64,000 bases of DNA from positions 1 to 64,000 of the forward strand of contig JAFYHQ010000014.1 in the NCBI GenBank assembly GCA_017539105.1, in the 5' to 3' direction. This DNA comes from Erysipelotrichaceae bacterium (GTDB lineage: Bacteria > Bacillota_I > Bacilli_A > Erysipelotrichales > Erysipelotrichaceae). Positions 1 through 64,000 of this stretch are shown here, piece by piece. Made by a program: the position numbers and the translations under genes. The stretch's first letter is position 1. Each line of letters begins with the position of its first letter. The notes below the pieces were generated by a model that saw only the letters and a program-made list of their open reading frames with translations, was not told the DNA's origin and did no database searches.

Positions 1-6
1 AAACAA

Positions 7-30
7 GAAGCCGTATGGCTTCTTTTTCAT
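7..30. terminator. bidirectional hairpin terminator
   Basis: A GAAGCC/GGCTTC stem with a 4-nt loop is followed by a T run on the plus strand and by TTGTTT on the minus strand. It can end the lipoprotein gene at 69-1040 and any gene entering from the left. Confidence 0.6.
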
Positions 31-68
31 GTTTCCTGTTATTATCAGTATTATCGGCTTATTATTTC

Positions 69-1040
69 TTACTCGCAATACCGTTCCCAGAAGTCTTCCG
101 CTTCTGTCCATGAATCAAAATCATCCTCATACTCGGAATAGAGTTCATCTTCATCTCCGCAGGCACAGTAGATCTCGATCATCTCCTTCAGGCTTTCCTC
201 GGCCTGCTTTTCCTGTTCCCTGTTTTCCCACTGATGATAGACTTCATAATAATCCCTGTCTCTTTGATATTCTTCATAAGGAACGATATCGATGTTTTTA
301 TAAGATTCCTCAAATAGACGCCAAAGCGTTTCATTGTACCGTTCCCCCCAAGTCGTATCCGTATTCTTCGCAGTCGATTTATAGACCAGAACGGGACCGT
401 CTTCCGTTCTCTGATACCAGGAATACTCGAAGTAGATATCCTCCCCCTTGATGTAGCAGGACATATCGGAATACTTACCGAGAATGAAATAGTCCTCATA
501 GTAGCCTGAGCTGTTTTCATACACGAACATGTCTATCTGATCGTTTTCTTGAGGCATGACGTATTCCCGGATCAGTTCCCTATCGCCATCGCGATAGTCT
601 TCATAGCCTTCCGACAGCTCGCAGGCCGCCTGGGACTTGACCTTGTAGCTCCGGTTCTTGTCGTAAGAGTATTCACAGCGGTATACCTCTTTGCCGCTGC
701 TTTTCAGATTCCAGGTCAGGACATAATCGGCCGGTCCTTCCCCTTCGATCAGATAGGAACAGTATTCCAGTTCGGACAGGGCCAGTTTATTTCTCAGCTC
801 GGATTCGGTGTAATAGTTCGAATTCCGGAAGCTCAGGGACAAAGGATCGTTCTTGAAAGAGGAAGGACTGTTTTCTTCCTTATTAGGCTTGTTTTCGATT
901 GGATTAGGTTTTACCGTCTCCTTCTTGGAAGAAGAACTCTCCTTCCCTGCACATGAAACAAGAACGAGGAAAAGCAGGATGAACAATATCGTTCTCATCG
1001 CCTTCTCTCTCATCGTCGTTTCCGTTCTATTCTTCTTCAT
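69..1040 (-). CDS. predicted lipoprotein of unknown function
   Basis: The 323-residue protein has a long basic N-terminus, a hydrophobic stretch and a lipobox ending at about Cys30 (VLVSC), so it should be lipid-anchored on the outside of the membrane. A Ser/Lys/Asn-rich linker follows, then a Glu/Tyr-rich region of about 250 residues with no family I recognise. The ATG at 1040 is preceded by AAGGAA at good spacing. It is the last of several small leftward genes and ends just before a hairpin terminator. The export signal is clear; the function is unknown. Confidence 0.75.
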   Translation of the reverse strand: MKKNRTETTMREKAMRTILFILLFLVLVSCAGKESSSSKKETVKPNPIENKPNKEENSPSSFKNDPLSLSFRNSNYYTESELRNKLALSELEYCSYLIEGEGPADYVLTWNLKSSGKEVYRCEYSYDKNRSYKVKSQAACELSEGYEDYRDGDRELIREYVMPQENDQIDMFVYENSSGYYEDYFILGKYSDMSCYIKGEDIYFEYSWYQRTEDGPVLVYKSTAKNTDTTWGERYNETLWRLFEESYKNIDIVPYEEYQRDRDYYEVYHQWENREQEKQAEESLKEMIEIYCACGDEDELYSEYEDDFDSWTEAEDFWERYCE

Positions 1041-1049
1041 TCCGTTTCC

Positions 1050-1403
1050 TTATCGTTTCTTGTAGATCGTTTTATCTTCATCGAGCAGACTCTTTCTGCT
1101 TCTGCCTGTCTTGTGATGATTCCTGTCGTAGTAGTTCACGGAACCGTCATCCCACAGGCTCTTTCGGGAATAGCCTGTTTTTTCATTAGAATCATCGTAG
1201 TAATCGGTACGGTCTTCGTTCCACAGACTTCTTCTGGATGTTCCAACCTTCTTCCCATTTTCATCATAATAGACTGTTTTGTCGTCGTTCCATAGGCTTT
1301 TTCGGGAGGAACCGATCTTCCTGCCATTTTTATCGTAGTAGTTCGTGACATCGTCATTCCAGAAACTCTTACGGGAATATTTTACTTCTTTATCAAAAAA
1401 CAT
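1050..1403 (-). CDS. tandem-repeat protein (five about 20-residue SRKSLWNDD units)
   Basis: The 117-residue protein is almost entirely repeats. Each unit reads roughly SRKSLWNDDxTxYYDxNGxKxG, occurring five times from about residue 10 to the end, with the last unit degenerate. The start is placed at the ATG at 1403 because AAAGGAAAAAAGAA precedes it and because the frame further upstream overlaps the real gene at 1417-1785. There is no signal peptide. Similar short YD-type repeats occur in uncharacterised Bacillota proteins. The function is unknown. Confidence 0.65.
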   Translation of the reverse strand: MFFDKEVKYSRKSFWNDDVTNYYDKNGRKIGSSRKSLWNDDKTVYYDENGKKVGTSRRSLWNEDRTDYYDDSNEKTGYSRKSLWDDGSVNYYDRNHHKTGRSRKSLLDEDKTIYKKR

Positions 1404-1416
1404 TTCTTTTTTCCTT

Positions 1417-1785
1417 TCATTCCAGGTATCTGACAACAGTTTCTGCAAGTTCGTAGGAGCTGATTTTGTCGATTTCCGATAACTGCATCCCCTGTTCCAG
1501 AAAATAAGCCAGGAAGGCTCCGGAAAGGCTGTAGAGGGAAATGGAAGAATAGTCTTCTCCGCCAATGAAGCGTTCGCTGCATTCATCAGCGATCCTGCTG
1601 ATTTCCTTAACAAATCCTCCATAGGCATATTCCGGGATATCAAGATCCGTAGATCCCAGGATCTGATCCAGACAGTAGATCACATAGAGATTGCGGATAT
1701 TGTTTCCGTCAGGAATGCTGCCTTCCAGATCGGAATGGGTCAGTTCTTTGTAAAAATCATCATTCTGTTTTGGTATCGTTCCAAT
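1417..1785 (-). CDS. hypothetical protein with a probable ATT start
   Basis: The open frame runs 122 residues from an ATT codon at 1783-1785 that sits exactly 6 nt after a perfect AGGAGG (1792-1797). No ATG, GTG or TTG lies in frame near that ribosome site; the first is a GTG at 1683, which would drop 34 residues and has no ribosome site. The protein is acidic and probably helical, with no family I recognise. It lies between the HsdM relic and the repeat protein on the same strand. The reading frame is well supported; the ATT start is an inference from ribosome-site spacing. Confidence 0.5.
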   Translation of the reverse strand: MGTIPKQNDDFYKELTHSDLEGSIPDGNNIRNLYVIYCLDQILGSTDLDIPEYAYGGFVKEISRIADECSERFIGGEDYSSISLYSLSGAFLAYFLEQGMQLSEIDKISSYELAETVVRYLE

Positions 1786-1797
1786 AAAGTACCTCCT

Positions 1798-2109
1798 TTA
1801 TATAGGACAAACATAATCAGAAACGATTTTGTACTTCATTTCAGGTTCTATATCTTTGAATACAGACCAGCGTAATTTCTGACCTTCAATCGTATTATTT
1901 CCTATCTTGAATTCCAAAGGAAAAATACTTTCATAATCTGCGTCTATCATCATGCTGTCTTTTGCATGTTTGGTATCATTCTCATCCAGATCGTGAATGA
2001 ACATCAGATATGTTACTTGTTCAATTACTTCGAGAGGATTTGTTAAACCACCTGCAGCGAGGTTATCCCACATATTGTCAATTCTGTTTTTTATTTCCCC
2101 AGTTACCAT
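1798..2109 (-). pseudogene. hsdM: truncated HsdM (type I restriction methyltransferase) N-terminus
   Basis: The roughly 103 residues match the helical N-terminal domain of type I DNA methyltransferase subunits: MVTGEIKNRIDNMWDNL, then GLTNPLEVIEQVTYLMF. Full HsdM proteins are about 480-550 residues and carry the SAM-binding and NPPY motifs, all absent here. The start at 2109 follows GGAG at 7 nt, so the fragment may still be expressed. No HsdR or HsdS lies nearby. It is most likely the remnant of a deleted restriction system. A dedicated short HsdM-N protein is less likely. Confidence 0.65.
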
Positions 2110-2150
2110 TTTGTACTCCAATCCGAATGTCAAATAATAATATGTTAATT

Positions 2151-2828
2151 CTAATTGTTCCTGAAAACATCAATGGCTTTTCCGTCTTTGGTTCGCCATT
2201 CGTTCCACCCGTTTGCAGGTCCATTTATTATGAAACATGCTGCCATACTGGGAGAATTAAACTCTACATCTTCTTGAAGAACATTGTTTATCACATTTGC
2301 TTTGTTTCGTTCCTTCTCTATTCTTTCAACATTTCCTTCACCTTTTAATGGACACAAAACAGATCCCTTAAGTACAGTACACTTACCATCTTGAACGGTC
2401 ATAGTGCCTTTAACAGTCTGATTGTTCCATCTTTTAATTCTTCTCTCAAGATAATATGTGCCTTCAGGTATCAGATATACATCTCTCTTAGCAGATGCTT
2501 CATCAAATACTTCATCTTTCGAGATGTTTTCCGGATATATCTGTTTACCTTCAAATGAAGATAATAACTGCACCGCAAGATTGACATCCAACGCAAAAAG
2601 CTCCGTATTCTCTAAACGGCTTTTTGAAAATATATCATCCAATAATTGCTCTTTTTCATCATAGTCATCAACTTCAATTGCAAAATGTCTCTTTAAGCCG
2701 ACAACATTTGAATAGCCATTTCTTTCCAAGTTATACATTCTTTGTTCATAGTTTTCTTTACCTGTTTTCCCGATTTTAATCAATCCAGGTACTACCGTTG
2801 TCATGATGTAGATAATTCCTTTTGCCAT
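2151..2828 (-). CDS. GIY-YIG-like (T5orf172) nuclease-fold protein with C-terminal DUF4357
   Basis: The 225-residue protein starts with MAKGIIYIMTT and LIKIGKT, the GIY-YIG-like pattern of the T5orf172/Mug113 branch. An Arg (EQRMYNL) and a Glu (ENTELFALD) occupy the expected catalytic positions in the first 100 residues. The C-terminus (about 185-220, GPANGWNEWRTKDGK) matches DUF4357, a short domain often found on restriction-linked proteins. It lies next to the HsdM fragment on the same strand, which fits a decayed restriction locus. The fold assignment is fairly sure; the substrate is unknown. Confidence 0.75.
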   Translation of the reverse strand: MAKGIIYIMTTVVPGLIKIGKTGKENYEQRMYNLERNGYSNVVGLKRHFAIEVDDYDEKEQLLDDIFSKSRLENTELFALDVNLAVQLLSSFEGKQIYPENISKDEVFDEASAKRDVYLIPEGTYYLERRIKRWNNQTVKGTMTVQDGKCTVLKGSVLCPLKGEGNVERIEKERNKANVINNVLQEDVEFNSPSMAACFIINGPANGWNEWRTKDGKAIDVFRNN

Positions 2829-3046
2829 TTTATCCCCTTGTCTAATACTTATATGAAAACATCAAAATATGAAAAGTATTCTTTATAATATTATAACTAA
2901 AAATCACTGTCTTAATTCATCAGCGGATTCTAGCGTCGTCGAATTGTCTCAAAGTGCAGAATACTCTGAAAAATAATAAAATGCATGAATGATGGAAGAA
3001 TCATCCATCATCGAACAAAACTGATTATCCCCGCCGATTCATTTCA

Positions 3047-4489
3047 TCAAGCACAATCCGGTTCTATCGGATTCATCATTTTTTTAACCTGTTTTGCCAG
3101 ACCCTGATCCGAAAAAACGATGTAGATATTCAAAGGATAATCCCTGTTCTCTTCCACCCATTTCATGACGGAATCAATAAAAATGCATGCTGCATTCATG
3201 ATTGGAAAAGCCGGATCTTCTTCCGTGATCATGGGAATTGTGATCGATTTACATTTATTTTCTCTGGCTGTATCCAATATTCTGTGATATGTATCGCCAA
3301 GCAGCTTTTCTTCATCATGCGATCCATCCTGCCATTTCGGCGTTACCACATGAATGATCAGTTTGCATAACCTGTATCCGGTTGTTGTGACCACAGATCC
3401 TTCCGGACAGATACCAAACTCTTTACGGTCTTCTTTCAGTTTCATTTCCTCGCCGGTTGCTTTAAAGATCGATCTGCTCAGTTCTGTCGCCGGATATAGA
3501 TTCTTATTTGTCGGATTTACAATTGCATCTGAACGTTTGCTGAAAACGTTTTTCTGAACGGTTACCGATGTTTTCTTTTCTGTCTTGACTGTCTCGTTAT
3601 CTGATGTATTCCGGCTTTTCTTTTTCGTCGTCTTTTTTGTTTTCTTCTCTTCTTTGATGACCTTTTCTGTAGCTGCAAGACTTGCCTCAGGATCATAATT
3701 GTTTACGATAAGATTCCTGGCCCATTCCGTGACTCTTTCATCTTCCGACACCACGAATTCCTGTCCGATCCGAACCGACTGAAAATATCCTTCCGGTTTG
3801 AAACAGTCTTTGCTGTGGCAGGAGATGTTCACTTCTTTGAAGAATTCAGGCAACTGCCATCTTGATCTGGTCTCGCCTTCTTTCGTCAGGACAACATCTT
3901 TGGAATATCTTAAGCAGCCTGCTCCAGGCAGACCGGTATCAACGCCATTTATAACAAGATGCTCGCTTGCTTCATATATCGTATTATTAGCCATTCCATA
4001 AGCATGAGGATGCCAGTAATAATTACTGCATTCTTTTCCTTTGACGATCTTTCCGATCTGAAGATAACCCCAGATGATATGAAGATCCTTTTCTTTTGCT
4101 ATGTATTTCAACTGACCGTTCTTCTCTTCCGTCTTCCCGAACCATCCAAAGAACAGGAACAGGTCTCCTTTTTCCACTCCCTGATTCTCAAGATGCTGCT
4201 GAGCGGTATCTGCCTGTCCAAAAGCCGGGACCCAATCATCAGGATAAACCAGACGGTTGTTCTTTCTGATGTCGGGATCAAGATGGCACAATAAACCACT
4301 GAAAGATCTTCTTGGGCATAATTCTTCCATGATCGATCTGTAGCTTCTTCCTTTGTATGACAGGTCTCCTAAAGAAATGTCATCATAAGATGGTATAGGC
4401 ATGGACAGCAAGGTTCCATCTGGCAATACAGGCGATGGGACATTGCCGTTTGCCCAGTCGAATCCTTTTCTTGAAATGATGATTTTCAT
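3047..4489 (-). CDS. Nmad3 domain-macrodomain fusion protein
   Basis: The 480-residue protein has two parts. Residues 1-270 resemble Nmad3 (nucleotide modification associated domain 3; MKIIISRKGFDWANG, then GDLFLFFGWFG, then YWHPHAYG). A Lys/Thr-rich linker (about 280-310) follows. Residues 320-470 form a macrodomain with DAIVNPTN as the ADP-ribose-binding loop and RLCKLIIHVVTPKW. The ATG at 4489 follows AGGA; the gene ends in a TGATGA double stop. Nmad domains come from DNA-base-modification gene neighbourhoods and macrodomains bind or hydrolyse ADP-ribose. The fusion suggests recognition of ADP-ribosylated or modified nucleic acid, which is inference. Confidence 0.75.
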   Translation of the reverse strand: MKIIISRKGFDWANGNVPSPVLPDGTLLSMPIPSYDDISLGDLSYKGRSYRSIMEELCPRRSFSGLLCHLDPDIRKNNRLVYPDDWVPAFGQADTAQQHLENQGVEKGDLFLFFGWFGKTEEKNGQLKYIAKEKDLHIIWGYLQIGKIVKGKECSNYYWHPHAYGMANNTIYEASEHLVINGVDTGLPGAGCLRYSKDVVLTKEGETRSRWQLPEFFKEVNISCHSKDCFKPEGYFQSVRIGQEFVVSEDERVTEWARNLIVNNYDPEASLAATEKVIKEEKKTKKTTKKKSRNTSDNETVKTEKKTSVTVQKNVFSKRSDAIVNPTNKNLYPATELSRSIFKATGEEMKLKEDRKEFGICPEGSVVTTTGYRLCKLIIHVVTPKWQDGSHDEEKLLGDTYHRILDTARENKCKSITIPMITEEDPAFPIMNAACIFIDSVMKWVEENRDYPLNIYIVFSDQGLAKQVKKMMNPIEPDCA

Positions 4490-4629
4490 ACTCGAATCCT
4501 CACATTCTATTTTACAACATGCTTGATATAATATAAATTTCCATATGATTTCATGAAATCAAAGATCTTCAGTCCGACATTCTTGTAAGGAGGGTATCGA
4601 TAGAATATCGGACTGATCTGATCATTTAT

Positions 4630-5334
4630 TTATGCCTCATACTCGCTTTCCAGCATCTGTTCCGTCTCTTCGATCAGCTGCTTGTATTTTCTGATATCCG
4701 CATCGACAAAACGGTTCTCATGCAGTCTTTCATACAGGATACCGATTCCCACATGAAGGTGCTTCAGACCTTGGAGAATATCCTCTTTGTTTGCGCTCTC
4801 CACCAGCTGCTTCCCGATCCGGTAATGGATATCTCCCAGACACTGATGTTCCCTTCTGTCTTCCTCATTGACGCAATCCAGAGCCTTGCAGTAAAGATGC
4901 ATCATCTTGATATCCGACTTCTTCACATAGGAGCCATCCCTGTACATATCCCCCAGCATATACAGGCATTCCGGGTCATTGAACAGGAACGCTCCTTCCG
5001 CGAATATCTCATACGCCTTCTTCAGGTCTTTTTTCTTCCCGTAATAGTAGCAGCACCCCAGATTCCCCCATGCCATCTTCACTCCCATCTCGCAGGCGAT
5101 CTCATAGTAGTGGATCGCCATATCCACATCTTCCTCGAAGTATCTTCCGCAGTAGTACATGGAACCGAGATTGTTTGCGGCGATGCCATACCCTTTACTG
5201 ATCAGGATCTCATACGCTTCCGCGACTTTCTTCAGTTCTTTCCTGGAAGATCGGGCATCGTCATATGCGAATGCCCAATCCATCATGCCATCGTAATCGT
5301 TATTGATTAAGAACTGCTCATACTCCTGTGTCAT
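4630..5334 (-). CDS. Sel1/TPR-like repeat protein
   Basis: The 234-residue soluble protein contains Sel1-type helical repeats (ANNLGSMYYCGRY, AWGNLGCCYYYGK, CLYMLGDMYRDGS) at about residues 52-145 and a further helical region. Such repeats form protein-protein scaffolds. Its ATG overlaps the stop of the ADP-ribosylglycohydrolase gene by ATGA, so the two should be translationally coupled and may work together. There are no export signals or catalytic motifs. The repeat assignment is confident; the partner is unknown. Confidence 0.8.
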   Translation of the reverse strand: MTQEYEQFLINNDYDGMMDWAFAYDDARSSRKELKKVAEAYEILISKGYGIAANNLGSMYYCGRYFEEDVDMAIHYYEIACEMGVKMAWGNLGCCYYYGKKKDLKKAYEIFAEGAFLFNDPECLYMLGDMYRDGSYVKKSDIKMMHLYCKALDCVNEEDRREHQCLGDIHYRIGKQLVESANKEDILQGLKHLHVGIGILYERLHENRFVDADIRKYKQLIEETEQMLESEYEA

Positions 5335-6437
5335 ACCGTTTCATTCTCCTTCTTTTTCCTCTGATATTCTTTATATCTTTCCTTGTTTGCCTGATACCAT
5401 TCCTTCATATACTCGGGATGTTTCTCTCTCCATTTCTTGCCATAGGCAAGGTTCTCTTCTCTGCGTTTATCTATATACTTCTTATGCATCTCCTTATGTT
5501 TTTCCGTGTTATACAGTTCCGGCTTATCAAGGATATGCGCATAAGCTGCAGAAATATTCATGACTGTTCCAATCTCCCGATAGGTCAGGCCCTGTTCGCG
5601 AAGCTGTTTCACTTTCTGAATCTGCTCCGCTTTCTTCGTGGCGGGCTTTGCCGTGTCAATCTTCATGAGTACGCTTAGCATTTCTTCCGGAAGGAAGTTC
5701 TTTCCTTCGTTTATGATATCTTCAGGAATCCCATAGTATGCTTCCGCCATGGCTCCGGCAATCGCTCCCAGGGTATCCGTATCCCCTCCCAGAGAGACCG
5801 CATTCCTGACCACGTCCTCATAAGAAATCCCTTCAAAGAACGAAGTCAGCGCTTTCGGCAGCGAATCCTGGCACGACTCGACATGTTCGTGTCTTGCTCT
5901 CAGTTCTTCCATCGTTTCGGACAAATCATAGCCGAATTCCTTGAGGACATAATCTCTTATCCCTTCCTTCTCTTCTCCTGCTCTGGCAAGGTAGATGACG
6001 GCTGCCGCGCATTCCGCACCTTTGACACCTTCCGGATGGTTATGCGAGATTTCTGCCGACCATCTGGCAGCCTCTCTTGTCCTCTCCAGGGAATCGTACA
6101 GCCATCCTACAGAAGAAACTCTCATCGCGGAACCGTTGCCCCAGGAATTGTAAGGCTGCGGATTCTCCGCATGAATCCAGTGAATGAATCTTGCGCCATA
6201 ACCCGCATAAGGATACTTCCTGCCCCATTTCTGCATGGAACGGATAAGGCTCTCCTTGACGGTCTTCTCATCCGCATCCTTACCTGCATGAATCAGGCCT
6301 TCCATAATCGCCACGGTCATCACCGTGTCATCCGTGAAGTCATCTTCTTTGGTAAAGAGGGTGAACTCTTTGGTCCTTCCTCCTCTATCAAATTCAAATC
6401 TGCTACCGATAATATCTCCTAATACAGCTCCAAACAT
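5331..6437 (-). CDS. ADP-ribosylglycohydrolase with C-terminal HTH extension
   Basis: Residues 1-265 are an ARH/DraG-type hydrolase that removes ADP-ribose from macromolecules. Visible motifs are GDIIGSRFE at the start, the metal-binding TDDTVMT, NGSAMRVSSVGW, and the C-terminal metal motif GGDTDTLGAIAG. Residues about 285-325 look like an HTH (LREQGLTYREIGTVMNIS), and a Lys/Tyr-rich tail (KKWREKHPEYMKEWYQANK) resembles the basic tails of HNH or homing proteins. The family usually ends near residue 300, so the DNA-binding tail is an addition. It sits between the Sel1 gene and small ORFs, in an island with two macrodomain genes. Confidence 0.88.
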   Translation of the reverse strand: MFGAVLGDIIGSRFEFDRGGRTKEFTLFTKEDDFTDDTVMTVAIMEGLIHAGKDADEKTVKESLIRSMQKWGRKYPYAGYGARFIHWIHAENPQPYNSWGNGSAMRVSSVGWLYDSLERTREAARWSAEISHNHPEGVKGAECAAAVIYLARAGEEKEGIRDYVLKEFGYDLSETMEELRARHEHVESCQDSLPKALTSFFEGISYEDVVRNAVSLGGDTDTLGAIAGAMAEAYYGIPEDIINEGKNFLPEEMLSVLMKIDTAKPATKKAEQIQKVKQLREQGLTYREIGTVMNISAAYAHILDKPELYNTEKHKEMHKKYIDKRREENLAYGKKWREKHPEYMKEWYQANKERYKEYQRKKKENETV

Positions 6438-6453
6438 ATCTTTTCCTCCTTCC

Positions 6454-6777
6454 TTAGTTCAACCATTCCCTGTCTTCCTGAAACAGTTCTTCATCCGTAC
6501 CGTCATAATAGCCATCGAACAGAACCTGTTCTACCAGTCCGATAAACAGATTCAGATGGGAAACCAGTTCCTGCGAGTTCTTATCTCCCAGCATGTCCTG
6601 GTACGTGTGCAGACAATAGGTACAGACTTTTTCATAATCCTTGAGACGGATGCCTCTGTAGTCCGTTTCATCCTTATCGATGTAATAACGGATGTTCAGA
6701 TATCTGCCTTCTCCGTAATGCATCGTCTTGCGTACGAGTTTGACTGCTCTTGTGATGCTCTTAACTGTTGTTTTCAT
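6454..6777 (-). CDS. hypothetical protein
   Basis: The 107-residue protein starts at the ATG at 6777, directly behind AAAGGAGGAGAACAC. The start 18 nt upstream would place the ribosome site inside the gene. It is basic at the N-terminus and acidic at the C-terminus (DGTDEELFQEDREWLN), predicted helical, with no membrane segment. It lies 16 nt upstream of the ADP-ribosylglycohydrolase and likely shares its transcript. I do not recognise the family. Confidence 0.65.
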   Translation of the reverse strand: MKTTVKSITRAVKLVRKTMHYGEGRYLNIRYYIDKDETDYRGIRLKDYEKVCTYCLHTYQDMLGDKNSQELVSHLNLFIGLVEQVLFDGYYDGTDEELFQEDREWLN

Positions 6778-6801
6778 GTGTTCTCCTCCTTTCAACAGAT
6801 C

Positions 6802-6942
6802 TCAGCGGATGGATCTCATGATCCATACCGGAACCAGAAATGGCAGCAGCAGCATACAGATACAAAACCGAAACATTATCCTAAAATACCAGACGCATAT
6901 CCTGTACATCGCTATGGCTATTAAACCAAATATGAGTAACAT
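6802..6942 (-). CDS. small membrane protein (46 aa)
   Basis: The frame encodes 46 residues that are almost wholly hydrophobic: two membrane segments (about 1-18 and 24-40) around a Tyr/Arg-rich turn, ending WIMRSIR. The ATG at 6942 follows GGAGG at 12-13 nt. It lies between the 36-residue ORF and the 107-residue gene with short gaps, so the three probably form an operon feeding into the hydrolase gene. There is no family match. Confidence 0.5.
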   Translation of the reverse strand: MLLIFGLIAIAMYRICVWYFRIMFRFCICMLLLPFLVPVWIMRSIR

Positions 6943-6945
6943 TTT

Positions 6946-7056
6946 TTACGCCTCCCTTTCCATTCTTCTGATGACCTTTTCCAGAAGAATATCCATCTTT
7001 TTCAGACAGTACTCAATCATATCGCATACCATCAGCATCATTCTTTTTCTCAGCAT
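6946..7056 (-). CDS. small basic helical peptide (36 aa)
   Basis: A 36-residue ORF (MLRKRMMLMVCDMIEYC...) begins 8 nt after AAGGAGGA; an alternative ATG at 7062 touches the ribosome site and is less likely. The peptide is Met/Lys/Arg-rich and would form one amphipathic helix. It stops 3 nt before the next small ORF and reads as the first gene of a leftward unit divergent from the macrodomain-HTH gene. Confidence 0.4.
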   Translation of the reverse strand: MLRKRMMLMVCDMIEYCLKKMDILLEKVIRRMEREA

Positions 7057-7114
7057 ATTCATTCCTCCTTCGTTCTGTTTACGAGTTCATGATACAGGAG
7101 CGTCAAGCATTTTT

Positions 7115-7145
7115 TGTCTCACTTGATGAGACATTTTAGTATAAT
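7115..7145 (+). promoter_or_regulatory. palindromic operator over the macrodomain-HTH promoter
   Basis: A perfect inverted repeat, TGTCTCA-cttga-TGAGACA (7115-7133), lies just upstream of a consensus -10 TATAAT (7140-7145). It covers the expected -35 zone, where no good -35 is seen. The gene starts 17 nt downstream and encodes an HTH, so autoregulation is likely. Confidence 0.6.
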
Positions 7146-7162
7146 GGAAATGAGGTAGAAAA

Positions 7163-8167
7163 ATGGCTATTAATTATGTTAGAGCGGATATCACGACCCT
7201 GAAAGTAGATGCGATCGTCAATACGGCGAATCCTCTTCCCGTCATAGGAGGCGGTACGGATTCTTCGATCTATGAAGCGGCAGGAAAAGAAAGGCTGCTG
7301 AAAGAACGCAAGAAGATCGGCAGCATCGATGTGGGCGATGCCAAGTCGACGTCAGGTTTCGATCTATGCAGGATCATCATTCATACGGTAGGACCCAGAT
7401 GGAACGGCGGAAACGAGAACGAATCCGAGCTTCTCAGAAGCTGCTACAAGAAATCATTGGAACTGGCAAAGGTTGAACAATGCAGGTCGATCGCTTTTCC
7501 TTTGATTTCGACCGGTATCTACGGCTTTCCGAAAGAGGAAGCCCTGAATATCGCGACCAGCGAGATCAATGCATTCCTGATGAAACACAATATGGATGTG
7601 ACGCTGTGCATCTTCGATGAGGATTCCTTTGCCCTGTCAGGCAAGATCGCCAGCATCATCAAAGAGATGGTCGACAAAGAAGAAGCGCATAAGAAGCTGA
7701 AGCAGGAATATGGAGTTTACTATGACACGGTCATGGATCGTTCCCGACGGGCGAAACTCTTAGATACGCAGAAGAAACCGTCAAGGAACTATCACTACCG
7801 TTTTTCAGACAATGATGCAAGTTTCGTAGATATGGTGAACTATTACGTCAGGATACTGGATGAAAAGCCGTCCGAGATCTACAAACGCGCATGGCTTCCC
7901 AGAAGAACGTTTTCCAGGATCATATGCGGAAACTACTCACCAAAAAAAGACACGGTATTTGCCCTGTGTCTTGCGTTAAAACTCAGCGTGGAACAGACCG
8001 TGGATCTGCTGTCCAGGAACTCGATGGCTTTCAATCCATCGGATCCTTTTGATGAGTTCATCTATTACTGCGTCTTAAGAAAGGAATATGACCTGAAAGA
8101 GATCAACAAAGGATTGTCTGCCAAGGGCATAGAAAAACGATTCGAGAATAAGAAGGATGTTTTTTAA
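7163..8167 (+). CDS. macrodomain protein with C-terminal HTH domain
   Basis: Residues 1-165 form a macrodomain: VDAIVNTANP is the adenine/ribose loop, GGGTDSSIYEAAG the diphosphate loop, and PLISTGIYGFP the second conserved glycine loop. These should bind and possibly hydrolyse ADP-ribose or a related metabolite. Residues about 215-300 carry an XRE-like HTH (IYKRAWLPRRTFSRIICGNYSPKK and a following helix). GAGGT precedes the ATG. The architecture suggests a regulator sensing an NAD-derived ligand. It is divergent from the hydrolase operon and shares its intergenic region. Confidence 0.85.
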   Translation: MAINYVRADITTLKVDAIVNTANPLPVIGGGTDSSIYEAAGKERLLKERKKIGSIDVGDAKSTSGFDLCRIIIHTVGPRWNGGNENESELLRSCYKKSLELAKVEQCRSIAFPLISTGIYGFPKEEALNIATSEINAFLMKHNMDVTLCIFDEDSFALSGKIASIIKEMVDKEEAHKKLKQEYGVYYDTVMDRSRRAKLLDTQKKPSRNYHYRFSDNDASFVDMVNYYVRILDEKPSEIYKRAWLPRRTFSRIICGNYSPKKDTVFALCLALKLSVEQTVDLLSRNSMAFNPSDPFDEFIYYCVLRKEYDLKEINKGLSAKGIEKRFENKKDVF

Positions 8168-8190
8168 ACTGTTCCGATTCAGTATGAATG

Positions 8191-8283
8191 TTACAGTCTG
8201 TGTTTCATGTCTCCCGTTTCGGAATCGATCACATCGAAACTGACGCCGATCCGGTCATGGAGTTCTTTTATCAATGGATTCAT
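8191..8283 (-). CDS. possible small ORF (30 aa)
   Basis: ATG at 8283 is preceded by AGAGG and opens a 30-codon frame (MNPLIKELHDRIGVSFDVID...) ending in TAA. It lies tail to tail with the macrodomain gene. The amino-acid composition is protein-like, but there is no homology evidence. Confidence 0.3.
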   Translation of the reverse strand: MNPLIKELHDRIGVSFDVIDSETGDMKHRL

Positions 8284-8389
8284 CGTGTTACCTCTTCTGT
8301 CTTAATTATAACGGCATCCCTGTTTCGTTTACTGCGAGCAGGGATTAAAATAAAATAGAAAAGCTCAAGATGAGCTTTACGATATTCCT

Positions 8390-8869
8390 TCAGTCGATAT
8401 GTCCGACCACCTGATAGGATCTCTCCGTGTACTGCATGATCTCGATCTTGTTTCCATCCGGATCATGGATCCACATCTGCCAAGTCTCCGAAGGGCCTTT
8501 GGAAGGTTTGCTATCCGGGACGATTCCATTCTCTTCCAGGGCCCTTTTTGTTTCGAAGATATCATCGACTGTCAGGGAAAAATGGGAGTAGCCGAGCCTG
8601 CTGTTCCAAGCCACGTCGTTCGTCTGACCTTCTTTGGCAGGAAACAGCTCAATGAACTGTCCCGGAGTCAGTTCGATGTACACGTTGAAAATGTCTTCCG
8701 GATCGTTTTCGGCCAAGGTGGCCATCTGCGGACGGTCGGTTCTGCCTTTGTAAGACTTGTTGCGGACGAGTACTTTCTGTTTCAGGCCTAGCTTATGGCA
8801 GTAGAAATCGATCATTTCTTCCATATGATCGGTATAAAAAGAGATATGCATCAATGCGTTGAATTTCAT
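8390..8869 (-). CDS. VOC (glyoxalase/bleomycin-resistance fold) family protein
   Basis: The 159-residue protein has two beta-alpha-beta-beta-beta modules of the VOC fold. N-terminal ALMHISFYTDHMEEMIDFYCHKLGL supplies the first metal-binding His, and SHFSLTVDDI and IHDPDGNKIEIMQYT supply the second His and the terminal Glu. VOC enzymes are metal-dependent lyases, isomerases or dioxygenases. The substrate cannot be told from sequence. It is transcribed leftward downstream of the esterase gene. Confidence 0.8.
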   Translation of the reverse strand: MKFNALMHISFYTDHMEEMIDFYCHKLGLKQKVLVRNKSYKGRTDRPQMATLAENDPEDIFNVYIELTPGQFIELFPAKEGQTNDVAWNSRLGYSHFSLTVDDIFETKRALEENGIVPDSKPSKGPSETWQMWIHDPDGNKIEIMQYTERSYQVVGHID

Positions 8870-8925
8870 TTCTTTTCCTCAGGACAGTTTTCTCTTATGA
8901 ATTCTTCTTTTATCGAAATACTGTC

Positions 8926-9738
8926 TTATTTCAATCCGTTCTGCAACGCTTCCCTGACTTTCAGATCCCAGAAATCCCACTCGTGGCCATAGCCGGGAAC
9001 GATCTCCAGCGTTGCATCGTAATCCAGCTCTTTCAGATATTCATAGAACGCTTTCGTTCTCTCTAACAGAAAATCCTGATCGCCGGTCGTAAAGATAAAT
9101 CTGGCTTTCGGTTTTCCATCCTTGACATTCTTCTTCGCCATGAAATAAGCGTCCTCGATCGTGCCTTTGCGTTTCCTGGCAAGTTCAGCGGAATCGGAAT
9201 GGAATACGTTCCTGTCTTCTCCGAACCAGGAACTTGATGTGCTTCTGGTCTTGCTGGTGATTTTCGACGGCGCTCCCGACATGCACAGGACACGGGAAAA
9301 GACTTCCGGATACGCAAGAGAAATCATTGCACTTCCATGCGCCCCCATGCTTAAACCGCCGATATAGGTATCTTCATATCTGTCAGAGATCGGAAACAGA
9401 AATCTGGCAACCTGCAGCAGTTCTTCCGCGATAAAAGTCCGATATTTTGCTCCAGGCTCGTAATCATAGTAGAAACTGTTTTCACCGGATGGCATCAGTA
9501 CGGCGATCCTGTTTTCTTCCGCGTAGCGAAGGATGTTCGAGAAACGCAGATAATCGTTGCAGTCGCCGGAAAAGCCATGCAGGAGGACCAGCACTTTAAA
9601 ACGCTGGGCCGGATCATAGAACGTATCGATGCCGTTATCTTCCGACAACGGCTGATTGGCATAAGTAGGAATGATCACATTGAGATCTGTCTGTCTTCCC
9701 AATGCCCTGCTAAGGAAATTCAGTTTCATTTGTGCCAT
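8926..9738 (-). CDS. alpha/beta-hydrolase, esterase D/tributyrin esterase type
   Basis: The 270-residue cytoplasmic hydrolase has VLLHGFSGDCNDY (oxyanion loop), GGLSMGAHG with the nucleophilic Ser in G-x-S-x-G, and GYGHEWDFWD near the C-terminus supplying the catalytic His. This pattern is typical of short-chain carboxylesterases such as EstA and the FGH/esterase D family. GGGGGT precedes the ATG. A second member of the same family is at 17453-18250. No substrate can be assigned. Confidence 0.85.
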   Translation of the reverse strand: MAQMKLNFLSRALGRQTDLNVIIPTYANQPLSEDNGIDTFYDPAQRFKVLVLLHGFSGDCNDYLRFSNILRYAEENRIAVLMPSGENSFYYDYEPGAKYRTFIAEELLQVARFLFPISDRYEDTYIGGLSMGAHGSAMISLAYPEVFSRVLCMSGAPSKITSKTRSTSSSWFGEDRNVFHSDSAELARKRKGTIEDAYFMAKKNVKDGKPKARFIFTTGDQDFLLERTKAFYEYLKELDYDATLEIVPGYGHEWDFWDLKVREALQNGLK

Positions 9739-9775
9739 AGGAATACCCCCTTGCTTATATGGATGCCGTATCCGT

Positions 9776-9976
9776 TTACTCTTCTATCTTCCGTTTGAAG
9801 ATGCACACAAGGCTTCTCGAAGAACCGTAGCTCTGGTTTGCGGATGTGCAGCTTACCAGTTCCCATCCGTCATCGCCCATGAGATTGAGCTCGTTTTCCA
9901 ACGGATCGATCTCCACTTTCCCGCCAAAGAAACCTGTCGTATCATAAACGACAACTTTATACTCGAATCTTTCCAT
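9776..9976 (-). CDS. DUF4177 domain protein
   Basis: The 66-residue protein has the DUF4177 pattern: MERFEYKVVVYD, then LNLMGDDGWELVSCTS and a terminal CIFKRKI. These are small one-domain proteins of unknown role. Spacing to the esterase (37 nt) suggests co-transcription. Confidence 0.75.
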   Translation of the reverse strand: MERFEYKVVVYDTTGFFGGKVEIDPLENELNLMGDDGWELVSCTSANQSYGSSRSLVCIFKRKIEE

Positions 9977-9995
9977 ATCAGTCTCCTTTCTGGTT

Positions 9996-10676
9996 TTATT
10001 TCGTCTGTGAATCTGTTTTTATTCTTCCCGCCTGATATAAACCGAAACATACCAGCCAAGTAAAGAGAAGGAATAACGGCAGAACGATAATGGCTGACTT
10101 CAGTCCCAGCACGAAGAACCCGTACCAGTCATATCCCGGCTGGATCACGCCATTCTCGATGTGTGTCAGCACTTCGACGACATAATAGATCGCATACAGC
10201 AGTGTTGGCAGTGTTGCTAAGGTGACATCTCTCTTGACCAGTACATCATTCTTTTCGAAACAGATCCATGTGATGATGGCTGCCAACGGATTCAGCAGAT
10301 GCAGGAACAGATTCGCATTCTCAAACAGCGCGAAATAACCGAAATACCTGCCCATTGTAGGTTCCAGAAAGAAGACCGTCACCAGCATCGTTACAGTAAC
10401 CGCTGCTGTCCCTGACAGTTTCAGAAGATAGATGAATGGAGATACTTCTTCCTTCTTTCCCTTAAGGACGCGATACAGCTCCAAAACGGCGATAAAGGAT
10501 ACGATCCCCAGATAGATATTGGAATCGATCGTAAAATACTTCAGGACCCTCCATCCCCCTCCTGAGAGAACCCCCTTGCTCATGCCTGACATCATCCAGG
10601 TAACTGCAAAAACTTCCAGAAGTGTCAAAATAATATTAGCAATAAATGCTCCCCTATGTTTCTTGTCGTCTTTCAT
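9996..10676 (-). CDS. Pr6Pr family integral membrane protein
   Basis: The 226-residue protein has about six membrane segments. Conserved-looking motifs are YFTIDSNIYLGI after the first helix, FALFENANLFLHLLNPLAAIITW in the middle and a last helix ending near LYQAGR. This matches the Pr6Pr (FAR-17a/AIG1-like) group of membrane proteins of unknown function. The start lies 5 nt after the TPR gene stop, so coupled translation is likely. Confidence 0.7.
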   Translation of the reverse strand: MKDDKKHRGAFIANIILTLLEVFAVTWMMSGMSKGVLSGGGWRVLKYFTIDSNIYLGIVSFIAVLELYRVLKGKKEEVSPFIYLLKLSGTAAVTVTMLVTVFFLEPTMGRYFGYFALFENANLFLHLLNPLAAIITWICFEKNDVLVKRDVTLATLPTLLYAIYYVVEVLTHIENGVIQPGYDWYGFFVLGLKSAIIVLPLFLLFTWLVCFGLYQAGRIKTDSQTK

Positions 10677-10681
10677 TTTGT

Positions 10682-11209
10682 TTATGCCACAGCACTCTCT
10701 GATAGTTTCTTTTCAAGGAACGCAATTGTTTCTTTCGTTGCCTGAATATCGGGATGATCTTCCGGGAGAGTCTTCATTTGCTTTTTAAGTATCTCTTCAT
10801 ACAGTTTCATAGACTCTTCATATTCTCCTAGTTTCTTATAGGTGAATGCCAGACCACGCTTAGCATATAAAACGATCCGATGTTCATCCGAGGATAATTC
10901 TTTGCTTTTTTCAAGAGTCTCCTTGTACATTTGCAAGGCATCGTCGTACCGGCCTAAATTGTAATATGTTGCAGCAATATTATTCATGTATCTTAAGACG
11001 TCCTCATCAACATTGGAATTGACTGTCTGTTGTATATCAAGCAGCTTATAGTATAATTCCAATGCAAATTCATAATGGCCCATTTTGTTACTTGTAAATG
11101 CAAGTGTGCTCATAGTTGCCAAAATATCTGAATGATTCTCAGGAAGAATTTCCATTTGATTTTCGAGAAGTATTGTATAATGCTCTATCTCTTTTGTTGT
11201 CTCGTTCAT
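10682..11209 (-). CDS. tetratricopeptide-repeat protein
   Basis: The 175-residue protein has three or four TPR units, for example GHYEFALELYYKLLDIQQ, GRYDDALQMYKETLEKSK and GEYEESMKLYEEILKKQM, spaced by about 42 residues as in kinesin-light-chain-type TPRs. It has no signal peptide and is presumably a cytoplasmic scaffold. There is no clear ribosome site before the ATG at 11209. Confidence 0.8.
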   Translation of the reverse strand: MNETTKEIEHYTILLENQMEILPENHSDILATMSTLAFTSNKMGHYEFALELYYKLLDIQQTVNSNVDEDVLRYMNNIAATYYNLGRYDDALQMYKETLEKSKELSSDEHRIVLYAKRGLAFTYKKLGEYEESMKLYEEILKKQMKTLPEDHPDIQATKETIAFLEKKLSESAVA

Positions 11210-11265
11210 TGTTTATTTATGAGTCAATTATACCATTTCTGAGGGTTGTCATCTGTTCCTGGACA

Positions 11266-11295
11266 TTGAATTGGAGAATTGCGTTCTTTTATAAT
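11266..11295 (+). promoter_or_regulatory. sigma-A-type promoter
   Basis: TTGAAT (11266-11271), an 18-nt spacer and TATAAT (11290-11295) lie 40 nt upstream of the start of the next gene. Confidence 0.6.
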
Positions 11296-11335
11296 GAAAC
11301 TGACGGAAGAGATCAAACATCCATGGAGGGAACTT

Positions 11336-12253
11336 ATGAGCAAGAGACTGATCAGTATGCCTTACAGCGAGATAGAAAAACTGAACTCAAGAGGTTTATT
11401 GGAGGCGATCGCCTTAGGCGAAGGAAGGACGCTTGCGGCCGAGTGCGTCTGTTCCGTGACGCCGCTGCTTTCGGATGTCAGCAATGCGGAGGTGGTCAGT
11501 TCTTTGTCTGCCGATTTCGTAGTCCTGAACATGTTTGATGTGGAAGAGCCTTACGCGGCAGGGTTGCCTGCCTGCGAGAAGAAGGATACGATCCGGATGC
11601 TGAAGAAACTGATCGGCCGTCCTGTCAGTATCAATCTGGAACCGGTGGAAGTCGGCCTGGGAAGCGAAAACTTGTGGGCGATGACCAAAGGCCGCATGGC
11701 GACGGCGGAAAATGCCCTGAAAGCCAAAGAGATGGGCGTCGATATGATCACCATCACGGGCAATCCCGGAAACAACGTGACGAATGAAGCGATCGTTTCT
11801 TCGATCAGGGAGATCAGAAACGTTTTGGGAGATTCCATTATCCTGATCACCGGCAAGATGCATGCTTCAGGCAACATCACGGAAGCGGGTGAAAAGATCA
11901 TCGACAAGAATATGATCAAAGAATTCATCGAGGCAGGCGCGGATATCATCATGGTGCCTGCGGTAGGAACGATTCCCGGGCTTACCTTGGACATTATCCA
12001 TGAATTGATAAGTTATATTCATTCTTATGGAAAACTCGCGATGACAGCCATAGGAACGTCTCAGGAAGGCTCCGATACAGAGACGATCAGGCGTATCGCT
12101 TTCAACTGCAAGGAAGCAGGCGCGGATATCCATCATATCGGAGATTCCGGCTATGTAGGAATGGCTTTACCAGAAAACATCCTGGCTTATTCGATCGCGA
12201 TCCGGGGTGTGAGACATACGTATCACAAGATCGGACAATCCATCAACAGATAA
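11336..12253 (+). CDS. TIM-barrel protein of the DUF7916 type
   Basis: The 305-residue protein begins at the ATG at 11336, behind GGAGGG; an upstream ATG at 11294 overlaps the -10 box and is rejected. Its barrel-like beta/alpha pattern shows MITITGNPGNNVT, ADIIMVPAVGTIPGL, GKLAMTAIGTSQEGSD and HIGDSGYVGM, ending in a phosphate-binding-style loop. Family members are often mislabelled HAD hydrolases; none of the HAD aspartate motifs is present. The reaction is unknown. It is monocistronic between its own promoter and terminator. Confidence 0.65.
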   Translation: MSKRLISMPYSEIEKLNSRGLLEAIALGEGRTLAAECVCSVTPLLSDVSNAEVVSSLSADFVVLNMFDVEEPYAAGLPACEKKDTIRMLKKLIGRPVSINLEPVEVGLGSENLWAMTKGRMATAENALKAKEMGVDMITITGNPGNNVTNEAIVSSIREIRNVLGDSIILITGKMHASGNITEAGEKIIDKNMIKEFIEAGADIIMVPAVGTIPGLTLDIIHELISYIHSYGKLAMTAIGTSQEGSDTETIRRIAFNCKEAGADIHHIGDSGYVGMALPENILAYSIAIRGVRHTYHKIGQSINR

Positions 12254-12256
12254 GAT

Positions 12257-12281
12257 AAAAAAGTTCCCCAGGAACTTTTTT
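12257..12281. terminator. bidirectional terminator
   Basis: An AAAAAAGTTCC/GGAACTTTTTT hairpin with a CCA loop lies between two convergent genes and has T runs on both strands. Confidence 0.85.
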
Positions 12282-12549
12282 ATTTATATATTTTTCTTCT
12301 ATGACCGACATCGATAGCAACGATCACCAGTTCGGTCTCTCTGATTTCAACAATCAGCCTATAATCGCCGATCCTGTATCGCCAGTAATTGCCCAGTTTT
12401 CCTGTTAATCTTTTTCCGGAGAAATAAGGATCTGTCGTATCCAGCAGATGCGTTTCGATCCATTTGGTGATGCGTTTTCTGACCTGTTTATCGAGTTTCT
12501 TGATACTGTTGAGATACTGCTTTGAATAGACTACTTCATACATCTTCAT
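12280..12549 (-). CDS. RelE/ParE-superfamily toxin
   Basis: The 89-residue basic protein has the RelE/YoeB-like plan: YEVVYSKQYLNSIKKLDKQ, WRYRIGDYRLIVEI and a C-terminal VAIDVGHRRKIY that supplies the positively charged active-site strand. Such toxins cleave ribosome-bound mRNA. It overlaps the antitoxin gene by 14 nt, the usual antitoxin-first order. The family call is strong; target specificity is not visible. Confidence 0.88.
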   Translation of the reverse strand: MKMYEVVYSKQYLNSIKKLDKQVRKRITKWIETHLLDTTDPYFSGKRLTGKLGNYWRYRIGDYRLIVEIRETELVIVAIDVGHRRKIYK

Positions 12550-12778
12550 CGTCCAATCCGATCTCTTTAAGCATTTCTTCGTGAGAATAGAGTTTCAGCG
12601 AGCCATCTTTTTTATTCTTTTCATATCTGGCCACCGCTATCATGTCATAATCATCTTCCAACTTCTCCATTGCGAGTCTTTTGATGATGGTTGAAAGGCT
12701 TCCTTTATATAAAACGGTACCTGCTTCAAAGAATTCTTTTTCTTCATCATTCAGTCTGATCGTCACTGTTTTGCCCAT
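12536..12778 (-). CDS. RelB/DUF6290-type antitoxin
   Basis: The 80-residue protein starts at the ATG at 12778, preceded by GGAGGAATCAAC. Its N-terminus (MGKTVTIRLNDEEKEFF) is a ribbon-helix-helix DNA-binding strand and helix, and the acidic C-terminus should wrap the toxin. A perfect palindrome lies just upstream of the start, so it should repress its own promoter. Confidence 0.85.
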   Translation of the reverse strand: MGKTVTIRLNDEEKEFFEAGTVLYKGSLSTIIKRLAMEKLEDDYDMIAVARYEKNKKDGSLKLYSHEEMLKEIGLDDEDV

Positions 12779-12790
12779 GTTGATTCCTCC

Positions 12791-12806
12791 GAACACATTT
12801 GTGTTC
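12791..12806. promoter_or_regulatory. antitoxin operator palindrome
   Basis: GAACACATTTGTGTTC is a perfect 16-bp palindrome 12 nt upstream of the antitoxin start. It is the expected target of a ribbon-helix-helix dimer. Confidence 0.7.
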
Positions 12807-12931
12807 ACTAACATGATATAACTATAGAGAGCATTTTTCAATAAGACTTTTTGATAGAGAATATAAAAAACAAACAATCTCTATTACACAAAATGGGTAG
12901 TTCAGTCATAAGAAAAGCGGGTCTTGGCTCG

Positions 12932-13648
12932 CTAATCATTCAATGAATTCATTATTATTTCTATCGTTTCTTTGATCTGCTGCTCCATAGAGATGTTTGC
13001 CTGTCCATCTCCCTTCTGGAAGCCATAAGAACCGAACTGGGAGTGATTTCCACCCTCGATGATATGTTCCTCATAGTCCGAAGAAGCAAGCTCTCTGCCC
13101 TTCTCCAGAGCCTCCCGGTTGATGACGCCATCCTCGGATCCGACGATGACGATCTCTTTGATTGAATCAGGCATCTGCTTGTTCGTATAGGAAGCAAAAA
13201 GGATGAGACCGTCGAAGTCTTCTGCGTGTTTCTGCAGATACAGACTGCCTACCACGCCTCCCAAGGAATGGCCTCCGATGAACCACCGGTCATAATCGTA
13301 TTCCTTCATGACTTTGTCTGCGCCATTCATGTTGAAGAACGCGATATCGAACGGTGAATCGACCACAAAGATATCGATGCCTTTCGATGATAGTTCATGC
13401 AGAAGCGGCGCATAAGCCGTTTCTTCCACCTTCGCTCCCGGATAAAAGATCAGCGCTTTCTCTGCAGACGGCCCATCAAAAAACCAGCCATAATCCGTTT
13501 CTTCGATGTTAACCTCATCGGAAAGCAAGGCCTGTTTCGCTGTTTCATCTGCTTTATAGTTATCGGATACATAGGCAAAGAATCCTATCGCCAATAAAAC
13601 AGGAACCAGAACAAGAAGAATAAGCCATTTCTTTTTTCTATGCATCAT
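12932..13648 (-). CDS. membrane-anchored alpha/beta-hydrolase
   Basis: The 238-residue protein has one N-terminal membrane segment (about 7-26) and an extracytoplasmic hydrolase domain: ALIFYPGAKVEE, GGHSLGGVVG with the nucleophilic Ser, VIVGSEDGV with the catalytic Asp and EGGNHSQFG with the His. It matches the alpha/beta-hydrolase family 5 type found in Gram-positive bacteria. The substrate is unknown. The gene ends the unit before the tRNA array. Confidence 0.82.
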   Translation of the reverse strand: MMHRKKKWLILLVLVPVLLAIGFFAYVSDNYKADETAKQALLSDEVNIEETDYGWFFDGPSAEKALIFYPGAKVEETAYAPLLHELSSKGIDIFVVDSPFDIAFFNMNGADKVMKEYDYDRWFIGGHSLGGVVGSLYLQKHAEDFDGLILFASYTNKQMPDSIKEIVIVGSEDGVINREALEKGRELASSDYEEHIIEGGNHSQFGSYGFQKGDGQANISMEQQIKETIEIIMNSLND

Positions 13649-13678
13649 CAGATTTACTATATCACATCATTCATCAAT

Positions 13679-13753
13679 TGGCTTCTTTGTTGAGACTTGA
13701 ACTCAAATTCACGGATTCAAAGTCCGTTGTCCTAGCCGTTAGACGACAAAGAA
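13679..13753 (-). tRNA. tRNA-Gln(UUG)
   Basis: The acceptor TTCTTTG/CAAAGAA, anticodon loop CTTTGAA (UUG), T-arm TTGAG-TTCAAGT-CTCAA, discriminator G and an encoded CCA are all present. It is the last member of the array. Confidence 0.9.
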
Positions 13754-13755
13754 GA

Positions 13756-13832
13756 TGGTAACCCGGGTGGGATTCGAACCCACAAACTACTGTTTCTAAG
13801 ACAGCATGCTATTCCTGTTCGCGTACCGGGCT
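13756..13832 (-). tRNA. tRNA with UAG anticodon (Leu-like) but a short variable loop
   Basis: The acceptor AGCCCGG/CCGGGTT, anticodon arm GCTGT-CTTAGAA-ACAGT (UAG), canonical T-arm GTGGG-TTCGAAT-CCCAC and encoded ACCA are clear. The anticodon arm looks like tRNA-Leu(UAG), but only 5 nt separate the anticodon stem and T-stem, where Leu tRNAs carry a long variable arm. Only two pairs can form in the D-stem. It may be a reduced tRNA-Leu or a decayed copy. Confidence 0.7.
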
Positions 13833-13834
13833 AT

Positions 13835-13908
13835 TGGCATCCCGACTTCGATTCGAACGAAGATCCACAGTTTTGGAGACTGTCATTCTGCCATTGAACT
13901 ATCAGGAT
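13835..13908 (-). tRNA. tRNA-Trp(CCA)
   Basis: The acceptor ATCCTGA/TCGGGAT, anticodon stem-loop ACAGT-CTCCAAA-ACTGT (CCA), T-arm CTTCG-TTCGAAT-CGAAG, discriminator G and encoded CCA are present. It reads UGG, not UGA. Confidence 0.92.
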
Positions 13909-13911
13909 ATC

Positions 13912-13985
13912 TGGAGGTTCCGGTGAGATTCGGACTCACGGTCATGGTGTTGCAAACCATTGCCTTCCCACTTGGCTACGGAATC
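13912..13985 (-). tRNA. tRNA-Cys(GCA)
   Basis: The acceptor GATTCCG/CGGAACC has one A-C mismatch at the second pair. The anticodon arm is ATGGT-TTGCAAC-ACCAT (GCA), the discriminator is U and CCA is encoded. Confidence 0.88.
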
Positions 13986-13989
13986 ATCT

Positions 13990-14065
13990 TGGCGGTCTAT
14001 ACGGGTAACGCTCCCGTTATCTCTGCGTTGACAGCGCAGCAAGTTTACTTATCCTCCAATAGACC
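13990..14065 (-). tRNA. tRNA-Asp-like RNA (GUC) with non-canonical D- and T-loops
   Basis: The 76-nt unit has a perfect acceptor GGTCTAT/ATAGACC, discriminator G and CCA. The anticodon arm CTGCG-CTGTCAA-CGCAG (GUC) and T-stem ACGGG/CCCGT are intact. The T-loop is AGCGTTA instead of TTCRANY, and the D-loop (ATAAGTAAA) lacks the GG that docks with it. The stems are fully paired, so it is not simply decayed. It may be a specialised tRNA. The anticodon and G73 fit aspartate. Confidence 0.7.
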
Positions 14066-14069
14066 GTAT

Positions 14070-14144
14070 TGGTAATGCCACCGGGACTCGAACCCGGATT
14101 GCAAGATTGAAAATCTTGTGACCTGACCTTTAGTCGATGGCATC
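14070..14144 (-). tRNA. tRNA-Glu(UUC)
   Basis: The acceptor GATGCCA/TGGCATT, anticodon arm CAAGA-TTTTCAA-TCTTG (UUC), T-arm CCGGG-TTCGAGT-CCCGG and encoded ACCA are present. Confidence 0.9.
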
Positions 14145-14147
14145 ATT

Positions 14148-14222
14148 TGGTAGAAGCTGATGGACTTGAACCAGTCAACTGACGATTATAAGTCGCCTGT
14201 TTTTCCTTTAAACTAAGCTTCT
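14148..14222 (-). tRNA. tRNA-Ile(UAU)
   Basis: The acceptor AGAAGCT/AGCTTCT, D-stem GTTT/AAAC and anticodon arm GGCGA-CTTATAA-TCGTC (UAU) are clear. The T-stem ACTGG/CCATC has two mismatches. CCA is encoded. Bacteria usually read AUA with a lysidine-modified CAU tRNA, so the UAU anticodon is uncommon. Confidence 0.75.
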
Positions 14223-14230
14223 TTCGCCCT

Positions 14231-14260
14231 GAGGCCTGACTCCCAGAACGATCAGGCCTC
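14231..14260 (-). terminator. hairpin at the end of the HTH gene
   Basis: GAGGCCTGA/TCAGGCCTC is a perfect 9-bp stem overlapping the HTH stop codon. No T run follows on the minus strand, so it may be a pause or processing site in front of the tRNA array rather than a full terminator. Confidence 0.45.
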
Positions 14261-14489
14261 ATTTCTCTTTCACGACGATCTCCTCGATCGTCGTATTGAA
14301 TAACTCGGATAAAACGACGATATTATCCAAGGTCGGCATAGACTCGCCCCGCTGCCATTTGAAGATGGCCTGCGGCGTATTGAAGCCCATGGTCTCCTGT
14401 ATCTGTTTTATCGAGATCCCTTTCTCTTTGCGCAAACGGGTGATATTGTTTCCTGTTGCGATCATATTGATTCTCGTTGTCGTGCACAT
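14259..14489 (-). CDS. XRE-family HTH regulator
   Basis: The 76-residue protein has an XRE HTH at about residues 14-70 (ITRLRKEKGISIKQIQETMGF...AIFKWQRGESMPTLDNIVVLSELF). AAAGGAAAACAAT precedes the ATG at 14489. It is followed on the same strand by a hairpin and the tRNA array, and preceded by a terminator-like hairpin and a 42-residue ORF. The target is unknown. Confidence 0.85.
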   Translation of the reverse strand: MCTTTRINMIATGNNITRLRKEKGISIKQIQETMGFNTPQAIFKWQRGESMPTLDNIVVLSELFNTTIEEIVVKEK

Positions 14490-14503
14490 ATTGTTTTCCT
14501 TTC

Positions 14504-14549
14504 AAATAAAAACCGCTTACTTATTACATTTCTGCATCAGCAAGCGGTT
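14504..14549 (-). terminator. intrinsic terminator or attenuator before the HTH gene
   Basis: AACCGCTT and AAGCGGTT form an 8-bp stem followed by TTTATTTG on the minus strand. It lies between the small ORF (14577-14705) and the HTH start, so it either ends the small ORF transcript or attenuates HTH expression. Confidence 0.55.
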
Positions 14550-14576
14550 ACCGTTATCCAAGAAAACAGGATGGTT

Positions 14577-14705
14577 CTATGATCTGAACCTCGAACACTC
14601 TGATGCAGAAAGTATATCAAAAACCTGGTCACACAGTGAGTCTATGACCAATTGTTCCTCAAGATACAAGCTAAACCAACTGTTCTTTGACATGTTTGCT
14701 TTCAT
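14577..14705 (-). CDS. small ORF (42 aa) upstream of an attenuator-like hairpin
   Basis: ATG at 14705 follows AAAGGAGAAAAACACG, a strong ribosome site. The 42-codon frame starts MKANMSKNSWFSLYLEEQLV and ends in TAG. A terminator-like hairpin and the HTH gene follow. There is no run of one codon, so classical amino-acid attenuation is not evident. Confidence 0.5.
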   Translation of the reverse strand: MKANMSKNSWFSLYLEEQLVIDSLCDQVFDILSASECSRFRS

Positions 14706-14776
14706 CGTGTTTTTCTCCTTTACGCATATAATATAACAGATATTCTCAAAGAATGTAAGTATACCTGTAGTATATG

Positions 14777-17326
14777 TCAGTCTTCATAGAAATCCGAAAG
14801 GACGTAACGGTACAGGAAGGTAACGGTCTGTCCTCTGGATACATTTCCGGATGGTCCGAATTCCGTGGCGGAGATGCCTGTCGTGATGCCGTTTTCAAAT
14901 GCCCAGCTTACCGAAGAATAATAGTAAGAGCTTTCGCTGACATCTTCGAAAGAAGAAGGCGTTACCGGTTCCGGCTTGCCTGCGGCTCTCCAAAGGAAGG
15001 TCACGCACATGGCACGGGTGCAGGTATTGTTGATGCCGAACCTGCCGGTCCCATCGTTCAAGCCGGTCGTGATGCCCTGTTCATAAGCCCAGTTGACGGC
15101 TTTGCTGTAGAACTTGTTGGCTTGCGTATCGGTGAAATAAGCATCGTATGCGGTTTTCTTCGGTTCCGGTTCACCCATCGTACGCCAGAGGAAGGTAACG
15201 ATCTCGGCTCTTGTACAGTTAGGTTCCGGCTCGAATTTCGTATCCGTCTTGCCGGTCGTGATGCCATAGTCATAAGCCCAGTGTACGGCATCGTAATAGA
15301 ATTTGCCTTTCTTGACATCGGAGAAGACTCTGGCGTTGCCGACGCTGGCGGTGCTGTCATAAGATTTCTTGCTGTTGACCAGCGTGTTGTCTCGCAAAGT
15401 GACCGTCGCATATGCACCCACTTTCAGATCCTGGGCACCGGAATTCGGGGCATTCAGATAGTTGTCGCGGATGCATGCGGACGCCTTCTTGCTGGAGGAT
15501 TCTCCTTTGATTTCCAATGCGTGCGTGCTGGAAGATTTCTTATTGTTGACGGTATTGCCATCGATCATGCAATTCTGCGAACTGATCACCCGGATCGCGA
15601 TGCCTGCGCAGTTGCTGACGGTATTCTTTTTGATCAAAGAACCGTTGCTGTTTTCAATCACCAGGCCATGGCTTCCCGCGTTGGAAATCGTATTGCCTAC
15701 GACTTTGGCAGGAGAATTGTTGATGGTGACTGCCGTGTAGTTTGAAACGGTCTTATCAAAGGTACAGTTCTTGATCTTGATGCTGCCGGTATCCGTGACA
15801 TAGACCGATCGTCCTGCGGTTGCCGTTACGGAACAGCCGATCAGCGATACATTCTTCGCTTTCATGATCCGGTATGCCGCTTCCGCAGAAGTGCCTACTT
15901 TGGTATTTTCTATCGTTGCGCTGCATCCTTCATCGATCATGATGCCGAATTTCGCAGCTTCGGTAATGGTGACGCCATCTGCCGTCAAAGAAGATTTCGT
16001 CCTGACACGGATCCCGTTCTCTGTCGACTTTTTGATCTGCGAATTGCGAATCGTCAGCTTGCTGTTGTCATACACATAGACTCCATGGGAAGGCGATTTG
16101 TTGATGGTCAGTCCCGAAATCGTGGCTTGCGCATTGTTAATGTAGACGCCGAACGTGCCGGTATCCTTCTGGCCCGGATTGCTGATGGTTCCGCCTTGTA
16201 TGGTAACTTTCGAACCTTTGTAAATGCCGACGCCGGATAAGGAGGCGTTAGTGATCGTAATATCATTGAATACGGCTTTCGTATTTTCCGGAAACTGGAT
16301 GCCGTTATATTTATAGTCATGAGGATCAGTGATGCTGCAGCTGTTGTGTTCGGCAGTCATGTCGGTATCCGTAAAGGAACCGAAACTGGCGGCATTGGTG
16401 ATCGTGTTGTTGCTGATCACGAGGCCATCGAAACCGTTGCTGTAGAAAACATAAGACCAGATATCCGTAAACGTATTGTCGGTGATAACGATATTGGTCG
16501 TACGATCGCTGACCGCGGGGTGATGGTTTCCTACACCGACGAAGACATTGTTGAAGGTACAGTTGCTTACGGTGACATTCTTGGTTGCCGTATTGTCGAA
16601 AGGACGGGCCCGGTCGGAATTCTCGCCTGCCGCGTTGCAGAAGTCCATATGGACCGCTTCCAGGGAGGAATAGCGTTTGATATCTCCAGGCGAATAGTCG
16701 CCCCAGTAGTCGCCGGCAGTGCCTGTGCATTGAACCGCATCCAGGAAAGTCACATGATCGATCAGCGCATTGTTGACGCCGCTGATATTGATGAAATGAT
16801 CCGTACAGTGTTCTACCGTCAGATTCTTGATCGTGATATTCTGCGCGTGACGGAAAGAAAAGACCGTTCCGCTGCTGCTGCAGTTCGCTGTTCCCCGATC
16901 CCAGGTTCCGCCGATGATCGTCACGTCATGCGCCTGACTGTAGCCGCCATGGCTGCAGGATGTGCCGGAACAGATATTGCTGCCTGAACTCACGTGTGCG
17001 CCATACAGCATCGGCGTTGCACTGGTATAAGTCGCAATGATGGTCGCATTTTCATCGGCTTCCACGGTCGTATCGGAGAATATCGGCACATTATTGCCCA
17101 GATAGTAGGTTCCGGCCGGGATCGTAACGACCAGTGTCCCTTCGGTATTCAGCGCTTCGCTCAATGCCCGGTTGAATGCTGGCGTATCATCGGCAGTATC
17201 CGAGCCGTTTGCGCCATAGTCCGTAACGGAAACCGTTCTCGTCTCAGTTTCTCCTTCCGCGATGACGTTTTGAGCAAACGAAAACAGGAATAGTAGTGCT
17301 GCCAGTAGCGTGATCTTTATCTTCAT
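14777..17326 (-). CDS. secreted right-handed beta-helix protein with three SLH domains
   Basis: The 849-residue protein starts at MKIKITLLAALLFLFSF, a signal peptide; GGGGAAG precedes this ATG. VTDYGANGSDTADDTPAFNRAL is the N-terminal cap of pectate-lyase-superfamily beta-helices. Residues about 100-640 are dense parallel beta-helix repeats (VSNCTF, VISNNTITN, IKNCTFDK). The last 200 residues hold three S-layer homology domains (VFSDVKKGKFYYDAVHWAYD and two more), which anchor proteins to cell-wall polymer. It is probably a surface glycan-active or adhesive protein; no catalytic residues could be assigned. Confidence 0.88.
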   Translation of the reverse strand: MKIKITLLAALLFLFSFAQNVIAEGETETRTVSVTDYGANGSDTADDTPAFNRALSEALNTEGTLVVTIPAGTYYLGNNVPIFSDTTVEADENATIIATYTSATPMLYGAHVSSGSNICSGTSCSHGGYSQAHDVTIIGGTWDRGTANCSSSGTVFSFRHAQNITIKNLTVEHCTDHFINISGVNNALIDHVTFLDAVQCTGTAGDYWGDYSPGDIKRYSSLEAVHMDFCNAAGENSDRARPFDNTATKNVTVSNCTFNNVFVGVGNHHPAVSDRTTNIVITDNTFTDIWSYVFYSNGFDGLVISNNTITNAASFGSFTDTDMTAEHNSCSITDPHDYKYNGIQFPENTKAVFNDITITNASLSGVGIYKGSKVTIQGGTISNPGQKDTGTFGVYINNAQATISGLTINKSPSHGVYVYDNSKLTIRNSQIKKSTENGIRVRTKSSLTADGVTITEAAKFGIMIDEGCSATIENTKVGTSAEAAYRIMKAKNVSLIGCSVTATAGRSVYVTDTGSIKIKNCTFDKTVSNYTAVTINNSPAKVVGNTISNAGSHGLVIENSNGSLIKKNTVSNCAGIAIRVISSQNCMIDGNTVNNKKSSSTHALEIKGESSSKKASACIRDNYLNAPNSGAQDLKVGAYATVTLRDNTLVNSKKSYDSTASVGNARVFSDVKKGKFYYDAVHWAYDYGITTGKTDTKFEPEPNCTRAEIVTFLWRTMGEPEPKKTAYDAYFTDTQANKFYSKAVNWAYEQGITTGLNDGTGRFGINNTCTRAMCVTFLWRAAGKPEPVTPSSFEDVSESSYYYSSVSWAFENGITTGISATEFGPSGNVSRGQTVTFLYRYVLSDFYED

Positions 17327-17398
17327 TTTTCTTCCCCTTAATATTAAATTCAATTATATTGTATTTTAAAACACAGGTTTTTTTCCATATAAGACAAT

Positions 17399-17429
17399 AA
17401 AAAACGTTCATGAAGCGATCCATGAACGT
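17399..17429 (-). terminator. intrinsic terminator of the 17453-18250 esterase
   Basis: A 9-bp ACGTTCATG/CATGAACGT stem is followed by TTTTTTATT on the minus strand. Confidence 0.8.
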
Positions 17430-17452
17430 CTGATGATACAAAAATTGCGATC

Positions 17453-18250
17453 CTATTTCAGCAGGAATTCGATTCCTTTTTCCGCTGCCGGGATCCAGAA
17501 TGACCAGTTATGGATGCCAGGCGCTTCATAGAATTCAAAGTCGGCTCCTGCTTCCTTAAAGAAGTTCGCCAGATCACGGTTGTTTGCGATACCGAAATCT
17601 TCCGTTCCGCAGGCCATGAAGATCCTTGGATTTTCGATTCCCTTCTCTTTGTTCTGATTGAACTGCCATTCCGCGTTGATATCGCTTTCCGGAGCCTTCT
17701 CGAGATCGCCGAACTGTTCGATGTAGTATTCCAGATTGGCCATCCGGTTCGGCTGGAAGTTTTCTTTCATGGCAGGAAGCTGTTTCGCAATGGCTGCCGA
17801 GGAAAGACCCATGCATGCCCCGAAGGTCTCCGGGAACATGAGTGCCGTATGCATCGCGCCGAAACCGCCCATGGAGTTGCCTCCGATGAAAGTATCTTCC
17901 CTATTCATCGCAAGCCCATACGTTTCACGCAGGAATCTGACCAGATCGGAACCTACGAAGGTCGCATACTTGTGCCCTGTCGCTTCCCGATCCAGGAAGA
18001 AACTGACACCGCCCGTAGGCATAGCGATCGCCAGATTGTATTTCATCGACCACTCATTGACAGGCGTATGCTGCATCCAGTCGTCGCAGTCCCCGTTGAA
18101 GCCATGAAGCAGGATCAGAGTCTTGGCAGGACGCTGATAATACGGGTTGTCTTTCATGAACATTCCCGCATTCTTAGGCGGCAGATACAGATGGAATTCT
18201 CCGTTGCGGACCAATCCCATGGAAAAGAATTTAACGTACATATATGACAT
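17453..18250 (-). CDS. esterase family alpha/beta-hydrolase
   Basis: The 265-residue protein starts at the ATG at 18250, behind AGGAGGATCACATT. LILLHGFNGDCDDW, GGNSMGGFGAM (nucleophilic Ser in G-x-S-x-G) and a late ACGTEDFGIA/GIHNWSFW supply the triad, as in the esterase D/tributyrin esterase group. It is a paralogue of the gene at 8926-9738. It is a single-gene unit with its own terminator. Confidence 0.85.
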   Translation of the reverse strand: MSYMYVKFFSMGLVRNGEFHLYLPPKNAGMFMKDNPYYQRPAKTLILLHGFNGDCDDWMQHTPVNEWSMKYNLAIAMPTGGVSFFLDREATGHKYATFVGSDLVRFLRETYGLAMNREDTFIGGNSMGGFGAMHTALMFPETFGACMGLSSAAIAKQLPAMKENFQPNRMANLEYYIEQFGDLEKAPESDINAEWQFNQNKEKGIENPRIFMACGTEDFGIANNRDLANFFKEAGADFEFYEAPGIHNWSFWIPAAEKGIEFLLK

Positions 18251-18311
18251 AATGTGATCCTCCTGATGATTGTTCAGTTTCATTATAGGATCTGAAGAAT
18301 TATCGTGATAC

Positions 18312-18363
18312 TAAAAAAGTGTCCTGTTGTTTCAAGATTCAATGATGAAGCTTCAGGGACACT
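18312..18363 (-). terminator. terminator after sepF
   Basis: AGTGTCC/GGACACT form a 7-bp stem with a long internal arm, and TTTTTTAG follows on the minus strand. It would end a transcript covering the retron reverse transcriptase, nucleotidyltransferase and sepF. Confidence 0.65.
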
Positions 18364-18402
18364 GGAATCATTGTTTTGAAATTCGTAACCAGAGATCTAA
18401 AT

Positions 18403-18759
18403 CTACTCTTCTATGATTCCTATATTCTTTGATGTACAGAGATAGACATCCTGATACACTTTTGTGATCGTTCCTTCCTGCGCCATAATAACACCCGACG
18501 TGAAATCGACTGTTCTTTGTCTATCTTCCGGAGTCATCTTTTCCATGATCAGAAGCACCGCTTTTCCTTGTTTGATGTCTTTGCATAACTGTTCAACCTG
18601 GGCCAGACAATAAGGTTTTGATACAACAATGAAAGCATCGATTCCTTCAAGAGAGTCTTTTCTTTGATAATCCTTCTGATAGTTGTCTTTGTCTTTTGAC
18701 TGCTTGACACCGGGATCGGGTTCTGTCAGCCAGCCTTTCAGTTTTTCAATAATGTCCAT
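18403..18759 (-). CDS. sepF: SepF-like cell-division protein
   Basis: The 118-residue protein has the SepF plan. A short N-terminal amphipathic helix (MDIIEKLKGWL) would bind membrane, a charged linker follows, and the DUF552 core begins at about residue 40 (DAFIVVSKPYC, IKQGKAVLLIMEKM, RTVDFTSGVIMAQEGTITKVYQDVYLC). SepF tethers FtsZ to the membrane and shapes the septum. The gene starts 9 nt after the nucleotidyltransferase stop, with no ftsA, ftsZ or other division gene nearby. SepF is normally in or near the division cluster, so this position is odd. It may be a second copy or the only one. Confidence 0.85.
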   Translation of the reverse strand: MDIIEKLKGWLTEPDPGVKQSKDKDNYQKDYQRKDSLEGIDAFIVVSKPYCLAQVEQLCKDIKQGKAVLLIMEKMTPEDRQRTVDFTSGVIMAQEGTITKVYQDVYLCTSKNIGIIEE

Positions 18760-18768
18760 ACAATTTCT

Positions 18769-19536
18769 CTATCTTATCGTATTTATAAAAAATCTGTTCA
18801 GTTCTTCCCAATTGCACGTTTCTTTCTTCAGTGATCGGACTTTGTCATTTAAGCGGATCAGTTCTTTCTCAATATAATCGTTCAGGACCATAATCTTCTC
18901 CGATGTGCCTAATTCCGATGTATTCTTTTTCGCTTCCAAAAGCTTGTTTATTTCGCTACTGACTTGTTCATCCGTTACCATCTCCATCAGTTCCTCAAAC
19001 AGCATTGGCGGATTGGTTCGATACTTCAAAACGTATTGTGTTGCCAGGATCGGTCGCAGGACATAGAAGTATTTCTTAAGTTTGACGGATTCTTTTGTCA
19101 GATAGTCTTCATAGTTCTTTTCTGCCATGTGCAGATAGTGATGGGCTCCTTTGATTGTCATGAAATAAGGCTTAATGAATTCTTTGAATTCTTCCAGGAA
19201 AGGAGTTTCTTTATAAATGATTGGGGAATAAGCCCATTCAAAAATCACGGGATTTGAAGCATGTACGAGCTTCAGTGTCTTATCAAGATCCCATCCGCTG
19301 ATATCATAAACATCGTTCAATTCCCATTCGATGACATCCCGGATCCCTTCCAGTTTCAGGTAATCGTTAATTTCGTTGCGTCTGTATACGAAGCGGACAT
19401 CATAGTCGCTGTCAGGAGATGCGAAGCCCCAGGCTCGGGAACCGGATTCCACAGCAAAAAGAACGGTGACATTCTCTGCCTTTTCAATTTCGCATAGTTT
19501 TTCTTTGATCCTTGTTTCAATATCTGATCCGGTCAT
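18769..19536 (-). CDS. RlaP/COG3541-type nucleotidyltransferase, retron-linked
   Basis: The 255-residue protein belongs to the DNA polymerase beta-like nucleotidyltransferases of the RlaP (YcgL-like) group. FAVESGSRAWGFASPDSDYD carries the GS motif (residues 32-37) and the two metal-binding aspartates (about 44 and 46), and VIEWELNDVYDISGW follows as in the family. A helical C-terminal half (YFYVLRPILATQYVLKYR) completes it. The ATG at 19536 follows GAGGAA and lies 19 nt after the reverse-transcriptase stop. Family members transfer nucleotides and are linked to RNA repair. Position makes it the candidate retron effector, which is inference. Confidence 0.8.
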   Translation of the reverse strand: MTGSDIETRIKEKLCEIEKAENVTVLFAVESGSRAWGFASPDSDYDVRFVYRRNEINDYLKLEGIRDVIEWELNDVYDISGWDLDKTLKLVHASNPVIFEWAYSPIIYKETPFLEEFKEFIKPYFMTIKGAHHYLHMAEKNYEDYLTKESVKLKKYFYVLRPILATQYVLKYRTNPPMLFEELMEMVTDEQVSSEINKLLEAKKNTSELGTSEKIMVLNDYIEKELIRLNDKVRSLKKETCNWEELNRFFINTIR

Positions 19537-19555
19537 AAATGTTCCTCATCTATTA

Positions 19556-20503
19556 TTATAAATCCTGTCTCAAACCCATATGGCGCAGATATGAAACGAC
19601 ATCGTCTCTGTATCTCTCATATTCTTCTATACGATTTACAGACAAAACATAATTGATCCTACCTAGAAGACTGCGCAGATATTCCATTTCCGATTTATCG
19701 CATCCTGTTTTCCGTATATGATTCTTTAATCCATATTTCCTGATATAGTGCATCTCCTGCCGGATCTTCTTTCGATAATCGATCGACACATTCGGCTTGT
19801 CATTTACGACGATACCGGTGATCTTTTTTCTTTGTCCGTTATGAAGTATCTTTGTTTTTCTGCCGTTAATAAATAAGCCGTATTGTTTCAGCTCAAGTTT
19901 CACTTTCCTGATGATATCGATCGGATCCCAATTCTCAAAATCACCGGAAAAAGTCATGTCATCACAATATCTGGTATAGATAATATTCCTTTGCCTGCAC
20001 CATTCGCCGATCCTGTTATCGAAATCATAAAGCAGGATGTTGGAGATCGCCGGAGAAGTTGGAGCGCCCTGGGGAAGGGATTCATTATACATGCATAAAA
20101 GAGACAAAAGAATCCGGTTGCTTTCAGAAAACAGTTCCTTTCTGAATACTTTTTCTTTGACCAACGGATAAGTAACATGATCAAAGAATTGCCTGATATC
20201 CAGTTTGATCACAGTATCGTTCCTTAAATGAGGCGCTGCATTTCCTAAAGGAGAGTCTCCTGCGGAATACGCTTTTGAATAAACAGAAACCGGCATTCTG
20301 GAAAGAATGACATCGTTGATCTGATTTTGGACTTTCACGAGAATAAAATCAGGTACGCTTAAAACCCGATCCCCTCCATTGGATTTCTTTATGATCCTGG
20401 AATGGTAATGCGCATTGATGTTGTTGCTCAATCCATAAAGCGTCTTAGCGTGAACGTTAAGATCCTTTTCAAGCGTTTCCAGTTCAAAGTATGTATGTTT
20501 CAT
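19556..20503 (-). CDS. retron reverse transcriptase
   Basis: The 315-residue protein has all core RT motifs: LDIRQFFDHV (101-110, motif A), LPQGAPTSPAISN (143-155, motif B) and YCDD (179-182, catalytic). Two retron marks separate it from group II intron and DGR enzymes: NAAPH (88-92, the NAxxH motif) and ITG (228-230, the VTG position that recognises the msr). Its size is typical of retron RTs, and no maturase or endonuclease domain is present. The start has no ribosome site, as the leader is the msr-msd RNA. It makes branched msDNA from the RNA encoded immediately upstream. Confidence 0.92.
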   Translation of the reverse strand: MKHTYFELETLEKDLNVHAKTLYGLSNNINAHYHSRIIKKSNGGDRVLSVPDFILVKVQNQINDVILSRMPVSVYSKAYSAGDSPLGNAAPHLRNDTVIKLDIRQFFDHVTYPLVKEKVFRKELFSESNRILLSLLCMYNESLPQGAPTSPAISNILLYDFDNRIGEWCRQRNIIYTRYCDDMTFSGDFENWDPIDIIRKVKLELKQYGLFINGRKTKILHNGQRKKITGIVVNDKPNVSIDYRKKIRQEMHYIRKYGLKNHIRKTGCDKSEMEYLRSLLGRINYVLSVNRIEEYERYRDDVVSYLRHMGLRQDL

Positions 20504-20527
20504 AATTGCTTATGTGTTTTATTAAAG

Positions 20528-20732
20528 AAGCAGAACAAGACTTGAGAATAGGGGTTTCGAGGGTGTAGTAGTGAGGTACATGGAGTGAGTTCGTGAACGA
20601 ACGGAGTGTACAAACCTACATCCGAGACAACCCATTTGCGAAGCAAGAATACTGTGTGTTCATTTCCCGGCAACGAATCGCTGACGGTACGGCGGGATCA
20701 AACCTACGCCGATCATGGCTGATGTTCTGCTT
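20528..20732 (-). ncRNA. retron msr-msd RNA
   Basis: Inverted repeats a1 (minus strand, 20732-20723, AAGCAGAACA) and a2 (20537-20528, TGTTCTGCTT) pair over 10 bp and enclose about 185 nt. Downstream of a1, CATCAGCC offers the branching G in the usual AGC context (about 20719). The msr shows stems CGGCG/CGCCG, CAGCG/CGTTG and TTGC/GCAA. The msd (about 20550-20635) forms a long hairpin: GGGTT...AACCC at the base, GATGTAG/CTACACC, GTACA/TGTAC and an apical GTTCGT-TC-ACGAAC. The RT gene begins 25 nt after a2. Confidence 0.82.
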
Positions 20733-20738
20733 GTTTCT

Positions 20739-20767
20739 ATTATATTATCAGTATCAGCTGATAATAA
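20739..20767 (-). promoter_or_regulatory. promoter of the msr-msd RNA with an inverted repeat
   Basis: On the minus strand TATAAT (20744-20739) lies about 7 nt before a1, so transcription would begin at the a1 repeat as in known retrons. The -35 (TTATTA at 17 nt) is weak. ATTATCAG/CTGATAAT inverted repeats (20745-20765) overlap the spacer and may be an operator. Confidence 0.55.
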
Positions 20768-20788
20768 CTGAAATGATTCCTTTATGAT

Positions 20789-21094
20789 TCATCTTATGAT
20801 TTCCGCAATGATCCTCGCTTCTTCCATCAGAATAAAACGGATCGCGCATTCCGTTTCTTCTTCGATCCTGTCGTAGATTCTTCCTGCGGAATATGTCCCT
20901 CTGGCGACAGAATACACGGAATTTGCCACATATCCCACTTTTGTCTTGTTTTCCTTATATACAATAATCGCTTCATCATCATAGATGTTGTTCCGGTCTT
21001 TCCTCAGGATCAGTTTATCCCCGGGTTTCAGAAAAGATGTGCGTTCGAAATCACTCAGATGATTGATCGTAATATAAATGCTGTTACCTTCCAT
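20789..21094 (-). CDS. small HIRAN-domain protein
   Basis: The 101-residue protein starts at MEGNSIYITI, behind GAGG. LKPGDKLILRKDRNNIYDDEA followed by YKENKTKVGYVA is the HIRAN core, a fold that in HLTF/Rad5 binds 3' ends of single-stranded DNA. The protein is just this one domain. It ends about 55 nt upstream of the retron RNA on the same strand and is divergent from the WYL regulator. msDNA is single-stranded with a free 3' end, so a functional link is attractive but unproven; small HIRAN proteins also occur alone in Bacillota. Confidence 0.78.
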   Translation of the reverse strand: MEGNSIYITINHLSDFERTSFLKPGDKLILRKDRNNIYDDEAIIVYKENKTKVGYVANSVYSVARGTYSAGRIYDRIEEETECAIRFILMEEARIIAEIIR

Positions 21095-21184
21095 ATGCAA
21101 AACCTCACTTTAGCTGATTCCATGATAATCTTTCAGCAATACCAAAAATATGCCTTCTTATAAAAACACATCATTTCCCTGTTG

Positions 21185-21214
21185 TTACAAAAAACATGCC
21201 ACCCATGGTATGAT
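21185..21214 (+). promoter_or_regulatory. promoter of the WYL regulator
   Basis: TTACAA (21185-21190) and TATGAT (21209-21214) are separated by 18 nt and lie 26 nt before the start codon. Confidence 0.45.
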
Positions 21215-21239
21215 TAATATAGCAAAAGAGGTATCTTTC

Positions 21240-22208
21240 ATGGCTGAAAAGAAACATTCCAATCTGCTGATGCTGGAAATACTCAGAAAGTATTCCGATG
21301 AGAATCATATCTTATCCACAAAAGAGCTCCAGAGGCTCTTAGAAGCCAGCTACGGCATCGTTTTAGAGAGAAGAACCATTTATTCCAATCTGGAAATACT
21401 GCGTCAGGCGGGCTACAAAATAAGCGATGTCGCAGACAACGGAAAAGGCTATTTCCTGGAAGAACGGCAGTTCGACAAGGGAGAAGTGCTGCTTCTGTGC
21501 AATGCCATTCACGCTTCCCATTTCATCTCGCAGAAACAGTCAAAGAAACTGATCGATACCCTTCTGGAGACCCAAAGCAGATACGATGCCAAAGAGTTCA
21601 CGGACAAGGTATACATGCCTAACCCGCAGAAGACTTCGAACAAGGAACTCATGTACAATGTCGAAATCGTATCCGAAGCCATCCGGGAAAACAAGACCCT
21701 GCAGTTCATGTACCTCAGATACGGAAGCGATAAGAAACTCGAACCGCGAAGAGAAGAACCCTACATCGTCGAACCGCGATACATCGTCTATTCCGATTCG
21801 AGAGCATACATGATCTCGACCAGTCCGAGGCATGAAGGATTTACCCATTACAGACTGGATAAAATGTCCAACGCAATCGTGCTGGAAGAAAAGTCGAGAC
21901 CATTGCCGAAATCCATGGATGCCTATGACTATGCCAGAAACAAGCTCTTCATGTATTCCGGGGAAATGGAAACGGTATCTTTCCGTTGCCACGAGAAAAT
22001 CATGGATCAGATGATCGACATCTTCGGTCCTGAAGTCAATACTTTTTCCTATGGCAGCGAATACTTCATTCTCAATGTCAAGACCAGCCATACCGGAGCG
22101 CTGTATCTGGCACAGCAGTTCATGGAATATATCGAATTATTAGAACCGCAGTCTTTGAGAGAAGAGTTCAAGAAACATCTCAAGGACGCAGTCAGAAAGT
22201 ATCAGTAA
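21240..22208 (+). CDS. WYL-domain transcriptional regulator
   Basis: The 322-residue protein starts at MAEKKHSNLLML, behind AGAGG; an earlier ATG at 21150 overlaps the promoter. Residues 8-70 form a DeoR-like winged HTH (ILSTKELQRLLEA, RRTIYSNLEILR). Residues about 145-215 hold the WYL domain, and a C-terminal WCX domain follows (ETVSFRCHEKIMDQMIDIFG). WYL regulators sense nucleic-acid or nucleotide ligands and often control defence loci. It is divergent from the HIRAN-retron unit across 145 nt, so it may regulate that unit. Confidence 0.88.
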   Translation: MAEKKHSNLLMLEILRKYSDENHILSTKELQRLLEASYGIVLERRTIYSNLEILRQAGYKISDVADNGKGYFLEERQFDKGEVLLLCNAIHASHFISQKQSKKLIDTLLETQSRYDAKEFTDKVYMPNPQKTSNKELMYNVEIVSEAIRENKTLQFMYLRYGSDKKLEPRREEPYIVEPRYIVYSDSRAYMISTSPRHEGFTHYRLDKMSNAIVLEEKSRPLPKSMDAYDYARNKLFMYSGEMETVSFRCHEKIMDQMIDIFGPEVNTFSYGSEYFILNVKTSHTGALYLAQQFMEYIELLEPQSLREEFKKHLKDAVRKYQ

Positions 22209-22212
22209 AAAA

Positions 22213-22238
22213 GAATCGTCATCAGACGATTCTTTTTT
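22213..22238. terminator. bidirectional terminator
   Basis: GAATCGTC/GACGATTC stem with an ATCA loop, A run before it and T run after it, between the convergent WYL and AAA+ genes. Confidence 0.88.
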
Positions 22239-22260
22239 CATAAAGCAATGTTTTTTTATT

Positions 22261-24267
22261 TTATTCAGGTTTAACCTTCTTGTCTTCTCCAAGATTGAAG
22301 TCGATCCTTTCAAGGACATTCATCTGTTCCTCAGGATGTTCAAGCAGACGCTTGGACTGATTCAGGATCGCATCCTCGACCAGGTTTCTTGCCAGACGGC
22401 CATTGCCACTGTTCGGGTCTCCCTGAGCCTGAATGATCGTGAAGTAATCCTGCAACGGTCTCAAGGCATCTTCGGCAATAACATAGTCCTTGCTCTTGGC
22501 GATCGATTTCGCGATCAGCATCAGCTCTTCTCCCGTGTAGTCATCGAATTCGATGATATTTGCGAAACGGGATTTCAGACCGCTGTTGGCTTCCAAGAAT
22601 TCCTGCATCTCTTTGGTATATCCTGCCAGAATGACGATCAGGTCGTCACGGTGGTCTTCCATCATCTTGACCAGCGTATCGATCGCTTCCAGGCCAAAGG
22701 AATCATCCTTGCCTCTGTATAAGGAATACGCTTCATCGATAAACAGCACGCCGCCCAACGCCGACTGAATGACCGACATCGTCAATGGCGCGGTATGGCC
22801 CACATACTTGCCGACCAGATCCGCTCTGGTGACTTCTACAAGCTGTCCCTGTTTCAGGATGCCGCAGGCTTTCATCATTCTTGAAACGATTCTCGCGATC
22901 GTCGTCTTGCCTGTGCCCGGATTGCCGGTAAAGATCATATGCTTGGAGATCTCATTGGTCTTGAGACCCTTCTGCTTACGGATCTGATTGATCTTCAAGA
23001 GATTCTCCAAAGATAAGAGATAGTTCTTGACATAATCCAGTCCGACGATCTCATCAAGTTCTTTCTGGATCTCTTCACGTTCGGCTTTGCTGTCATCGAC
23101 CACATCCAGATCGACAACCTGCTCGTTGAAACTTGCTTTCAATGTTTCATCGTATCTCAGATGGATATCCGTGATATCATCGTTCTTTAACGCGATATCG
23201 ACCAGTTCGTTATAGATCTTGGATACCGTCGGGGTGATGGAATCCTTGCCGTCATTCGGCTCATAGATGCTCATCAGATACTTGTTGACGCTTGGGTCGA
23301 CGGTGAGATTCATTTCCAGCTGGCTCTTGCAGCGCAGGATCAGAGAATCGATTAGCTGCACGATGATACGGATCAGCGAATCTTCATCCAGTTTCTTGGT
23401 CTGGACCTTGTCATCGATCTTGTCGATGAAAGACTTGCCGAAGATATCCATCATCTTGGTCGGATTCTTTTCAGAAACGAAGACCAGGATTTTGTCGTTG
23501 CCGCTGAGATGGTCGATCACATCGCCGGATAAGGTATTGGTCGATTCGATCAGCTGATTGTTCTTGAACGTATAACGCTTGTTCAGGATGCAGGTGCCGT
23601 TCAGGACCAGTTCCGTCAGCATTCTATTGAAAATCGGCGAAGCTTCTTCGAAGTTCTCGACCAGAATGATCGGATTCTTTCCGGTCAGTGCGACATACAG
23701 GTCCTGCAGGAATAATATTTCCTGTGAACTGGACTGGTATCTGGACATGTCCAGTATGAAGACTTCGTTGGATACGGTGAGTCCGTACTTTTTGAGAAGC
23801 TGCCCCATGGTCGTGACCATCTGGTAGCGTCCCGTACCGTTGGAACCGTAAAGGATGATGCTGTTACGGATCTTCTTGGGATCGCTGCCTACGACATACG
23901 GTCTCCGGAAAGCCATCGTAAACTCTTTGCAGGCTTCATCCTGACCGATGATCTCATTGGACAGATCATTGTAGATATCATTGAACACTTCCTTGGAAGC
24001 CTTGCCTAAAACGACCGTATCCGGAGTCTCGATCGTGATATTGAAATCCTTCTCGATATCGGACTTCAGTTTCTTGAGATCCTCATCGGAATAGCGATAG
24101 GAACCCAGCATCTCTTCGATATCTTTCTGATTCTGCTGCAATATCCTGTTCAGTTCGCTCTCGGTATCTTTCAGCACATCTACGGAATCATTGTAGATAT
24201 TAGAAAAACTTCTCCTTCTGGAGAAAGTTTCATTAAGCAGTTTTTCTTTTTCTTCTTGTCTGTTCAT
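22261..24267 (-). CDS. tandem AAA+ ATPase (ClpB-like N-half, CbxX/CfxQ-like C-half)
   Basis: The 668-residue protein has a coiled N-terminus and two AAA+ modules. The first has a degenerate Walker A (ILYGSNGTGRYQM, lacking the K-S/T pair) and may not hydrolyse ATP. The second (about 405-655) is complete: FTGNPGTGKTT, FIDEAYSL Walker B, SRFANIIEFDDY arginine finger and GNGRLARNLVEDA sensor 2, as in the CbxX/CfxQ/SpoVK family. It is the third gene of a leftward operon with an XpaC-like membrane protein. It probably remodels protein complexes; the substrate is unknown. Confidence 0.85.
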   Translation of the reverse strand: MNRQEEKEKLLNETFSRRRSFSNIYNDSVDVLKDTESELNRILQQNQKDIEEMLGSYRYSDEDLKKLKSDIEKDFNITIETPDTVVLGKASKEVFNDIYNDLSNEIIGQDEACKEFTMAFRRPYVVGSDPKKIRNSIILYGSNGTGRYQMVTTMGQLLKKYGLTVSNEVFILDMSRYQSSSQEILFLQDLYVALTGKNPIILVENFEEASPIFNRMLTELVLNGTCILNKRYTFKNNQLIESTNTLSGDVIDHLSGNDKILVFVSEKNPTKMMDIFGKSFIDKIDDKVQTKKLDEDSLIRIIVQLIDSLILRCKSQLEMNLTVDPSVNKYLMSIYEPNDGKDSITPTVSKIYNELVDIALKNDDITDIHLRYDETLKASFNEQVVDLDVVDDSKAEREEIQKELDEIVGLDYVKNYLLSLENLLKINQIRKQKGLKTNEISKHMIFTGNPGTGKTTIARIVSRMMKACGILKQGQLVEVTRADLVGKYVGHTAPLTMSVIQSALGGVLFIDEAYSLYRGKDDSFGLEAIDTLVKMMEDHRDDLIVILAGYTKEMQEFLEANSGLKSRFANIIEFDDYTGEELMLIAKSIAKSKDYVIAEDALRPLQDYFTIIQAQGDPNSGNGRLARNLVEDAILNQSKRLLEHPEEQMNVLERIDFNLGEDKKVKPE

Positions 24268-24268
24268 A

Positions 24269-24781
24269 CTATAAGTTCTTCGTAATCTCCTTGTTGAGTT
24301 TACCCATCAGCAGTTCCTTGGACTTCTTCAAAGCATTGTATACATACAGCAAGCCATCGTAGTAGCCCTTCTCATACAGATGCGTCCGGGAAGTGTATCT
24401 TGTGATCTCGTCGTTGACTCTGCCTTCGACGACATAAAGATCCTTGGCATTCTCATAGGCATCCTTGAAGTATTTCTCCAAAGCGGTCTTATGACCCTCG
24501 ATATAGTTGTTGACATCGATGGTACCGTAAGAGACATGCTCGACGATCCCCTTGAATGCTTCGAAACGGGTATCATAAGGGCCGATATTCTCAGGCAGGC
24601 CCGGTTTGCTTACCTTCTTGACTTCATTGGTATTCGCATAGCGCGGCGTTTCCTGCTGCACCGTTGATACTTCTTCATTCTTCAAAGAATCCAGGCTGCT
24701 GAAAACATCATCGACATTACGCAGCTGCTGTTTCTCGACTTCTTTCACGAGTTCGAACATATCGATCTGATTATCCGCCAT
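24269..24781 (-). CDS. hypothetical protein of the AAA+/XpaC operon
   Basis: The 170-residue acidic protein starts at the ATG at 24781, behind AGGAGG at 6 nt. It has a disordered N-third and a helical C-half with conserved-looking aromatic residues (GPYDTRFEAFKGIVEHVSYGTIDVN). It lies 1 nt before the AAA+ gene and 2 nt after the XpaC gene stop, so it is firmly in the operon and is likely an adaptor. I do not recognise the family. Confidence 0.7.
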   Translation of the reverse strand: MADNQIDMFELVKEVEKQQLRNVDDVFSSLDSLKNEEVSTVQQETPRYANTNEVKKVSKPGLPENIGPYDTRFEAFKGIVEHVSYGTIDVNNYIEGHKTALEKYFKDAYENAKDLYVVEGRVNDEITRYTSRTHLYEKGYYDGLLYVYNALKKSKELLMGKLNKEITKNL

Positions 24782-24783
24782 GA

Positions 24784-25752
24784 TCAATCCTCCTTATTGA
24801 ATGGAGTTTCCACGTATCCATCCTGTTTCAGCAGAGACTGCAATGTATTGATATCCGCATTGAGATTCATGTAATCCGCTTCATGCAGAGAATTGTAGAT
24901 GATCTTCAACGCTTCGTTGATCAGCTTGATCGTCTTGACCAGCTGGGTCTCGCATTTCTTGAATTCATCGCCCTTGACCGGGGAATCAGAAAGACGCTTG
25001 TAGTCGGTCAGAATACCCTCCAGAATCGGCAGGTAGTATTCATAGAGCTTATTCAGTTTCGGATCGACCGTACCGTCTTCGCGGTCGACGACATCGATCT
25101 GTTTCAGAAGATCGCAGGTCTGATACAGGCCGTTGGTGACTTCTTCGTTGTTCAGATCCTTGTTCAGGCTGTTGATCTTATCGATAAATTCCTCTGCCTG
25201 AGAGAAAGAATCCTTCTTCTTTTCTTCCTTTTTGTCCTTCTTGGTCTCTTCTTTCTTCTTCTTGCCGTTTTCCGTCAGGTTCTTGAGATCTTTCTTCGTA
25301 ACCTTGCCTAAGGCTTCAATGATCTTCTCATAAGCCCCCGGATACGTTTTCTTCAGTTCGGAAAGCTGGCAGATCTTCTCATCCTTGTAGCAGACATAGA
25401 GATTATCTACCGTGCTGTACGTACCTGATTTCGTGCACAAAGATACATCATCGAACAATACGAAAGAAACATTGTTCTTGTAGTAATCGCCGAATACTTT
25501 ATCAATGCTGTTGAGCTTCGAATTACGGACATTGCTTTGCGTATATGTTGTGTTCCTTACATTCCTTCTCTGCTGCATGTTGCCGACCCCGAACAGATTC
25601 TGGAACAGTTTCGCAAAACCGAAGCCGACCAGTCCGAATACGATCAGCGGCATGAAATAATAAAGCAAGTCGATTCCGTAATCGATCAGGTCGAACATCA
25701 TGATAAATAAGATAAAACCGAATATACCTAATCCACCGCGTCTTCTTCTCAT
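24784..25752 (-). CDS. XpaC-like membrane protein (PF10112 type)
   Basis: The 322-residue protein has two N-terminal membrane segments (about 8-28 and 32-50), a Lys/Glu-rich charged linker at about 165-190 and a helical C-domain from about 200. That domain resembles the XpaC (5-bromo-4-chloroindolyl phosphate hydrolysis) family (YEYYLPILEGILTDYKRLSD). XpaC proteins are often paired with TelA, which is absent here; the AAA+ ATPase takes that place. Confidence 0.65.
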   Translation of the reverse strand: MRRRRGGLGIFGFILFIMMFDLIDYGIDLLYYFMPLIVFGLVGFGFAKLFQNLFGVGNMQQRRNVRNTTYTQSNVRNSKLNSIDKVFGDYYKNNVSFVLFDDVSLCTKSGTYSTVDNLYVCYKDEKICQLSELKKTYPGAYEKIIEALGKVTKKDLKNLTENGKKKKEETKKDKKEEKKKDSFSQAEEFIDKINSLNKDLNNEEVTNGLYQTCDLLKQIDVVDREDGTVDPKLNKLYEYYLPILEGILTDYKRLSDSPVKGDEFKKCETQLVKTIKLINEALKIIYNSLHEADYMNLNADINTLQSLLKQDGYVETPFNKED

Positions 25753-25862
25753 AGCACTAATAATTATATCATCATAGAGTAATAAAAGTGTGCTAAATTT
25801 ATACTAAAATAGGTATAGTTCTTTTTATTTCCGTTATAATATTAAATAAGGAGGTATTGGAT

Positions 25863-26459
25863 ATGAGTAAATTTGAAGATACTGTAAAAGAAATGGAATC
25901 TCAGGTCAAGGAACTGGAAGATGATCTGGCTGGAGAGATCGATAAGCTCGATGAGGAAGGCAAAGAAAAGGCAAAAGCTTTGGTTCTGAGAACGGAAGAA
26001 GCGATCAAAACGTCTATTGAAAAAGTCAGGACCGTCATCACCAATGTCAAGGAAGATGAGAAACTTGATGAATTCTTAGATAAAGTAAAAGCAAAATCGA
26101 TGGAAGCCGTTGATTTTACCAGAGAAAAGGTTCAGGAACTGACAAAGAAGAAGGAAGAACCGGAGAAGACGCTGGATGAAGCAAGCAATGATATCATGTC
26201 TACTTTCGAGAATATCAAGGAATCGGAAGCTTTGAAGAAAACGGCTGAATTCCTGAGTGAAATCAACAGGAAGATCAATGAATTCTTCGAGAGACCGGAT
26301 GTCAAGGAAGCGATCGACAAGGCAAAGATCAAGACAGTGAATATCGCTGAAAAAGGTGTGGAAGGCTTGAAGAAAGTCCTGAATACCGAAGAGATCGAAC
26401 AGGCAAAGAAAGCTGTCGAAGAAGTAGCTGAAGAAGTCGTCGAAGAACCGAAAGAATAA
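25863..26459 (+). CDS. long coiled-coil (apolipoprotein-like) protein
   Basis: The 198-residue protein starts at MSKFEDTVKEMESQ, behind AAGGAGG. It is nearly all charged amphipathic helix (Lys/Glu over half of many heptads) with an acidic Val/Glu tail (EEVAEEVVEEPKE). There is no signal or membrane segment. TATAAT at 25835-25840 gives a promoter divergent from the XpaC operon, so the two may be co-regulated. The function is unknown. Confidence 0.75.
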   Translation: MSKFEDTVKEMESQVKELEDDLAGEIDKLDEEGKEKAKALVLRTEEAIKTSIEKVRTVITNVKEDEKLDEFLDKVKAKSMEAVDFTREKVQELTKKKEEPEKTLDEASNDIMSTFENIKESEALKKTAEFLSEINRKINEFFERPDVKEAIDKAKIKTVNIAEKGVEGLKKVLNTEEIEQAKKAVEEVAEEVVEEPKE

Positions 26460-26474
26460 TAGAGATTTCAGTTC

Positions 26475-26505
26475 AAAGGGCCCGCAGATGCGGACCCTTT
26501 TTTTG
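26475..26505 (+). terminator. intrinsic terminator
   Basis: GGGCCCGC/GCGGACCC stem with an AGAT loop followed by seven T residues, at the end of the coiled-coil gene. Confidence 0.85.
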
Positions 26506-26523
26506 TTTCTGTATAGATGATGA

Positions 26524-27198
26524 TTATAGTTTCGTCAGTTTTCCGTCTCTAAGCAAGACTCTCTGGTCGGACATGGAACTGACCGAATCGGAGTGCGTGA
26601 CCACGATGATGGTCTTGCCATATTCGTGGGCGAGATCCTTGAAGATGTTGATGATCTCCTTTTCTGTCGCGGTATCCAGGTTGCCGGTCGGCTCATCCGC
26701 GAAGATGAGATTCACGTTGCTGGCAAGCGATCGGGCGATGGCCACACGCTGCTGCTCTCCGCCGGAGAGCTGGTTGACCAGACGGTCAGCCTTGCTCGCG
26801 ACGATGCCGAAGCGTTCCAAGAGGTTGTAGGCGACATTCTTTCTATCCTTAGGCAGTTCGTTATCTGTCTCGGACATCGCCAGGAGAACGTTCTCCAAGG
26901 CGGTCAGATAAGAGATCAGGTTGAACTGCTGGAAGACGATCGAGATATCGTTTCTTCTGTATTTGTGCAGACCGATCTCTTTGATATCCTTCCCCTCAAA
27001 CAGGATCCTGCCGCTTTTCGGCGTATCCAGTCCCGCTACCAGCGAAAGCAGCGTGGTCTTGCCGGAACCGGAAGGACCGAGGATCGTATAGAACTGCTTC
27101 TCTTCGAAACTGTAAGATAGATCCTGGAGGATCTGGCGTTCGTAGCCGCCATCGATATAGGAATAATTCAGGTTTTCTAATTCTAAGATTGCTGACAT
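26524..27198 (-). CDS. ABC transporter ATP-binding protein (MacB/LolD type)
   Basis: The 224-residue ATPase has Walker A GPSGSGKTT, the Q-loop (VFQQFNLI), signature LSGGEQQR, Walker B LIFADEPTGNLD and an H-loop (VVTHS). It matches the MacB/FtsE-type ATPases that drive FtsX-like permeases. The partner permease is 9 nt upstream on the same strand and a PASTA-domain protein is upstream of that. Such systems do mechanotransmission or lipid/peptide export rather than nutrient uptake. Confidence 0.9.
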   Translation of the reverse strand: MSAILELENLNYSYIDGGYERQILQDLSYSFEEKQFYTILGPSGSGKTTLLSLVAGLDTPKSGRILFEGKDIKEIGLHKYRRNDISIVFQQFNLISYLTALENVLLAMSETDNELPKDRKNVAYNLLERFGIVASKADRLVNQLSGGEQQRVAIARSLASNVNLIFADEPTGNLDTATEKEIINIFKDLAHEYGKTIIVVTHSDSVSSMSDQRVLLRDGKLTKL

Positions 27199-27207
27199 AA
27201 TGACCTC

Positions 27208-28824
27208 CTAGTTCTGATTCATCAGGATCTTCTTCGGATTGTAGCGCATGATCATGAACGATGGAATGATGACCGAGATGAAGACGATGCCCAGACCCAG
27301 CACATAGATCTCGGCAATGATCAGCGGAGAGATCTTCACTTCATATTCGCTGACCAGGTCATCCAGCGTGATATCCGTAGAATAGTCCGTACTCCATGGA
27401 TCGAAGCCATTGCTGTAGTAGTAATAATAGTTGTTTTCTTCCACGATCTCGCTGGAGGCGATCTGATATTCCAGTACTTTATTTCCTAAAGTTTTCGCAA
27501 TCAGGCTGCCGGATACGATGGACAACGTAAAGCCGATGATGGCTACGATGGCCAGTTCGATGAAGAACTGTCCGATGACCTTCAGCTTGCTGGCGCCGAC
27601 GGACAACAGGACACCGATCTCATATTCCCTTGTCTTCAGTGTCAGTGCCGTAACCAGCGTAATGATTACGATTGCATTGATCAGTACCAGCCAGACGATG
27701 AAGTTCGCATAGATGCTTAAGGTATCCAGCGGCTTCGCCAGCTTGTTGAATTCCTCGTTGTTCGCATCCAGGGAAGTGAACTGCGACAGAGAATCCTGAT
27801 GGTCTTCGACGAATCTGTCGACATTCATCGGATCATCCAGCAGCAGCGTCACATTCTCGATATAGAGATTGTCTTCCATGTTCTCCATGCTCGGACGCTT
27901 GTCTTCACTGTAGTAGCTTTCTTCCGGATACATCCTGGCGAAGTAGTCGAACTGTTTCTGCGACAGCGCAAGCTGCGCCATATATTCGGATGTGGAAGGC
28001 ATGAAAATCATGTTGTCAGGGTTCTCATAAGGATAGATATAATCGAAATTCGGCGCATCCGGTGTGATCGGATTATTGTGGGAGAAAATGCCGATGACTT
28101 CAAAACCGGATTCCAGTTCTTCTTCCGCGATCTCATACTGTTCCAGCCAGTTCGAATAATAGCTGACCGCCAGAGTGATCGTATCGCCGACGCTGATGCC
28201 GTTTAAAGCCGCCAGATTCTCGGAAACAAGACAGACCATGTCCGCATTGTCGATCTCTTGCTGCGTATAGAAACGCCCGCTGACGATCTGATAATCGCCG
28301 TCTTCGAATTCGATCATGCTCGGGAACATGTTTCCTTTGATCAGGAAATATGGCTCCTTATAGGTCTCGCACTGCTGCACGTTGTTCTCATCGTACCAGC
28401 AGGACTGGCCGTTCTCGCCCATGTTTTCTTCCACCTGATTGTTCAGATGAACGAAATCCAGCGTATTGTCTTTATCGCTGTACCACATGTTGGTATTGAC
28501 CGCATTGGCCGTCCTGACCCGTTCGTCCTGAAGCAGCACAGCGACATCCGCCAGTTTCACACGGGGATAGTTCTCATAGAACCTGTTGATTTCATCTTCA
28601 TCCGTCAGCTGCATGACATAGTCATTGACTTTGTTGTAGTCGATCTTATAGGATACGACTGCCCGCATCTTCTGTCTGGTCAGGATCTTTGCGCTTTCGG
28701 ATGCGTTCGATACACCTAAGCCGATGATGACCAGATTGCCGATCAGGAAAAAGGTCAGAATCAACAGAATCGATTTCGACGGTTTTCTTGTAACGTTCCG
28801 GATTGCCCGTTTGATAAAATTCAT
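27208..28824 (-). CDS. FtsX/MacB-like ABC permease
   Basis: The 538-residue protein has one N-terminal membrane segment, a large extracytoplasmic domain (about 45-365) and three C-terminal membrane segments with the FtsX-core pattern (LTLKTREYEIGVLLSVGAS). It ends near the inner membrane with RYNPKKILMNQN. It is encoded between the PASTA protein and the ATPase, with gaps of 11 and 9 nt. Confidence 0.88.
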   Translation of the reverse strand: MNFIKRAIRNVTRKPSKSILLILTFFLIGNLVIIGLGVSNASESAKILTRQKMRAVVSYKIDYNKVNDYVMQLTDEDEINRFYENYPRVKLADVAVLLQDERVRTANAVNTNMWYSDKDNTLDFVHLNNQVEENMGENGQSCWYDENNVQQCETYKEPYFLIKGNMFPSMIEFEDGDYQIVSGRFYTQQEIDNADMVCLVSENLAALNGISVGDTITLAVSYYSNWLEQYEIAEEELESGFEVIGIFSHNNPITPDAPNFDYIYPYENPDNMIFMPSTSEYMAQLALSQKQFDYFARMYPEESYYSEDKRPSMENMEDNLYIENVTLLLDDPMNVDRFVEDHQDSLSQFTSLDANNEEFNKLAKPLDTLSIYANFIVWLVLINAIVIITLVTALTLKTREYEIGVLLSVGASKLKVIGQFFIELAIVAIIGFTLSIVSGSLIAKTLGNKVLEYQIASSEIVEENNYYYYYSNGFDPWSTDYSTDITLDDLVSEYEVKISPLIIAEIYVLGLGIVFISVIIPSFMIMRYNPKKILMNQN

Positions 28825-28835
28825 GCTTGACCTCC

Positions 28836-30323
28836 TTAAGGTTTCATGCTGAGATCATTGATATAGACATACAGGATGATATCCTGCGGCAGATAAGTGC
28901 CTGCCTTGATCGTAAGATTGTCCCAGCGCTGCGCATAGATGACATAGCCGTTCGGACGGCTCGCATCATAGCTGTATTTGATTTCATAGGTGACTTCATT
29001 ATCGATGCACAACTGACGTGCCTGTTCCTCGGTGACGTTGTTTCCTTTGGCCAGATCGACCCAGGTCACTTCGCCATCCTTCAGCAATACGTTTCTTCCC
29101 TTGGAAACGACCACATGCAAGGTTCCTCCTACTTCGACCTCCATGTCATGGCGGATGATCGCCTTGGCAGGTACGGTATCGGAGAACTCGAAGGTACGTT
29201 CGATCGTGATATTCGCGCCAAGTTCATTCTGCTTATCCTTCCAGTCATGCAGACCGCCATAGTCATGATAAGTCTGGCCGACGTAACTGCTTGGCAGTTC
29301 GACGATATTGCCTAAGGAGATCTTCAGTTCGATATAGTCGTTATCGCCCAACAGGCTCTTGGCAGCGACATTTTGTGAGATGACCACGCCCTTGGCATAA
29401 TCGGAATAATACTCTTCGCGATAGACGCGGATGCCCGGATTTTCAGAGATCCAGGAATCCAGCTGATGTTCGTCCCATCCGACCATATTCGGCATGAATA
29501 CGGCTTTCCCTTTGGATACAACGACTTCCAGTGTATCGCCCTCGTTGATCGTTCTGCCGGATGGGATGGACTGGGAAACGATATAGCCGGCATCGATCTT
29601 ATCGGAATAGACTTCGGTCTTGACCAGGTTGATCTTGTGTGCCTTGGCCCAGCTTTCCGCAGACTCATAGATCTTCTTTTCGAAGTCTTCGACCGTGACT
29701 TTTCCGGCCGGAGCCGAACCCTTGGAAACGTTGATCTTCAAAGTGGAACCTCTGGTAAACGTATCCTCGTCGCAGCCCGTGAACTGATAGTCGATGACTT
29801 CATCTTCCGCGACCGTATCGGAATACGCGGTAATCAGACGGGTCTTGCTTAATTTATTCTTCGTGATCCATTCCTGGATGGAATCCTTATCCATGCTGTA
29901 GAAATCAGGAACCTTGATCTTTTCCTCAGGATCGGGACCCAGCGACAGATCAAAATTCAGTTTGACATCCTTGCGCACTTTCTTTCCTGCAGGAATGCTT
30001 TGGGTCAGGATGGTTCCTTCCTCGGTATCGAAGTCATATGATTCCTGGAAAATGATCCCGGATGGTTCGATTCCCTGCTGCTTCACCCAAGCTCCGACAT
30101 CCGACTTGGTCTTGCCCTCGAAGTCCGGCATGACGATCTTCGGCGCCAGGAACAGGAAATATGCCAATACGCCCAGAAGCAATGCCGCCACTAATAATAT
30201 AATGAGCAGCTTCCAGTTGACAGGTTTCCTTTCCTTGGTGACAGGGATCCGTTTTTCTTCTTCAAAACTGGCTGGTTTTCCGCTGTTGGAAAACTGATCC
30301 AGAAAGTTTTTTTCCTCAGGCAT
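28836..30323 (-). CDS. membrane-anchored multi-PASTA protein
   Basis: The 495-residue protein has a cytoplasmic N-terminus of about 33 residues, one membrane segment (LLIILLVAALLLGVLAYFLF) and then five to six PASTA-type repeats (for example VMPDFEGKTKSDVGAWVKQQG; VEDFEKKIYESAESWAKAHK; FMPNMVGWDEHQLDSWISE). PASTA domains bind peptidoglycan fragments. There is no kinase domain, unlike PrkC/Stk1. It leads an operon with an FtsX-like permease and ATPase, suggesting a wall-sensing ABC system. Confidence 0.85.
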   Translation of the reverse strand: MPEEKNFLDQFSNSGKPASFEEEKRIPVTKERKPVNWKLLIILLVAALLLGVLAYFLFLAPKIVMPDFEGKTKSDVGAWVKQQGIEPSGIIFQESYDFDTEEGTILTQSIPAGKKVRKDVKLNFDLSLGPDPEEKIKVPDFYSMDKDSIQEWITKNKLSKTRLITAYSDTVAEDEVIDYQFTGCDEDTFTRGSTLKINVSKGSAPAGKVTVEDFEKKIYESAESWAKAHKINLVKTEVYSDKIDAGYIVSQSIPSGRTINEGDTLEVVVSKGKAVFMPNMVGWDEHQLDSWISENPGIRVYREEYYSDYAKGVVISQNVAAKSLLGDNDYIELKISLGNIVELPSSYVGQTYHDYGGLHDWKDKQNELGANITIERTFEFSDTVPAKAIIRHDMEVEVGGTLHVVVSKGRNVLLKDGEVTWVDLAKGNNVTEEQARQLCIDNEVTYEIKYSYDASRPNGYVIYAQRWDNLTIKAGTYLPQDIILYVYINDLSMKP

Positions 30324-30445
30324 CGTTCCATCCTCCTTTGCCTATCATTCCTATTATAAGTCAAGAGGAACAAAAGTTCCTCTTAAATATCTACTAATAT
30401 TTCTTTAATCATCGGTCACAATTAATGATCTTTTTGTTTACAGCC

Positions 30446-30468
30446 AAAAAAAGCAAGCCTGAGCTTGC
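30446..30468 (-). terminator. terminator after the glycerate kinase unit
   Basis: GCAAGC/GCTTGC stem followed by TTTTTTT on the minus strand. Confidence 0.8.
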
Positions 30469-30484
30469 GTATATGGGACAGATA

Positions 30485-30532
30485 TCAACGATATCTGTAA
30501 TCAGGAGAAATGTACGATGCCATCATAGCCAT
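30485..30532 (-). CDS. possible 15-residue peptide ORF
   Basis: ATG at 30532 follows a perfect AAAGGAGG at optimal spacing. The 15-codon frame (MAMMASYISPDYRYR) ends in TGA just before a terminator and after the glycerate kinase gene. The ribosome site is better than that of most genes here. Confidence 0.35.
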   Translation of the reverse strand: MAMMASYISPDYRYR

Positions 30533-30560
30533 GTACCTCCTTTACATCCATTGTATCACA

Positions 30561-31775
30561 TCAGCCGTCGATCAGAGCGATCATTATGTCGTTCACGTTG
30601 GTTCCGGTCGGACCGGTCCGGATGAGCGCGTCGATCGCTTCGAAAGCATGATAGGAATCGTTCTCTTCCAGCATTCTTTTACAGTCGATGCCTTTTTCAA
30701 TGAAACGTTCATAGGTCCGTCCATCGGCATAGGCTCCCGCCGCGTCTGTGGGACCATCTGTGCCATCCGAGCCCAGCGACAGGATCAGGACATTTTCCAT
30801 CCCTTTCAGGTGTTCTACCTGGGAAAGAACCAGCTCCTGATTCCTTCCGCCCAAACCATGGCCTTTCACATGCACCACGGTCTCTCCTGTCATGATCAGG
30901 GCGATCTTGCCTTGATCCTGATGTTTCCTGATTTCTTCGAAAAGATAATCGCCTGCAAGACGTGCTTCCATCGCGATATGATCGCTTAACAGGATCGGAA
31001 CATAACCGAGCTCCTGCGCGATTCCGCTGGCTTTTTGTGCCAGCAGTTTCACGGAACCAACGATCGAAACATCCTTTTCGTCGACTGTGATGTTTTCACT
31101 TTCTTTGATAATACGAAAGGCTTGATCAGAAAGTTCCAGGCCATATTTGTTTATGATTGCCAGCGCTTCTTCTTTGGTGGAACGATCCTGAACGGTTGGT
31201 CCCGAACCGATGCTGTCAAGACGGTCTCCCAGGACATCGCTGAGGATCAGGGAATACACTCTGGCAGGCTGACAGAGCTGGTAGAATCTGCCTCCTTTGA
31301 CTTTGGATAAGCGCTTGCGTATCGTATTGATCTCATTGATATCCAGGCCTTTTCTTAACATCTGTTCATTGAGGTCCTGCAGTTCTTTCAAAGGAATCAG
31401 CGGCTCCTCGAACAAAGCGCTGGCTCCTCCCGATAAAAGAAACAGTACGTTGTCATCTTCTTTCAAATCAGAGCACATTTTTATGATCTCTTGTGTCGCT
31501 TGTATTCCGTTTTCATCCGTAATCGGATGACCTGCCTCGTAACACACAATATTCGGCAAGGAACCTGTATTATGACCGTACTTGCTTAAAACGATACCCT
31601 TTTGGACTGCCAGCAGTTCGCAAGCCGCTTCCGCCATCGCAAAAGCCGCCTTGCCCACCGCGACCAGATAGATATCGCCATCCATCTTCAATTCCGATAA
31701 AACACTCTTTACGCTCTGCTTCGGCAGCGACGCTTCGATCGCTCCCAGACAGATTTTCAACGCATCACTCAACAT
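30561..31775 (-). CDS. glycerate 2-kinase (MOFRL/DUF4147 type)
   Basis: The 404-residue protein has the two domains of class-II glycerate kinases: an N-terminal DUF4147 Rossmann domain (VAVGKAAFAMAEAAC, LLSGGASALFEEP, NTIRKRLSKVKGG) and a C-terminal MOFRL domain (MTGETVVHVKGHGLGGRNQELVLS, LSLGSDGTDGPTDAAGA). It phosphorylates glycerate to 2-phosphoglycerate. The start overlaps the lipoprotein gene by 11 nt. It is co-transcribed with the GlpA-like oxidoreductase genes, suggesting a three-carbon acid/alcohol pathway. Confidence 0.9.
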   Translation of the reverse strand: MLSDALKICLGAIEASLPKQSVKSVLSELKMDGDIYLVAVGKAAFAMAEAACELLAVQKGIVLSKYGHNTGSLPNIVCYEAGHPITDENGIQATQEIIKMCSDLKEDDNVLFLLSGGASALFEEPLIPLKELQDLNEQMLRKGLDINEINTIRKRLSKVKGGRFYQLCQPARVYSLILSDVLGDRLDSIGSGPTVQDRSTKEEALAIINKYGLELSDQAFRIIKESENITVDEKDVSIVGSVKLLAQKASGIAQELGYVPILLSDHIAMEARLAGDYLFEEIRKHQDQGKIALIMTGETVVHVKGHGLGGRNQELVLSQVEHLKGMENVLILSLGSDGTDGPTDAAGAYADGRTYERFIEKGIDCKRMLEENDSYHAFEAIDALIRTGPTGTNVNDIMIALIDG

Positions 31776-32286
31776 AGATCTCGATCCGGCTCAATTCATC
31801 CTGATCCGCATTCAGAATATCCCCATGCAGGATCACCACATTCAGTTTCTGATCCACCTGTCTGGTGATCAGACAGGCATAGCCATTCCGTTCGATGTAT
31901 TCTCCATCAAACGCCTTGCAGTTGTCTTTGACGCTGCCGCTCAGTTCGATATCATCCAGCTTGTATGTGCCCATGCCCGTATTTGAAAGATACAGATCAA
32001 GACCGACAACAACCGCATCATCGGGACTGATCGTTTCATCGATCGGATTGCGGATATCGATATCCGCAAAATAGTTGCCCCAGAAAGTCGTTTCAATGTC
32101 TTTCACCGTTTCCTGCGGCTGCAGCTCTTCCGGCAGATCCGCCTCGAAAACGAGCTTCAGATAATTCACATCATCATAGCCCACAGCCAGCGAATAATCA
32201 TCAAAAGCCAAAACAAAATAGTCTTCCCTTTCGGGACGACATGAACACAATAATAAACAGAATAAAACCAACAGCAGTTTCTTCAT
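31765..32286 (-). CDS. predicted lipoprotein
   Basis: The 173-residue protein has a signal peptide with lipobox (LLLVLFCLLLCSC) and a beta-rich extracytoplasmic domain of unknown family. It overlaps the DUF1667 gene by ATGA and the glycerate kinase by 11 nt, so it is embedded in this operon. Confidence 0.75.
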   Translation of the reverse strand: MKKLLLVLFCLLLCSCRPEREDYFVLAFDDYSLAVGYDDVNYLKLVFEADLPEELQPQETVKDIETTFWGNYFADIDIRNPIDETISPDDAVVVGLDLYLSNTGMGTYKLDDIELSGSVKDNCKAFDGEYIERNGYACLITRQVDQKLNVVILHGDILNADQDELSRIEIYVE

Positions 32287-32633
32287 TTCAATATCGTTTT
32301 CGAAGCGATGATATCGCTGTCAAGACCTAGAACATCAGGAACGATCACATCGCCATAATGGATGGGAGCTTTGACTTTTGTATCTTTCAATGCCTTGATG
32401 ATCTCGAACTGCAGATCTCTGGGAATCGGCTTCGAGGTAATGACCGGAAGACGGCGATAATCTTCAGATAAGATCGGTACCGTCGTGGTCAGGGTACGCA
32501 AAGGATTGGTCATCTCATTGGTCGCATATGTAACGCCTCTCGGGCAGGCATTGCCTTCGACTCTGATCTGATCCCCTTCTTTTTCAACGATCAGATGACA
32601 TCCTCTCGGACAGTTGATACAAACCAGTTTCAT
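32283..32633 (-). CDS. DUF1667 protein
   Basis: The 116-residue protein begins MKLVCINCPRGCHL with the C-x2-C-x3-C pattern and a further Cys (NACPRGVTYA), likely an iron-sulfur or zinc site. DUF1667 is the usual third gene beside the GlpA-like and lpdA-like flavoproteins, as seen here with ATGA overlaps. Confidence 0.9.
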   Translation of the reverse strand: MKLVCINCPRGCHLIVEKEGDQIRVEGNACPRGVTYATNEMTNPLRTLTTTVPILSEDYRRLPVITSKPIPRDLQFEIIKALKDTKVKAPIHYGDVIVPDVLGLDSDIIASKTILK

Positions 32634-33868
32634 GAAAGGACCTCCCAGAACAGATCGCCTTTGAGTTCCTGCAGTTCTTCTTTTTTCAGTTTCACTTTCT
32701 GCATCTCGCTAGGAACGATGCCTGTTTTCTTGATTTTCTTGTCGATGCCATTGCCATAGATATGAATATAAGAATCTTTGAATACCCGGTTGACCCGGAA
32801 CATGAATTCATGATCATCATTCGTACGGAAGGATTGCGGGATCACATAAGAAATGCCATCGACCGTCTTATTGAGATGCAATGGAGCATCCTCTGTTTCA
32901 TTCAGGATATAGGCAGCAGCGGCTCTTCCTGCTTTCTCTCCTTCAATGGAGACATAATCCACAAGATCATGGACATGCAACGCATTACCGCAGGCAAAGA
33001 TGCCTTCGATCGAAGTCATATAGGTATCATCGACAATCGGGCCTTTGGTCTTCGGATCGATCCGGACGCCGCAGGCTTCCAGCAGGGTATTGTCCGGAAT
33101 CAGGCCGACGCTTAGCAGCAGACAGTCGCAGGGGATCTCCTGTTCGGAGCCCGGGATCTTCTGCAGTTTTTCGTCGACTTCAACAAGGATGATCTTTTCC
33201 AGACGCGAGGTTCCTTTGACGGCTTCCACGGTATGGGAAAGATACAGAGGAATATTAAAATCTTCCAGACACTGCTTGATGTTTCTGGCTAGGCCGTTGG
33301 AATACGGCTGCAGTTCCGCGACACCAATGACTTTGGCGCCTTCCAGAGTCATTCTTCGCGCCATGATCAATCCGATATCGCCGCTGCCCAGGATGAAAAC
33401 CTTCTTGCCGACAAGATAGCCGGATTTGTTCAGATATTTCTGTGCCGTTCCTGCGGTATAGATCCCTTCGCAGCGGTCTCCTTTCAGACCGATCGCTCCG
33501 GCAGGACGTTCCCTGCATCCTGCCGCAAAAATAACGGCTTTCGCTTCATATTCGATCTCTCCTTGCGGAGATAATACGGTCACGATATGGTTCTCGATCT
33601 TTAATACGGAACTTTCATAAAGGAAACAGATGGAATCCTTATCTTTCAGATATTCATAGTATCTCTCCGCATAGGCAGGCCCGGAAAGTTCTTCATTGAA
33701 CGTATGCAGACCGAAACCATTATGGATACACTGCTGCAGGATGCCTCCATATTCTTTTTCCCGTTCGATGACCAGGATATCCTTTATGCCTGCTTCATAG
33801 GCTCCCCGTGCGGCAGCCATGCCGGCAGATCCCGCGCCGATGATGATCAGATCATACCTATCCATCAC
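32630..33868 (-). CDS. FAD/NAD-dependent oxidoreductase
   Basis: The 412-residue flavoprotein has an N-terminal FAD-binding GxGxxG (IIGAGSAGMAAARGA), a second NAD-binding dinucleotide motif in the middle (VFILGSGDIGLIMARR) and GIFACGNALHVHDLVD near the C-terminus binding FAD. It is the typical partner of a GlpA-like dehydrogenase and DUF1667. Together they likely oxidise glycerol 3-phosphate or a related 2-hydroxy substrate. Confidence 0.87.
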   Translation of the reverse strand: MMDRYDLIIIGAGSAGMAAARGAYEAGIKDILVIEREKEYGGILQQCIHNGFGLHTFNEELSGPAYAERYYEYLKDKDSICFLYESSVLKIENHIVTVLSPQGEIEYEAKAVIFAAGCRERPAGAIGLKGDRCEGIYTAGTAQKYLNKSGYLVGKKVFILGSGDIGLIMARRMTLEGAKVIGVAELQPYSNGLARNIKQCLEDFNIPLYLSHTVEAVKGTSRLEKIILVEVDEKLQKIPGSEQEIPCDCLLLSVGLIPDNTLLEACGVRIDPKTKGPIVDDTYMTSIEGIFACGNALHVHDLVDYVSIEGEKAGRAAAAYILNETEDAPLHLNKTVDGISYVIPQSFRTNDDHEFMFRVNRVFKDSYIHIYGNGIDKKIKKTGIVPSEMQKVKLKKEELQELKGDLFWEVLS

Positions 33869-35289
33869 AATTCCTCCTTTGAGGCGGCTGCCACGACCTC
33901 GGACCCGTCTTTATCCAAAAGGATGTCCCGGATGTCGAGATTCAATTCTTCTGCCAGGATCGCAGTCACTTCTGGCTCGCAGAAACCGCCTTGGCATCTG
34001 CCCATGCCCGGACGGCATCTTCTCTTGACGCCTTTGATGGTACGCGCTCCGCACCGACGATGGATCACGTCTTTGATCTGGCCTTTGCTGATCTTCTCGC
34101 AGCGACAGATGATACGTCCGAAATCCGGATCTTTCCTGATCAGGGCGTTGAGTTCTTCGATCGGCATCTTGCTGATATCGATAAACGCTTTGCGGCGTTC
34201 GTAGTTTTCTTTTCTTTCCGCATGGAACTTTGGAAGGATGATCTGTTCTGTAACGTCTTTGGCGATCGCAGGTGCCGCGGTCAGTCCCGGAGATTCGATG
34301 CCGGCGATATGGATGAATCCTTCGATCTGATCGTCTTCCTGAATATAGAAATCATTGAGATCGATATGCGGTCTCAGTCCTGCGAACGTATGGATCATCC
34401 GATGATATGGGATATCCTTGACGGTCTTGGTGATTTCGTTGCGGACATATTCCAGGCCCGCTCCTGTCGTGGAGTTGTCATCGACGTTGACGCTGACCTC
34501 GCTGTCCGGTCCCAGCATGACGTTCCCATGAGTCGTCGGTACTGCAAGCACACCTTTGCCTTTGATGCTTGGAACGGGATAGATGACATGAGAAACGAAC
34601 TGTCCGTCCAGATGATCCAGCACGAAATACTCTCCCTTGCGGGCTTCCACGTGATAAGGAGATTCTCTCAGCATATCGGTGATATCATCACAATGGACAC
34701 CTGCGCAGTTGACCAGGACTTTTGTTTCGATTTCATCGTTGATAATGAAATCCGCTTCTTTCCGGATCTGTTTCACTTCATAACCCAGACGCAGTTCGAC
34801 ACCATTGAGCATCGCTTCTTCCATCGCAGCGATCGCTACCTCGAAAGGCATGACGATCCCTGTCGTCGGCAAAGACAATGCCCGCAAAACTTCATCGCTC
34901 AGATGCGGTTCCTGCTTTCTTGCCGTTTCGCCATCCAGGATCTCGTAAGGAACGTTACGCTCATCGCACTGCCGTATCAGCTTATCCAGCGTCTCCAGTT
35001 CTTCCTCGCTGACTGCCACGACAAAAGCGCCTACCGGCTGATACTCCACCCGCAGTTCTTTGCACAGGTCGGGATACATCCTGTTTCCTAAAAGATTATA
35101 CTTGCATTTCAGCGTTCCGGGCTTGGGATCGTGTCCGGAATGGATCATGGCGCTGTTGGCTCCCGTGGCGCCCATGGCAACGTCATTTTCCTTTTCCAAA
35201 ACCAGCACGTTCAAATGATACTTGCTTAATTCGTGTGCCAGCAATGTTCCGGTGATCCCTGCTCCGATGATTGTGATATCGTACATCAT
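33865..35289 (-). CDS. GlpA-like FAD dehydrogenase with BFD-like [2Fe-2S] domain
   Basis: The 474-residue protein has an N-terminal FAD-binding DAO domain (ITIIGAGITGTLLAHELS, AMGATGANSAMIHSGHDP, GLRPHID, GIESPGLTAAPAIA) and a C-terminal BFD-like domain with four cysteines (CRCEKIS...RRCRPGMGRCQGGFC). It resembles anaerobic glycerol-3-phosphate or L-2-hydroxyacid dehydrogenases. It is first in the five-gene ATGA-linked operon. Confidence 0.87.
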   Translation of the reverse strand: MMYDITIIGAGITGTLLAHELSKYHLNVLVLEKENDVAMGATGANSAMIHSGHDPKPGTLKCKYNLLGNRMYPDLCKELRVEYQPVGAFVVAVSEEELETLDKLIRQCDERNVPYEILDGETARKQEPHLSDEVLRALSLPTTGIVMPFEVAIAAMEEAMLNGVELRLGYEVKQIRKEADFIINDEIETKVLVNCAGVHCDDITDMLRESPYHVEARKGEYFVLDHLDGQFVSHVIYPVPSIKGKGVLAVPTTHGNVMLGPDSEVSVNVDDNSTTGAGLEYVRNEITKTVKDIPYHRMIHTFAGLRPHIDLNDFYIQEDDQIEGFIHIAGIESPGLTAAPAIAKDVTEQIILPKFHAERKENYERRKAFIDISKMPIEELNALIRKDPDFGRIICRCEKISKGQIKDVIHRRCGARTIKGVKRRCRPGMGRCQGGFCEPEVTAILAEELNLDIRDILLDKDGSEVVAAASKEEL

Positions 35290-35349
35290 CTTTATTATAA
35301 GATAGAACGGTTCGTTTTGATAAACAAAACGTTTGTGGATTTGAATGAT

Positions 35350-35658
35350 TTAGCGCTTATCGTATTGCCGATAGACTTCCCCTCTGGCTCCGGCCAAAAG
35401 AACATTTACGACGACGATATGTTGCTTAACGATACAGTAGATGACGCGATAATCCTTCTGCAGCTTCATTCTGATCCATTGCCTGCTGCCCGACATCTTT
35501 CGGATATCGATTCCTTCTCTTTGACCGCGACAATAATATGCATGGATATCGTCTTCGAATTCATTTCTGAGATCTTCATGCTTACTGAAAAAGGATTTGG
35601 CTTTCTTTGCGTAATTGAATTGCAGAATATCACAGTTTCCGTGTTCTCGTTTCAACAA
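35350..35658 (-). CDS. RelE/ParE-like toxin
   Basis: The 102-residue basic protein has the RelE fold pattern: NYAKKAKSFFSKHEDLR, GIDIRKMSGSRQWIRMKLQKDYRVIYCI and a terminal VLLAGARGEVYRQYDKR. Its N-terminus overlaps the upstream antitoxin by 29 nt. The target is unknown. Confidence 0.78.
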   Translation of the reverse strand: MLKREHGNCDILQFNYAKKAKSFFSKHEDLRNEFEDDIHAYYCRGQREGIDIRKMSGSRQWIRMKLQKDYRVIYCIVKQHIVVVNVLLAGARGEVYRQYDKR

Positions 35659-35902
35659 TCTTCAAATCCTCCTCATCCAATGAGTTCAATTCGTTCAGGA
35701 TCTCTTCTTCCTCATTCTTGTCCATGACAGGAGTTTCTTCCATCATCTTCTGAACCATATACCACGGATCCTTTTTCATGCGTGAGATTGCCAAATCGAT
35801 CCCTTCCCGGATGATTTGCGAATAATCGATATGGAATATTTCTCCCAGGTCTTTCAAATCGTTATACTGGGTTTCATCAAGTCTTAAGGAAATCTGTTTC
35901 AT
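35630..35902 (-). CDS. ribbon-helix-helix antitoxin
   Basis: The 90-residue protein starts at MKQISLRLDETQYNDLK, behind AAGGAGGAATCAGA. The N-terminus is a ribbon-helix-helix and the C-terminus is strongly acidic (DKNEEEEILNELNSLDEED), the usual toxin-binding layout. A TATACAGTATA partial palindrome upstream (about 35915-35930) is a likely operator. Confidence 0.8.
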   Translation of the reverse strand: MKQISLRLDETQYNDLKDLGEIFHIDYSQIIREGIDLAISRMKKDPWYMVQKMMEETPVMDKNEEEEILNELNSLDEEDLKIVETRTRKL

Positions 35903-35958
35903 TCTGATTCCTCCTTGTATATACAGTATATCATACATTTACATCATATGCATGAACC

Positions 35959-36399
35959 TTATGGCCCGTTCCATAGCAGGATGATCAGAAATCCCCCGCA
36001 GATACAGGGTCCAAAAGGGATCATCCGTTTCTGCTTTCTCAGATAAAACAGCGACAGCAGCAGACCGAAGATGCAGGCAAACAGCAATGCTAAAAGATCA
36101 TGAAACAGATCGAAATAGATTCCCAGCGAGAAGACCAGCTTGAGATCGCCATCGCCCATGCACTCCTGATGCAGGAGATGATTCATCAGGAAACGCAGAA
36201 GAAACAGCGGCAAGGCAACGCAAAGGCCATTTGCGGCACTGAAGCAGATCTCTTTCATCGAAGTAGAAATGAAAAGTCTTCCGATCAAAAGAAACACCTG
36301 AAACAGATCCGGAATGGTATAGGAGCGGAAATCAAAAAAACTTATGCCCAGCATCATCAGCAGGAGATACAACGTCATACCTCCATTATGGATGCGCAC
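35959..36399 (-). CDS. prepilin peptidase-like (A24) membrane protease
   Basis: The 146-residue protein has about four membrane segments and the two catalytic aspartates of A24 peptidases (FFDFRSYTIPDLF and GDGDLK). It lacks the N-terminal methylase domain, as in TadV/FppA-type minimal peptidases. No pilin genes are in the window. The start is uncertain: GTG at 36399 or the ATG at 36378. Confidence 0.72.
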   Translation of the reverse strand: MRIHNGGMTLYLLLMMLGISFFDFRSYTIPDLFQVFLLIGRLFISTSMKEICFSAANGLCVALPLFLLRFLMNHLLHQECMGDGDLKLVFSLGIYFDLFHDLLALLFACIFGLLLSLFYLRKQKRMIPFGPCICGGFLIILLWNGP

Positions 36400-36447
36400 A
36401 TAAGTTTTTTCTTCTCAATGTTTTTTCAGATATTGTTCAGTTTATTT

Positions 36448-37584
36448 TCAGTTCTCTTCCTTCAACAGACGAAGGCCTTCCTTGAGATATTCTGCCGGAC
36501 TCTCATAGACATAAGTATTCAGTTTCGGCAAGATCTTGTTGATATCGGAAGCCTTGTATCCCAGTTCCTTGAGACCCAGTACGGCATCATCGATGTAGGA
36601 ATTCTTCAAAGTGACTGCTTCCATTTCGAATGGCTTGATCGCTTTGAAATTGTAAGCCGTAGACATGTTGATGCGGTTCTCAAACTTCAACAGGAAGCCA
36701 TAAAGATCATCCAGCTTGCTCAAATCGGTCTTCTCGAAAACATCTCTCATGTATTTGACGGAATACAGATACAGATCGATTGGATCGCCATCGCTGTTTC
36801 TGGTCGTGGTGAAGCCCGATAAGACGATCTCATCGATATAAGAAGAAAGATTGAAATAGTTTGCGCTCAGAAAGACGCCAAGCGACATTGCCATGCGGGC
36901 ATATTCTTCTTTCAGCTGAGCTGCGGTCTTTTTCTTGTTGACCAGCTTGCCATTGATGGTCGAAGGATAGGTATCGTCCAGTTCTTCGATCTCCGGAAGA
37001 TCCAGGTCCACATAGAGAACATTATCCTCCAGTTCATAATTTACCCTGACTTCATAAGCCAGTTCCAGATTGTTCATGAAGGTACTGACCAGATTCTCGA
37101 CGATATCTTCATCGCCCATGGCACTGTACTGATAGATCTCTTTGCTGGCCTCGGACTGGAGTTTTTCGATATTGGCTTTAAACTCTTTCTTGGTCAGGAC
37201 ATTATCGGTATACTTGTGCAGATTGATGATCTCTTCTTTTTCTTTTTCATATTCCTGGAGGATATCTTCGACACTTGTCAGTTCATTGTCTTCCACGGTT
37301 TCTACCGGTTTTACGGCATCATCCGCTTTGACATAATTCTTCTTCTTGGTACTCTTCTTTTTCTTCGAATTGCTGCTCAGAAAACCGGAACCGATCCGCT
37401 TGCGGTAAGAGATACCTGTACCTGTGATGCCAGCCAAAGCCGGAGACAGGTTGAGATAGGTCCCTCTGTTGCCGAAACTGACGGAAGCGCCTTTCTTTCC
37501 GACATTCAGACTGATCCCTTGACGCGAAATATTCAGGCGCAGGTATTTTCCTATTTTGATTGATTTATTGAATCTTAATCCCAT
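36448..37584 (-). CDS. DUF4236 protein with a long helical C-terminus
   Basis: The 378-residue protein starts with DUF4236 (MGLRFNKSIKIGKYLRLNIS, NVGKKGASVSFGNRGTYLNL), a small basic beta domain of unknown role. A Lys-rich linker follows, then a helical region (about 100-378) with an acidic patch. Preceded by GAGGGG. Soluble; its function is unknown. Confidence 0.75.
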   Translation of the reverse strand: MGLRFNKSIKIGKYLRLNISRQGISLNVGKKGASVSFGNRGTYLNLSPALAGITGTGISYRKRIGSGFLSSNSKKKKSTKKKNYVKADDAVKPVETVEDNELTSVEDILQEYEKEKEEIINLHKYTDNVLTKKEFKANIEKLQSEASKEIYQYSAMGDEDIVENLVSTFMNNLELAYEVRVNYELEDNVLYVDLDLPEIEELDDTYPSTINGKLVNKKKTAAQLKEEYARMAMSLGVFLSANYFNLSSYIDEIVLSGFTTTRNSDGDPIDLYLYSVKYMRDVFEKTDLSKLDDLYGFLLKFENRINMSTAYNFKAIKPFEMEAVTLKNSYIDDAVLGLKELGYKASDINKILPKLNTYVYESPAEYLKEGLRLLKEEN

Positions 37585-37625
37585 GGCTGTTCCCCTCTGT
37601 TTCTATTATACAAAAAGATCATGTC

Positions 37626-38264
37626 TTATTCATCTGCCAGCAAGCTTATGAAGCCTTCGGCCATACGAAGGTAAGGATCCGTAAAATGATTGCCGGGATT
37701 GAATTCCAGCGTACAGTCAAAGCCTTTCTGCTTATAGTGTTCATAAAGCTCCGTGATGCTGTCCCTTACCGTTGCCATGACAGGATTGCGTGTCTTGTGT
37801 TCCTTGTCTCCCAAAGACAGATAGATCTTTTGTGCATGGATCGTATTCTGCCTGGCATAATCCAGGAAACCGGGAAACCACACGGAGGGAGAGACTGCGG
37901 CAATGCCTGTAAATAATTCTGCCTGATACGCCTGCAACAGCGTGAATAAACCAGCCAAAGAATAACCGCCAAGATACAGCGTTCTATTCTGTCCAATGAA
38001 TCCAGAAAGCTCCTGTTGCAGTTCTGTCAGCGTCTTCTCTGCTCCGTTTCCGAACGCATCTTTCCCGAAAACCGCAGGCGCTTCCCATGGGGAGAGTTCT
38101 TCGTTCCAGTCATCGATCATTACCCCCAGCAACAGATATTTTTTGTCCGGAACCTTTTCCCTGATACAGGCATATTCCTGTTCCATAAAGGATAGCTCGT
38201 AATCCGAGATCAGCTGAACCAGTACGATATCCGCATTCTCATTTCCATAACGATATGTTTTCAT
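37626..38264 (-). CDS. alpha/beta-hydrolase, putative esterase
   Basis: The 212-residue protein has GGYSLAGLF (nucleophilic Ser), SLGDKEHKT (Asp) and FNPGNHF (His) in the order of the esterase D/enterochelin-esterase-like group. It has no signal peptide. The substrate is unknown. Confidence 0.75.
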   Translation of the reverse strand: MKTYRYGNENADIVLVQLISDYELSFMEQEYACIREKVPDKKYLLLGVMIDDWNEELSPWEAPAVFGKDAFGNGAEKTLTELQQELSGFIGQNRTLYLGGYSLAGLFTLLQAYQAELFTGIAAVSPSVWFPGFLDYARQNTIHAQKIYLSLGDKEHKTRNPVMATVRDSITELYEHYKQKGFDCTLEFNPGNHFTDPYLRMAEGFISLLADE

Positions 38265-38339
38265 CTTAATGTCATTCTAGCATTTTCTTTTTCCACAGAT
38301 TCTCTTTTTCTTTTCATTTATCTTTTTTATAATGAAACT

Positions 38340-38804
38340 ATGAAAAAACTGTTGAAGCTCATTCTTATCGTTCTTATCGGTCTGGGTCTGTTTTATTTCT
38401 ATGAGAACTACCTGAATCACGATATCATCGAATCTCCCGTGGAACAGGCCAGGATCAGCGAGGATGGACAATACACGTCAAAGGATGATGTCGCTTTGTA
38501 TATTTTTACGTATGGGAAACTTCCTTCCAATTTTCTCACCAAGACGGAAGCGAAAAAGAAAGGCTGGGATCCCGACAAAGGCAATCTGAACAAGGTCTGT
38601 CCGGGCTGCAGCATCGGCGGAGACCGTTTCTCGAATTATGAAGGTCATCTTCCCGAGAAAGAAGGAAGAAAGTATTACGAATGCGATATCGATTACAAGG
38701 GTGGATCACGGAATGCGAAGAGAATCGTCTATTCCAATGATGGTCTGGTCTATTATACCGAGGACCATTACAATACGTTTGAACTGTTGTATGGAGAACC
38801 ATGA
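38340..38804 (+). CDS. barnase-type secreted ribonuclease
   Basis: The 154-residue protein has an N-terminal hydrophobic segment (LILIVLIGLGLFYFYEN) for export or anchoring and a guanyl-specific ribonuclease domain. KLPSNFLTKTEAKKKGWDP and GNLNKVCPGCSIGGDRF match barnase, followed by the catalytic E-x-D region (YYECDIDYKGGSRNAKRIVYSNDG) and YTEDHYNTF with the catalytic His. It cleaves RNA. Its inhibitor is encoded next, overlapping by ATGA. Confidence 0.9.
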   Translation: MKKLLKLILIVLIGLGLFYFYENYLNHDIIESPVEQARISEDGQYTSKDDVALYIFTYGKLPSNFLTKTEAKKKGWDPDKGNLNKVCPGCSIGGDRFSNYEGHLPEKEGRKYYECDIDYKGGSRNAKRIVYSNDGLVYYTEDHYNTFELLYGEP

Positions 38805-39307
38805 TGAATATCATTACGTTTTTAATGAGTCAGCTCAATGAGGGGCATGAAGATCTGATCAGAGGCATCTGGGAAGATGGAGATCTTTCAATGATCGAAA
38901 ATACCGTGATAGAGATCGTTCTCGATGAGATTCCGGATGAGGAAAGCGGTGAGATCCTGAAACGTCTGAATGCGCTATCGGAAGAAAAAGAGAGCGTGGA
39001 ACTGGAGTTCTATTATCCGGAAGAGAGCGTGGAAGATGTGGCTGTTCTGGATATCAAGAGACTGAATGAAGAGAAACATGCATATCTGAAAGAACTGTTC
39101 CATTTCCCGGAGTATTACGGAGAGAATCTGGATTCTTTGTATGAGTGCCTGAGCGAAGCGAATGACAGGAAGATCGTCGTGACCAATCTTGGCGCGATCG
39201 ATGATTTTTCTTTGAAGGTTCTGAATGTCATGGAAGATGTGGCAGAGGAGTATCATAATATTTCTTTGAATTATGACTATGATGAACTGCTGGATGAGGA
39301 AGAATAA
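38801..39307 (+). CDS. barstar-family inhibitor with N-terminal extension
   Basis: The 168-residue acidic protein has a barstar domain at about 85-165 (HAYLKELFHFPEYYGENLDSLYECLSE), which plugs the RNase active site. Canonical barstar is about 90 residues; the first 80 residues here are an extra acidic domain of unknown role. ATGA overlap with the ribonuclease gives coupled expression. Confidence 0.87.
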   Translation: MMNIITFLMSQLNEGHEDLIRGIWEDGDLSMIENTVIEIVLDEIPDEESGEILKRLNALSEEKESVELEFYYPEESVEDVAVLDIKRLNEEKHAYLKELFHFPEYYGENLDSLYECLSEANDRKIVVTNLGAIDDFSLKVLNVMEDVAEEYHNISLNYDYDELLDEEE

Positions 39308-39318
39308 GGAGGATTTCT

Positions 39319-39849
39319 ATGTCAAAAGTACTGATCGCTGTAGATATGCAGAATGATTTCGTGGATGCCGCTTTGGGAACGAAAGAAGCGGTCGCCATCG
39401 TACCTGCGGTCTGCGAAGAAATACAGAAAGATTACGATCTGGTGATCGCTACCCGCGATACCCATCAGGAGGATTACCTGGATACGAATGAAGGAAAACA
39501 TCTTCCTGTTGTACATTGCGTCCAGGATACGCAAGGATGGATGCTGAATGAAGACATTGAAAAGGCTTTGAAGGAAAGAACTTCGTTCCAGATCATCAAT
39601 AAACCGACTTTCGGCAGTGAAGAGCTTGTTCAGGTCTTAAAAGATTACGATGAAGAAGAACCGATCGAAAGCATTACCCTGATCGGTCTGTGTACGGATA
39701 TCTGTGTCGTGACGAATGCCCTGCTGATCAAGACGGCTTTCCCGGAAATCCCGGTCATGGTCAAGGCAGACTGCTGCGCGGGCGTGACTCCTGAAACGCA
39801 TGAAGCCGCATTGAAAACGATGCAGATGTGTCAGATTGAAATCATTTAG
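39319..39849 (+). CDS. pncA: isochorismatase-family hydrolase, probable nicotinamidase
   Basis: The 176-residue protein has VDMQNDFVDAALGT with the catalytic Asp, a central Lys region, and LIGLCTDICVVTNAL with the nucleophilic Cys. ATRDTHQEDY fits the metal-binding loop of nicotinamidases, which convert nicotinamide to nicotinate for NAD salvage. AGGAGG precedes the ATG. Its presence fits the ADP-ribose-related genes elsewhere, though it lies 31 kb away. Confidence 0.82.
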   Translation: MSKVLIAVDMQNDFVDAALGTKEAVAIVPAVCEEIQKDYDLVIATRDTHQEDYLDTNEGKHLPVVHCVQDTQGWMLNEDIEKALKERTSFQIINKPTFGSEELVQVLKDYDEEEPIESITLIGLCTDICVVTNALLIKTAFPEIPVMVKADCCAGVTPETHEAALKTMQMCQIEII

Positions 39850-39860
39850 GATCAGATCAT

Positions 39861-40634
39861 ATGAATGAAAGCATTTTTGCGAATGGCCTCTATTATTTCC
39901 TGATCAGTTCTGCCGTGACTGTTCTTTTTGCGTCAATCACCGATCGCATCTTTAAGAGATTAACGAACCGTTTCAATAAGAAATATGAAGACAAAATCAC
40001 GACCAACCAGTATCTCTACCAGACGATACGTGCGCTGGTCTGGATGGTTGCGATCATCGTGATCATCCGACAGATCGAGCCGTTAAGCAGTCTCGGGGAT
40101 ACGATCCTTGGCGCTACCAGCATCATTGCCGTCGCGGTAGGCATTGCCGCACAGGCTACTTTCGGAAACTATATCGCCGGTTTCTTCCTGGCTGTCCATC
40201 AGCCTTTCAAAGTCGGAGATATCATTTCCATCAAGGAAAAAGACCTCTCAGGAACGGTCCAGGAGATCACCTTCCGTCATACCGTTCTGCTGACGCAGGA
40301 ACAGACCGAGATCATCATTCCGAATACGGTCATGAATTCCGCGATCATCGAAGATATGTCCAATGGAAACTATTCCAAGGCGATCGAACTGAAAGTTGCA
40401 GGCGATACCGATCTCGAGAAGCTGCAGAAGATCATCAAGAAAGTTCTTGACCAGGAAGAACTGGTCAATCATGAGAAAGAAGCGAAACTGGTTGTGAAGG
40501 ATCTGACGGTCAACGGTTATCTCATCAGTTTTCCGGTCTATACCGATAGCCTGAAGGATTATGTCGATGCACGTAATCATCTGCTGCCGAAACTTTCGGA
40601 AGCGTTGAATAAAAACAAGATCGGTCTACGCTAA
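39861..40634 (+). CDS. MscS-family mechanosensitive channel
   Basis: The 257-residue protein has three membrane segments, the pore helix with small residues (GATSIIAVAVGIAAQATFGNYIAGF), the beta domain (FKVGDIISIKE, TEIIIPNTVMNSAIIEDMS) and a C-terminal domain, as in small-conductance MscS. It relieves osmotic stress. The gene follows the nicotinamidase by 11 nt. Confidence 0.92.
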   Translation: MNESIFANGLYYFLISSAVTVLFASITDRIFKRLTNRFNKKYEDKITTNQYLYQTIRALVWMVAIIVIIRQIEPLSSLGDTILGATSIIAVAVGIAAQATFGNYIAGFFLAVHQPFKVGDIISIKEKDLSGTVQEITFRHTVLLTQEQTEIIIPNTVMNSAIIEDMSNGNYSKAIELKVAGDTDLEKLQKIIKKVLDQEELVNHEKEAKLVVKDLTVNGYLISFPVYTDSLKDYVDARNHLLPKLSEALNKNKIGLR

Positions 40635-40663
40635 ACCGATCCAAGGATTTCCTTACAGATAAA

Positions 40664-40687
40664 AGATAGCCCAGCTATCTTTTTATT
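40664..40687. terminator. bidirectional terminator
   Basis: AGATAGC/GCTATCT stem with a CCA loop, flanked by A and T runs, between the convergent MscS and YgjV genes. Confidence 0.85.
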
Positions 40688-41186
40688 ACTCTTGCTTTTC
40701 TTTGAAGCCGTTGATCAGATAAGAGATGCCATTGAACAGATTGAAGAACGAACCCACATAGCTCTGTATCGACCAGTTGAAGGCCGTCCACAAAAGACAG
40801 GCAATCCCAAACGAGATCTTTACCCTTCTGACACCTGCCTTCTCATCGAGTACCGCAAGAGTCTGAATGATATTCGCGATGATCGGCAGATAACCCAGAT
40901 AGCCGTTGCGATTCACTATCGTACCAAACACGACAGAAAAGAGGATCAGACCGTAAGTGATCCATCTGGAAGCGATCCCTTTCATTGACAGACAGTTCCG
41001 GATGACGCAGACGATATTCGTTATGATCGCGCTGTAGCCTTTCAGAAGATAACTCGCTATGCTTATGATCAGCATAAAAATATTCTGAAAAAACAGAACC
41101 TGATTCTTTTTCTTTCTGGTGGATGCATAGAACGAGACCAGCTGGGCGATCAGCGTCAGCAGATTCGCAAGCAATACAATGTCCAT
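40686..41186 (-). CDS. YgjV-family membrane protein
   Basis: The 166-residue protein has about six membrane segments with the YgjV pattern (LVSFYASTRKKKNQVLFFQN, NIVCVIRNCLSMK). The role is unknown. It is a single-gene unit. Confidence 0.75.
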   Translation of the reverse strand: MDIVLLANLLTLIAQLVSFYASTRKKKNQVLFFQNIFMLIISIASYLLKGYSAIITNIVCVIRNCLSMKGIASRWITYGLILFSVVFGTIVNRNGYLGYLPIIANIIQTLAVLDEKAGVRRVKISFGIACLLWTAFNWSIQSYVGSFFNLFNGISYLINGFKEKQE

Positions 41187-41245
41187 ATGTTTCTAATGTA
41201 ACACAGATTCGGCTTAAGAACGCAAATGAGGCACTGATAATCTGC

Positions 41246-41257
41246 TATGATTATGTT
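41246..41257 (+). promoter_or_regulatory. extended -10 promoter directly at the start codon
   Basis: TGCTATGAT gives an extended -10 (TATGAT 41246-41251); transcription should begin about 7 nt later, at the ATG at 41258. No ribosome site precedes this ATG, so a leaderless mRNA is likely. Confidence 0.4.
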
Positions 41258-42022
41258 ATGAGTGAAATCAGGATCATACCGATCGGATCGGGTTCGACGG
41301 GAAACTGTTTCTATATCGAAATCGGCGGATATCGTTTTCTGATCGATATGGGGATCGGCTACAAGAAGGTCAGGGATGCATTAACGATGCATGATTGCTG
41401 TCTGGAAGAGGTCGACGGGATTTTCGTGACGCATGGGCATTATGACCATGTGAAGGCAGCCATACCCATAAGCAATCATGTGCGTTGCAAAGTCTACGCG
41501 AACAAGAGCGTGATGTACAGCATCCGTGAATGCAAGGCAGAAAGAATGGTCCTGAATATGTATGAAGATATCGGACTGTTTCCCGGTCTGACAGTCAGGA
41601 TGTTCAAGGTGCCGCATGATTTCGCTTATACCTGCGGATATACGTTTGCTGCAGCAGATCGCAAGATCGCTTATGTGACCGATTGCGGAAGAATGAATGA
41701 CAGGATCCTGCAGGAACTGGCTGGTGCGGATGTGACGATCATCGAATCCAATCATGATGTGGAAATGCTGAAGAACGGGCCATATCCCAGACAGCTGCAG
41801 GCCAGGATACGCTCGGAAGCGGGACATCTGTCGAATGACGAATGTGCCGAAGCGATTGCCTTTCTCAAAGAAAAAGGGACAAGCCATTTTCTGCTTGCCC
41901 ACTTGTCTTTACAGAATAATACACCGGAAATCGCTTTCGAAACGGTCCGTAAGAGGATCAGCGATCCGGATATCGATCTCTATGTCTGTCCTGCGGAAGG
42001 AAATAATCTTCTGATCTACTGA
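41258..42022 (+). CDS. YycJ/WalJ-like metallo-beta-lactamase-fold hydrolase
   Basis: The 254-residue protein starts at MSEIRIIPIGSGSTGNCF. The fold is shown by FVTHGHYDHVKA (H-x-H-x-D-H), ITYVTDCG-like AYVTDCGRM, a late AGHLSNDECA and HFLLAHLSLQNN. It matches the YycJ/WalJ group of exonuclease-like MBL proteins. There is no walRK operon here. The upstream open frame is long but not coding. It may be translated from a leaderless mRNA. Confidence 0.85.
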   Translation: MSEIRIIPIGSGSTGNCFYIEIGGYRFLIDMGIGYKKVRDALTMHDCCLEEVDGIFVTHGHYDHVKAAIPISNHVRCKVYANKSVMYSIRECKAERMVLNMYEDIGLFPGLTVRMFKVPHDFAYTCGYTFAAADRKIAYVTDCGRMNDRILQELAGADVTIIESNHDVEMLKNGPYPRQLQARIRSEAGHLSNDECAEAIAFLKEKGTSHFLLAHLSLQNNTPEIAFETVRKRISDPDIDLYVCPAEGNNLLIY

Positions 42023-43189
42023 TCATTCACAGATACGGGAAATAAACGCATCGATCTGCGCTTCTTCCATGCCTGCGTTTAAAAGATAATTGCGGGCATA
42101 AATAGACAGATCCGCAGTCTTGTAATCGACATTGTCATCGTTTACCAGAAACTTCACCATGGCTTCGATATTCTGCTCGAGAATGACCTGATACTTGTCA
42201 GGTTCTTTTTCTTTGGTGATGTCGTAATAGTTGGCATACGTCAGCATATAGTCGTCAGCAATTCCCTGATAGCTTGCCCCGCACAACGCTTCCACCAGCA
42301 TGCATACGAAGCCCGTACGGTCTTTTCCTTCCGTGCAATGGATCAGGTAAGGACCTTCGATCGTTTCCAGCATGATCAGTCCCTGCGCGATTTTTTCCGC
42401 AAATACATCAGAAAGATAATTCATGCTCAAAGCGATCGGAAAGACTTTTCCGTTTTCATATAACGACAGGAAATAAGGAGACTGGAAATCTTCTTTTTCG
42501 ATATATCCTTCGATCTTGTCTTCATCATCCGACAGATTCAGGATCCCGTTTATCTTGGCATTGCTGATGAGCGCATCCACATAGTGTGCCCGCTGATGCG
42601 AATTGTCGCAAGGAGATGCCGAACGATACAGACTGTTTTCTTTGATGTTTCCCACCCGGATATTGCGGAAGTTCGCAAAGACCGTATCACTCTCGTAACG
42701 TTCCCGTTCATCGTAGTAGTGGATATCCCGCGCTCCCTGGATGGCCAGGTATTTCGCCTTTTCGCGCAGACGGACGGTTGCCGTGCAGTGTTCATCCAAA
42801 GCGGCCTGCAGCCAGAGATTGTTGGCGGTAGAAGCATAGAGCTTGCCGGTTTCCCACAGGTCATCGCCATAGTTGATGGCAGCCTTGATGTAGTCGTAAC
42901 CCGGATAGCCTACCAGAAGCGGTTCCCCTGCCTGGACATAATAGCCGTTGTAGTAAGGGATGTCTTCCAGCCGATAACCGTTGGAAAATTCCACATCCAC
43001 GCTGTCTCCGAAAGCGAAACCCAGTTCATTGAAATCATCGATCGTGATTTCGATATAGACGCCGCCGAATTCCGTCTCATGAATGGTCGGATAGTCTTCG
43101 ATCGCAAGCGTATGGTCGACCGGTTCTTCTTTCGGCGTACATCCCGTGCAGATCAGGATCGCCATCAGTATCATCAGTATCTTTTTCAT
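42023..43189 (-). CDS. lipoprotein tyrosine phosphatase (Y_phosphatase3 type)
   Basis: The 388-residue protein has a lipobox (AILICTGC) and an extracytoplasmic phosphatase domain from about 170. ILNLSDDEDKI is followed by the P-loop HCTEGKDRTGF (C-x5-R), as in the Y_phosphatase3 family of dual-specificity or lipid phosphatases. The N-half is a separate beta domain (FGDSVDVEFSNGYRLEDIPYY) found with this family. It ends next to the convergent MBL gene. Confidence 0.87.
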   Translation of the reverse strand: MKKILMILMAILICTGCTPKEEPVDHTLAIEDYPTIHETEFGGVYIEITIDDFNELGFAFGDSVDVEFSNGYRLEDIPYYNGYYVQAGEPLLVGYPGYDYIKAAINYGDDLWETGKLYASTANNLWLQAALDEHCTATVRLREKAKYLAIQGARDIHYYDERERYESDTVFANFRNIRVGNIKENSLYRSASPCDNSHQRAHYVDALISNAKINGILNLSDDEDKIEGYIEKEDFQSPYFLSLYENGKVFPIALSMNYLSDVFAEKIAQGLIMLETIEGPYLIHCTEGKDRTGFVCMLVEALCGASYQGIADDYMLTYANYYDITKEKEPDKYQVILEQNIEAMVKFLVNDDNVDYKTADLSIYARNYLLNAGMEEAQIDAFISRICE

Positions 43190-43190
43190 T

Positions 43191-43697
43191 TCATAACCTC
43201 TGTCTAATATCTATTCTATCCTTTTCCAGTTCCAGCAGTTTCCTTTTACGTTCCAGACCTCCCGCATAACCTGTCAGAGATCCATCGCTTCCGATCACTC
43301 TGTGACATGGAACGATGATGGAGATTGGATTATGGCTTACCGCATTGCCGATCGCCTGGCAGGACATTTTTCCTTTCTCATCGATCTTCTGCGCGATTTG
43401 CCGATAAGTTGTAGTCTGTCCGTAAGGGATCTCAAGCAGAAGCTGCCAGACTTTCTGTTGAAACAAAGTCCCTCGCAAAGCAAGCTTCGGTGTAAAAGAC
43501 GGGATCTGTCCCTGAAAATAGAGATCCAGCCAATGTATCGTTTCTTCAAATACCGGAAGCTTTTCTTCCTTGTGTTCTTTCTTCAGGACATCCCCAAAAT
43601 GTTTCTGGCCATCAAACCAGAGTCCGATCAGCACCTCGCCATCGGAAGCCAGAGTGATGTCTCCGAAAGGAGACCGGTAATGACATGTATAGTCCAT
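43191..43697 (-). CDS. ogt: methylated-DNA-protein-cysteine methyltransferase
   Basis: The 168-residue protein has the active-site motif IIVPCHRVIGSDGSLTGYAGG and the upstream recognition helix region (TTYRQIAQKI, MSCQAIGNAVSHNP). It repairs O6-alkylguanine by transferring the alkyl group to its Cys. Preceded by its own start near 43697. Confidence 0.93.
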   Translation of the reverse strand: MDYTCHYRSPFGDITLASDGEVLIGLWFDGQKHFGDVLKKEHKEEKLPVFEETIHWLDLYFQGQIPSFTPKLALRGTLFQQKVWQLLLEIPYGQTTTYRQIAQKIDEKGKMSCQAIGNAVSHNPISIIVPCHRVIGSDGSLTGYAGGLERKRKLLELEKDRIDIRQRL

Positions 43698-43713
43698 GCG
43701 AAAAGGATTACGA

Positions 43714-44829
43714 TCAGTCCTCCAAAGCTCTGCACTGTTTCAAAAGATCAATGATCGGCAGATGCTGAGGGCAGGCTCCCTCGCACTGACCGCATTCCAG
43801 ACAGTCGCTCGCTTTGCCTTTTCCCTGCGTGACGATCGTGTATTCCCTCTTGGTCCTGAATTCCGGAGAGCCTTTCTTACGGTTCTCGACCGTAAAGATG
43901 TCAGGGATCGGGATCGACATCGGACAGCCCTTGGTACAGTAACGGCAGCCCGTGCACGGTATCATCTGATCGGCATTCAGCGCTTCCTGCGCTTTCATGA
44001 TCAGTTCCTGCTCGTGTTCATTGAGCGGAACGAAATCTTTCATGAAACTGAGATTGTCCTTCATCTGATCGAGATTGCTCATACCGCTTAAAACGATCAG
44101 GATGCCTTCCTGAGAAGCGACGAAACGGATGCCCCAGGAAGCGTAGGAAGCGTCTTTGTTTTCACTGTCGAAGATCGCTTTGACGCTGTCGATCGGATCC
44201 GCCAGGATGCCTCCCTTGACCGGCTCCATGACCGTCACCAGTTTGCCATGGCTGCGGCAGATTTCCAGATTCTTCTTTGAATTGACACCCGGATTCTCCC
44301 AGTCCGCATAGTTGATCTGCAGCTGTACGAAATCCACATCCGGATGTTTGCTTAAGAGTTCTTCCAGTAGTTCCGGATCGCCATGGAAAGAGAAGCCATA
44401 GTGCCGGATCAGTCCTTTTTCCTTCTGTTCCTTCACAAAATCCCAGATATGATACTCATCATATTTCTGATAATTGGAACGCTGCAAGGCATGCAGCAGA
44501 TAGTAATCGAAATATCCTGCCTGCGTCCGTTCCAGGCTGGTATAGAATTCCTGTTTGGCTGTTTCTTCGTCTTTGACGTCATTGGAACACATCAGCTTCG
44601 TTGCCAGGGTAAAGGAATCGCGCGGATGTCTCTTGATCAGCGCATCGCGTATGGCTTCCTCGGAACCCGGATACATGAATGCCGTATCGAAATAGGTGCC
44701 TCCCGCTTCCAGGAAAAGATCCGCCATTTCTGCCGTCTGTGCCACATCGATGCTGCCATCTTCCAGCTTCGGCAGTCTCATCAGACCGAAGCCTAGTTTC
44801 ATCTTGTTTTTGTCGCTATAATTATCCAT
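43714..44829 (-). CDS. aldo/keto reductase with C-terminal ferredoxin-like domain
   Basis: The 371-residue protein has an AKR barrel (residues 1-280; LGFGLMRLPKLEDGSID, DTAFMYPGSEEAIRDAL, YYLLHALQRSNYQKYDEYHIWD without the usual membrane features) and a C-terminal domain with two clusters of cysteines (CTGCRYCTKGCPMSIPIP; CLECGQCEGACPQHLPI) for [4Fe-4S] centres. Such proteins are common in anaerobic Bacillota. The substrate is unknown. Confidence 0.88.
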   Translation of the reverse strand: MDNYSDKNKMKLGFGLMRLPKLEDGSIDVAQTAEMADLFLEAGGTYFDTAFMYPGSEEAIRDALIKRHPRDSFTLATKLMCSNDVKDEETAKQEFYTSLERTQAGYFDYYLLHALQRSNYQKYDEYHIWDFVKEQKEKGLIRHYGFSFHGDPELLEELLSKHPDVDFVQLQINYADWENPGVNSKKNLEICRSHGKLVTVMEPVKGGILADPIDSVKAIFDSENKDASYASWGIRFVASQEGILIVLSGMSNLDQMKDNLSFMKDFVPLNEHEQELIMKAQEALNADQMIPCTGCRYCTKGCPMSIPIPDIFTVENRKKGSPEFRTKREYTIVTQGKGKASDCLECGQCEGACPQHLPIIDLLKQCRALED

Positions 44830-44849
44830 CTTGTACTGCTCCTTTTTCT

Positions 44850-46163
44850 TTATGATAATACAGTTTCTCTTTTTCTATTTCTTAAATGCCTGAGGACCCT
44901 CTCCCTGATCTCACCGTTTCTGATCCATCGGCGTATCGTCGCCAGACCTTCTTCATTCTTCCTGCATGGCATCCATAATCTGAGATATCCGTTTTCTCCG
45001 TATTTCTCGCTGATGTGTTGAAGGATGCGTAAACAGGATTCTTCGTCCGATTCTTCCGGATGCCTGTTTAGCGCATATGAAACAGATCTATCGATAACCG
45101 TCTCCGGATCGACATCCCGATCCGCTTCCGCAATGATGCATCCGTAAATAGAACGCGGTTTCTCCTTGCGCGAAGCGCGATGATCTTCGATCGCTTCTTT
45201 CATCATCTGTTTCTGTTCCTTCGTGAACCAGCGGTCCAGTTTCCTGTCTTCCTGGAGCCATTTTCCGGAAGTCAGTTCATGATCCTCGCGTCCGTAGCGG
45301 ATCCCGATATCATGGTAGGCCGCGATGCAGTAAACCATGGATGCATCGACATCGAGATCTTCGATCAGATCATTGCTGTTTTGGATGACCTTGCGGATAT
45401 GTGCGATGCCATGTCCATCTTCATAATCCCTGTAACAAGGCAGGATTTCTTCTTCGATATAGCGTTTCAGTTCTTCCTCAACCAGAAGAAACCGGTTCCT
45501 TCGGATCAGATCCGGACGCTTCTGTTTCGTCAGTTCCAGCGCCTGTTCCTGACGCCATTTACGGATCGCTTCATGATTTCCTGACAGCAGGACTTCCGGG
45601 ACTTTATCGCCATTGAGATCGGCAGGCTTCGTATACTGAGGATACTCCAGCAGGCCCGTTTCAAAAGACTCTTCTTCCGTGCTCTCTTTCTTCATCGATC
45701 CGTCCACCAGACGCAGGATCGCTTCCGTGACTGCCATAGCAGGCAGTTCTCCGCCGGTCAGGATGTAATCGCCGATCGAGATCAGTTCATCCGCATGCTT
45801 ATAGATCCGTGCATCCATTCCTTCATAATGGCCGCAGATCAGGATGAGTTCCTCTTCTTTTGAGAGACGATGCGCATCTTCCTGATCGAATGGCTTGCCG
45901 ATCGGGGTCAGGATGATCGTGTGCGTCTGATCGCTTCTATGGGCATTCAATGCATCCAGGATCGGCTGACAGCGCATCACCATGCCGGGGCCTCCGCCAT
46001 AGGGAGAATCATCGACTTTACGGAAACTTCTCTCTGCATAATTGCGGATATCGACAATATCAAGATCCAAAAGACCCGAAGCCATGCTTCGGGAAATCAG
46101 GGGCGTATGAAGAAAAGAGTCAAACTGTTCGGGACAGATGCTTAAGATACGGATCTTCATCAT
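44850..46163 (-). CDS. trmD: TrmD tRNA (guanine37-N1)-methyltransferase fused to an HD domain
   Basis: Residues 1-235 are TrmD, a SPOUT knotted methyltransferase: ILSICPEQFDSFL, DDSPYGGGPGMVM, LICGHYEGMDARI, ISIGDYILTGGELPAM and LLSGNHEAIRKWR. Residues 240-420 are an HD phosphohydrolase (EDGHGIAHIRKV, IAAYHDIGIR, EADRDVD). TrmD is normally about 240 residues. The usual neighbours rpsP, rimM and rplS are absent. ATGA overlap with the upstream membrane gene shows TGA used as stop. The HD part may act on nucleotides; this is inference. Confidence 0.9.
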   Translation of the reverse strand: MMKIRILSICPEQFDSFLHTPLISRSMASGLLDLDIVDIRNYAERSFRKVDDSPYGGGPGMVMRCQPILDALNAHRSDQTHTIILTPIGKPFDQEDAHRLSKEEELILICGHYEGMDARIYKHADELISIGDYILTGGELPAMAVTEAILRLVDGSMKKESTEEESFETGLLEYPQYTKPADLNGDKVPEVLLSGNHEAIRKWRQEQALELTKQKRPDLIRRNRFLLVEEELKRYIEEEILPCYRDYEDGHGIAHIRKVIQNSNDLIEDLDVDASMVYCIAAYHDIGIRYGREDHELTSGKWLQEDRKLDRWFTKEQKQMMKEAIEDHRASRKEKPRSIYGCIIAEADRDVDPETVIDRSVSYALNRHPEESDEESCLRILQHISEKYGENGYLRLWMPCRKNEEGLATIRRWIRNGEIRERVLRHLRNRKRETVLS

Positions 46164-46654
46164 TGATAAATCAGTTTTGTCGGGAAAAGGAACAGATATG
46201 GCGCAGTCAGGATTGCCATGAACAGAGCGGACCGTTTGGCTTGCACATCATCGAGACCGGCTTTCTTCAAGATCCAAAGATCGCCGAAATAGATGACGAC
46301 TGCGGAAAGCGCGATTGCGATGACAATGATCAGAAAAGCAAGAACGTTATTGAACGGATCGTAACAGATCGCATTGACGAGATCGTTATTCCCTTCCGTC
46401 AGCATGATGACGGCAAACAGGAATGCCGAACCGATGAAGTCCGCAAGGAAACCCATCAGACAGATCTTCCAGGTATGTTTCCTGCGGAACGGTTTGCGTA
46501 TCGATTCATCCTTCAGCGAGAACGACAGTACGAAAGTATCCATCAGATAATTGGCAGGAATCAGAAGGATAAACAGAAACGGGTACCATATCAGCATCCA
46601 GATAGGAAACAGGACATTATAGTATTTTGTGATATTTGTTTTTTTCTCTCTCAT
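46160..46654 (-). CDS. four-TM membrane protein of unknown function
   Basis: The 164-residue protein (start MREKKTNITKYYN at 46654) has four predicted membrane segments and a basic loop (KPFRRKHTWK). The longer reading frame to 46690 begins within a hairpin and is less likely. It ends with ATGA overlap onto trmD. I do not recognise the family. Confidence 0.65.
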   Translation of the reverse strand: MREKKTNITKYYNVLFPIWMLIWYPFLFILLIPANYLMDTFVLSFSLKDESIRKPFRRKHTWKICLMGFLADFIGSAFLFAVIMLTEGNNDLVNAICYDPFNNVLAFLIIVIAIALSAVVIYFGDLWILKKAGLDDVQAKRSALFMAILTAPYLFLFPTKLIYQ

Positions 46655-46700
46655 GACACTATTATGACACGAGAAGGATGCATTACGCATCCTTGTCTGT

Positions 46701-47198
46701 TCAAAGATAGTCTCTGATGCATTCCCATTGGCCGATCAGCCGTTCCAGGTTCCAGGCGGCATTTGCCGGGCTTGTGGAAGGCAGAACGATCGCTTTTCTC
46801 TGATAGAGATCTTGGGCATAGCGTTCATACATTTTCTCTGCCGTTTTTCCATTGACGAAGATCTGTTTTATCTCTGCTTTCTCAAGGATCACACTGAGGT
46901 CGTTGATCCTGACGTCTTCGATCGATGCATCGGAAGAACCTCTGATCCTGCATTCCCCGATCACATCCCAGACGGCGATATGATTGCTTAACAGGAAGGT
47001 TTTCTTTTCTTCGATGCTTTGAGGAAGCGGTTCATCCATAACGGCAGAAAGAACGGCCCAGAAACGGTTACGGGGATGGCCATAGAAAAAGCCGGCTTCC
47101 CTTGATTTCACGGAAGGAAAACTGCCCAGGATGAGGATCCTGGCGTTTTCATCGTAAACCGGTGGAATGGGATGTCGGACTTTTTCTTCCTGATACAT
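46701..47198 (-). CDS. DNA-deoxyinosine (uracil-type) glycosylase
   Basis: The 165-residue protein starts at MYQEEKVRHPIPPVYD. ILILGSFPSVKSREAGFFYGHPRNRFW is the active-site and family signature of the Mug/deoxyinosine glycosylase group, and LPSTSPANA near the C-terminus is the second conserved motif. It removes damaged bases from DNA. The 26 residues upstream in the frame overlap the ABC gene and look non-coding. Confidence 0.85.
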   Translation of the reverse strand: MYQEEKVRHPIPPVYDENARILILGSFPSVKSREAGFFYGHPRNRFWAVLSAVMDEPLPQSIEEKKTFLLSNHIAVWDVIGECRIRGSSDASIEDVRINDLSVILEKAEIKQIFVNGKTAEKMYERYAQDLYQRKAIVLPSTSPANAAWNLERLIGQWECIRDYL

Positions 47199-47199
47199 A

Positions 47200-47850
47200 T
47201 CAGAACTGTTTCTCTTTGATGATCTTTTCACAGATCTTAACGGAAATAAACGTAGATACGATCGCAAAGACGACAATGATTCCTATGATCAATGCGAAAG
47301 GTGTCTGTTCGATCCCTGAAACGAATTTCGCTCCGAAGGAAGGGAACAGTTTCGATCCTACGAAGCCTGCGACGCCGCACAAAGCAGAAAGCAGATACAG
47401 GTAGATACGCGATTTCTCGCTGCCGTATTTGAGTCTTAACGGGATCGTGACATCGCAGACGACGATGATGATCAGCAGCAACGCCAGCAGCATGGATGGC
47501 AGCTCTTCCAGAAGATTCTGTTTATCGTATACACCCATGGCTGTCATGATCCCGCAGATGACCAGCGACATCAGCAGGAAGACGACGGTAGACCCCAGAA
47601 TGAAGAGATACTTTTCGATCACATAGCTTTTCCTATTGATCGGCAGGCTGAAGAGGAACGCATAGCCATGGTCCGCTTCATCATAAGAGATCGTACCCAG
47701 AGCCAGCAAACAGCCAAGCATGCCGATATAGAAGATCAGCGATGCCGGTTCAAAAGTCAGTGACATTGCGATACCGATCGCAAAAATCATCAGAAGAGTC
47801 TTGCTCTGATTCTTAAGAATCAGGAAATCTTTCATGAACAAGCCTTTCAT
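47200..47850 (-). CDS. ABC-2 type permease
   Basis: The 216-residue protein has six membrane segments, with MKDFLILKNQSKTLLMIF at the N-terminus, SYDEADHGYAFLFSLPINRKSYVIEKYLF in the first loop, and hydrophobic segments to the end. This is the ABC-2_memb (YtrC-like) pattern. The ATG at 47850 lies 2 nt after the ATPase stop, behind AGAGGTG. Confidence 0.87.
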   Translation of the reverse strand: MKGLFMKDFLILKNQSKTLLMIFAIGIAMSLTFEPASLIFYIGMLGCLLALGTISYDEADHGYAFLFSLPINRKSYVIEKYLFILGSTVVFLLMSLVICGIMTAMGVYDKQNLLEELPSMLLALLLIIIVVCDVTIPLRLKYGSEKSRIYLYLLSALCGVAGFVGSKLFPSFGAKFVSGIEQTPFALIIGIIVVFAIVSTFISVKICEKIIKEKQF

Positions 47851-47851
47851 T

Positions 47852-48697
47852 TTATTCACCTCTCAGCATCAGTTCGATCAGTTCGTCGATGCCGCTTCTT
47901 TCTATGACCAGTTTCGGATAATTATTCATATAGAATTCCCTCTGGTCGCTCAGACAACGATAACCGAAGGCTTCTTTCTTGACCTTCAGCAGATATTTCT
48001 TATCCAGTTTTTCATACTCTTCTTCAGAGACTTTGATGATCGCATAATCGCTTAAGAGACGATCCGTTTCTTCATGAAGAATGATCTTTCCGTCATGGAT
48101 CATATAGAAGTCATCACAAAGCGTTTCCAGATCGGTAGAGATATGAGAACTGATCAGGGCTGCACGTTCCTCGTCTTCTGCCATGTATTCCCGGATCATG
48201 GCCAGGATATCGTCTCTTGCGAGGACATCCAGACCGACGGTCGGTTCATCCAGAAGAAGGATCTTAGCCTTATGAGACAGTGCAAGAAGCACATTCAGCT
48301 TGGCTTTCATGCCGGTAGACAGTTCCTTGATCTTCTTGTGCGTATCCAGCCGGAACTGTGCGCACTTGTTTCTGAAGTCCGTTTCATCGAATGCTTCATA
48401 GAAGCACTTCATGATCTTGATCACATCTTCGATCGTGATATAGGAAGAAAACTGCGATTCTGCCAGTACCACGCCGATATCCTGCTTGTCTTTTTCCGTG
48501 ATCTCTTTCAGATCTTTCCCAAACAGTTCGATATTTCCGCTATCCGGATAGCACAGCTGCAGTATCGTCTTGAACAGCGTGCTCTTGCCTGCCCCATTCT
48601 GACCGATCAGGCCGGTGATCCTTCCGGCAGGTACTTCCAGATCGCATGACAGTTCAAAACCCGGATAAGTCTTTTTCAGTTCTTTTACCTTCAACAT
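47852..48697 (-). CDS. ABC transporter ATP-binding protein (YtrB-like)
   Basis: The 281-residue ATPase has Walker A GQNGAGKST, a partly degenerate signature (ELSTGMKAKL), Walker B ILLLDEPTVGLD and an H-loop (SSHIS). The C-terminal extension is regulatory. With the GntR gene 1 nt upstream and the permease downstream, it matches the YtrABC layout induced by cell-wall antibiotics. Confidence 0.9.
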   Translation of the reverse strand: MLKVKELKKTYPGFELSCDLEVPAGRITGLIGQNGAGKSTLFKTILQLCYPDSGNIELFGKDLKEITEKDKQDIGVVLAESQFSSYITIEDVIKIMKCFYEAFDETDFRNKCAQFRLDTHKKIKELSTGMKAKLNVLLALSHKAKILLLDEPTVGLDVLARDDILAMIREYMAEDEERAALISSHISTDLETLCDDFYMIHDGKIILHEETDRLLSDYAIIKVSEEEYEKLDKKYLLKVKKEAFGYRCLSDQREFYMNNYPKLVIERSGIDELIELMLRGE

Positions 48698-49072
48698 TTA
48701 TTTATCCTCCAGGATCAGATCCAGAAGTTGAATGATCTCTTCATCTTCCAAACCGTATGATCTCGCTTTCTGTACTATGAGTTCCATTTCTTCTTCGATC
48801 AGACGATAGCGCTGTTCTGCCATCATTTCGGGATCGGCATCTTTGACGTAGCTGCCCTTTCCATGTACGGTAGCGATATAGCCTTCCTCTTCCAGAAGGT
48901 CGTAGGCTTTCTTGACAGTCAATGCGGATATCTTCAGTTCCGCAGCCAGAGCTCTTACCGAAGGCAGATTGTCTCCGTTTTTCAATTCCTTGCTGATGAC
49001 CATCTTTTTGATCTGATCCATGATCTGTTCATAGATCGGGACCATCGATGAAGTGTTGATAATGATTCTCAT
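48698..49072 (-). CDS. GntR/YtrA-family repressor
   Basis: The 124-residue protein has an N-terminal winged HTH (IIINTSSMVPIYEQIMDQI, SVRALAAELKISALTVKKAYDLLEEEGYI) and a short C-terminal dimerisation helix, as in YtrA. It is the first gene of the ABC-2 operon and lies behind a promoter whose spacer and flanks hold two 15-bp direct repeats, a likely operator. Confidence 0.9.
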   Translation of the reverse strand: MRIIINTSSMVPIYEQIMDQIKKMVISKELKNGDNLPSVRALAAELKISALTVKKAYDLLEEEGYIATVHGKGSYVKDADPEMMAEQRYRLIEEEMELIVQKARSYGLEDEEIIQLLDLILEDK

Positions 49073-49108
49073 AGTCATTCCTCGATTTCTGCAGTATTCG
49101 ATATAAAC

Positions 49109-49150
49109 ACTATATAACAGTTTATAACAGATGTCAACAGTTTATAACAG
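49109..49150 (-). promoter_or_regulatory. near-consensus promoter with two 15-bp direct-repeat operators
   Basis: On the minus strand TTGACA (49137-49132), a 17-nt spacer and TATAGT (49114-49109) make a strong sigma-A promoter. AACAGTTTATAACAG is repeated exactly at 49116-49130 and 49136-49150, one copy in the spacer and one upstream, 20 bp apart. Confidence 0.8.
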
Positions 49151-49160
49151 TTTGATGATA

Positions 49161-49184
49161 AAAAGAGCGGGTACACCGCTCTTA
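49161..49184 (-). terminator. terminator of the amidohydrolase gene
   Basis: GAGCGG/CCGCTC stem with a short loop, followed by TTTTTATC on the minus strand. Confidence 0.8.
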
Positions 49185-49211
49185 TAAAACCGAAATATTA
49201 TAATGTTGGGA

Positions 49212-50792
49212 TTATTTATCTTTTCTCAAGACCAGTTCTCCTGCTTTTTCACTGATATATTTTCCATCTTTCAAAACAGACTTGCCATTGATATAGACAT
49301 GGACGATGCCTTCCGGCTTGAAGTCAGGAATGCTTTCATCGACCTTAAGATGATCCAGATCAAGAATGGTAAGATCGGCCTTGTATCCCGCTTTGAGATA
49401 GCCTCGTTCCGTAATATGATAACGATCCACAGTCGCTCCGGTCATTTTCCGGACGATCTTCTCGATCGGGATGTTGTAGCGTTTCGCCAGGATAAAGAAC
49501 TGCGGGAAGGTCTGGAAGGCAGCGATATTCTGCAAGCCTTTGTCTTCGACCCAGGCATCCGTCATAAAGACGGACAATTCATCTTCCATCAGACGATGTA
49601 CGATCTCATCGTTGTAGTATTTGCCCAGATAGATGCTTCCCTGACGGTTGGAGAGTTCCACCAGTTTGAGATACATATCCAAAGGAGACAGTCCTTCTTC
49701 TTGCGCTGCTGCCAGTACGGTCTTGCCTTCATATTCGCGGTGTTCCTCAGAGATATATGCCACGACCATATCATCCCAGTCGATGCCTAGTACCTTACGA
49801 TACATCAGGATCGTCAGCGAAAGCTTGAAACGATTGATCGGTTTCGCAGCTTCTTCTTTGGATAGAGCCGCATACCATTCCGGGAAGACCAGGGTGATAA
49901 CCGAAGCTCCATAATGGAACACATAGTTGTCGAATGCGATCTCATAGCCTTCTTTTCTTGTCTCATGGAATTTCTTCAGCATGACATCAAGCAGTTTCCA
50001 GCTTCTTGCTCCGGTAAAGATGAGATGGCTGTACTCCATGCGACAGCCGGACTCTTTCATGATATCGATGACTTCATCCAGACCCATCTCCAGATGAGAT
50101 TTCTTGGTAAAGAGCGGATAGTCCGCAGAAACGATGGAACAGGCTCTCGGGTGAACGGTCACGATGCCATCATAGGAAGCGATCGTCTTAGCGAACGCAT
50201 AGAGTTCCTCCGGCTTGCTGTAACGGTTCGGCTCATACATGAATCCGAACGAACCGCCCAACGCTCCTCCTTCCATGGCTTCTCTTACATGAGCGAGTTC
50301 TTCTTCAATCTGTTTGGAAGTGTATGGTGTCGGATCGTATCCGGTCATGCCTGCGCGCACGGAACCATTGCCAACCAGCGGAGCCATATTGACATACAGA
50401 TTGCCTTTGGCACGTTTCTTGAAATCCGCAAAGCTTCCCGGATGCAAAGACTGGAAAAGTCCTCCGCCGATCTTGTCCTGATATGGGGTGTCTTTATCCA
50501 TGCCAAAAGGCGAAAAGCTGCAGTTGCCTGTGATCTGCGTCGTAATGCCCTGTTCGATAAAAGGCTTGTAGAACTTCTCGGCATCTTCCCTATCATAGAA
50601 GAAATCGTTATGCGAGTGGGCATCGATCAGTCCCGGACAGATGCTTAAGCCGCTGATGTCGATGGCTTTGTCGGCTTTTTCTTTGACCTCTCCGACGGCA
50701 ATGATCTTGTCGTCTTCAATCAGCACATCCCCCTGATACGGCTTATCGCCGGTTCCGTCGTAAATCGTTCCGTTTTTAAATAATGTCTTCAT
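49212..50792 (-). CDS. D-aminoacylase-type amidohydrolase
   Basis: The 526-residue protein has the amidohydrolase N-terminus (MKTLFKNGTIYDGTG), the metal motif LIDAHSHNDFF, GNCSFSPFG, VHPRACSIV and FMTDAWVEDKG, and the C-terminal ADLTILD. It matches N-acyl-D-amino-acid deacylases and related D-hydantoinase-like enzymes. It would release D-amino acids from N-acyl forms; the exact substrate is not known. Confidence 0.85.
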   Translation of the reverse strand: MKTLFKNGTIYDGTGDKPYQGDVLIEDDKIIAVGEVKEKADKAIDISGLSICPGLIDAHSHNDFFYDREDAEKFYKPFIEQGITTQITGNCSFSPFGMDKDTPYQDKIGGGLFQSLHPGSFADFKKRAKGNLYVNMAPLVGNGSVRAGMTGYDPTPYTSKQIEEELAHVREAMEGGALGGSFGFMYEPNRYSKPEELYAFAKTIASYDGIVTVHPRACSIVSADYPLFTKKSHLEMGLDEVIDIMKESGCRMEYSHLIFTGARSWKLLDVMLKKFHETRKEGYEIAFDNYVFHYGASVITLVFPEWYAALSKEEAAKPINRFKLSLTILMYRKVLGIDWDDMVVAYISEEHREYEGKTVLAAAQEEGLSPLDMYLKLVELSNRQGSIYLGKYYNDEIVHRLMEDELSVFMTDAWVEDKGLQNIAAFQTFPQFFILAKRYNIPIEKIVRKMTGATVDRYHITERGYLKAGYKADLTILDLDHLKVDESIPDFKPEGIVHVYINGKSVLKDGKYISEKAGELVLRKDK

Positions 50793-50804
50793 TGCAGATT
50801 CTCC

Positions 50805-51020
50805 TTAATAGATCTTCTTTATTTCGTTTTTGATTCCATATTTCTTCTTGAACGAATCAAGATCGCTGTTGTTTCTTATCAGCATCACTTCCGTGAAATG
50901 CCCTGTCTTCAAGTCTCTGAAACCTGCGACCTGTTCTCCCGTACAGATGCTGGCACGGATGACAGGTTCGACGGCTGTTTCATCATAATGCTGCGTTTCT
51001 TTCTTTTTTCTACAGAACAT
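50805..51020 (-). CDS. small hypothetical protein
   Basis: The 71-residue protein begins MFCRKKKETQHYDE and has a basic C-terminal helix (FKKKYGIKNEIKKIY). It overlaps the GNAT gene by 11 nt, so it is part of that leftward unit. I do not recognise a family. Confidence 0.6.
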   Translation of the reverse strand: MFCRKKKETQHYDETAVEPVIRASICTGEQVAGFRDLKTGHFTEVMLIRNNSDLDSFKKKYGIKNEIKKIY

Positions 51021-51510
51021 CTTCTTTCCTCCTGATCATCCGTATTACTGCGACAGGCGAACCCAGTTTTTTTATCACTTCTTTCCCATCGGAATGGAAA
51101 CCCTGATGTTCGTAAAAGCGGATGGCTTTTTCATTGTCTTTCAGGACCCAGACCGCGATCGCAGAGCGATCCTTCAGTTCTTCCATGGCTGCTTCCATCA
51201 GACGGCTGCCTATGCCCTGTCCGTAATATTCTTCCAAGACATAGATCGCATAGACCTCTCCGGTATCGGACAGATCCTCATCACGGCAGTCTCCGTAGCT
51301 CACGAAAGCGATGATCCTGTCATGGTCTTTCGCGATCAGAAGATTGTCAGGAAACGCAAAAGCGATCTCTTCGCATTTTTCCAGAGTCAGTTTCGTAAGA
51401 TAAGACGGATCTACGATATCCGGATAGGCTTCGTGCCAGGACTTCCAATGCACATAGGCTTTTCCTTTGATTTCTTCTTCCGTTTCCGCTTTCTTGATGA
51501 TGATATCCAT
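51010..51510 (-). CDS. GNAT acetyltransferase
   Basis: The 166-residue protein starts at MDIIIKKAETEEEIKG, behind AAGGA. GEVYAIYVLEEYYGQGIGSRL carries the acetyl-CoA-binding motif Q-x-x-G-x-G, and the rest of the GNAT fold is visible (WVLKDNEKAIRFYEHQGF). The substrate is unknown. The frame extends upstream without a ribosome site. Confidence 0.88.
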   Translation of the reverse strand: MDIIIKKAETEEEIKGKAYVHWKSWHEAYPDIVDPSYLTKLTLEKCEEIAFAFPDNLLIAKDHDRIIAFVSYGDCRDEDLSDTGEVYAIYVLEEYYGQGIGSRLMEAAMEELKDRSAIAVWVLKDNEKAIRFYEHQGFHSDGKEVIKKLGSPVAVIRMIRRKEDVL

Positions 51511-51548
51511 GGTTTTTTCCTTAACAGTATTATCTATGAAAACGAAAG

Positions 51549-51572
51549 AAAAAGCCATGTTTCCATGGCTTC
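51549..51572 (-). terminator. terminator after tldE
   Basis: AGCCATG/CATGGCT stem followed by TTTTTCTTT on the minus strand, downstream of tldE. Confidence 0.7.
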
Positions 51573-51588
51573 TTATTGATAGATATGT

Positions 51589-52932
51589 TTATTCTCCGCT
51601 GATGGCGATTCCTTTGAACAAAATGCTCGGACAAGCGATTTTCTCTGTCTTCCATTCCAGATCGTTTCCTACTTCCTGAGCATCTTTCATCAGTTCCAGG
51701 AAATTGGCTGCTGCCGTGATCAGCGTAACGCTCTTATCTCTCTTGCCGTCTTTGACATAGTAGCCGCTGCATTGCAGAGAGAAATTGGTGCTGGCCATAT
51801 TGATACCCGCATGCAGACCCTGGAAGCCTTCGATGACCAGCCCCTCGTTCATGTCCTGAAGCAGTTCATCGAATGACTTTTCTCCCGGAACGATGCAGCA
51901 GTTGTACGGACGCACGCCAACCGGAGAATCATAGCCTTGCTTAAAGCCATTTCCTGTGCTTTCCATATGCATGCGCATTGCGGAGCTTGTGCTGTGCAGC
52001 ATCATCTTGAATACCCCATGATCGACCAGAGTCTTTCTGGAAGTCGGATATCCTTCATCATCATAATTGCTGATGACCAGAGCATCGGTATTCTTCGGAT
52101 CATCGATGACGCTGATCTTGTCGGCGAAGATCTTTTCGTTGAGTTTATCTTTTAACGGAGAGATCCCTTTGCCGATCAGATCGCCCGAGAAGATCCCTGA
52201 GAATGCCGTAAACAGCGAGGTCATGGCATCCTTTTCGATGATCACAGGATAGGTCCCGCTAGGAATGCTGGAGGCATGAAGCTTGTTCAATGCCTTGTCT
52301 GCCGCTTTCTTGACGAAAGCATCCGTATCGAAATCATTCACATCATACAATAGTTCGATATTGAAAGAGTTCTTGATCTCATCGCCTTCTTTGACTGCCA
52401 CGCCGGCAATGACCGCCTGCACGCTGGAATCATCCTTGACATGCATCTTTCGGGAATTGCTGATTTCCCGGATCGATGCCTGTTCCGTATAGAAAAGATC
52501 CGTCACCTGGAAGACGCGTTCATCATAGGCATAGAACTTGTCTTCGATTTCTTTGAAGGCCTTATCAATCGAGGCGGCATCCGGTCTGATGAAGCGGTTT
52601 TCTTTCGTGACTTGCTCTGTCGCCATCGGTTCCAGGATGACACCGCTATCGGAGGATGTCGTGGCTTGGGCCTGTTCGATCATCGTATCGATGAGTTTTT
52701 CCATATTCTCATCCGAAGCATCTTCCGTAGAAATCGAAGCCATCTTGCCCTGATACAATCCGCGCAATGCCGTTCCCAAGACATGAGATTTCACATAACT
52801 CTCCATCTCACGCTGATAGTAAGTGATATTCTTTTCTTCCAGATTGTTCTGGTAGATCTCAAAGCTGTCGAAGCCTTTGCTTAAGGCATGATCGATCCAT
52901 TTCTGCTTATTCATTTGCTGTACCTCCGACAA
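51589..52932 (-). CDS. tldE: TldE/PmbA-type subunit of the TldD-TldE protease
   Basis: The 447-residue protein matches PmbA/TldE: an N-terminal helical region (FEIYQNNLEEKNITYYQREMESY) and a C-terminal domain without the zinc motif (SPVGVRPYNCCIVPGEKSF, GFQGLHAGINMASTNFSLQCSGYYVKDG). With TldD it forms a metalloprotease that cleaves unfolded leader peptides and matures some RiPPs. It overlaps tldD by 26 nt. Confidence 0.9.
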   Translation of the reverse strand: MSEVQQMNKQKWIDHALSKGFDSFEIYQNNLEEKNITYYQREMESYVKSHVLGTALRGLYQGKMASISTEDASDENMEKLIDTMIEQAQATTSSDSGVILEPMATEQVTKENRFIRPDAASIDKAFKEIEDKFYAYDERVFQVTDLFYTEQASIREISNSRKMHVKDDSSVQAVIAGVAVKEGDEIKNSFNIELLYDVNDFDTDAFVKKAADKALNKLHASSIPSGTYPVIIEKDAMTSLFTAFSGIFSGDLIGKGISPLKDKLNEKIFADKISVIDDPKNTDALVISNYDDEGYPTSRKTLVDHGVFKMMLHSTSSAMRMHMESTGNGFKQGYDSPVGVRPYNCCIVPGEKSFDELLQDMNEGLVIEGFQGLHAGINMASTNFSLQCSGYYVKDGKRDKSVTLITAAANFLELMKDAQEVGNDLEWKTEKIACPSILFKGIAISGE

Positions 52933-54295
52933 TGATAGAACTTACTTTGATCGGCGGCTGGCCGACATCGGTCGGGATCGAACCGCTCATGGATCCGCAC
53001 ATTCCCTGGCCTCTCTTAACGGTCTTGCCGACTTTCTCGATATTGAACAGGATCTCATTTCCTTTGCCGATCAAAGAAGCTCCCTTGACCGGATAAGTGA
53101 TCTTTCCATTCTCGATCATATAGCCTTCCAGTACCGCGAAGTTGAATTCTCCGGTCTGCGGATTGACGCTGCCACCGCCCATTTTCGCAGCATAGAGACC
53201 TTTTTCGATTCCTTCGAACAGTTCTTCGAATTCGCTGTTTCCTTCGCAGATAAACGTATTGGACATTCTGGATGTCGGTTCATACATATAAGATTCTCTT
53301 CTTGAACTGGATGTTGATTCTTCATGCATGCGTCTGCCATTGAGACGGTCGATCATATAAGATGTCAGAATGCCATCCTTGATCAGGACTCTCTTCTTCT
53401 GGAAGTTCCCTTCATCATCGATATTCTGAGAACCCCAGGCATTCGGGATCGTGCCATCATCGACGGCACTTACGACATCGCTGGCGATCTTCTGGCCATA
53501 CTTTCCGGAGAAGACGCTCTGATTCTTGGCAACGGAAGTCGCTTCCAAGGCATGTCCGCAGGCTTCATGGAATATGACGCCGCCAAAACCGCTGTCGATG
53601 ACCACCGGCATCTTCCCGCTCGGACAGTCTTTCGCCACAAGATTCACCAAAGCGACTCTTGCTGCTTCCTTGCCGATTTCTTCCGGCTTGACCGTTTCAA
53701 AGAATTCCAGACCCATTCCTCCGCCCGGTGTTTCTCTGCCGCTCTGGAAGTTGTTTCCTTCCTGGCTGTATGCCGTGACCATCATTCTGGTCCTCACTCT
53801 TGTATCGGAAATCAGCTTGCCCTCGCTGTTGGAAATCTGCACCTCCTGACGGACATTCAATAACGTTCCATCGACTTTGACGATCCTTTCATCGGCTGCT
53901 TTCGCCGCATCGTTGGCTCTTTTCAGCAGATCCGTCTTATCAGCCAGAGATACTTCGTCAAAATTGATCTTCACCGGATGTCTGTTTTCATATTCAACTC
54001 TTTCCAGAGCAACCTGCGATCCTTTTTCTTCTTTCCCTAACGCATCTCTTAAATCATCGATCAGATCGATCAACGTCTTGTCATCCGTCTCATTGGCATA
54101 GCCATAGACAGCCTGCAAGCCCTTGTACAAACGAATCCCGACACCGAAAGTATTCTTCGTAAAGATATTTTCGACGCTGCCGTTTAGCATATTGATGGTT
54201 TCACTCAGTTCTTTTTCTTCATAGATTTCCGCAAAATCCGCATGGGAATCCATGCATCTGCTGAGATATTCTTCCAGTTTCTTTTTCTCCAGCAT
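52907..54295 (-). CDS. tldD: TldD zinc metalloprotease subunit
   Basis: The 462-residue protein starts at MLEKKKLEEYL, behind GGGAGGATTTTT. The HExxxH zinc motif HEACGHALEA is at about residue 245, with the third ligand region CEGNSEFEELF further on. It pairs with TldE. No RiPP precursor or microcin genes are seen here, so a general proteolytic role is likely. Confidence 0.93.
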   Translation of the reverse strand: MLEKKKLEEYLSRCMDSHADFAEIYEEKELSETINMLNGSVENIFTKNTFGVGIRLYKGLQAVYGYANETDDKTLIDLIDDLRDALGKEEKGSQVALERVEYENRHPVKINFDEVSLADKTDLLKRANDAAKAADERIVKVDGTLLNVRQEVQISNSEGKLISDTRVRTRMMVTAYSQEGNNFQSGRETPGGGMGLEFFETVKPEEIGKEAARVALVNLVAKDCPSGKMPVVIDSGFGGVIFHEACGHALEATSVAKNQSVFSGKYGQKIASDVVSAVDDGTIPNAWGSQNIDDEGNFQKKRVLIKDGILTSYMIDRLNGRRMHEESTSSSRRESYMYEPTSRMSNTFICEGNSEFEELFEGIEKGLYAAKMGGGSVNPQTGEFNFAVLEGYMIENGKITYPVKGASLIGKGNEILFNIEKVGKTVKRGQGMCGSMSGSIPTDVGQPPIKVSSIIVGGTANE

Positions 54296-54353
54296 AAAAA
54301 TCCTCCCATTGTTTATACTATCCAATTATGACCGATACTGTAAAGAAAAGCGA

Positions 54354-54749
54354 TCACTCCGGACAGTTCTCTTTCAGCCATTCCAGCAGCGACTCCGCTT
54401 TCGGACTGTAGCAACCTGCTTCATCGGCGTTCCTGATTTCTTCTAACGTTCGATTCAGAAGCTCATTATAAGTATACGTATTCATGACCTGTCCGCAGTC
54501 GGCACAGTAATACTCGATTTTGTCTCCTGCCATACGGTAATCGATCTCTCCATGTCCCTCGCGGGGATTTTTCTTCCCGCAGATCGTACATACCCCGCAT
54601 TTGTACTGATGGCCGTAGCTTCTTAGCTTTCCGCATTTCACGCAAGTACAAGCGCCTTGAAAATCATGCAGGGAACTATCTTTTACTTTGCGGATCTTTC
54701 CGCATTTCACGCATCTGCATCCATCCCATTTATGTACCAGACAATCCAT
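54354..54749 (-). CDS. Cys-rich zinc-ribbon protein
   Basis: The 131-residue protein holds four C-x2-C pairs (CRCVKCGK, CTCVKCGK, CGVCTICGK, YYCADCGQ) over residues 11-88 that should bind zinc, and a helical C-terminus. The repeated CVKCGK units look like tandem duplicates. Role unknown; possibly nucleic-acid binding. Confidence 0.75.
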   Translation of the reverse strand: MDCLVHKWDGCRCVKCGKIRKVKDSSLHDFQGACTCVKCGKLRSYGHQYKCGVCTICGKKNPREGHGEIDYRMAGDKIEYYCADCGQVMNTYTYNELLNRTLEEIRNADEAGCYSPKAESLLEWLKENCPE

Positions 54750-54883
54750 TTCGTTCCTCCATCGTATCCATTCATCAGTATCTTTCTAATCATATAGTAT
54801 CATCTCCATGATACTGATCATTCAATTTCTATCCCGCAGATGATTTCCTAAAGGTGTGACGTCGCATTATCACAAAACGATAC

Positions 54884-54908
54884 AAAAAACCTCTCTGAGA
54901 GGTTTTCT
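54884..54908 (-). terminator. terminator of the Nif3-like gene
   Basis: AACCTC/GAGGTT stem with a TCTGA loop, followed by TTTTTTG on the minus strand. Confidence 0.8.
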
Positions 54909-54933
54909 TCGTTTAAATCTGATACTGTATCGA

Positions 54934-55746
54934 TCAGTCGTATTTCCACATATCCCCTGCAGGGAAGAAGGAAATCGGCAGATCATCATCGCCGACAACG
55001 GGTCTGAGCCATTCTTCTGCTAGAGCCATGCCTGCTTCTTCCTGAACGAAATGACCCGGCACGATCATAGCTTTCGCCTTGCCCAGATCCGCCGCATCAC
55101 GGATGTATAACGGCAGTGTCCAGTCGACCGTCTCACCCGGAATGACGACGTCATAGTTCCAGCTGGCAGCGACCTGGGCGTTATTGCTCCAGTTGCTGTC
55201 TGCCCCCGGAAGAAGATGGCCACAGAAACCGACGGTCGAGACGATGGCATCCGGATCTCCAATGTAACGGATATGTTCAAGACCCATTGTTTTCTTCACA
55301 TGAGTGATAAGATCACCAAGACGGGTCGGCGGAAGAACGACTTCCCAGCCTCTTTCCTGAGGTTTGAGATAATCCAGCCAACCCAGATTTTTCATCATGT
55401 AATGGAAAATGCCATCCGGACGATGCATATGGATATGGTCATGGTCGCGATAGACGGTGATCCCGTTGTCCAGGAGAAGAGCCAGTTTTTCTTCGTATAC
55501 GTCATTCCCTTCCAGCCACTCGCATTCATCGTCATAACCGCTGAAGAAAGTCGGTTCGTGTACGAAGATGAAGTTTGCGCCTATCTCGATGGCTTTCCGG
55601 ATGATCGGAACAGTCGGAGCAATGGAGATCAGGATGCCCGTACATTCACGATTCGGGTCTGCTCCAACGATGACATCGCAGGTTCGGCGGTCGCCGATGT
55701 CCGGGTGATAGGCAAGAATCTTGTCGATGATTTCTTGAATAGTCAT
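54934..55746 (-). CDS. Nif3-like dinuclear metal-centre protein
   Basis: The 270-residue protein starts at MTIQEIIDKILAYHP, behind AAAGGAGAAAATCA. IFVHEPTFFSG supplies a metal His in the position of the HxxxF motif of Nif3/DUF34, and a late PGHFVQEEAGMALAEEW supplies the second site. These proteins form hexameric toroids with two metals; the enzymatic role is not settled. It is a single-gene unit and marks the end of the chromosomal part. Confidence 0.78.
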   Translation of the reverse strand: MTIQEIIDKILAYHPDIGDRRTCDVIVGADPNRECTGILISIAPTVPIIRKAIEIGANFIFVHEPTFFSGYDDECEWLEGNDVYEEKLALLLDNGITVYRDHDHIHMHRPDGIFHYMMKNLGWLDYLKPQERGWEVVLPPTRLGDLITHVKKTMGLEHIRYIGDPDAIVSTVGFCGHLLPGADSNWSNNAQVAASWNYDVVIPGETVDWTLPLYIRDAADLGKAKAMIVPGHFVQEEAGMALAEEWLRPVVGDDDLPISFFPAGDMWKYD

Positions 55747-56110
55747 TGATTTTCTCCTTTTCATTAATGATCTTTTTGTCTTGTACTTAATCCTATTTTA
55801 CTATACGATGACCGACTATGAAAACCGACCGAATTGTATTACAGTCGGTAAAAATGTCAAATCAGGAAAATCGAATAGTATGAAACAAGCAAGGTATTGT
55901 TAATCAGTGGATTATTAATATGAGAAATAGTGATTTAAGTTTAGGGAGTATAAATCACAACATAAGTAGTGAATCTATATATAAATATGTATTAATCCTT
56001 AAACCTATTTAAAACTATTCTTTAATTTAAAACTATTCTTTTAATTTTAATTAACAATACAGATACACATTAATGAGCAATAACAAATCTATAGAAAGTA
56101 TAATTTAATT
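55747..56110. other. AT-rich intergenic region, no gene
   Basis: The 364-nt region becomes much more AT-rich than the genes to its left. It holds a GACCGAC/partial repeat near 55808-55850 and no open frame with a ribosome site. No terminator or recombination site could be assigned. It marks the left edge of the accessory region. Confidence 0.5.
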
Positions 56111-57583
56111 ATGAATAAGGGCAAACAATCATTAAAAGAATGGTGCATAAAAAACAACTGTAATCTATTGGATGAATGGGATTATGAAAAGAATGCTGTT
56201 GATCCGAATGAGATAGGATTTAAAAGTCACTATAAAGCAAATTGGAAGTGTTCAAAAGGACATGAATGGATTACAAGTGTTTCTACAAGAGTTGCAGGAA
56301 ACCGAAAATGTCCCTACTGCACTCACCAAAAAGTTATTAAAGGAGAGACCGATCTTGAAACGGTCAATCCTAAATTATCTAAAGAGTGGGATTATGAAAA
56401 GAACGGAGATTTAAAACCATCAGATGTTTTCCCTGGCAGCAAGAAAAAAGTATGGTGGATTTGTGAAAAAAACCATAGTTGGAACGCACAAATAAAAAGT
56501 CGTAACTATGGAATAGGTTGTCCTTATTGTTCTGGTAAAAAGGTATTAAAAGGTTTTAACGATTTGGAGACCGTATTTCCGGAAATCGCAAAAGAATGGG
56601 ATTATGAATATAACGGAAATCTTAAACCATCAGATGTTACTTTTGGAAGTGGAAAGAAAGTCGGATGGATATGTCCAAACAAACATCATTATAAATCCGT
56701 TATTTGTAACAGAACCAAGAATCGTGGGTGCCCAATCTGTGCGAGATCATTAAGGACATCTTTCCCTGAACAATCAATTTTTTATTATGTTAAACTATAT
56801 TTTCCTGATTCAATCAGTGGTTATAGAGATATTTTCCAAAATACCATGGAACTTGATGTTTTTATCCCTTCATTAAATATTGGCATTGAATATGATGGGA
56901 AAACATATCATAACAAAGACAATATTAAAATTAGAGACCAGAAAAAATACAAGATATGTAAAGAAAACGGGATACTGTTAATAAGAATCATTGAATCTCT
57001 TGATAGACGTAATTTTTTAGTCAATTGTGATTATAAAATAGAAATACCCGATGCAAGGTCTGAGTTTCTTAACTATGCAATCAACAATCTAATATATAAA
57101 TTATTATCAATAGATAATTCAAAGACCAGGAATTCAAACGCAAGAAAACTGATTGGAAAAGATGAGAATCCTATAAATGTTGATCGTGATAGAAGAAAAA
57201 TAGAAAGTCTATTAGGAAAAAGAAAAATAAACTTATTAACTGAATATCCAGAAATTGCGAATGAATGGGATTATAAGAAAAACTATCCTTTAATACCTGA
57301 AAACTTTTCACCTCATTCCAATAGGAAAGTAGGTTGGGTATGCCAAAAATGCCAGAATCATTGGGATGCAAGTATTGGGGACCGCACACGAAAAAATAGT
57401 ACGGGATGCCCAGTTTGTAATAAACATAGACATAAAAAGGTTGTTTGTATAGAAACAGGCAAGGTATATGATAGTTCAATTGTTGCAAGTCAAGAAATAA
57501 ATGGAATACCAAATATGATAAATGAAGTGTGTCGTGGGAATAAAAAAACATATAAAGGTTTCCATTGGAAATATGTTGAATAG
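56111..57583 (+). CDS. zinc-ribbon (DUF4379-like) and endonuclease-fold protein
   Basis: The 490-residue protein has three N-terminal repeats of about 65 residues with EWDYEKN, a GHxW core and C-x2-C pairs (CPYC, CPYC, CPIC), then a VSR/DUF559-like nuclease region (about 215-325; PEQSIFYYVK, TMELDVFIPSLNIGIEYDG, the D and E of the PD-(D/E)xK core). A fourth zinc-ribbon repeat follows (EWDYKKN, CPVC), and the C-terminus (VCIETGKVYDSSIVASQEING) looks like a NUMOD1-type homing repeat. AT-rich and alone on its strand, it may be a restriction, defence or homing nuclease. Confidence 0.8.
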   Translation: MNKGKQSLKEWCIKNNCNLLDEWDYEKNAVDPNEIGFKSHYKANWKCSKGHEWITSVSTRVAGNRKCPYCTHQKVIKGETDLETVNPKLSKEWDYEKNGDLKPSDVFPGSKKKVWWICEKNHSWNAQIKSRNYGIGCPYCSGKKVLKGFNDLETVFPEIAKEWDYEYNGNLKPSDVTFGSGKKVGWICPNKHHYKSVICNRTKNRGCPICARSLRTSFPEQSIFYYVKLYFPDSISGYRDIFQNTMELDVFIPSLNIGIEYDGKTYHNKDNIKIRDQKKYKICKENGILLIRIIESLDRRNFLVNCDYKIEIPDARSEFLNYAINNLIYKLLSIDNSKTRNSNARKLIGKDENPINVDRDRRKIESLLGKRKINLLTEYPEIANEWDYKKNYPLIPENFSPHSNRKVGWVCQKCQNHWDASIGDRTRKNSTGCPVCNKHRHKKVVCIETGKVYDSSIVASQEINGIPNMINEVCRGNKKTYKGFHWKYVE

Positions 57584-57957
57584 TCAACTTTTAAAATATG
57601 AATAACTGATTATCTATTAATTTAGTTTAAATTCTAGAAGGAAATAGGACCGAATCAGAAACGTTTCGTTCCTTTTTAATATTTCAATAAACCATATTGA
57701 AATATACCCTAGATAAAACAAAATCACCCCTAAGGGTGACTTGAATTTAATTCTGGTGCCAACTACAGGAATTATGATGCCATGTGGGCATCATAGAAAC
57801 GAACCCGTAACCTACTGATTTTCGGCTCTTTTGAAGGATTGAGCCATTACTTTTTTTGAGAAATCTTCTCAAAATCTTCTCACAGATAACAAAGAAAAAT
57901 AAAAGAAAGGAAATCATGCCAAAAGAGGACAAATCATCAACTTTCAACAACTTTTTA
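57584..57957. other. intergenic region with tRNA-like fragment and hairpins
   Basis: The 374-nt region holds a TCACCC/GGGTGA hairpin at 57723-57740 and, on the minus strand, a tRNA-like 3' end (GAAAATCAGTAGGTTACGGG...GTTGGCACCA, 57753-57820) with an inserted GATGCC/GGCATC hairpin. No full tRNA can be folded. It could be an attachment-site remnant of the accessory element to the right. Confidence 0.35.
57861..57882. repeat. two tandem 11-bp direct repeats
   Basis: AAATCTTCTCA occurs twice back to back, next to the tRNA-like fragment and upstream of a WYL gene that reads away from it. Tandem short repeats of this kind are seen at recombinase arm sites. Confidence 0.5.
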
Positions 57958-58992
57958 TCATTTTATATCGTCATAGATACTCTTTATATACAACTTATAA
58001 TCTTCTGCTAATTCTTTCGGTTCTAATATCTTCACTTTTGAACCAAAACCGGCAAGCCAAGAGTAAAACTGATTGCTTACCATTACTTTTGCGATTAACG
58101 TAAAATGGTTTTCATCGTATCTCTGGATGTTTTCTTTGCCAAACCTATCAATAACCGTATATAGCAAATCATTTGTAAAAAGCAATTTAACAAGCATTCT
58201 GTCGCCAATCCACATATTGAAGGTTTCTTTGAAGAAATCATTAAAGTTAATCATTCTGTATTCTTCAAATCCTTCTCTTTCTTCTTCAACTTCAAAGGTC
58301 TTTTCCATACGGTCAATTCTGTATGGGATGATACTTTGAAAATAGGAGTTATAAGCTAAAAGGTAGTAATTGCTTTCACTCATCAATATCTGGTAAGGGG
58401 AGACGACATACTCTTTGCCTTGCCTTCTGCTGACTTTTTCAATTTTTCCTTTGTCGTTGAAAGTGTAATTCTTATATACAAAAGATAATTTATGATTATG
58501 TTCTATCGCATCGTTGATGCTTCCCAGAAGTAAAAGAATATCGGTGTCTGTCTTTGTTCTGCCAAGCGTATAGACATTGATATCTAAAAGTTTTTCTTTT
58601 TCGTGGATACTTCTTAATGACGCGACTTTTTCTTTCAGTTCATTTGATTTTTTGTGTGATATGCCTTTTGATGAATTGATTGCCTCAATCAAAAGTTGTA
58701 TATCTTCATACTCAAACGGTCTTTGAATTATCTTCCATCCGCGATTGTAGTATTCATCGCTTTTATCAATGACATATCCAAAATCATTGTCATTCTCTTC
58801 TTGGATTTGAAAAAACGTATCAAGTTGGTGAATATCTCTTAATACAGAGCGATATTCCGGCGGGTCAGTTTCAATATCGCTGATGCGTTCAAGTATATCA
58901 TCTGTAGTTAATGGGTGTTTATCATCCGTTTCTTCTATCAGTATTTTTGCGACTAATAGAGATTTGAACTTTTGATTTTCTTTTTTTGGCAT
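57958..58992 (-). CDS. WYL-domain transcriptional regulator
   Basis: The 344-residue protein has an N-terminal winged HTH (HPLTTDDILERISDI, YRSVLRDIHQLDTFF), a WYL domain (about 160-235; HNHKLSFVYKNYTF, SNYYLLAYNSYFQSIIPYRIDRM) and a WCX domain (VKLLFTNDLLYTVIDRFG). It uses TGG for Trp throughout and ends TGATAA. It is the first gene of the accessory region's recombinase-bearing part and may control it. Confidence 0.85.
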   Translation of the reverse strand: MPKKENQKFKSLLVAKILIEETDDKHPLTTDDILERISDIETDPPEYRSVLRDIHQLDTFFQIQEENDNDFGYVIDKSDEYYNRGWKIIQRPFEYEDIQLLIEAINSSKGISHKKSNELKEKVASLRSIHEKEKLLDINVYTLGRTKTDTDILLLLGSINDAIEHNHKLSFVYKNYTFNDKGKIEKVSRRQGKEYVVSPYQILMSESNYYLLAYNSYFQSIIPYRIDRMEKTFEVEEEREGFEEYRMINFNDFFKETFNMWIGDRMLVKLLFTNDLLYTVIDRFGKENIQRYDENHFTLIAKVMVSNQFYSWLAGFGSKVKILEPKELAEDYKLYIKSIYDDIK

Positions 58993-59091
58993 CCGTAAAA
59001 ATTATAACATATATAAGAAAAGCCCTCAGTGGGCTATCTGTTTCATATTATTATCGTACTAATAATAGGATTTCTTCACTTTCTCCTTAAA

Positions 59092-59268
59092 TTACTTCTG
59101 AATACACTTTATCTTTTTAGGACATTTTGCATCAGCTGGAATATGCCATGGTGAACCTTTTTTATCTTGCGTAGCATTAGGAATTAAACCACGAGCACAC
59201 CACTTTCTAATTGTTTCTTGAGTGTACCCCCATTTTTCTGATGCTACTTTTGTTCCAATATCAGCCAT
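59092..59268 (-). CDS. small MerR/excisionase-like HTH protein (58 aa)
   Basis: A 58-residue frame (MADIGTKVASEKWGYTQETI...IPNATQDKKGSPWHIP) has the HTH of MerR-like excisionases: GYTQETIRKWCARGLIPNA. It lies 1 nt after the SHOCT-type gene on the same strand, so it is in that operon. It is below the usual ORF length cut-off. Confidence 0.7.
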   Translation of the reverse strand: MADIGTKVASEKWGYTQETIRKWCARGLIPNATQDKKGSPWHIPADAKCPKKIKCIQK

Positions 59269-59269
59269 A

Positions 59270-59863
59270 TTATTTTAAATCTAACAATTCTTTCTTTTTT
59301 CTCTCAAATTCTTCTTGTGTTATAACACCTTCTTTACACAAATCCGATAATTCTTTTATTTCTTTTGTATAGTCGGTTTTTTTCTTGTTAAAGAATTTCT
59401 GCACATTAAACTTTTTTCCTTCTAAGAAAAGAATGTACATTGAGAAAAGCGGCAATAAAATTAAGAGATATCCAACAAGTGTCATTCTGTATGTAGCAAC
59501 TGTTTTAGGATATACATCCTTATAAAAAATTGAGAATAAAAACGGAATTATAATGAATACAAGATTAAGAATCCCGCTTATTTTTTTGATAATATCTTTT
59601 TTAAGGAAAACACCAAGAAGATAGAATGCAAAAATGATAATTAAAATACCAGGGATTATTAAATCAATGTAATCGTATAATCCAGGTACTTGAAGCATTA
59701 TAAGCCATAATATATTAAACTTATCGTTTATGTCTTGGCCAAGCACCCCAGTGTCAATATATTTCAGTATTCTATGAACAGCCAGTTTTTGTTTTGAATC
59801 AATAATAAGAATAATTAATTCCAGAACAAACAACGAGATAATTAAAATATTTCTTTTTTTCAT
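59270..59863 (-). CDS. membrane protein with C-terminal SHOCT motif
   Basis: The 197-residue protein starts at MKKRNILIISLFV, behind AAGGTGG, and has about four membrane segments. The C-terminus (EIKELSDLCKEGVITQEEFERKKKELLDL) is a SHOCT motif, common at the ends of phage and plasmid membrane proteins. It is translated immediately after a lipoprotein gene. Confidence 0.75.
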   Translation of the reverse strand: MKKRNILIISLFVLELIILIIDSKQKLAVHRILKYIDTGVLGQDINDKFNILWLIMLQVPGLYDYIDLIIPGILIIIFAFYLLGVFLKKDIIKKISGILNLVFIIIPFLFSIFYKDVYPKTVATYRMTLVGYLLILLPLFSMYILFLEGKKFNVQKFFNKKKTDYTKEIKELSDLCKEGVITQEEFERKKKELLDLK

Positions 59864-59864
59864 T

Positions 59865-60323
59865 TTAGTCCACCTTTTGGAAACGAACGGTTGCACCAGT
59901 TGTCCAATCACTAGAAGAAGAATATGTTAGATAAAACGTTAATTGAACTTCTCCATCCTTTGCATAAATATTTGTATTTAAGCATTTAAATCCGCTAAAA
60001 ATCTGGTCTGCAGGGCCATTTCCAGAACCCCACGTTATTATAGTATTGTATTGATTTCCTTTGCCTTTGAAATTCCCTGTATAGGATGAACCATTTAAAT
60101 GGACATCTACTATTTTTGCTTTTTCAATTACTACATAAAACTCATCGTTTACTAGAGAATCCCATTTATAGGTGGTTTCTCCTCTTTTCCACGTTTGAAA
60201 ACCATTGACAACATATTTTCCGTTGATATTATTTGGGTCGCTTGAACAGCCTGTAATGCTTAATAAAACGGAAAAGATTATCAACGCTAGGAATAGTATT
60301 CTAATATTTCGTTTTCTTTTCAT
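59865..60323 (-). CDS. predicted lipoprotein
   Basis: The 152-residue protein has a signal peptide and lipobox (IFSVLLSITGCSS) and a beta-rich domain with DSLVNDEFYVVIEKAKIVDVH. It is the first gene of a leftward operon with the SHOCT and MerR-like genes, and its promoter faces the XRE regulator across a palindromic operator. Role unknown. Confidence 0.75.
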   Translation of the reverse strand: MKRKRNIRILFLALIIFSVLLSITGCSSDPNNINGKYVVNGFQTWKRGETTYKWDSLVNDEFYVVIEKAKIVDVHLNGSSYTGNFKGKGNQYNTIITWGSGNGPADQIFSGFKCLNTNIYAKDGEVQLTFYLTYSSSSDWTTGATVRFQKVD

Positions 60324-60357
60324 TTATCCCTCCATAAATAGCATCTTATTTTAATAA

Positions 60358-60399
60358 TAGCGGATTTTCCGCTAAATCACAATAGTGCAAAGTCCGCTA
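60358..60399. promoter_or_regulatory. operator for the divergent XRE regulator
   Basis: TAGCGGA-TTT-TCCGCTA (60358-60374) is a perfect inverted repeat, and a matching half site TCCGCTA lies at 60393-60399. They sit between the lipoprotein operon and the XRE gene, the usual place for autoregulation. Confidence 0.65.
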
Positions 60400-60426
60400 A
60401 AATACAATCAATGTAAGGTACTTAAA

Positions 60427-60642
60427 ATGCTTTACAAACGAATTAGGGAATTGCGTGAGGATAATGATTTAACACAGAAACAGATGGGCGAAATTCTTTC
60501 TTGTAGTCAAAGAGTTTATAGTAATTATGAAAGAGGAGAACTTGATATTCCTACTGATATTTTGATTAAACTCGCAGATTATCATGAAGTGTCCGTTGAT
60601 TATCTGCTAGAAAGAACAAATAATAAGAAAACATACAAATAA
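60427..60642 (+). CDS. XRE-family HTH regulator
   Basis: The 71-residue protein starts at MLYKRIRELREDNDLTQKQ, behind AAGG, and is almost entirely an XRE HTH (LTQKQMGEILSCSQRVYSNYERGE) with a short dimerisation tail. The palindromic operator upstream fits it as its own repressor. It converges on the resolvase gene. Confidence 0.9.
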   Translation: MLYKRIRELREDNDLTQKQMGEILSCSQRVYSNYERGELDIPTDILIKLADYHEVSVDYLLERTNNKKTYK

Positions 60643-60643
60643 A

Positions 60644-60676
60644 GGCTTCTATCATCCGAATGATAGAAGCCCGTTT
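60644..60676. terminator. bidirectional terminator
   Basis: Perfect 12-bp stem GGCTTCTATCAT/ATGATAGAAGCC with a CCGA loop, followed by CGTTTTTATTT, between the convergent XRE and recombinase genes. Confidence 0.9.
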
Positions 60677-60680
60677 TTAT

Positions 60681-61268
60681 TTATTGTTCCAGTAGAGAAA
60701 GATATTTATATATTGTTTTTCTTGAACGCTCACATAATCGCGATAAATCGGTGATGTTGAGAGAACCATTTTTATATGCGGGGTAATGCTTATAGAAGAT
60801 TACCGGTATATCGTCTTTTGTGGTTCTTGGTCTGCCAATCGGTGAGCCCTTTGCCTTTGCGTTTGCCATTCCTGATTTGACACGCTCGCGTATGATGTTG
60901 AGTTCTAATTCAGCAAATACACCACTCATCATAATAAATGCGTTTGTCATTGGGTCTAAACTTCCAGACCGACAATCAACTGTTATGCTTCCTATGATAT
61001 CAAGGCAGATTTTCTTTTGTTTAACAGCATCAATGATTTCGCACAATTTCTTTGTGCTTCTGGCAAGTCGTGATACTTCAAGAGTGAATATCGTATCTCC
61101 TTCTTTGACTGTTTCCAATAGAAGAGATAATTGCGGTTTGACGGAGCTGTCGCCGTGTTCGTATTCAAATCGTATATCTTGTGCTCCCGCATCCTTCAAT
61201 TCTCTTATTTGCCTGTTGATATCTTGCTTATCTTCGTTGGTGCTGGCTCTGGCATAACCATAAATCAT
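60681..61268 (-). CDS. serine recombinase (resolvase/invertase)
   Basis: The 195-residue protein is a small serine recombinase: YGYARASTNEDKQDINRQIRELK carries the nucleophilic Ser, LEVSRLARSTKKL and FAELELNIIRERVKSGMANAKAKG the other core motifs, and a C-terminal HTH follows (LNITDLSRLCERSRKTIYKYL). It would resolve or invert DNA. It ends in TAA and is in the accessory region. No inverted target repeats were recognised. Confidence 0.9.
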   Translation of the reverse strand: MIYGYARASTNEDKQDINRQIRELKDAGAQDIRFEYEHGDSSVKPQLSLLLETVKEGDTIFTLEVSRLARSTKKLCEIIDAVKQKKICLDIIGSITVDCRSGSLDPMTNAFIMMSGVFAELELNIIRERVKSGMANAKAKGSPIGRPRTTKDDIPVIFYKHYPAYKNGSLNITDLSRLCERSRKTIYKYLSLLEQ

Positions 61269-61315
61269 TCTATGTTCTCCCTTCTGGAGAGGGGCTTTAT
61301 GCCCCTCGTCCTAAA

Positions 61316-61597
61316 TTAGTGGCTGATGGTAAATCTTTTGCTTGAAACTTCCTTTGTGAAGTTCTTGTAGAGGGCTTCGCCCATCTCAACTTTGAACCTC
61401 TTGGTATCAAATCTTGATGATAGGACATCAACGTAGCGGATGATATAATCGCCAACGGTCAGTTCTTCAACGTCCCTGATTGTCATTTCTTCTTTGATGC
61501 TGTCCTTGATTGCTTCCGCTTCTGCTTTGAGTTCTTCAATCATTGCTTCCAAGTCATTCAATTCTTCAATTCTGTGAGTTAATGTAATCTGTGTCAT
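61316..61597 (-). CDS. phage/ICE-type helical protein
   Basis: The 93-residue protein is a charged helix (EELNDLEAMIEELKAEAEAI) followed by a beta part (VEELTVGDYIIRYVDVLSSRFDTKRFKVEMG, FTKEVSSKRFTISH). Similar proteins are common as small genes in phages and conjugative elements. The role is unknown. It lies divergent to the HTH gene across three operators. Confidence 0.6.
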   Translation of the reverse strand: MTQITLTHRIEELNDLEAMIEELKAEAEAIKDSIKEEMTIRDVEELTVGDYIIRYVDVLSSRFDTKRFKVEMGEALYKNFTKEVSSKRFTISH

Positions 61598-61644
61598 TTC
61601 TTTCTCCTTCTTGGTTATCTAACCTCTTTAACTGTCTTCATTAT

Positions 61645-61728
61645 ACACCAAAAATGGTGTAATCGTCAATACTTTTTACACAGTTTTTGGTGTAATTTTA
61701 TCATTTGATGTTACACCAAATTAGGTGT
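61645..61728. promoter_or_regulatory. three ACACC...GGTGT operators
   Basis: Three related 16-bp palindromes lie at 61645-61660 (ACACCAAAAATGGTGT), 61678-61693 (ACACAGTTTTTGGTGT) and 61713-61728 (ACACCAAATTAGGTGT), centred about 33-35 bp apart. They sit between the leftward gene at 61597 and the rightward HTH gene at 61759. Confidence 0.75.
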
Positions 61729-61758
61729 ATCATATTAGTGAATGAGGTATAGATATAT

Positions 61759-61974
61759 ATGATTAAATATGACAAGCTTTTTGAACGGTTGAAAGCATAC
61801 GGTTATAACACCAACAGGATAAGAAAAGAACACATTATTGGTGAAAGCACACTTACTGCTATCAGGCAAGGCAAGGGCGGTTTGTCTCACAAAAACATTG
61901 ACAGGTTATGTGAGTTGTTAGAGTGTCAGCCAAACGACATAATGGAATACGTGAAAGAAGACAAGGCGAACTGA
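61759..61974 (+). CDS. Cro/CI-like HTH regulator
   Basis: The 71-residue protein is a small HTH repressor (YGYNTNRIRKEHIIGESTLTA, LSHKNIDRLCELLECQPNDIMEY) of the Cro/CI type usual in phages and ICEs. Three operators lie upstream. It ends at TGA, which gives the normal family length; reading through that TGA would run into palindromes. So TGA appears to be a stop here, unlike in the genes from 62.2 kb on. Confidence 0.85.
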   Translation: MIKYDKLFERLKAYGYNTNRIRKEHIIGESTLTAIRQGKGGLSHKNIDRLCELLECQPNDIMEYVKEDKAN

Positions 61975-62123
61975 TGCCTTGTTTTATACGGTTTTCGTAT
62001 AACTGGCATTTTCAGTGAAAAAATGCTTTTCGTGTTTCTATTTCAATTTCGGCACCTGACGGTGCTGTGTCGGCTCTGACGGTGTGCCGAAACCAAATGC
62101 TAACGGAAACATTTTCTTACAAT

Positions 62124-62172
62124 AAAAAAATCGCACACAGAAGGGCTTAAACTGCCAAAATCTGTGTGCGAT
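62124..62172 (-). terminator. terminator at the end of the recoded module
   Basis: A perfect 12-bp stem ATCGCACACAGA/TCTGTGTGCGAT is followed by TTTTTTTATTG on the minus strand, downstream of the gene ending at 62202. Confidence 0.85.
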
Positions 62173-62201
62173 ATTCGTATAGGGTTTTTGGAAACAACCG
62201 C

Positions 62202-62678
62202 TTATCTTTTCTTGTTGGAAAACATATCATCAATTATCTTGCCGATAGATTGCCCTAATGCTTTGCCAAAGCGTTCGCCAAGTTTGGTGGCTCAATGTTT
62301 CTTATGACTTGCTCTCTTGTGATTTACATTGTAAGAGCCAATTTCGTTGATGCTGTTAAAGATATCATAAGCGCTTTCTTCTATCATTTCGCTAACATCT
62401 TCTTCTACTCAACGCACGATATCTGTTTGTATCTCGTTGAGTGCTTGCGTTGATGCTTCAATCAGTGTCTTTTCTAACGCTTGCTTGTTAAATATATAAC
62501 GGTCTCGCTTCGGTTCTATTCTCAATGGGTAGCCGAGGTCATCCAATCGGTGAATATAACTGTCTATCAGTTCTTCGCGTGAAGTTATGTATTCGTATTT
62601 GATTGTTCCGTTGCCTGATTGCCCCAATTGCTTTTTGAGGTTGTGTTGATGATGTGCCATTTTATCGCTGACGTTCAT
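62202..62678 (-). CDS. hypothetical protein, continuous only if TGA is read as Trp
   Basis: The start at MNVSDKMAHHQHNLKK follows AAGGAG at 10 nt. Read with the standard code the frame stops at TGA 62409-62411 (residue 90) and again at TGA 62292-62294 (residue 129); read as Trp it gives 158 residues ending in TAA and followed by a strong terminator. The C-terminal part (WATKLGERFGKALGQSIGKIIDD) remains protein-like after both TGAs. No family recognised. It overlaps the upstream gene by 17 nt. Confidence 0.6.
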
Positions 62679-62886
62679 TTCTGTAAAACTCCTTGATATA
62701 TACATCTAATTTGTATCGGCTCTCATAGCCAAGTTTTGTGACTCCTGATAGTCAATTATAAAAAGACGTTTCCTTGATGCCGATTGCGGATGCGATATCT
62801 TTGTATCTTACATCGCTGCCTCATTTAAGAAACCGGCATTCTCCTCTTAATCTTTCTTGTTCTTCTTTAATAGGTGGTAAGCACAT
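62662..62886 (-). CDS. HTH protein with two in-frame TGA codons read as Trp
   Basis: The start at MCLPPIKEEQERLRGE follows GGAG at 8 nt. TGA lies at 62821-62823 (residue 22) and 62752-62754 (residue 43). With TGA as Trp the 74-residue protein reads GECRFLKWGSDVRYKDIA and then IKETSFYNWLSGVTKLG, an HTH in which a Trp after SFYN is common in the family. Ends in TAA. This gives independent support for reading TGA as Trp. Confidence 0.65.
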
Positions 62887-63003
62887 AATTATTTCTCCTT
62901 TCTGTGCGGGGGTGAGTTTCAGGACAACACAACAAAGTCGTTGATAATTGCTCGTTGGTGCTCCAAACTGCTTCCCAAAGTATTTTTTATTGATTATGAA
63001 GTA

Positions 63004-63495
63004 TTAGAAGACAAACTCTTCTGCTGGATGAAAAGAGAGGGGCTCAACGTTGTCGTTGAGGCACTCTCCTTTATTTATCTTTGTATTGTTCGTTATATTG
63101 TTTCTATGCTGATTTTCGCACGTCTCTTGTTCGGTTTCCGTATAAGAAGGTGTGCGAATATCGTATAGTTCTTTGGCTGATGGTGTGCGGTTTTCGCACC
63201 CCTGATATATGCTCTTCTGGTGGATGACGTTTTCATCAAAATCTATGAAACCTTTTTCTTTGAGCTCTCGTAGCCCATCGTGAAAGGTTGTTCTTTTGAT
63301 GCCCCATTTGTGTTTGGCATCAGCAGGTGATATGTCCCACAAGATGCCGTCTTTATTCTTCAAAAGATAGCATCACACTTTGAAACCCGAGCCGTTTAAT
63401 ACCGAGCAGGCATAAGCCATTTCTTCTTCGCCATAAATAAGATAGATGCCTGATATCTTCTTATCTATTCTTACTGTTCTTTGATTTTGATACAT
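63004..63495 (-). CDS. replication-type HTH protein with one in-frame TGA read as Trp
   Basis: The start at MYQNQRTVRIDKKISG lies within the end of the previous gene. TGA at 63373-63375 is residue 41; as Trp the sequence reads GSGFKVWCYLLKNKDGILWDISPADAKHKWGI, which fits plasmid replication initiator-like HTH proteins (FKLWxYLxKN...DxSPADAxxxWGI). Two TGG codons also encode Trp. With standard code only a shorter frame beginning TTG would remain. 163 residues in all. Confidence 0.65.
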
Positions 63496-63682
63496 AGCCA
63501 TTGCGTTCAAACCTCACTATCTTATTAACTTCTCTTCTTAATTCTTCACTGTCTTCAAAATAGAAGACGTGAAACTCTGGCTTATTTTTGTTTCTGCCTG
63601 TGCCGATACATTTATAACCTCGGCTTTCAAGTTCTTTCGCCAATCACAAGGCGCATATTGTGTAGTTTGTATTTTGATACAT
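63461..63682 (-). CDS. DUF5659-like protein with in-frame TGA read as Trp
   Basis: The start at MYQNTNYTIC follows AAAGGAG at a good distance. TGA at 63644-63646 is residue 13 and gives ICALWLAKELESRGYKCIG, followed by PEFHVFYFEDSEELRREVNKI, similar to DUF5659 proteins. 73 residues, ending in TAA. Under the standard code the strong ribosome site would serve only a 12-codon frame. Confidence 0.6.
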
Positions 63683-63760
63683 TTTTCTTACTCCTTTCAA
63701 ATTATCTACATAATAATTTTCCTCATATTTTTTATGAAACACAAATTATACGCATTAAAG

Positions 63761-63801
63761 AAAAAAGCCCAATCAGTATTTCTTTTTTCTACTGGTCGGG
63801 C
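63761..63801 (-). terminator. terminator after the partial gene at the window edge
   Basis: An imperfect 12-bp stem GCCCAATCAGTA/TACTGGTCGGGC is followed by TTTTTTCTTT on the minus strand. Confidence 0.7.
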
Positions 63802-63830
63802 GTTATGTAAAGAGAAGTATTGTCATTATT

Positions 63831-64000
63831 CTATGCCGTGTATATTGGCTCCTGATGAGGCGCAATCCACATTTGAAAGAGTTTGCCATTAGATAGTTCA
63901 ACGGTGATTGTGTGCTTACAGAACGGTTGCTTGCGTGCTGTTTCCATCAGCAGTTCTTGTGCTTTGAAGATTGCTTCAATATCATTTGATGCTTTTGTTT
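63831..64000 (-). CDS. partial gene at the right edge, C-terminus only
   Basis: An open minus-strand frame enters from the right edge and ends at TAG 63831-63833 after about 55 codons (SNDIEAIFKAQELLMETARK, then KLFQMWIAPHQEPIYTA). It uses TGG for its one Trp. The start lies outside the window. The family is not recognised. Confidence 0.6.
   Translation of the reverse strand, partial: TKASNDIEAIFKAQELLMETARKQPFCKHTITVELSNGKLFQMWIAPHQEPIYTA

What the first reader, a model, noticed from the sequence alone, without database searches (positions are those of the whole stretch)
62202..63682. Accessory module apparently using TGA as tryptophan
Seen: four consecutive genes carry six in-frame TGA codons (62292, 62409, 62752, 62821, 63373, 63644) but no premature TAA or TAG and no frameshift; each has a good ribosome site or overlap and a proper TAA stop. 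Trp fits context at SFYN-W-LSG and FKV-W-CYL. TGG is also used. Chromosomal genes here use TGA as stop (ATGA overlaps). Known: TGA-to-Trp recoding occurs in Mycoplasma and in some phages of Bacillota. Inferred: a replication-type element from a code-4 host, or one that recodes late genes.
Basis: partly seen in the sequence, partly recalled or inferred. Interest (0 to 1): 0.88.

Follow-up and report, generated by a model that had tools for sequence, protein, structure and literature searches.

The report
Mobile element with a second code
A small mobile DNA element in gut bacteria keeps one of its gene groups in a different genetic code from the rest of itself and from its host, so those genes can probably be made only when something else in the cell, perhaps an invading virus, changes how the code is read.

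Summary
Four minus-strand genes (62202-63682) carry six in-frame TGA. They sit in an 8.65-kb integrated element (contig 57753-66404) of a standard-code Erysipelotrichaceae genome that has RF2 and often uses TGA as stop. Related elements occur in five more genomes; the six carriers span three genera. The central operon genes counted have 33 TGA and 10 TGG for tryptophan. The shared flanking genes have none before their stop: 0 TGA to 21 TGG in the 23 that end in TAA or TAG, and 9 others end in TGA. TGA columns alternate with TGG and mostly Tyr or Phe, and homologues outside the elements have TGG at three of them; dN/dS is 0.11-0.22. In the operon TGA:TGG matches ordinary A:G wobble, so UGA must be read well as Trp when it is translated, yet no UCA tRNA was found on the elements. 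Best reading: a satellite-like element whose replication/nuclease operon is gated by an alternative code supplied in trans, most likely by a UGA-recoded phage. Two rat-gut plasmids show the same design with TAG, including a terminase small subunit. The helper is inferred, not seen.

The parts
63461..63682 (-). g4, 73 aa, DUF5659-like; TGA at codon 13 (63644)
   Evidence: Pfam DUF5659 E 9.9e-5, just under its cut-off; TGA in all three orthologues; dN/dS 0.11
63004..63510 (-). g3, 168 aa, phage DnaD-like helicase loader / replication protein; TGA at codon 46 (63373), TGG at 58 and 69
   Evidence: phrog_186 E 9.1e-8; TGA column is TGG in four homologues; column 69 swaps TGG and TGA
62662..62886 (-). 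g2, 74 aa, small helix-turn-helix protein; TGA at codons 22 (62821) and 45 (62752)
   Evidence: weak HTH matches below Pfam cut-offs; TGA at the codon-22 column in 3 of 3 orthologues
62202..62705 (-). g1, up to 167 aa, unknown; TGA at codons 99 (62409) and 138 (62292)
   Evidence: codon 99 is TGG in G010 and Phe in G281; codon 138 TGA in 3 of 3; fold prediction too poor to use
62118..62180 (-). hairpin plus U-run, terminator-like, closing the operon
   Evidence: stretch folded: MFE -24.2, z -6.6; not listed by the pattern scan
63748..63800 (-). hairpin plus U-run between g5 and g4, terminator-like
   Evidence: stretch folded: MFE -10.8, z -2.0; seen by eye also in G010; not listed by the pattern scan
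61759..61974 (+). Cro/C1-type repressor-like gene, ends in TGA
   Evidence: HTH_26 E 6.9e-10; first stop is TGA in G000, G010 and G212; in G000 and G010 an open frame of 43 and 48 codons follows, weakly alike
61316..61597 (-). 93-aa conserved phage-type protein, standard code
   Evidence: phrog_6244 E 1.9e-13; ends in TGA in G222, G212, G180
60681..61268 (-). serine recombinase (resolvase/invertase type), standard code
   Evidence: Resolvase E 8.4e-29
60415..60642 (+). second HTH regulator inside the element
   Evidence: HTH_3 E 1.9e-12
57958..60323 (-). cargo: WYL/WCX regulator, small HTH, SHOCT-domain membrane protein, lipoprotein-like protein; standard code
   Evidence: the last has no Pfam match; lipoprotein by its N-terminus
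57753..57820 (.). left attachment site: copy of tRNA-Thr 3' end, split by a 27-bp insert; partner at contig 66364-66404
   Evidence: direct repeats of 20 and 21 bp
63831..64000 (-). g5 (to 64022 in the contig); beyond the window g6 64039-64509, g7 64509-64940, integrase 65134-66231 (+), tRNA-Thr 66365-66440 (-)
   Evidence: integrase E 7.7e-24

Best explanation
This is a family of small integrated, phage-satellite-like elements of Erysipelotrichaceae that are written in two genetic codes. The genes that keep the element in the host (tyrosine integrase where present, repressor, serine recombinase, g5-g7) are in the standard code. One operon (g4-g3-g2-g1 here; a nuclease-like gene and neighbours in a sister genus) is written with UGA as tryptophan. 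In an uninfected host RF2 should end translation at the first UGA, so the operon should be silent at the protein level. It is translated when UGA is decoded efficiently as Trp, and I think that happens on infection by a phage that recodes UGA: the phage supplies the decoding, and the element then makes its replication and nuclease proteins and exploits or fights the phage. Shown: TGA = Trp in this operon, its restriction to this operon among the genes compared, its presence in six genomes, a standard-code host. Inferred: silence in the uninfected host, supply of the decoding in trans, the phage helper, the satellite life style.
For: Operon genes counted in six elements: 33 TGA to 10 TGG. Shared other genes, rule-free subset (23 that end in TAA or TAG): 0 TGA to 21 TGG, Fisher p 1e-9; if all 32 are read on through TGA to the next TAA or TAG: 12 to 35, p 2e-6. 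In the operon the TGA share (0.77) equals the A share of other two-codon boxes (0.71, p 0.41). Up to five UGAs in one gene (n1 of G222), too many for weak readthrough. Swaps of TGA with TGG and mostly Tyr or Phe and TGG in homologues outside the elements. dN/dS 0.11-0.22 for g1-g4 between G000 and G010, constraint also after the first TGA. RF2 with SPF motif in 6 of 6 hosts. No UCA tRNA on the elements and fetched flanks by ARAGORN or Rfam. Operon proteins related to a phage replication protein and to a nuclease-like phage gene that lies upstream of terS-terL. Integrase, tRNA attachment site, no structural gene recognised. Parallel: two rat-gut plasmids with TAG-free Rep3 genes and TAG-bearing operons that include a terminase small subunit, a protein expected to be of use only with a phage.
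Against: No helper was found. Portal matches in 272 family genomes: 47, none with an in-frame stop. TerL matches in 266: 29, of which two had stops, one split between two frames and the other a weak match. None of eight scans of viral contigs found a relative with in-frame stops (the two relatives found checked). No capsid-size or packaging gene was recognised in the TGA elements. The host-wide test for a UCA tRNA was flawed (minimum gap too long for 4-nt variable loops; control failed), so supply from the host is not excluded. G212 and G180 showed no tyrosine integrase or g6/g7 near the operon. The repressor of G000 and G010 has an open, weakly alike stretch after its TGA (pN 0.31, pS 0.44, 39 codons), so readthrough there is not excluded. 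The g4 TGA column is Arg in a distant relative.
Confidence: 0.55

Rival explanations
1. The decoding is supplied by the host or the element: a missed UCA tRNA-Trp, or a host state in which RF2 is low and tRNA-Trp(CCA) reads UGA.
For: The carrier genomes are incomplete (89% for the own genome). The genome-wide UCA pattern misses tRNAs with a 4-nt variable loop, the type that host tRNA-Trp(CCA) has. The RF2 gene of G000 has a UGA frameshift site, so RF2 level is variable in principle.
Against: A standing suppressor would damage the 36% of contig ORFs that end in TGA. Host tRNA-Trp(CCA) has a full 5-bp anticodon stem in G000 and G281, not the 4-bp form that reads UGA (PMC13092985, passages). Five UGAs in one gene need efficient decoding. 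Flanking genes avoid TGA before their stops.
Confidence: 0.2
2. The element's productive host is a code-4 bacterium (Mycoplasmatales-like) and the copies in Erysipelotrichaceae are resting or stranded.
For: In a code-4 host all of the operon would be read through without a helper.
Against: The g6/g7 family was found in no other of 395 genomes sampled over the class (whether code-4 species were among them was not checked) and g4 only in this family among 315 genomes of the order. Flanking genes never use TGA as Trp before their stop, as expected if they work under the standard code.
Confidence: 0.12
3. Decayed or spurious frames: TGAs are nonsense mutations or the genes are shorter standard-code genes.
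For: g4 could restart right after its TGA (TTG in G000 and G010, ATG in G281), and the column is Arg in a distant relative.
Against: The orthologous frames stay open through the TGAs to homologous ends without frameshift; purifying selection before and after the TGAs; TGA-TGG swaps; homologues with Trp there.
Confidence: 0.02
4. UGA encodes selenocysteine or another residue.
For: UGA can be Sec or Gly in other systems (recalled).
Against: TGA faces TGG in three gene columns and otherwise mostly Tyr or Phe, less often Leu, Ile, His, Gln or Pro; no Cys or Gly in the operon comparisons.
Confidence: 0.01

Closest known systems
Recoded (code 4 / code 15) gut phages
   Same: Stop codon used as sense codon in a standard-code host; recoding confined to part of the genes in some (the late-gene model is recalled from Ivanova 2014 and Borges 2022, not read here).
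   Different: Some of those phages carry the matching suppressor tRNA: 11 of 73 predicted table-4 and 375 of 715 table-15 phages (PMC11210395, passages). This element is 8.65 kb, shows no structural genes and no such tRNA, so the decoding should come in trans.
Phage satellites (PICI and similar)
   Same: Small, integrated at a tRNA, integrase, repressor, phage-type replication protein, no virion genes recognised.
   Different: Helper detection in known satellites is by protein or transcription signals (recalled); here the signal would be a change of genetic code. Helper dependence untested.
Rat-cecum plasmids pRGI00117 and pRGI00100 (HG796263.1, HG796260.1)
   Same: TAG-free Rep3 backbone plus genes with an in-frame stop codon; pRGI00117 carries a distant relative of n1.
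   Different: Stop is TAG, probably Gln; plasmids, not integrated; encode a terminase small subunit.
Code-4 bacteria (Mycoplasma, Spiroplasma)
   Same: UGA = Trp.
   Different: Hosts here have RF2 and use UGA as stop.

Membership tests
TGA-to-Trp recoded genes | TGA columns are Trp in homologues | tested here: met
   g3 column 46: TGG in 4 of 7, TGA in 2, Tyr in 1; n1 GWF column: TGA in 3, TGG in 2 of 5. Not met for g4: Arg in L064
TGA-to-Trp recoded genes | TGA and TGG exchange between orthologues | tested here: met
   g1-99, g3-69 and n3 column 69/72
TGA-to-Trp recoded genes | UCA-decoding tRNA in the same element or genome | tested here: inconclusive
   none on elements and fetched flanks; genome-wide pattern flawed
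Code-4 host | loss of RF2, TGA no longer a stop | tested here: not met
   RF2 in 6 of 6 carriers; 42 of 117 contig ORFs end in TGA
Recoded phage | virion structural genes and genome-wide alternative code | tested here: not met
   no structural gene recognised in the 8.65 kb; only the central operon recoded
Phage satellite | integrase, attachment site, replication gene, no structural genes | tested here: met
   for the window's element; replication role by similarity only
Phage satellite | TerS or capsid-redirecting gene | tested here: not met
   no convincing match in Pfam, PHROGs or NCBIfam for the TGA elements (g2 has only weak TerS-family scores); TerS is present in the TAG plasmids
Phage satellite | induction and packaging by a helper phage | not testable with these tools
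   needs culture or reads
DUF5659 (g4) | score over the Pfam gathering cut-off | tested here: not met
   22.6 against 23.6 bits; resemblance only
DnaD-like helicase loader (g3) | match to the phage family | tested here: met
   phrog_186 E 9.1e-8, 4.4e-6 and 5.8e-6 in three elements

The most novel reading that the evidence does not exclude
The helper phage's genetic code itself is the induction signal. A satellite (or defence island) stores its attack operon in the code of its phage, so that the proteins exist only in a cell whose translation the phage has already rewritten. The same principle arose at least twice, with UGA-Trp in Erysipelotrichaceae chromosomes and with UAG-Gln in gut plasmids that carry TerS.
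Probability: 0.5. Interest if true: 0.96.

Novelty: new variant of a known kind. Interest (0 to 1): 0.9.

Why it matters
Stop-codon recoding in phages is known, but why it pays and who reacts to it is open. An element with two codes, divided by operon, would mean that phage recoding is visible to other elements in the cell and can be used as a trigger. That makes the question testable with reporters, and it gives a simple genome signature (standard-code maintenance genes beside stop-bearing operons) by which more such elements can be found. Gene callers that use the standard code break these operons into fragments, so they are likely to be overlooked.

Tried and rejected
Chance frames and pseudogenes: rejected on conservation and dN/dS. 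Selenocysteine or glycine: rejected on the replacing residues. 4-bp anticodon-stem tRNA-Trp (idea from PMC13092985): host tRNA-Trp has 5 pairs. Code-4 prophages in the family through portal and TerL models: none convincing. Viral scans with g3, g1, A1, n1, A8 and A4: no relatives; A3 and A5 gave one viral contig each (L064, L082), whose relatives have no in-frame stop. The overall code of L064 was not settled: ORF density is 0.66, 0.78 and 0.75 under codes 11, 4 and 15, a noisy measure. tblastn with g1 (phages), g3 (plasmids) and n1 of L022 (phages): no match. Defence library: nothing convincing. Structure of g1: mean pLDDT 49.8, not used, no fold search made. Genome-wide UCA-tRNA pattern: 44 hits in six genomes (24, 20), no tRNA by ARAGORN at any, but the control with the host's own tRNA-Trp failed because the minimum gap was one base too long, so I draw no genome-wide conclusion. 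First codon count had a wrong frame for the G010 repressor and read the terminal TGA of one recombinase as sense; it is replaced. In one search operon genes were read to TAA or TAG and the others to the first stop of any kind, so its terminator comparison and part of its zero are by construction; one search gives counts free of this. n3 and n5 were kept out of the main count because their ends are ambiguous and the G222 n5 start was mis-entered; with n3 the operon count would be 35 TGA to 16 TGG. G053 (weak g4 match with one TAG), G014 and G256 (distant g6/g7 matches) and the second G281 copy (L024) were left out of the counts.

Full report
What is there. The six TGA codons are real and in frame. 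The window is the first 64 kb of a 130.9-kb contig of an incomplete genome. The four genes are the central operon of an integrated element. Its tyrosine integrase (65134-66231, ends in TGA) lies beside tRNA-Thr at 66365-66440; a split copy of the tRNA 3' end lies at 57753-57820. The element is 8652 bp with 35% G+C against 46% for the rest of the contig. Order from the tRNA side: integrase, then on the other strand g7, g6, g5, g4, g3, g2, g1; a divergent Cro/C1-type gene; a 93-aa phage-type gene; a serine recombinase; an HTH gene; cargo (WYL regulator, membrane protein, lipoprotein-like protein). Hairpins with U-runs lie between g5 and g4 and after g1; the simple pattern scan did not list them and its counts were at chance level.

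Host. The genome has RF1 and RF2; the RF2 gene has the UGA-C frameshift site in its start region. RF2 with the SPF motif is present in all six carriers. In the contig 42 of 117 greedy ORFs of 150 aa or more end in TGA. The host tRNA-Trp found is CCA with a 5-bp anticodon stem. The host code is standard.

Relatives. Searching 147 relatives with g3 gave one genome besides the own, G010, 68% identical with three TGAs. Its contig has the length of DESX01000057.1, labelled Solobacterium sp. UBA3303. The element there is collinear and sits at a different tRNA-Thr. g7 found relatives in 6 of 272 family genomes including the own. G281 (contig length as JAFULN010000015.1, Erysipelotrichaceae RGIG4604, roe deer rectum) has the whole g1-g7 series, with g1-g4 37-41% identical to the window's, and g1, g2 and g4 keep a TGA in the same column as in G000 and G010. 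G222, another genus, has integrase, g7, g6, repressor, 93-aa gene and recombinase around a different operon: a nuclease-like gene n1 with five TGAs and smaller genes with TGAs. n1 was found in 3 of 272 genomes, all of that genus: G222 (5 TGA), G212 (3) and G180 (4). 'Nuclease-like' rests on the conserved D...ExK pattern (motif recalled) and on weak family scores.

TGA is tryptophan. Between orthologues TGA faces TGG in g1 (codon 99), g3 (69) and n3 (69/72), and otherwise mostly Tyr or Phe, less often Leu, Ile, His, Gln or Pro. In the g3/n3 alignment the column of the window's TGA is TGA in 2, Tyr in 1 and TGG in 4 of 7 rows, one of them a viral contig, L082, whose integrase, terminase, n1 and n3 readings have no in-frame stop. 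In n1 the invariant GWF tryptophan is TGA in the 3 elements and TGG in L082 and in pRGI00117, and a second TGA column is TGG in L082. Against this, a distant g4 relative in viral contig L064 has Arg where g4 has TGA. dN/dS for g1-g4 between G000 and G010 is 0.14, 0.15, 0.22 and 0.11, and n1 between G222 and G212 is 0.13; sequence after the first TGA is constrained as well.

Two codes in one element. Over the six elements the operon genes counted (g1-g4 in three, n1, n2, n4 in three; 21 genes) have 33 TGA and 10 TGG. The shared other genes (32) have 33 TGG and no TGA before their stop; 9 of them end in TGA. Because the two groups were read by different rules, I recounted: the 23 other genes that end in TAA or TAG, for which the rule does not matter, have 0 TGA to 21 TGG (Fisher p 1e-9 against 33:10); if all 32 are read on through TGA to the next TAA or TAG, they have 12 TGA to 35 TGG (p 2e-6). 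Related elements are not independent, so p-values are only a guide. The stretches read beyond the 9 TGAs are mostly 3 to 18 codons; the exceptions are one recombinase (82) and the repressors of G000 and G010 (43 and 48), which are weakly alike (pN 0.31, pS 0.44), so I cannot exclude readthrough of that repressor. G000 alone: 6:2 against 0:8, p 0.007 (a row unaffected by the correction). In the operon the TGA share equals the A share in five other A/G-ending codon pairs (0.77 and 0.71, p 0.41); in the other genes the A share is 0.67. So in the operon TGA and TGG are interchangeable, which means that when the operon is translated UGA is read well, and that it is not usefully translated under the standard code. 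The other genes behave as genes translated under the standard code.

Where does the decoding come from? ARAGORN found no UCA tRNA on the whole contig or on the fetched stretches of the other carriers, and Rfam found there only tRNAs already seen and a T-box. The genome-wide pattern is inconclusive because its control failed. Recoded prophages were not seen in the family: 47 portal matches in 33 of 272 genomes without stops, 29 TerL matches in 25 of 266 genomes, with stops only in G147 (2 TGA, the rest of the gene in another frame) and a weak match in G003. Eight scans of IMG/VR gave two relatives, neither with in-frame stops. A UGA-recoded phage remains the simplest supplier in trans, since UGA-recoded gut phages are reported, though rarer than TAG-recoded ones (PMC9610469, passages: 21 against 5706 contigs; PMC10879173, passages), and only 11 of 73 predicted table-4 phages carry the matching tRNA (PMC11210395, passages). 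This step is inference.

A parallel with TAG. A distant n1 relative lies on the rat-cecum plasmid pRGI00117. There the Rep3 gene and its neighbour have no TAG, but the n1 relative has four in-frame TAG and a terminase small subunit (phrog_2538, E 6.7e-29) has two; ORF density on the record is 0.86 with TAG as sense and 0.50 without. pRGI00100 is built alike: terminase small subunit with one TAG (E 5e-30), Rep3 with none, and further TAG-bearing readings; its density differs little (0.71 and 0.68). TAG faces CAA (Gln) in one TerS column and Lys, Asp, Arg, Glu or TAG in others. The paper on these plasmids does not use the words stop codon, genetic code or terminase (PMC3913684, term search of the main text). 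A terminase small subunit should be of use only with a phage, so these plasmids point to a phage-linked switch; by analogy the TGA elements do too. Which phage would serve is unknown.

Print. Searches for satellites with recoded genes or code-dependent induction showed none in their listings from the held open-access library; Borges 2022 was not held. This is not proof that nothing is in print.

Verdict. The recoding is certain enough to treat as fact (about 0.97). That it is confined to one operon and needs decoding from outside the element is likely (about 0.8). That a recoded phage is the supplier and the element a satellite or defence island is the best but unproved reading (0.55). The recount weakened two side arguments (terminators, repressor stop) and did not change these odds.

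Noticed in passing
L083 (HG796263.1 145-7163) and L084 (HG796260.1 342-7581): Two rat-gut Rep3 plasmids whose accessory genes, including a terminase small subunit, carry in-frame TAG while the replication genes have none.
   Followed up: partly
L022 12916-13014, L062 5843-5962, L063 11895-11993: Partial copies of the 3' end of the serine recombinase gene as direct repeats flanking repressor, 93-aa gene and recombinase, as if this segment were itself a mobile or switchable unit.
   Followed up: no
window 57773-57799: A 27-bp palindrome-like insert splits the left attachment site.
   Followed up: no
contig 64039-64940 (L003 2039-2940): g6 and g7 are paralogues of an unknown family, seen in 6 of 272 family genomes and, in a sample of 395 class genomes, only in the own.
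   Followed up: partly
L023 and L024: G281 holds a second, contig-end copy of the element (C72) whose g1 has a TAG near the contig end.
   Followed up: no
window 63641-63646; L023 7678-7683: In g4 the codon after the conserved TGA is TTG or ATG, so a restart there is conceivable.
   Followed up: no
window 61972-62103; L009 12033-12179: After the TGA of the repressor gene an open code-4 frame of 43-48 codons is weakly alike in G000 and G010; conserved DNA or a readthrough tail.
   Followed up: partly
G147:C1:1969116-1969722: A TerL gene with two TGAs and a frame split, probably a decayed prophage.
   Followed up: no
window 13835-13908: Host tRNA-Trp has a U11-A24 pair, which I recall as the arrangement of the E. 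coli Hirsh UGA suppressor and as common in Bacillota; effect untested.
   Followed up: no
L064 around 8001-8712: A 156-kb viral contig has a DUF5659-like reading without in-frame stops beside a replication-like protein, as g4-g3 here.
   Followed up: partly
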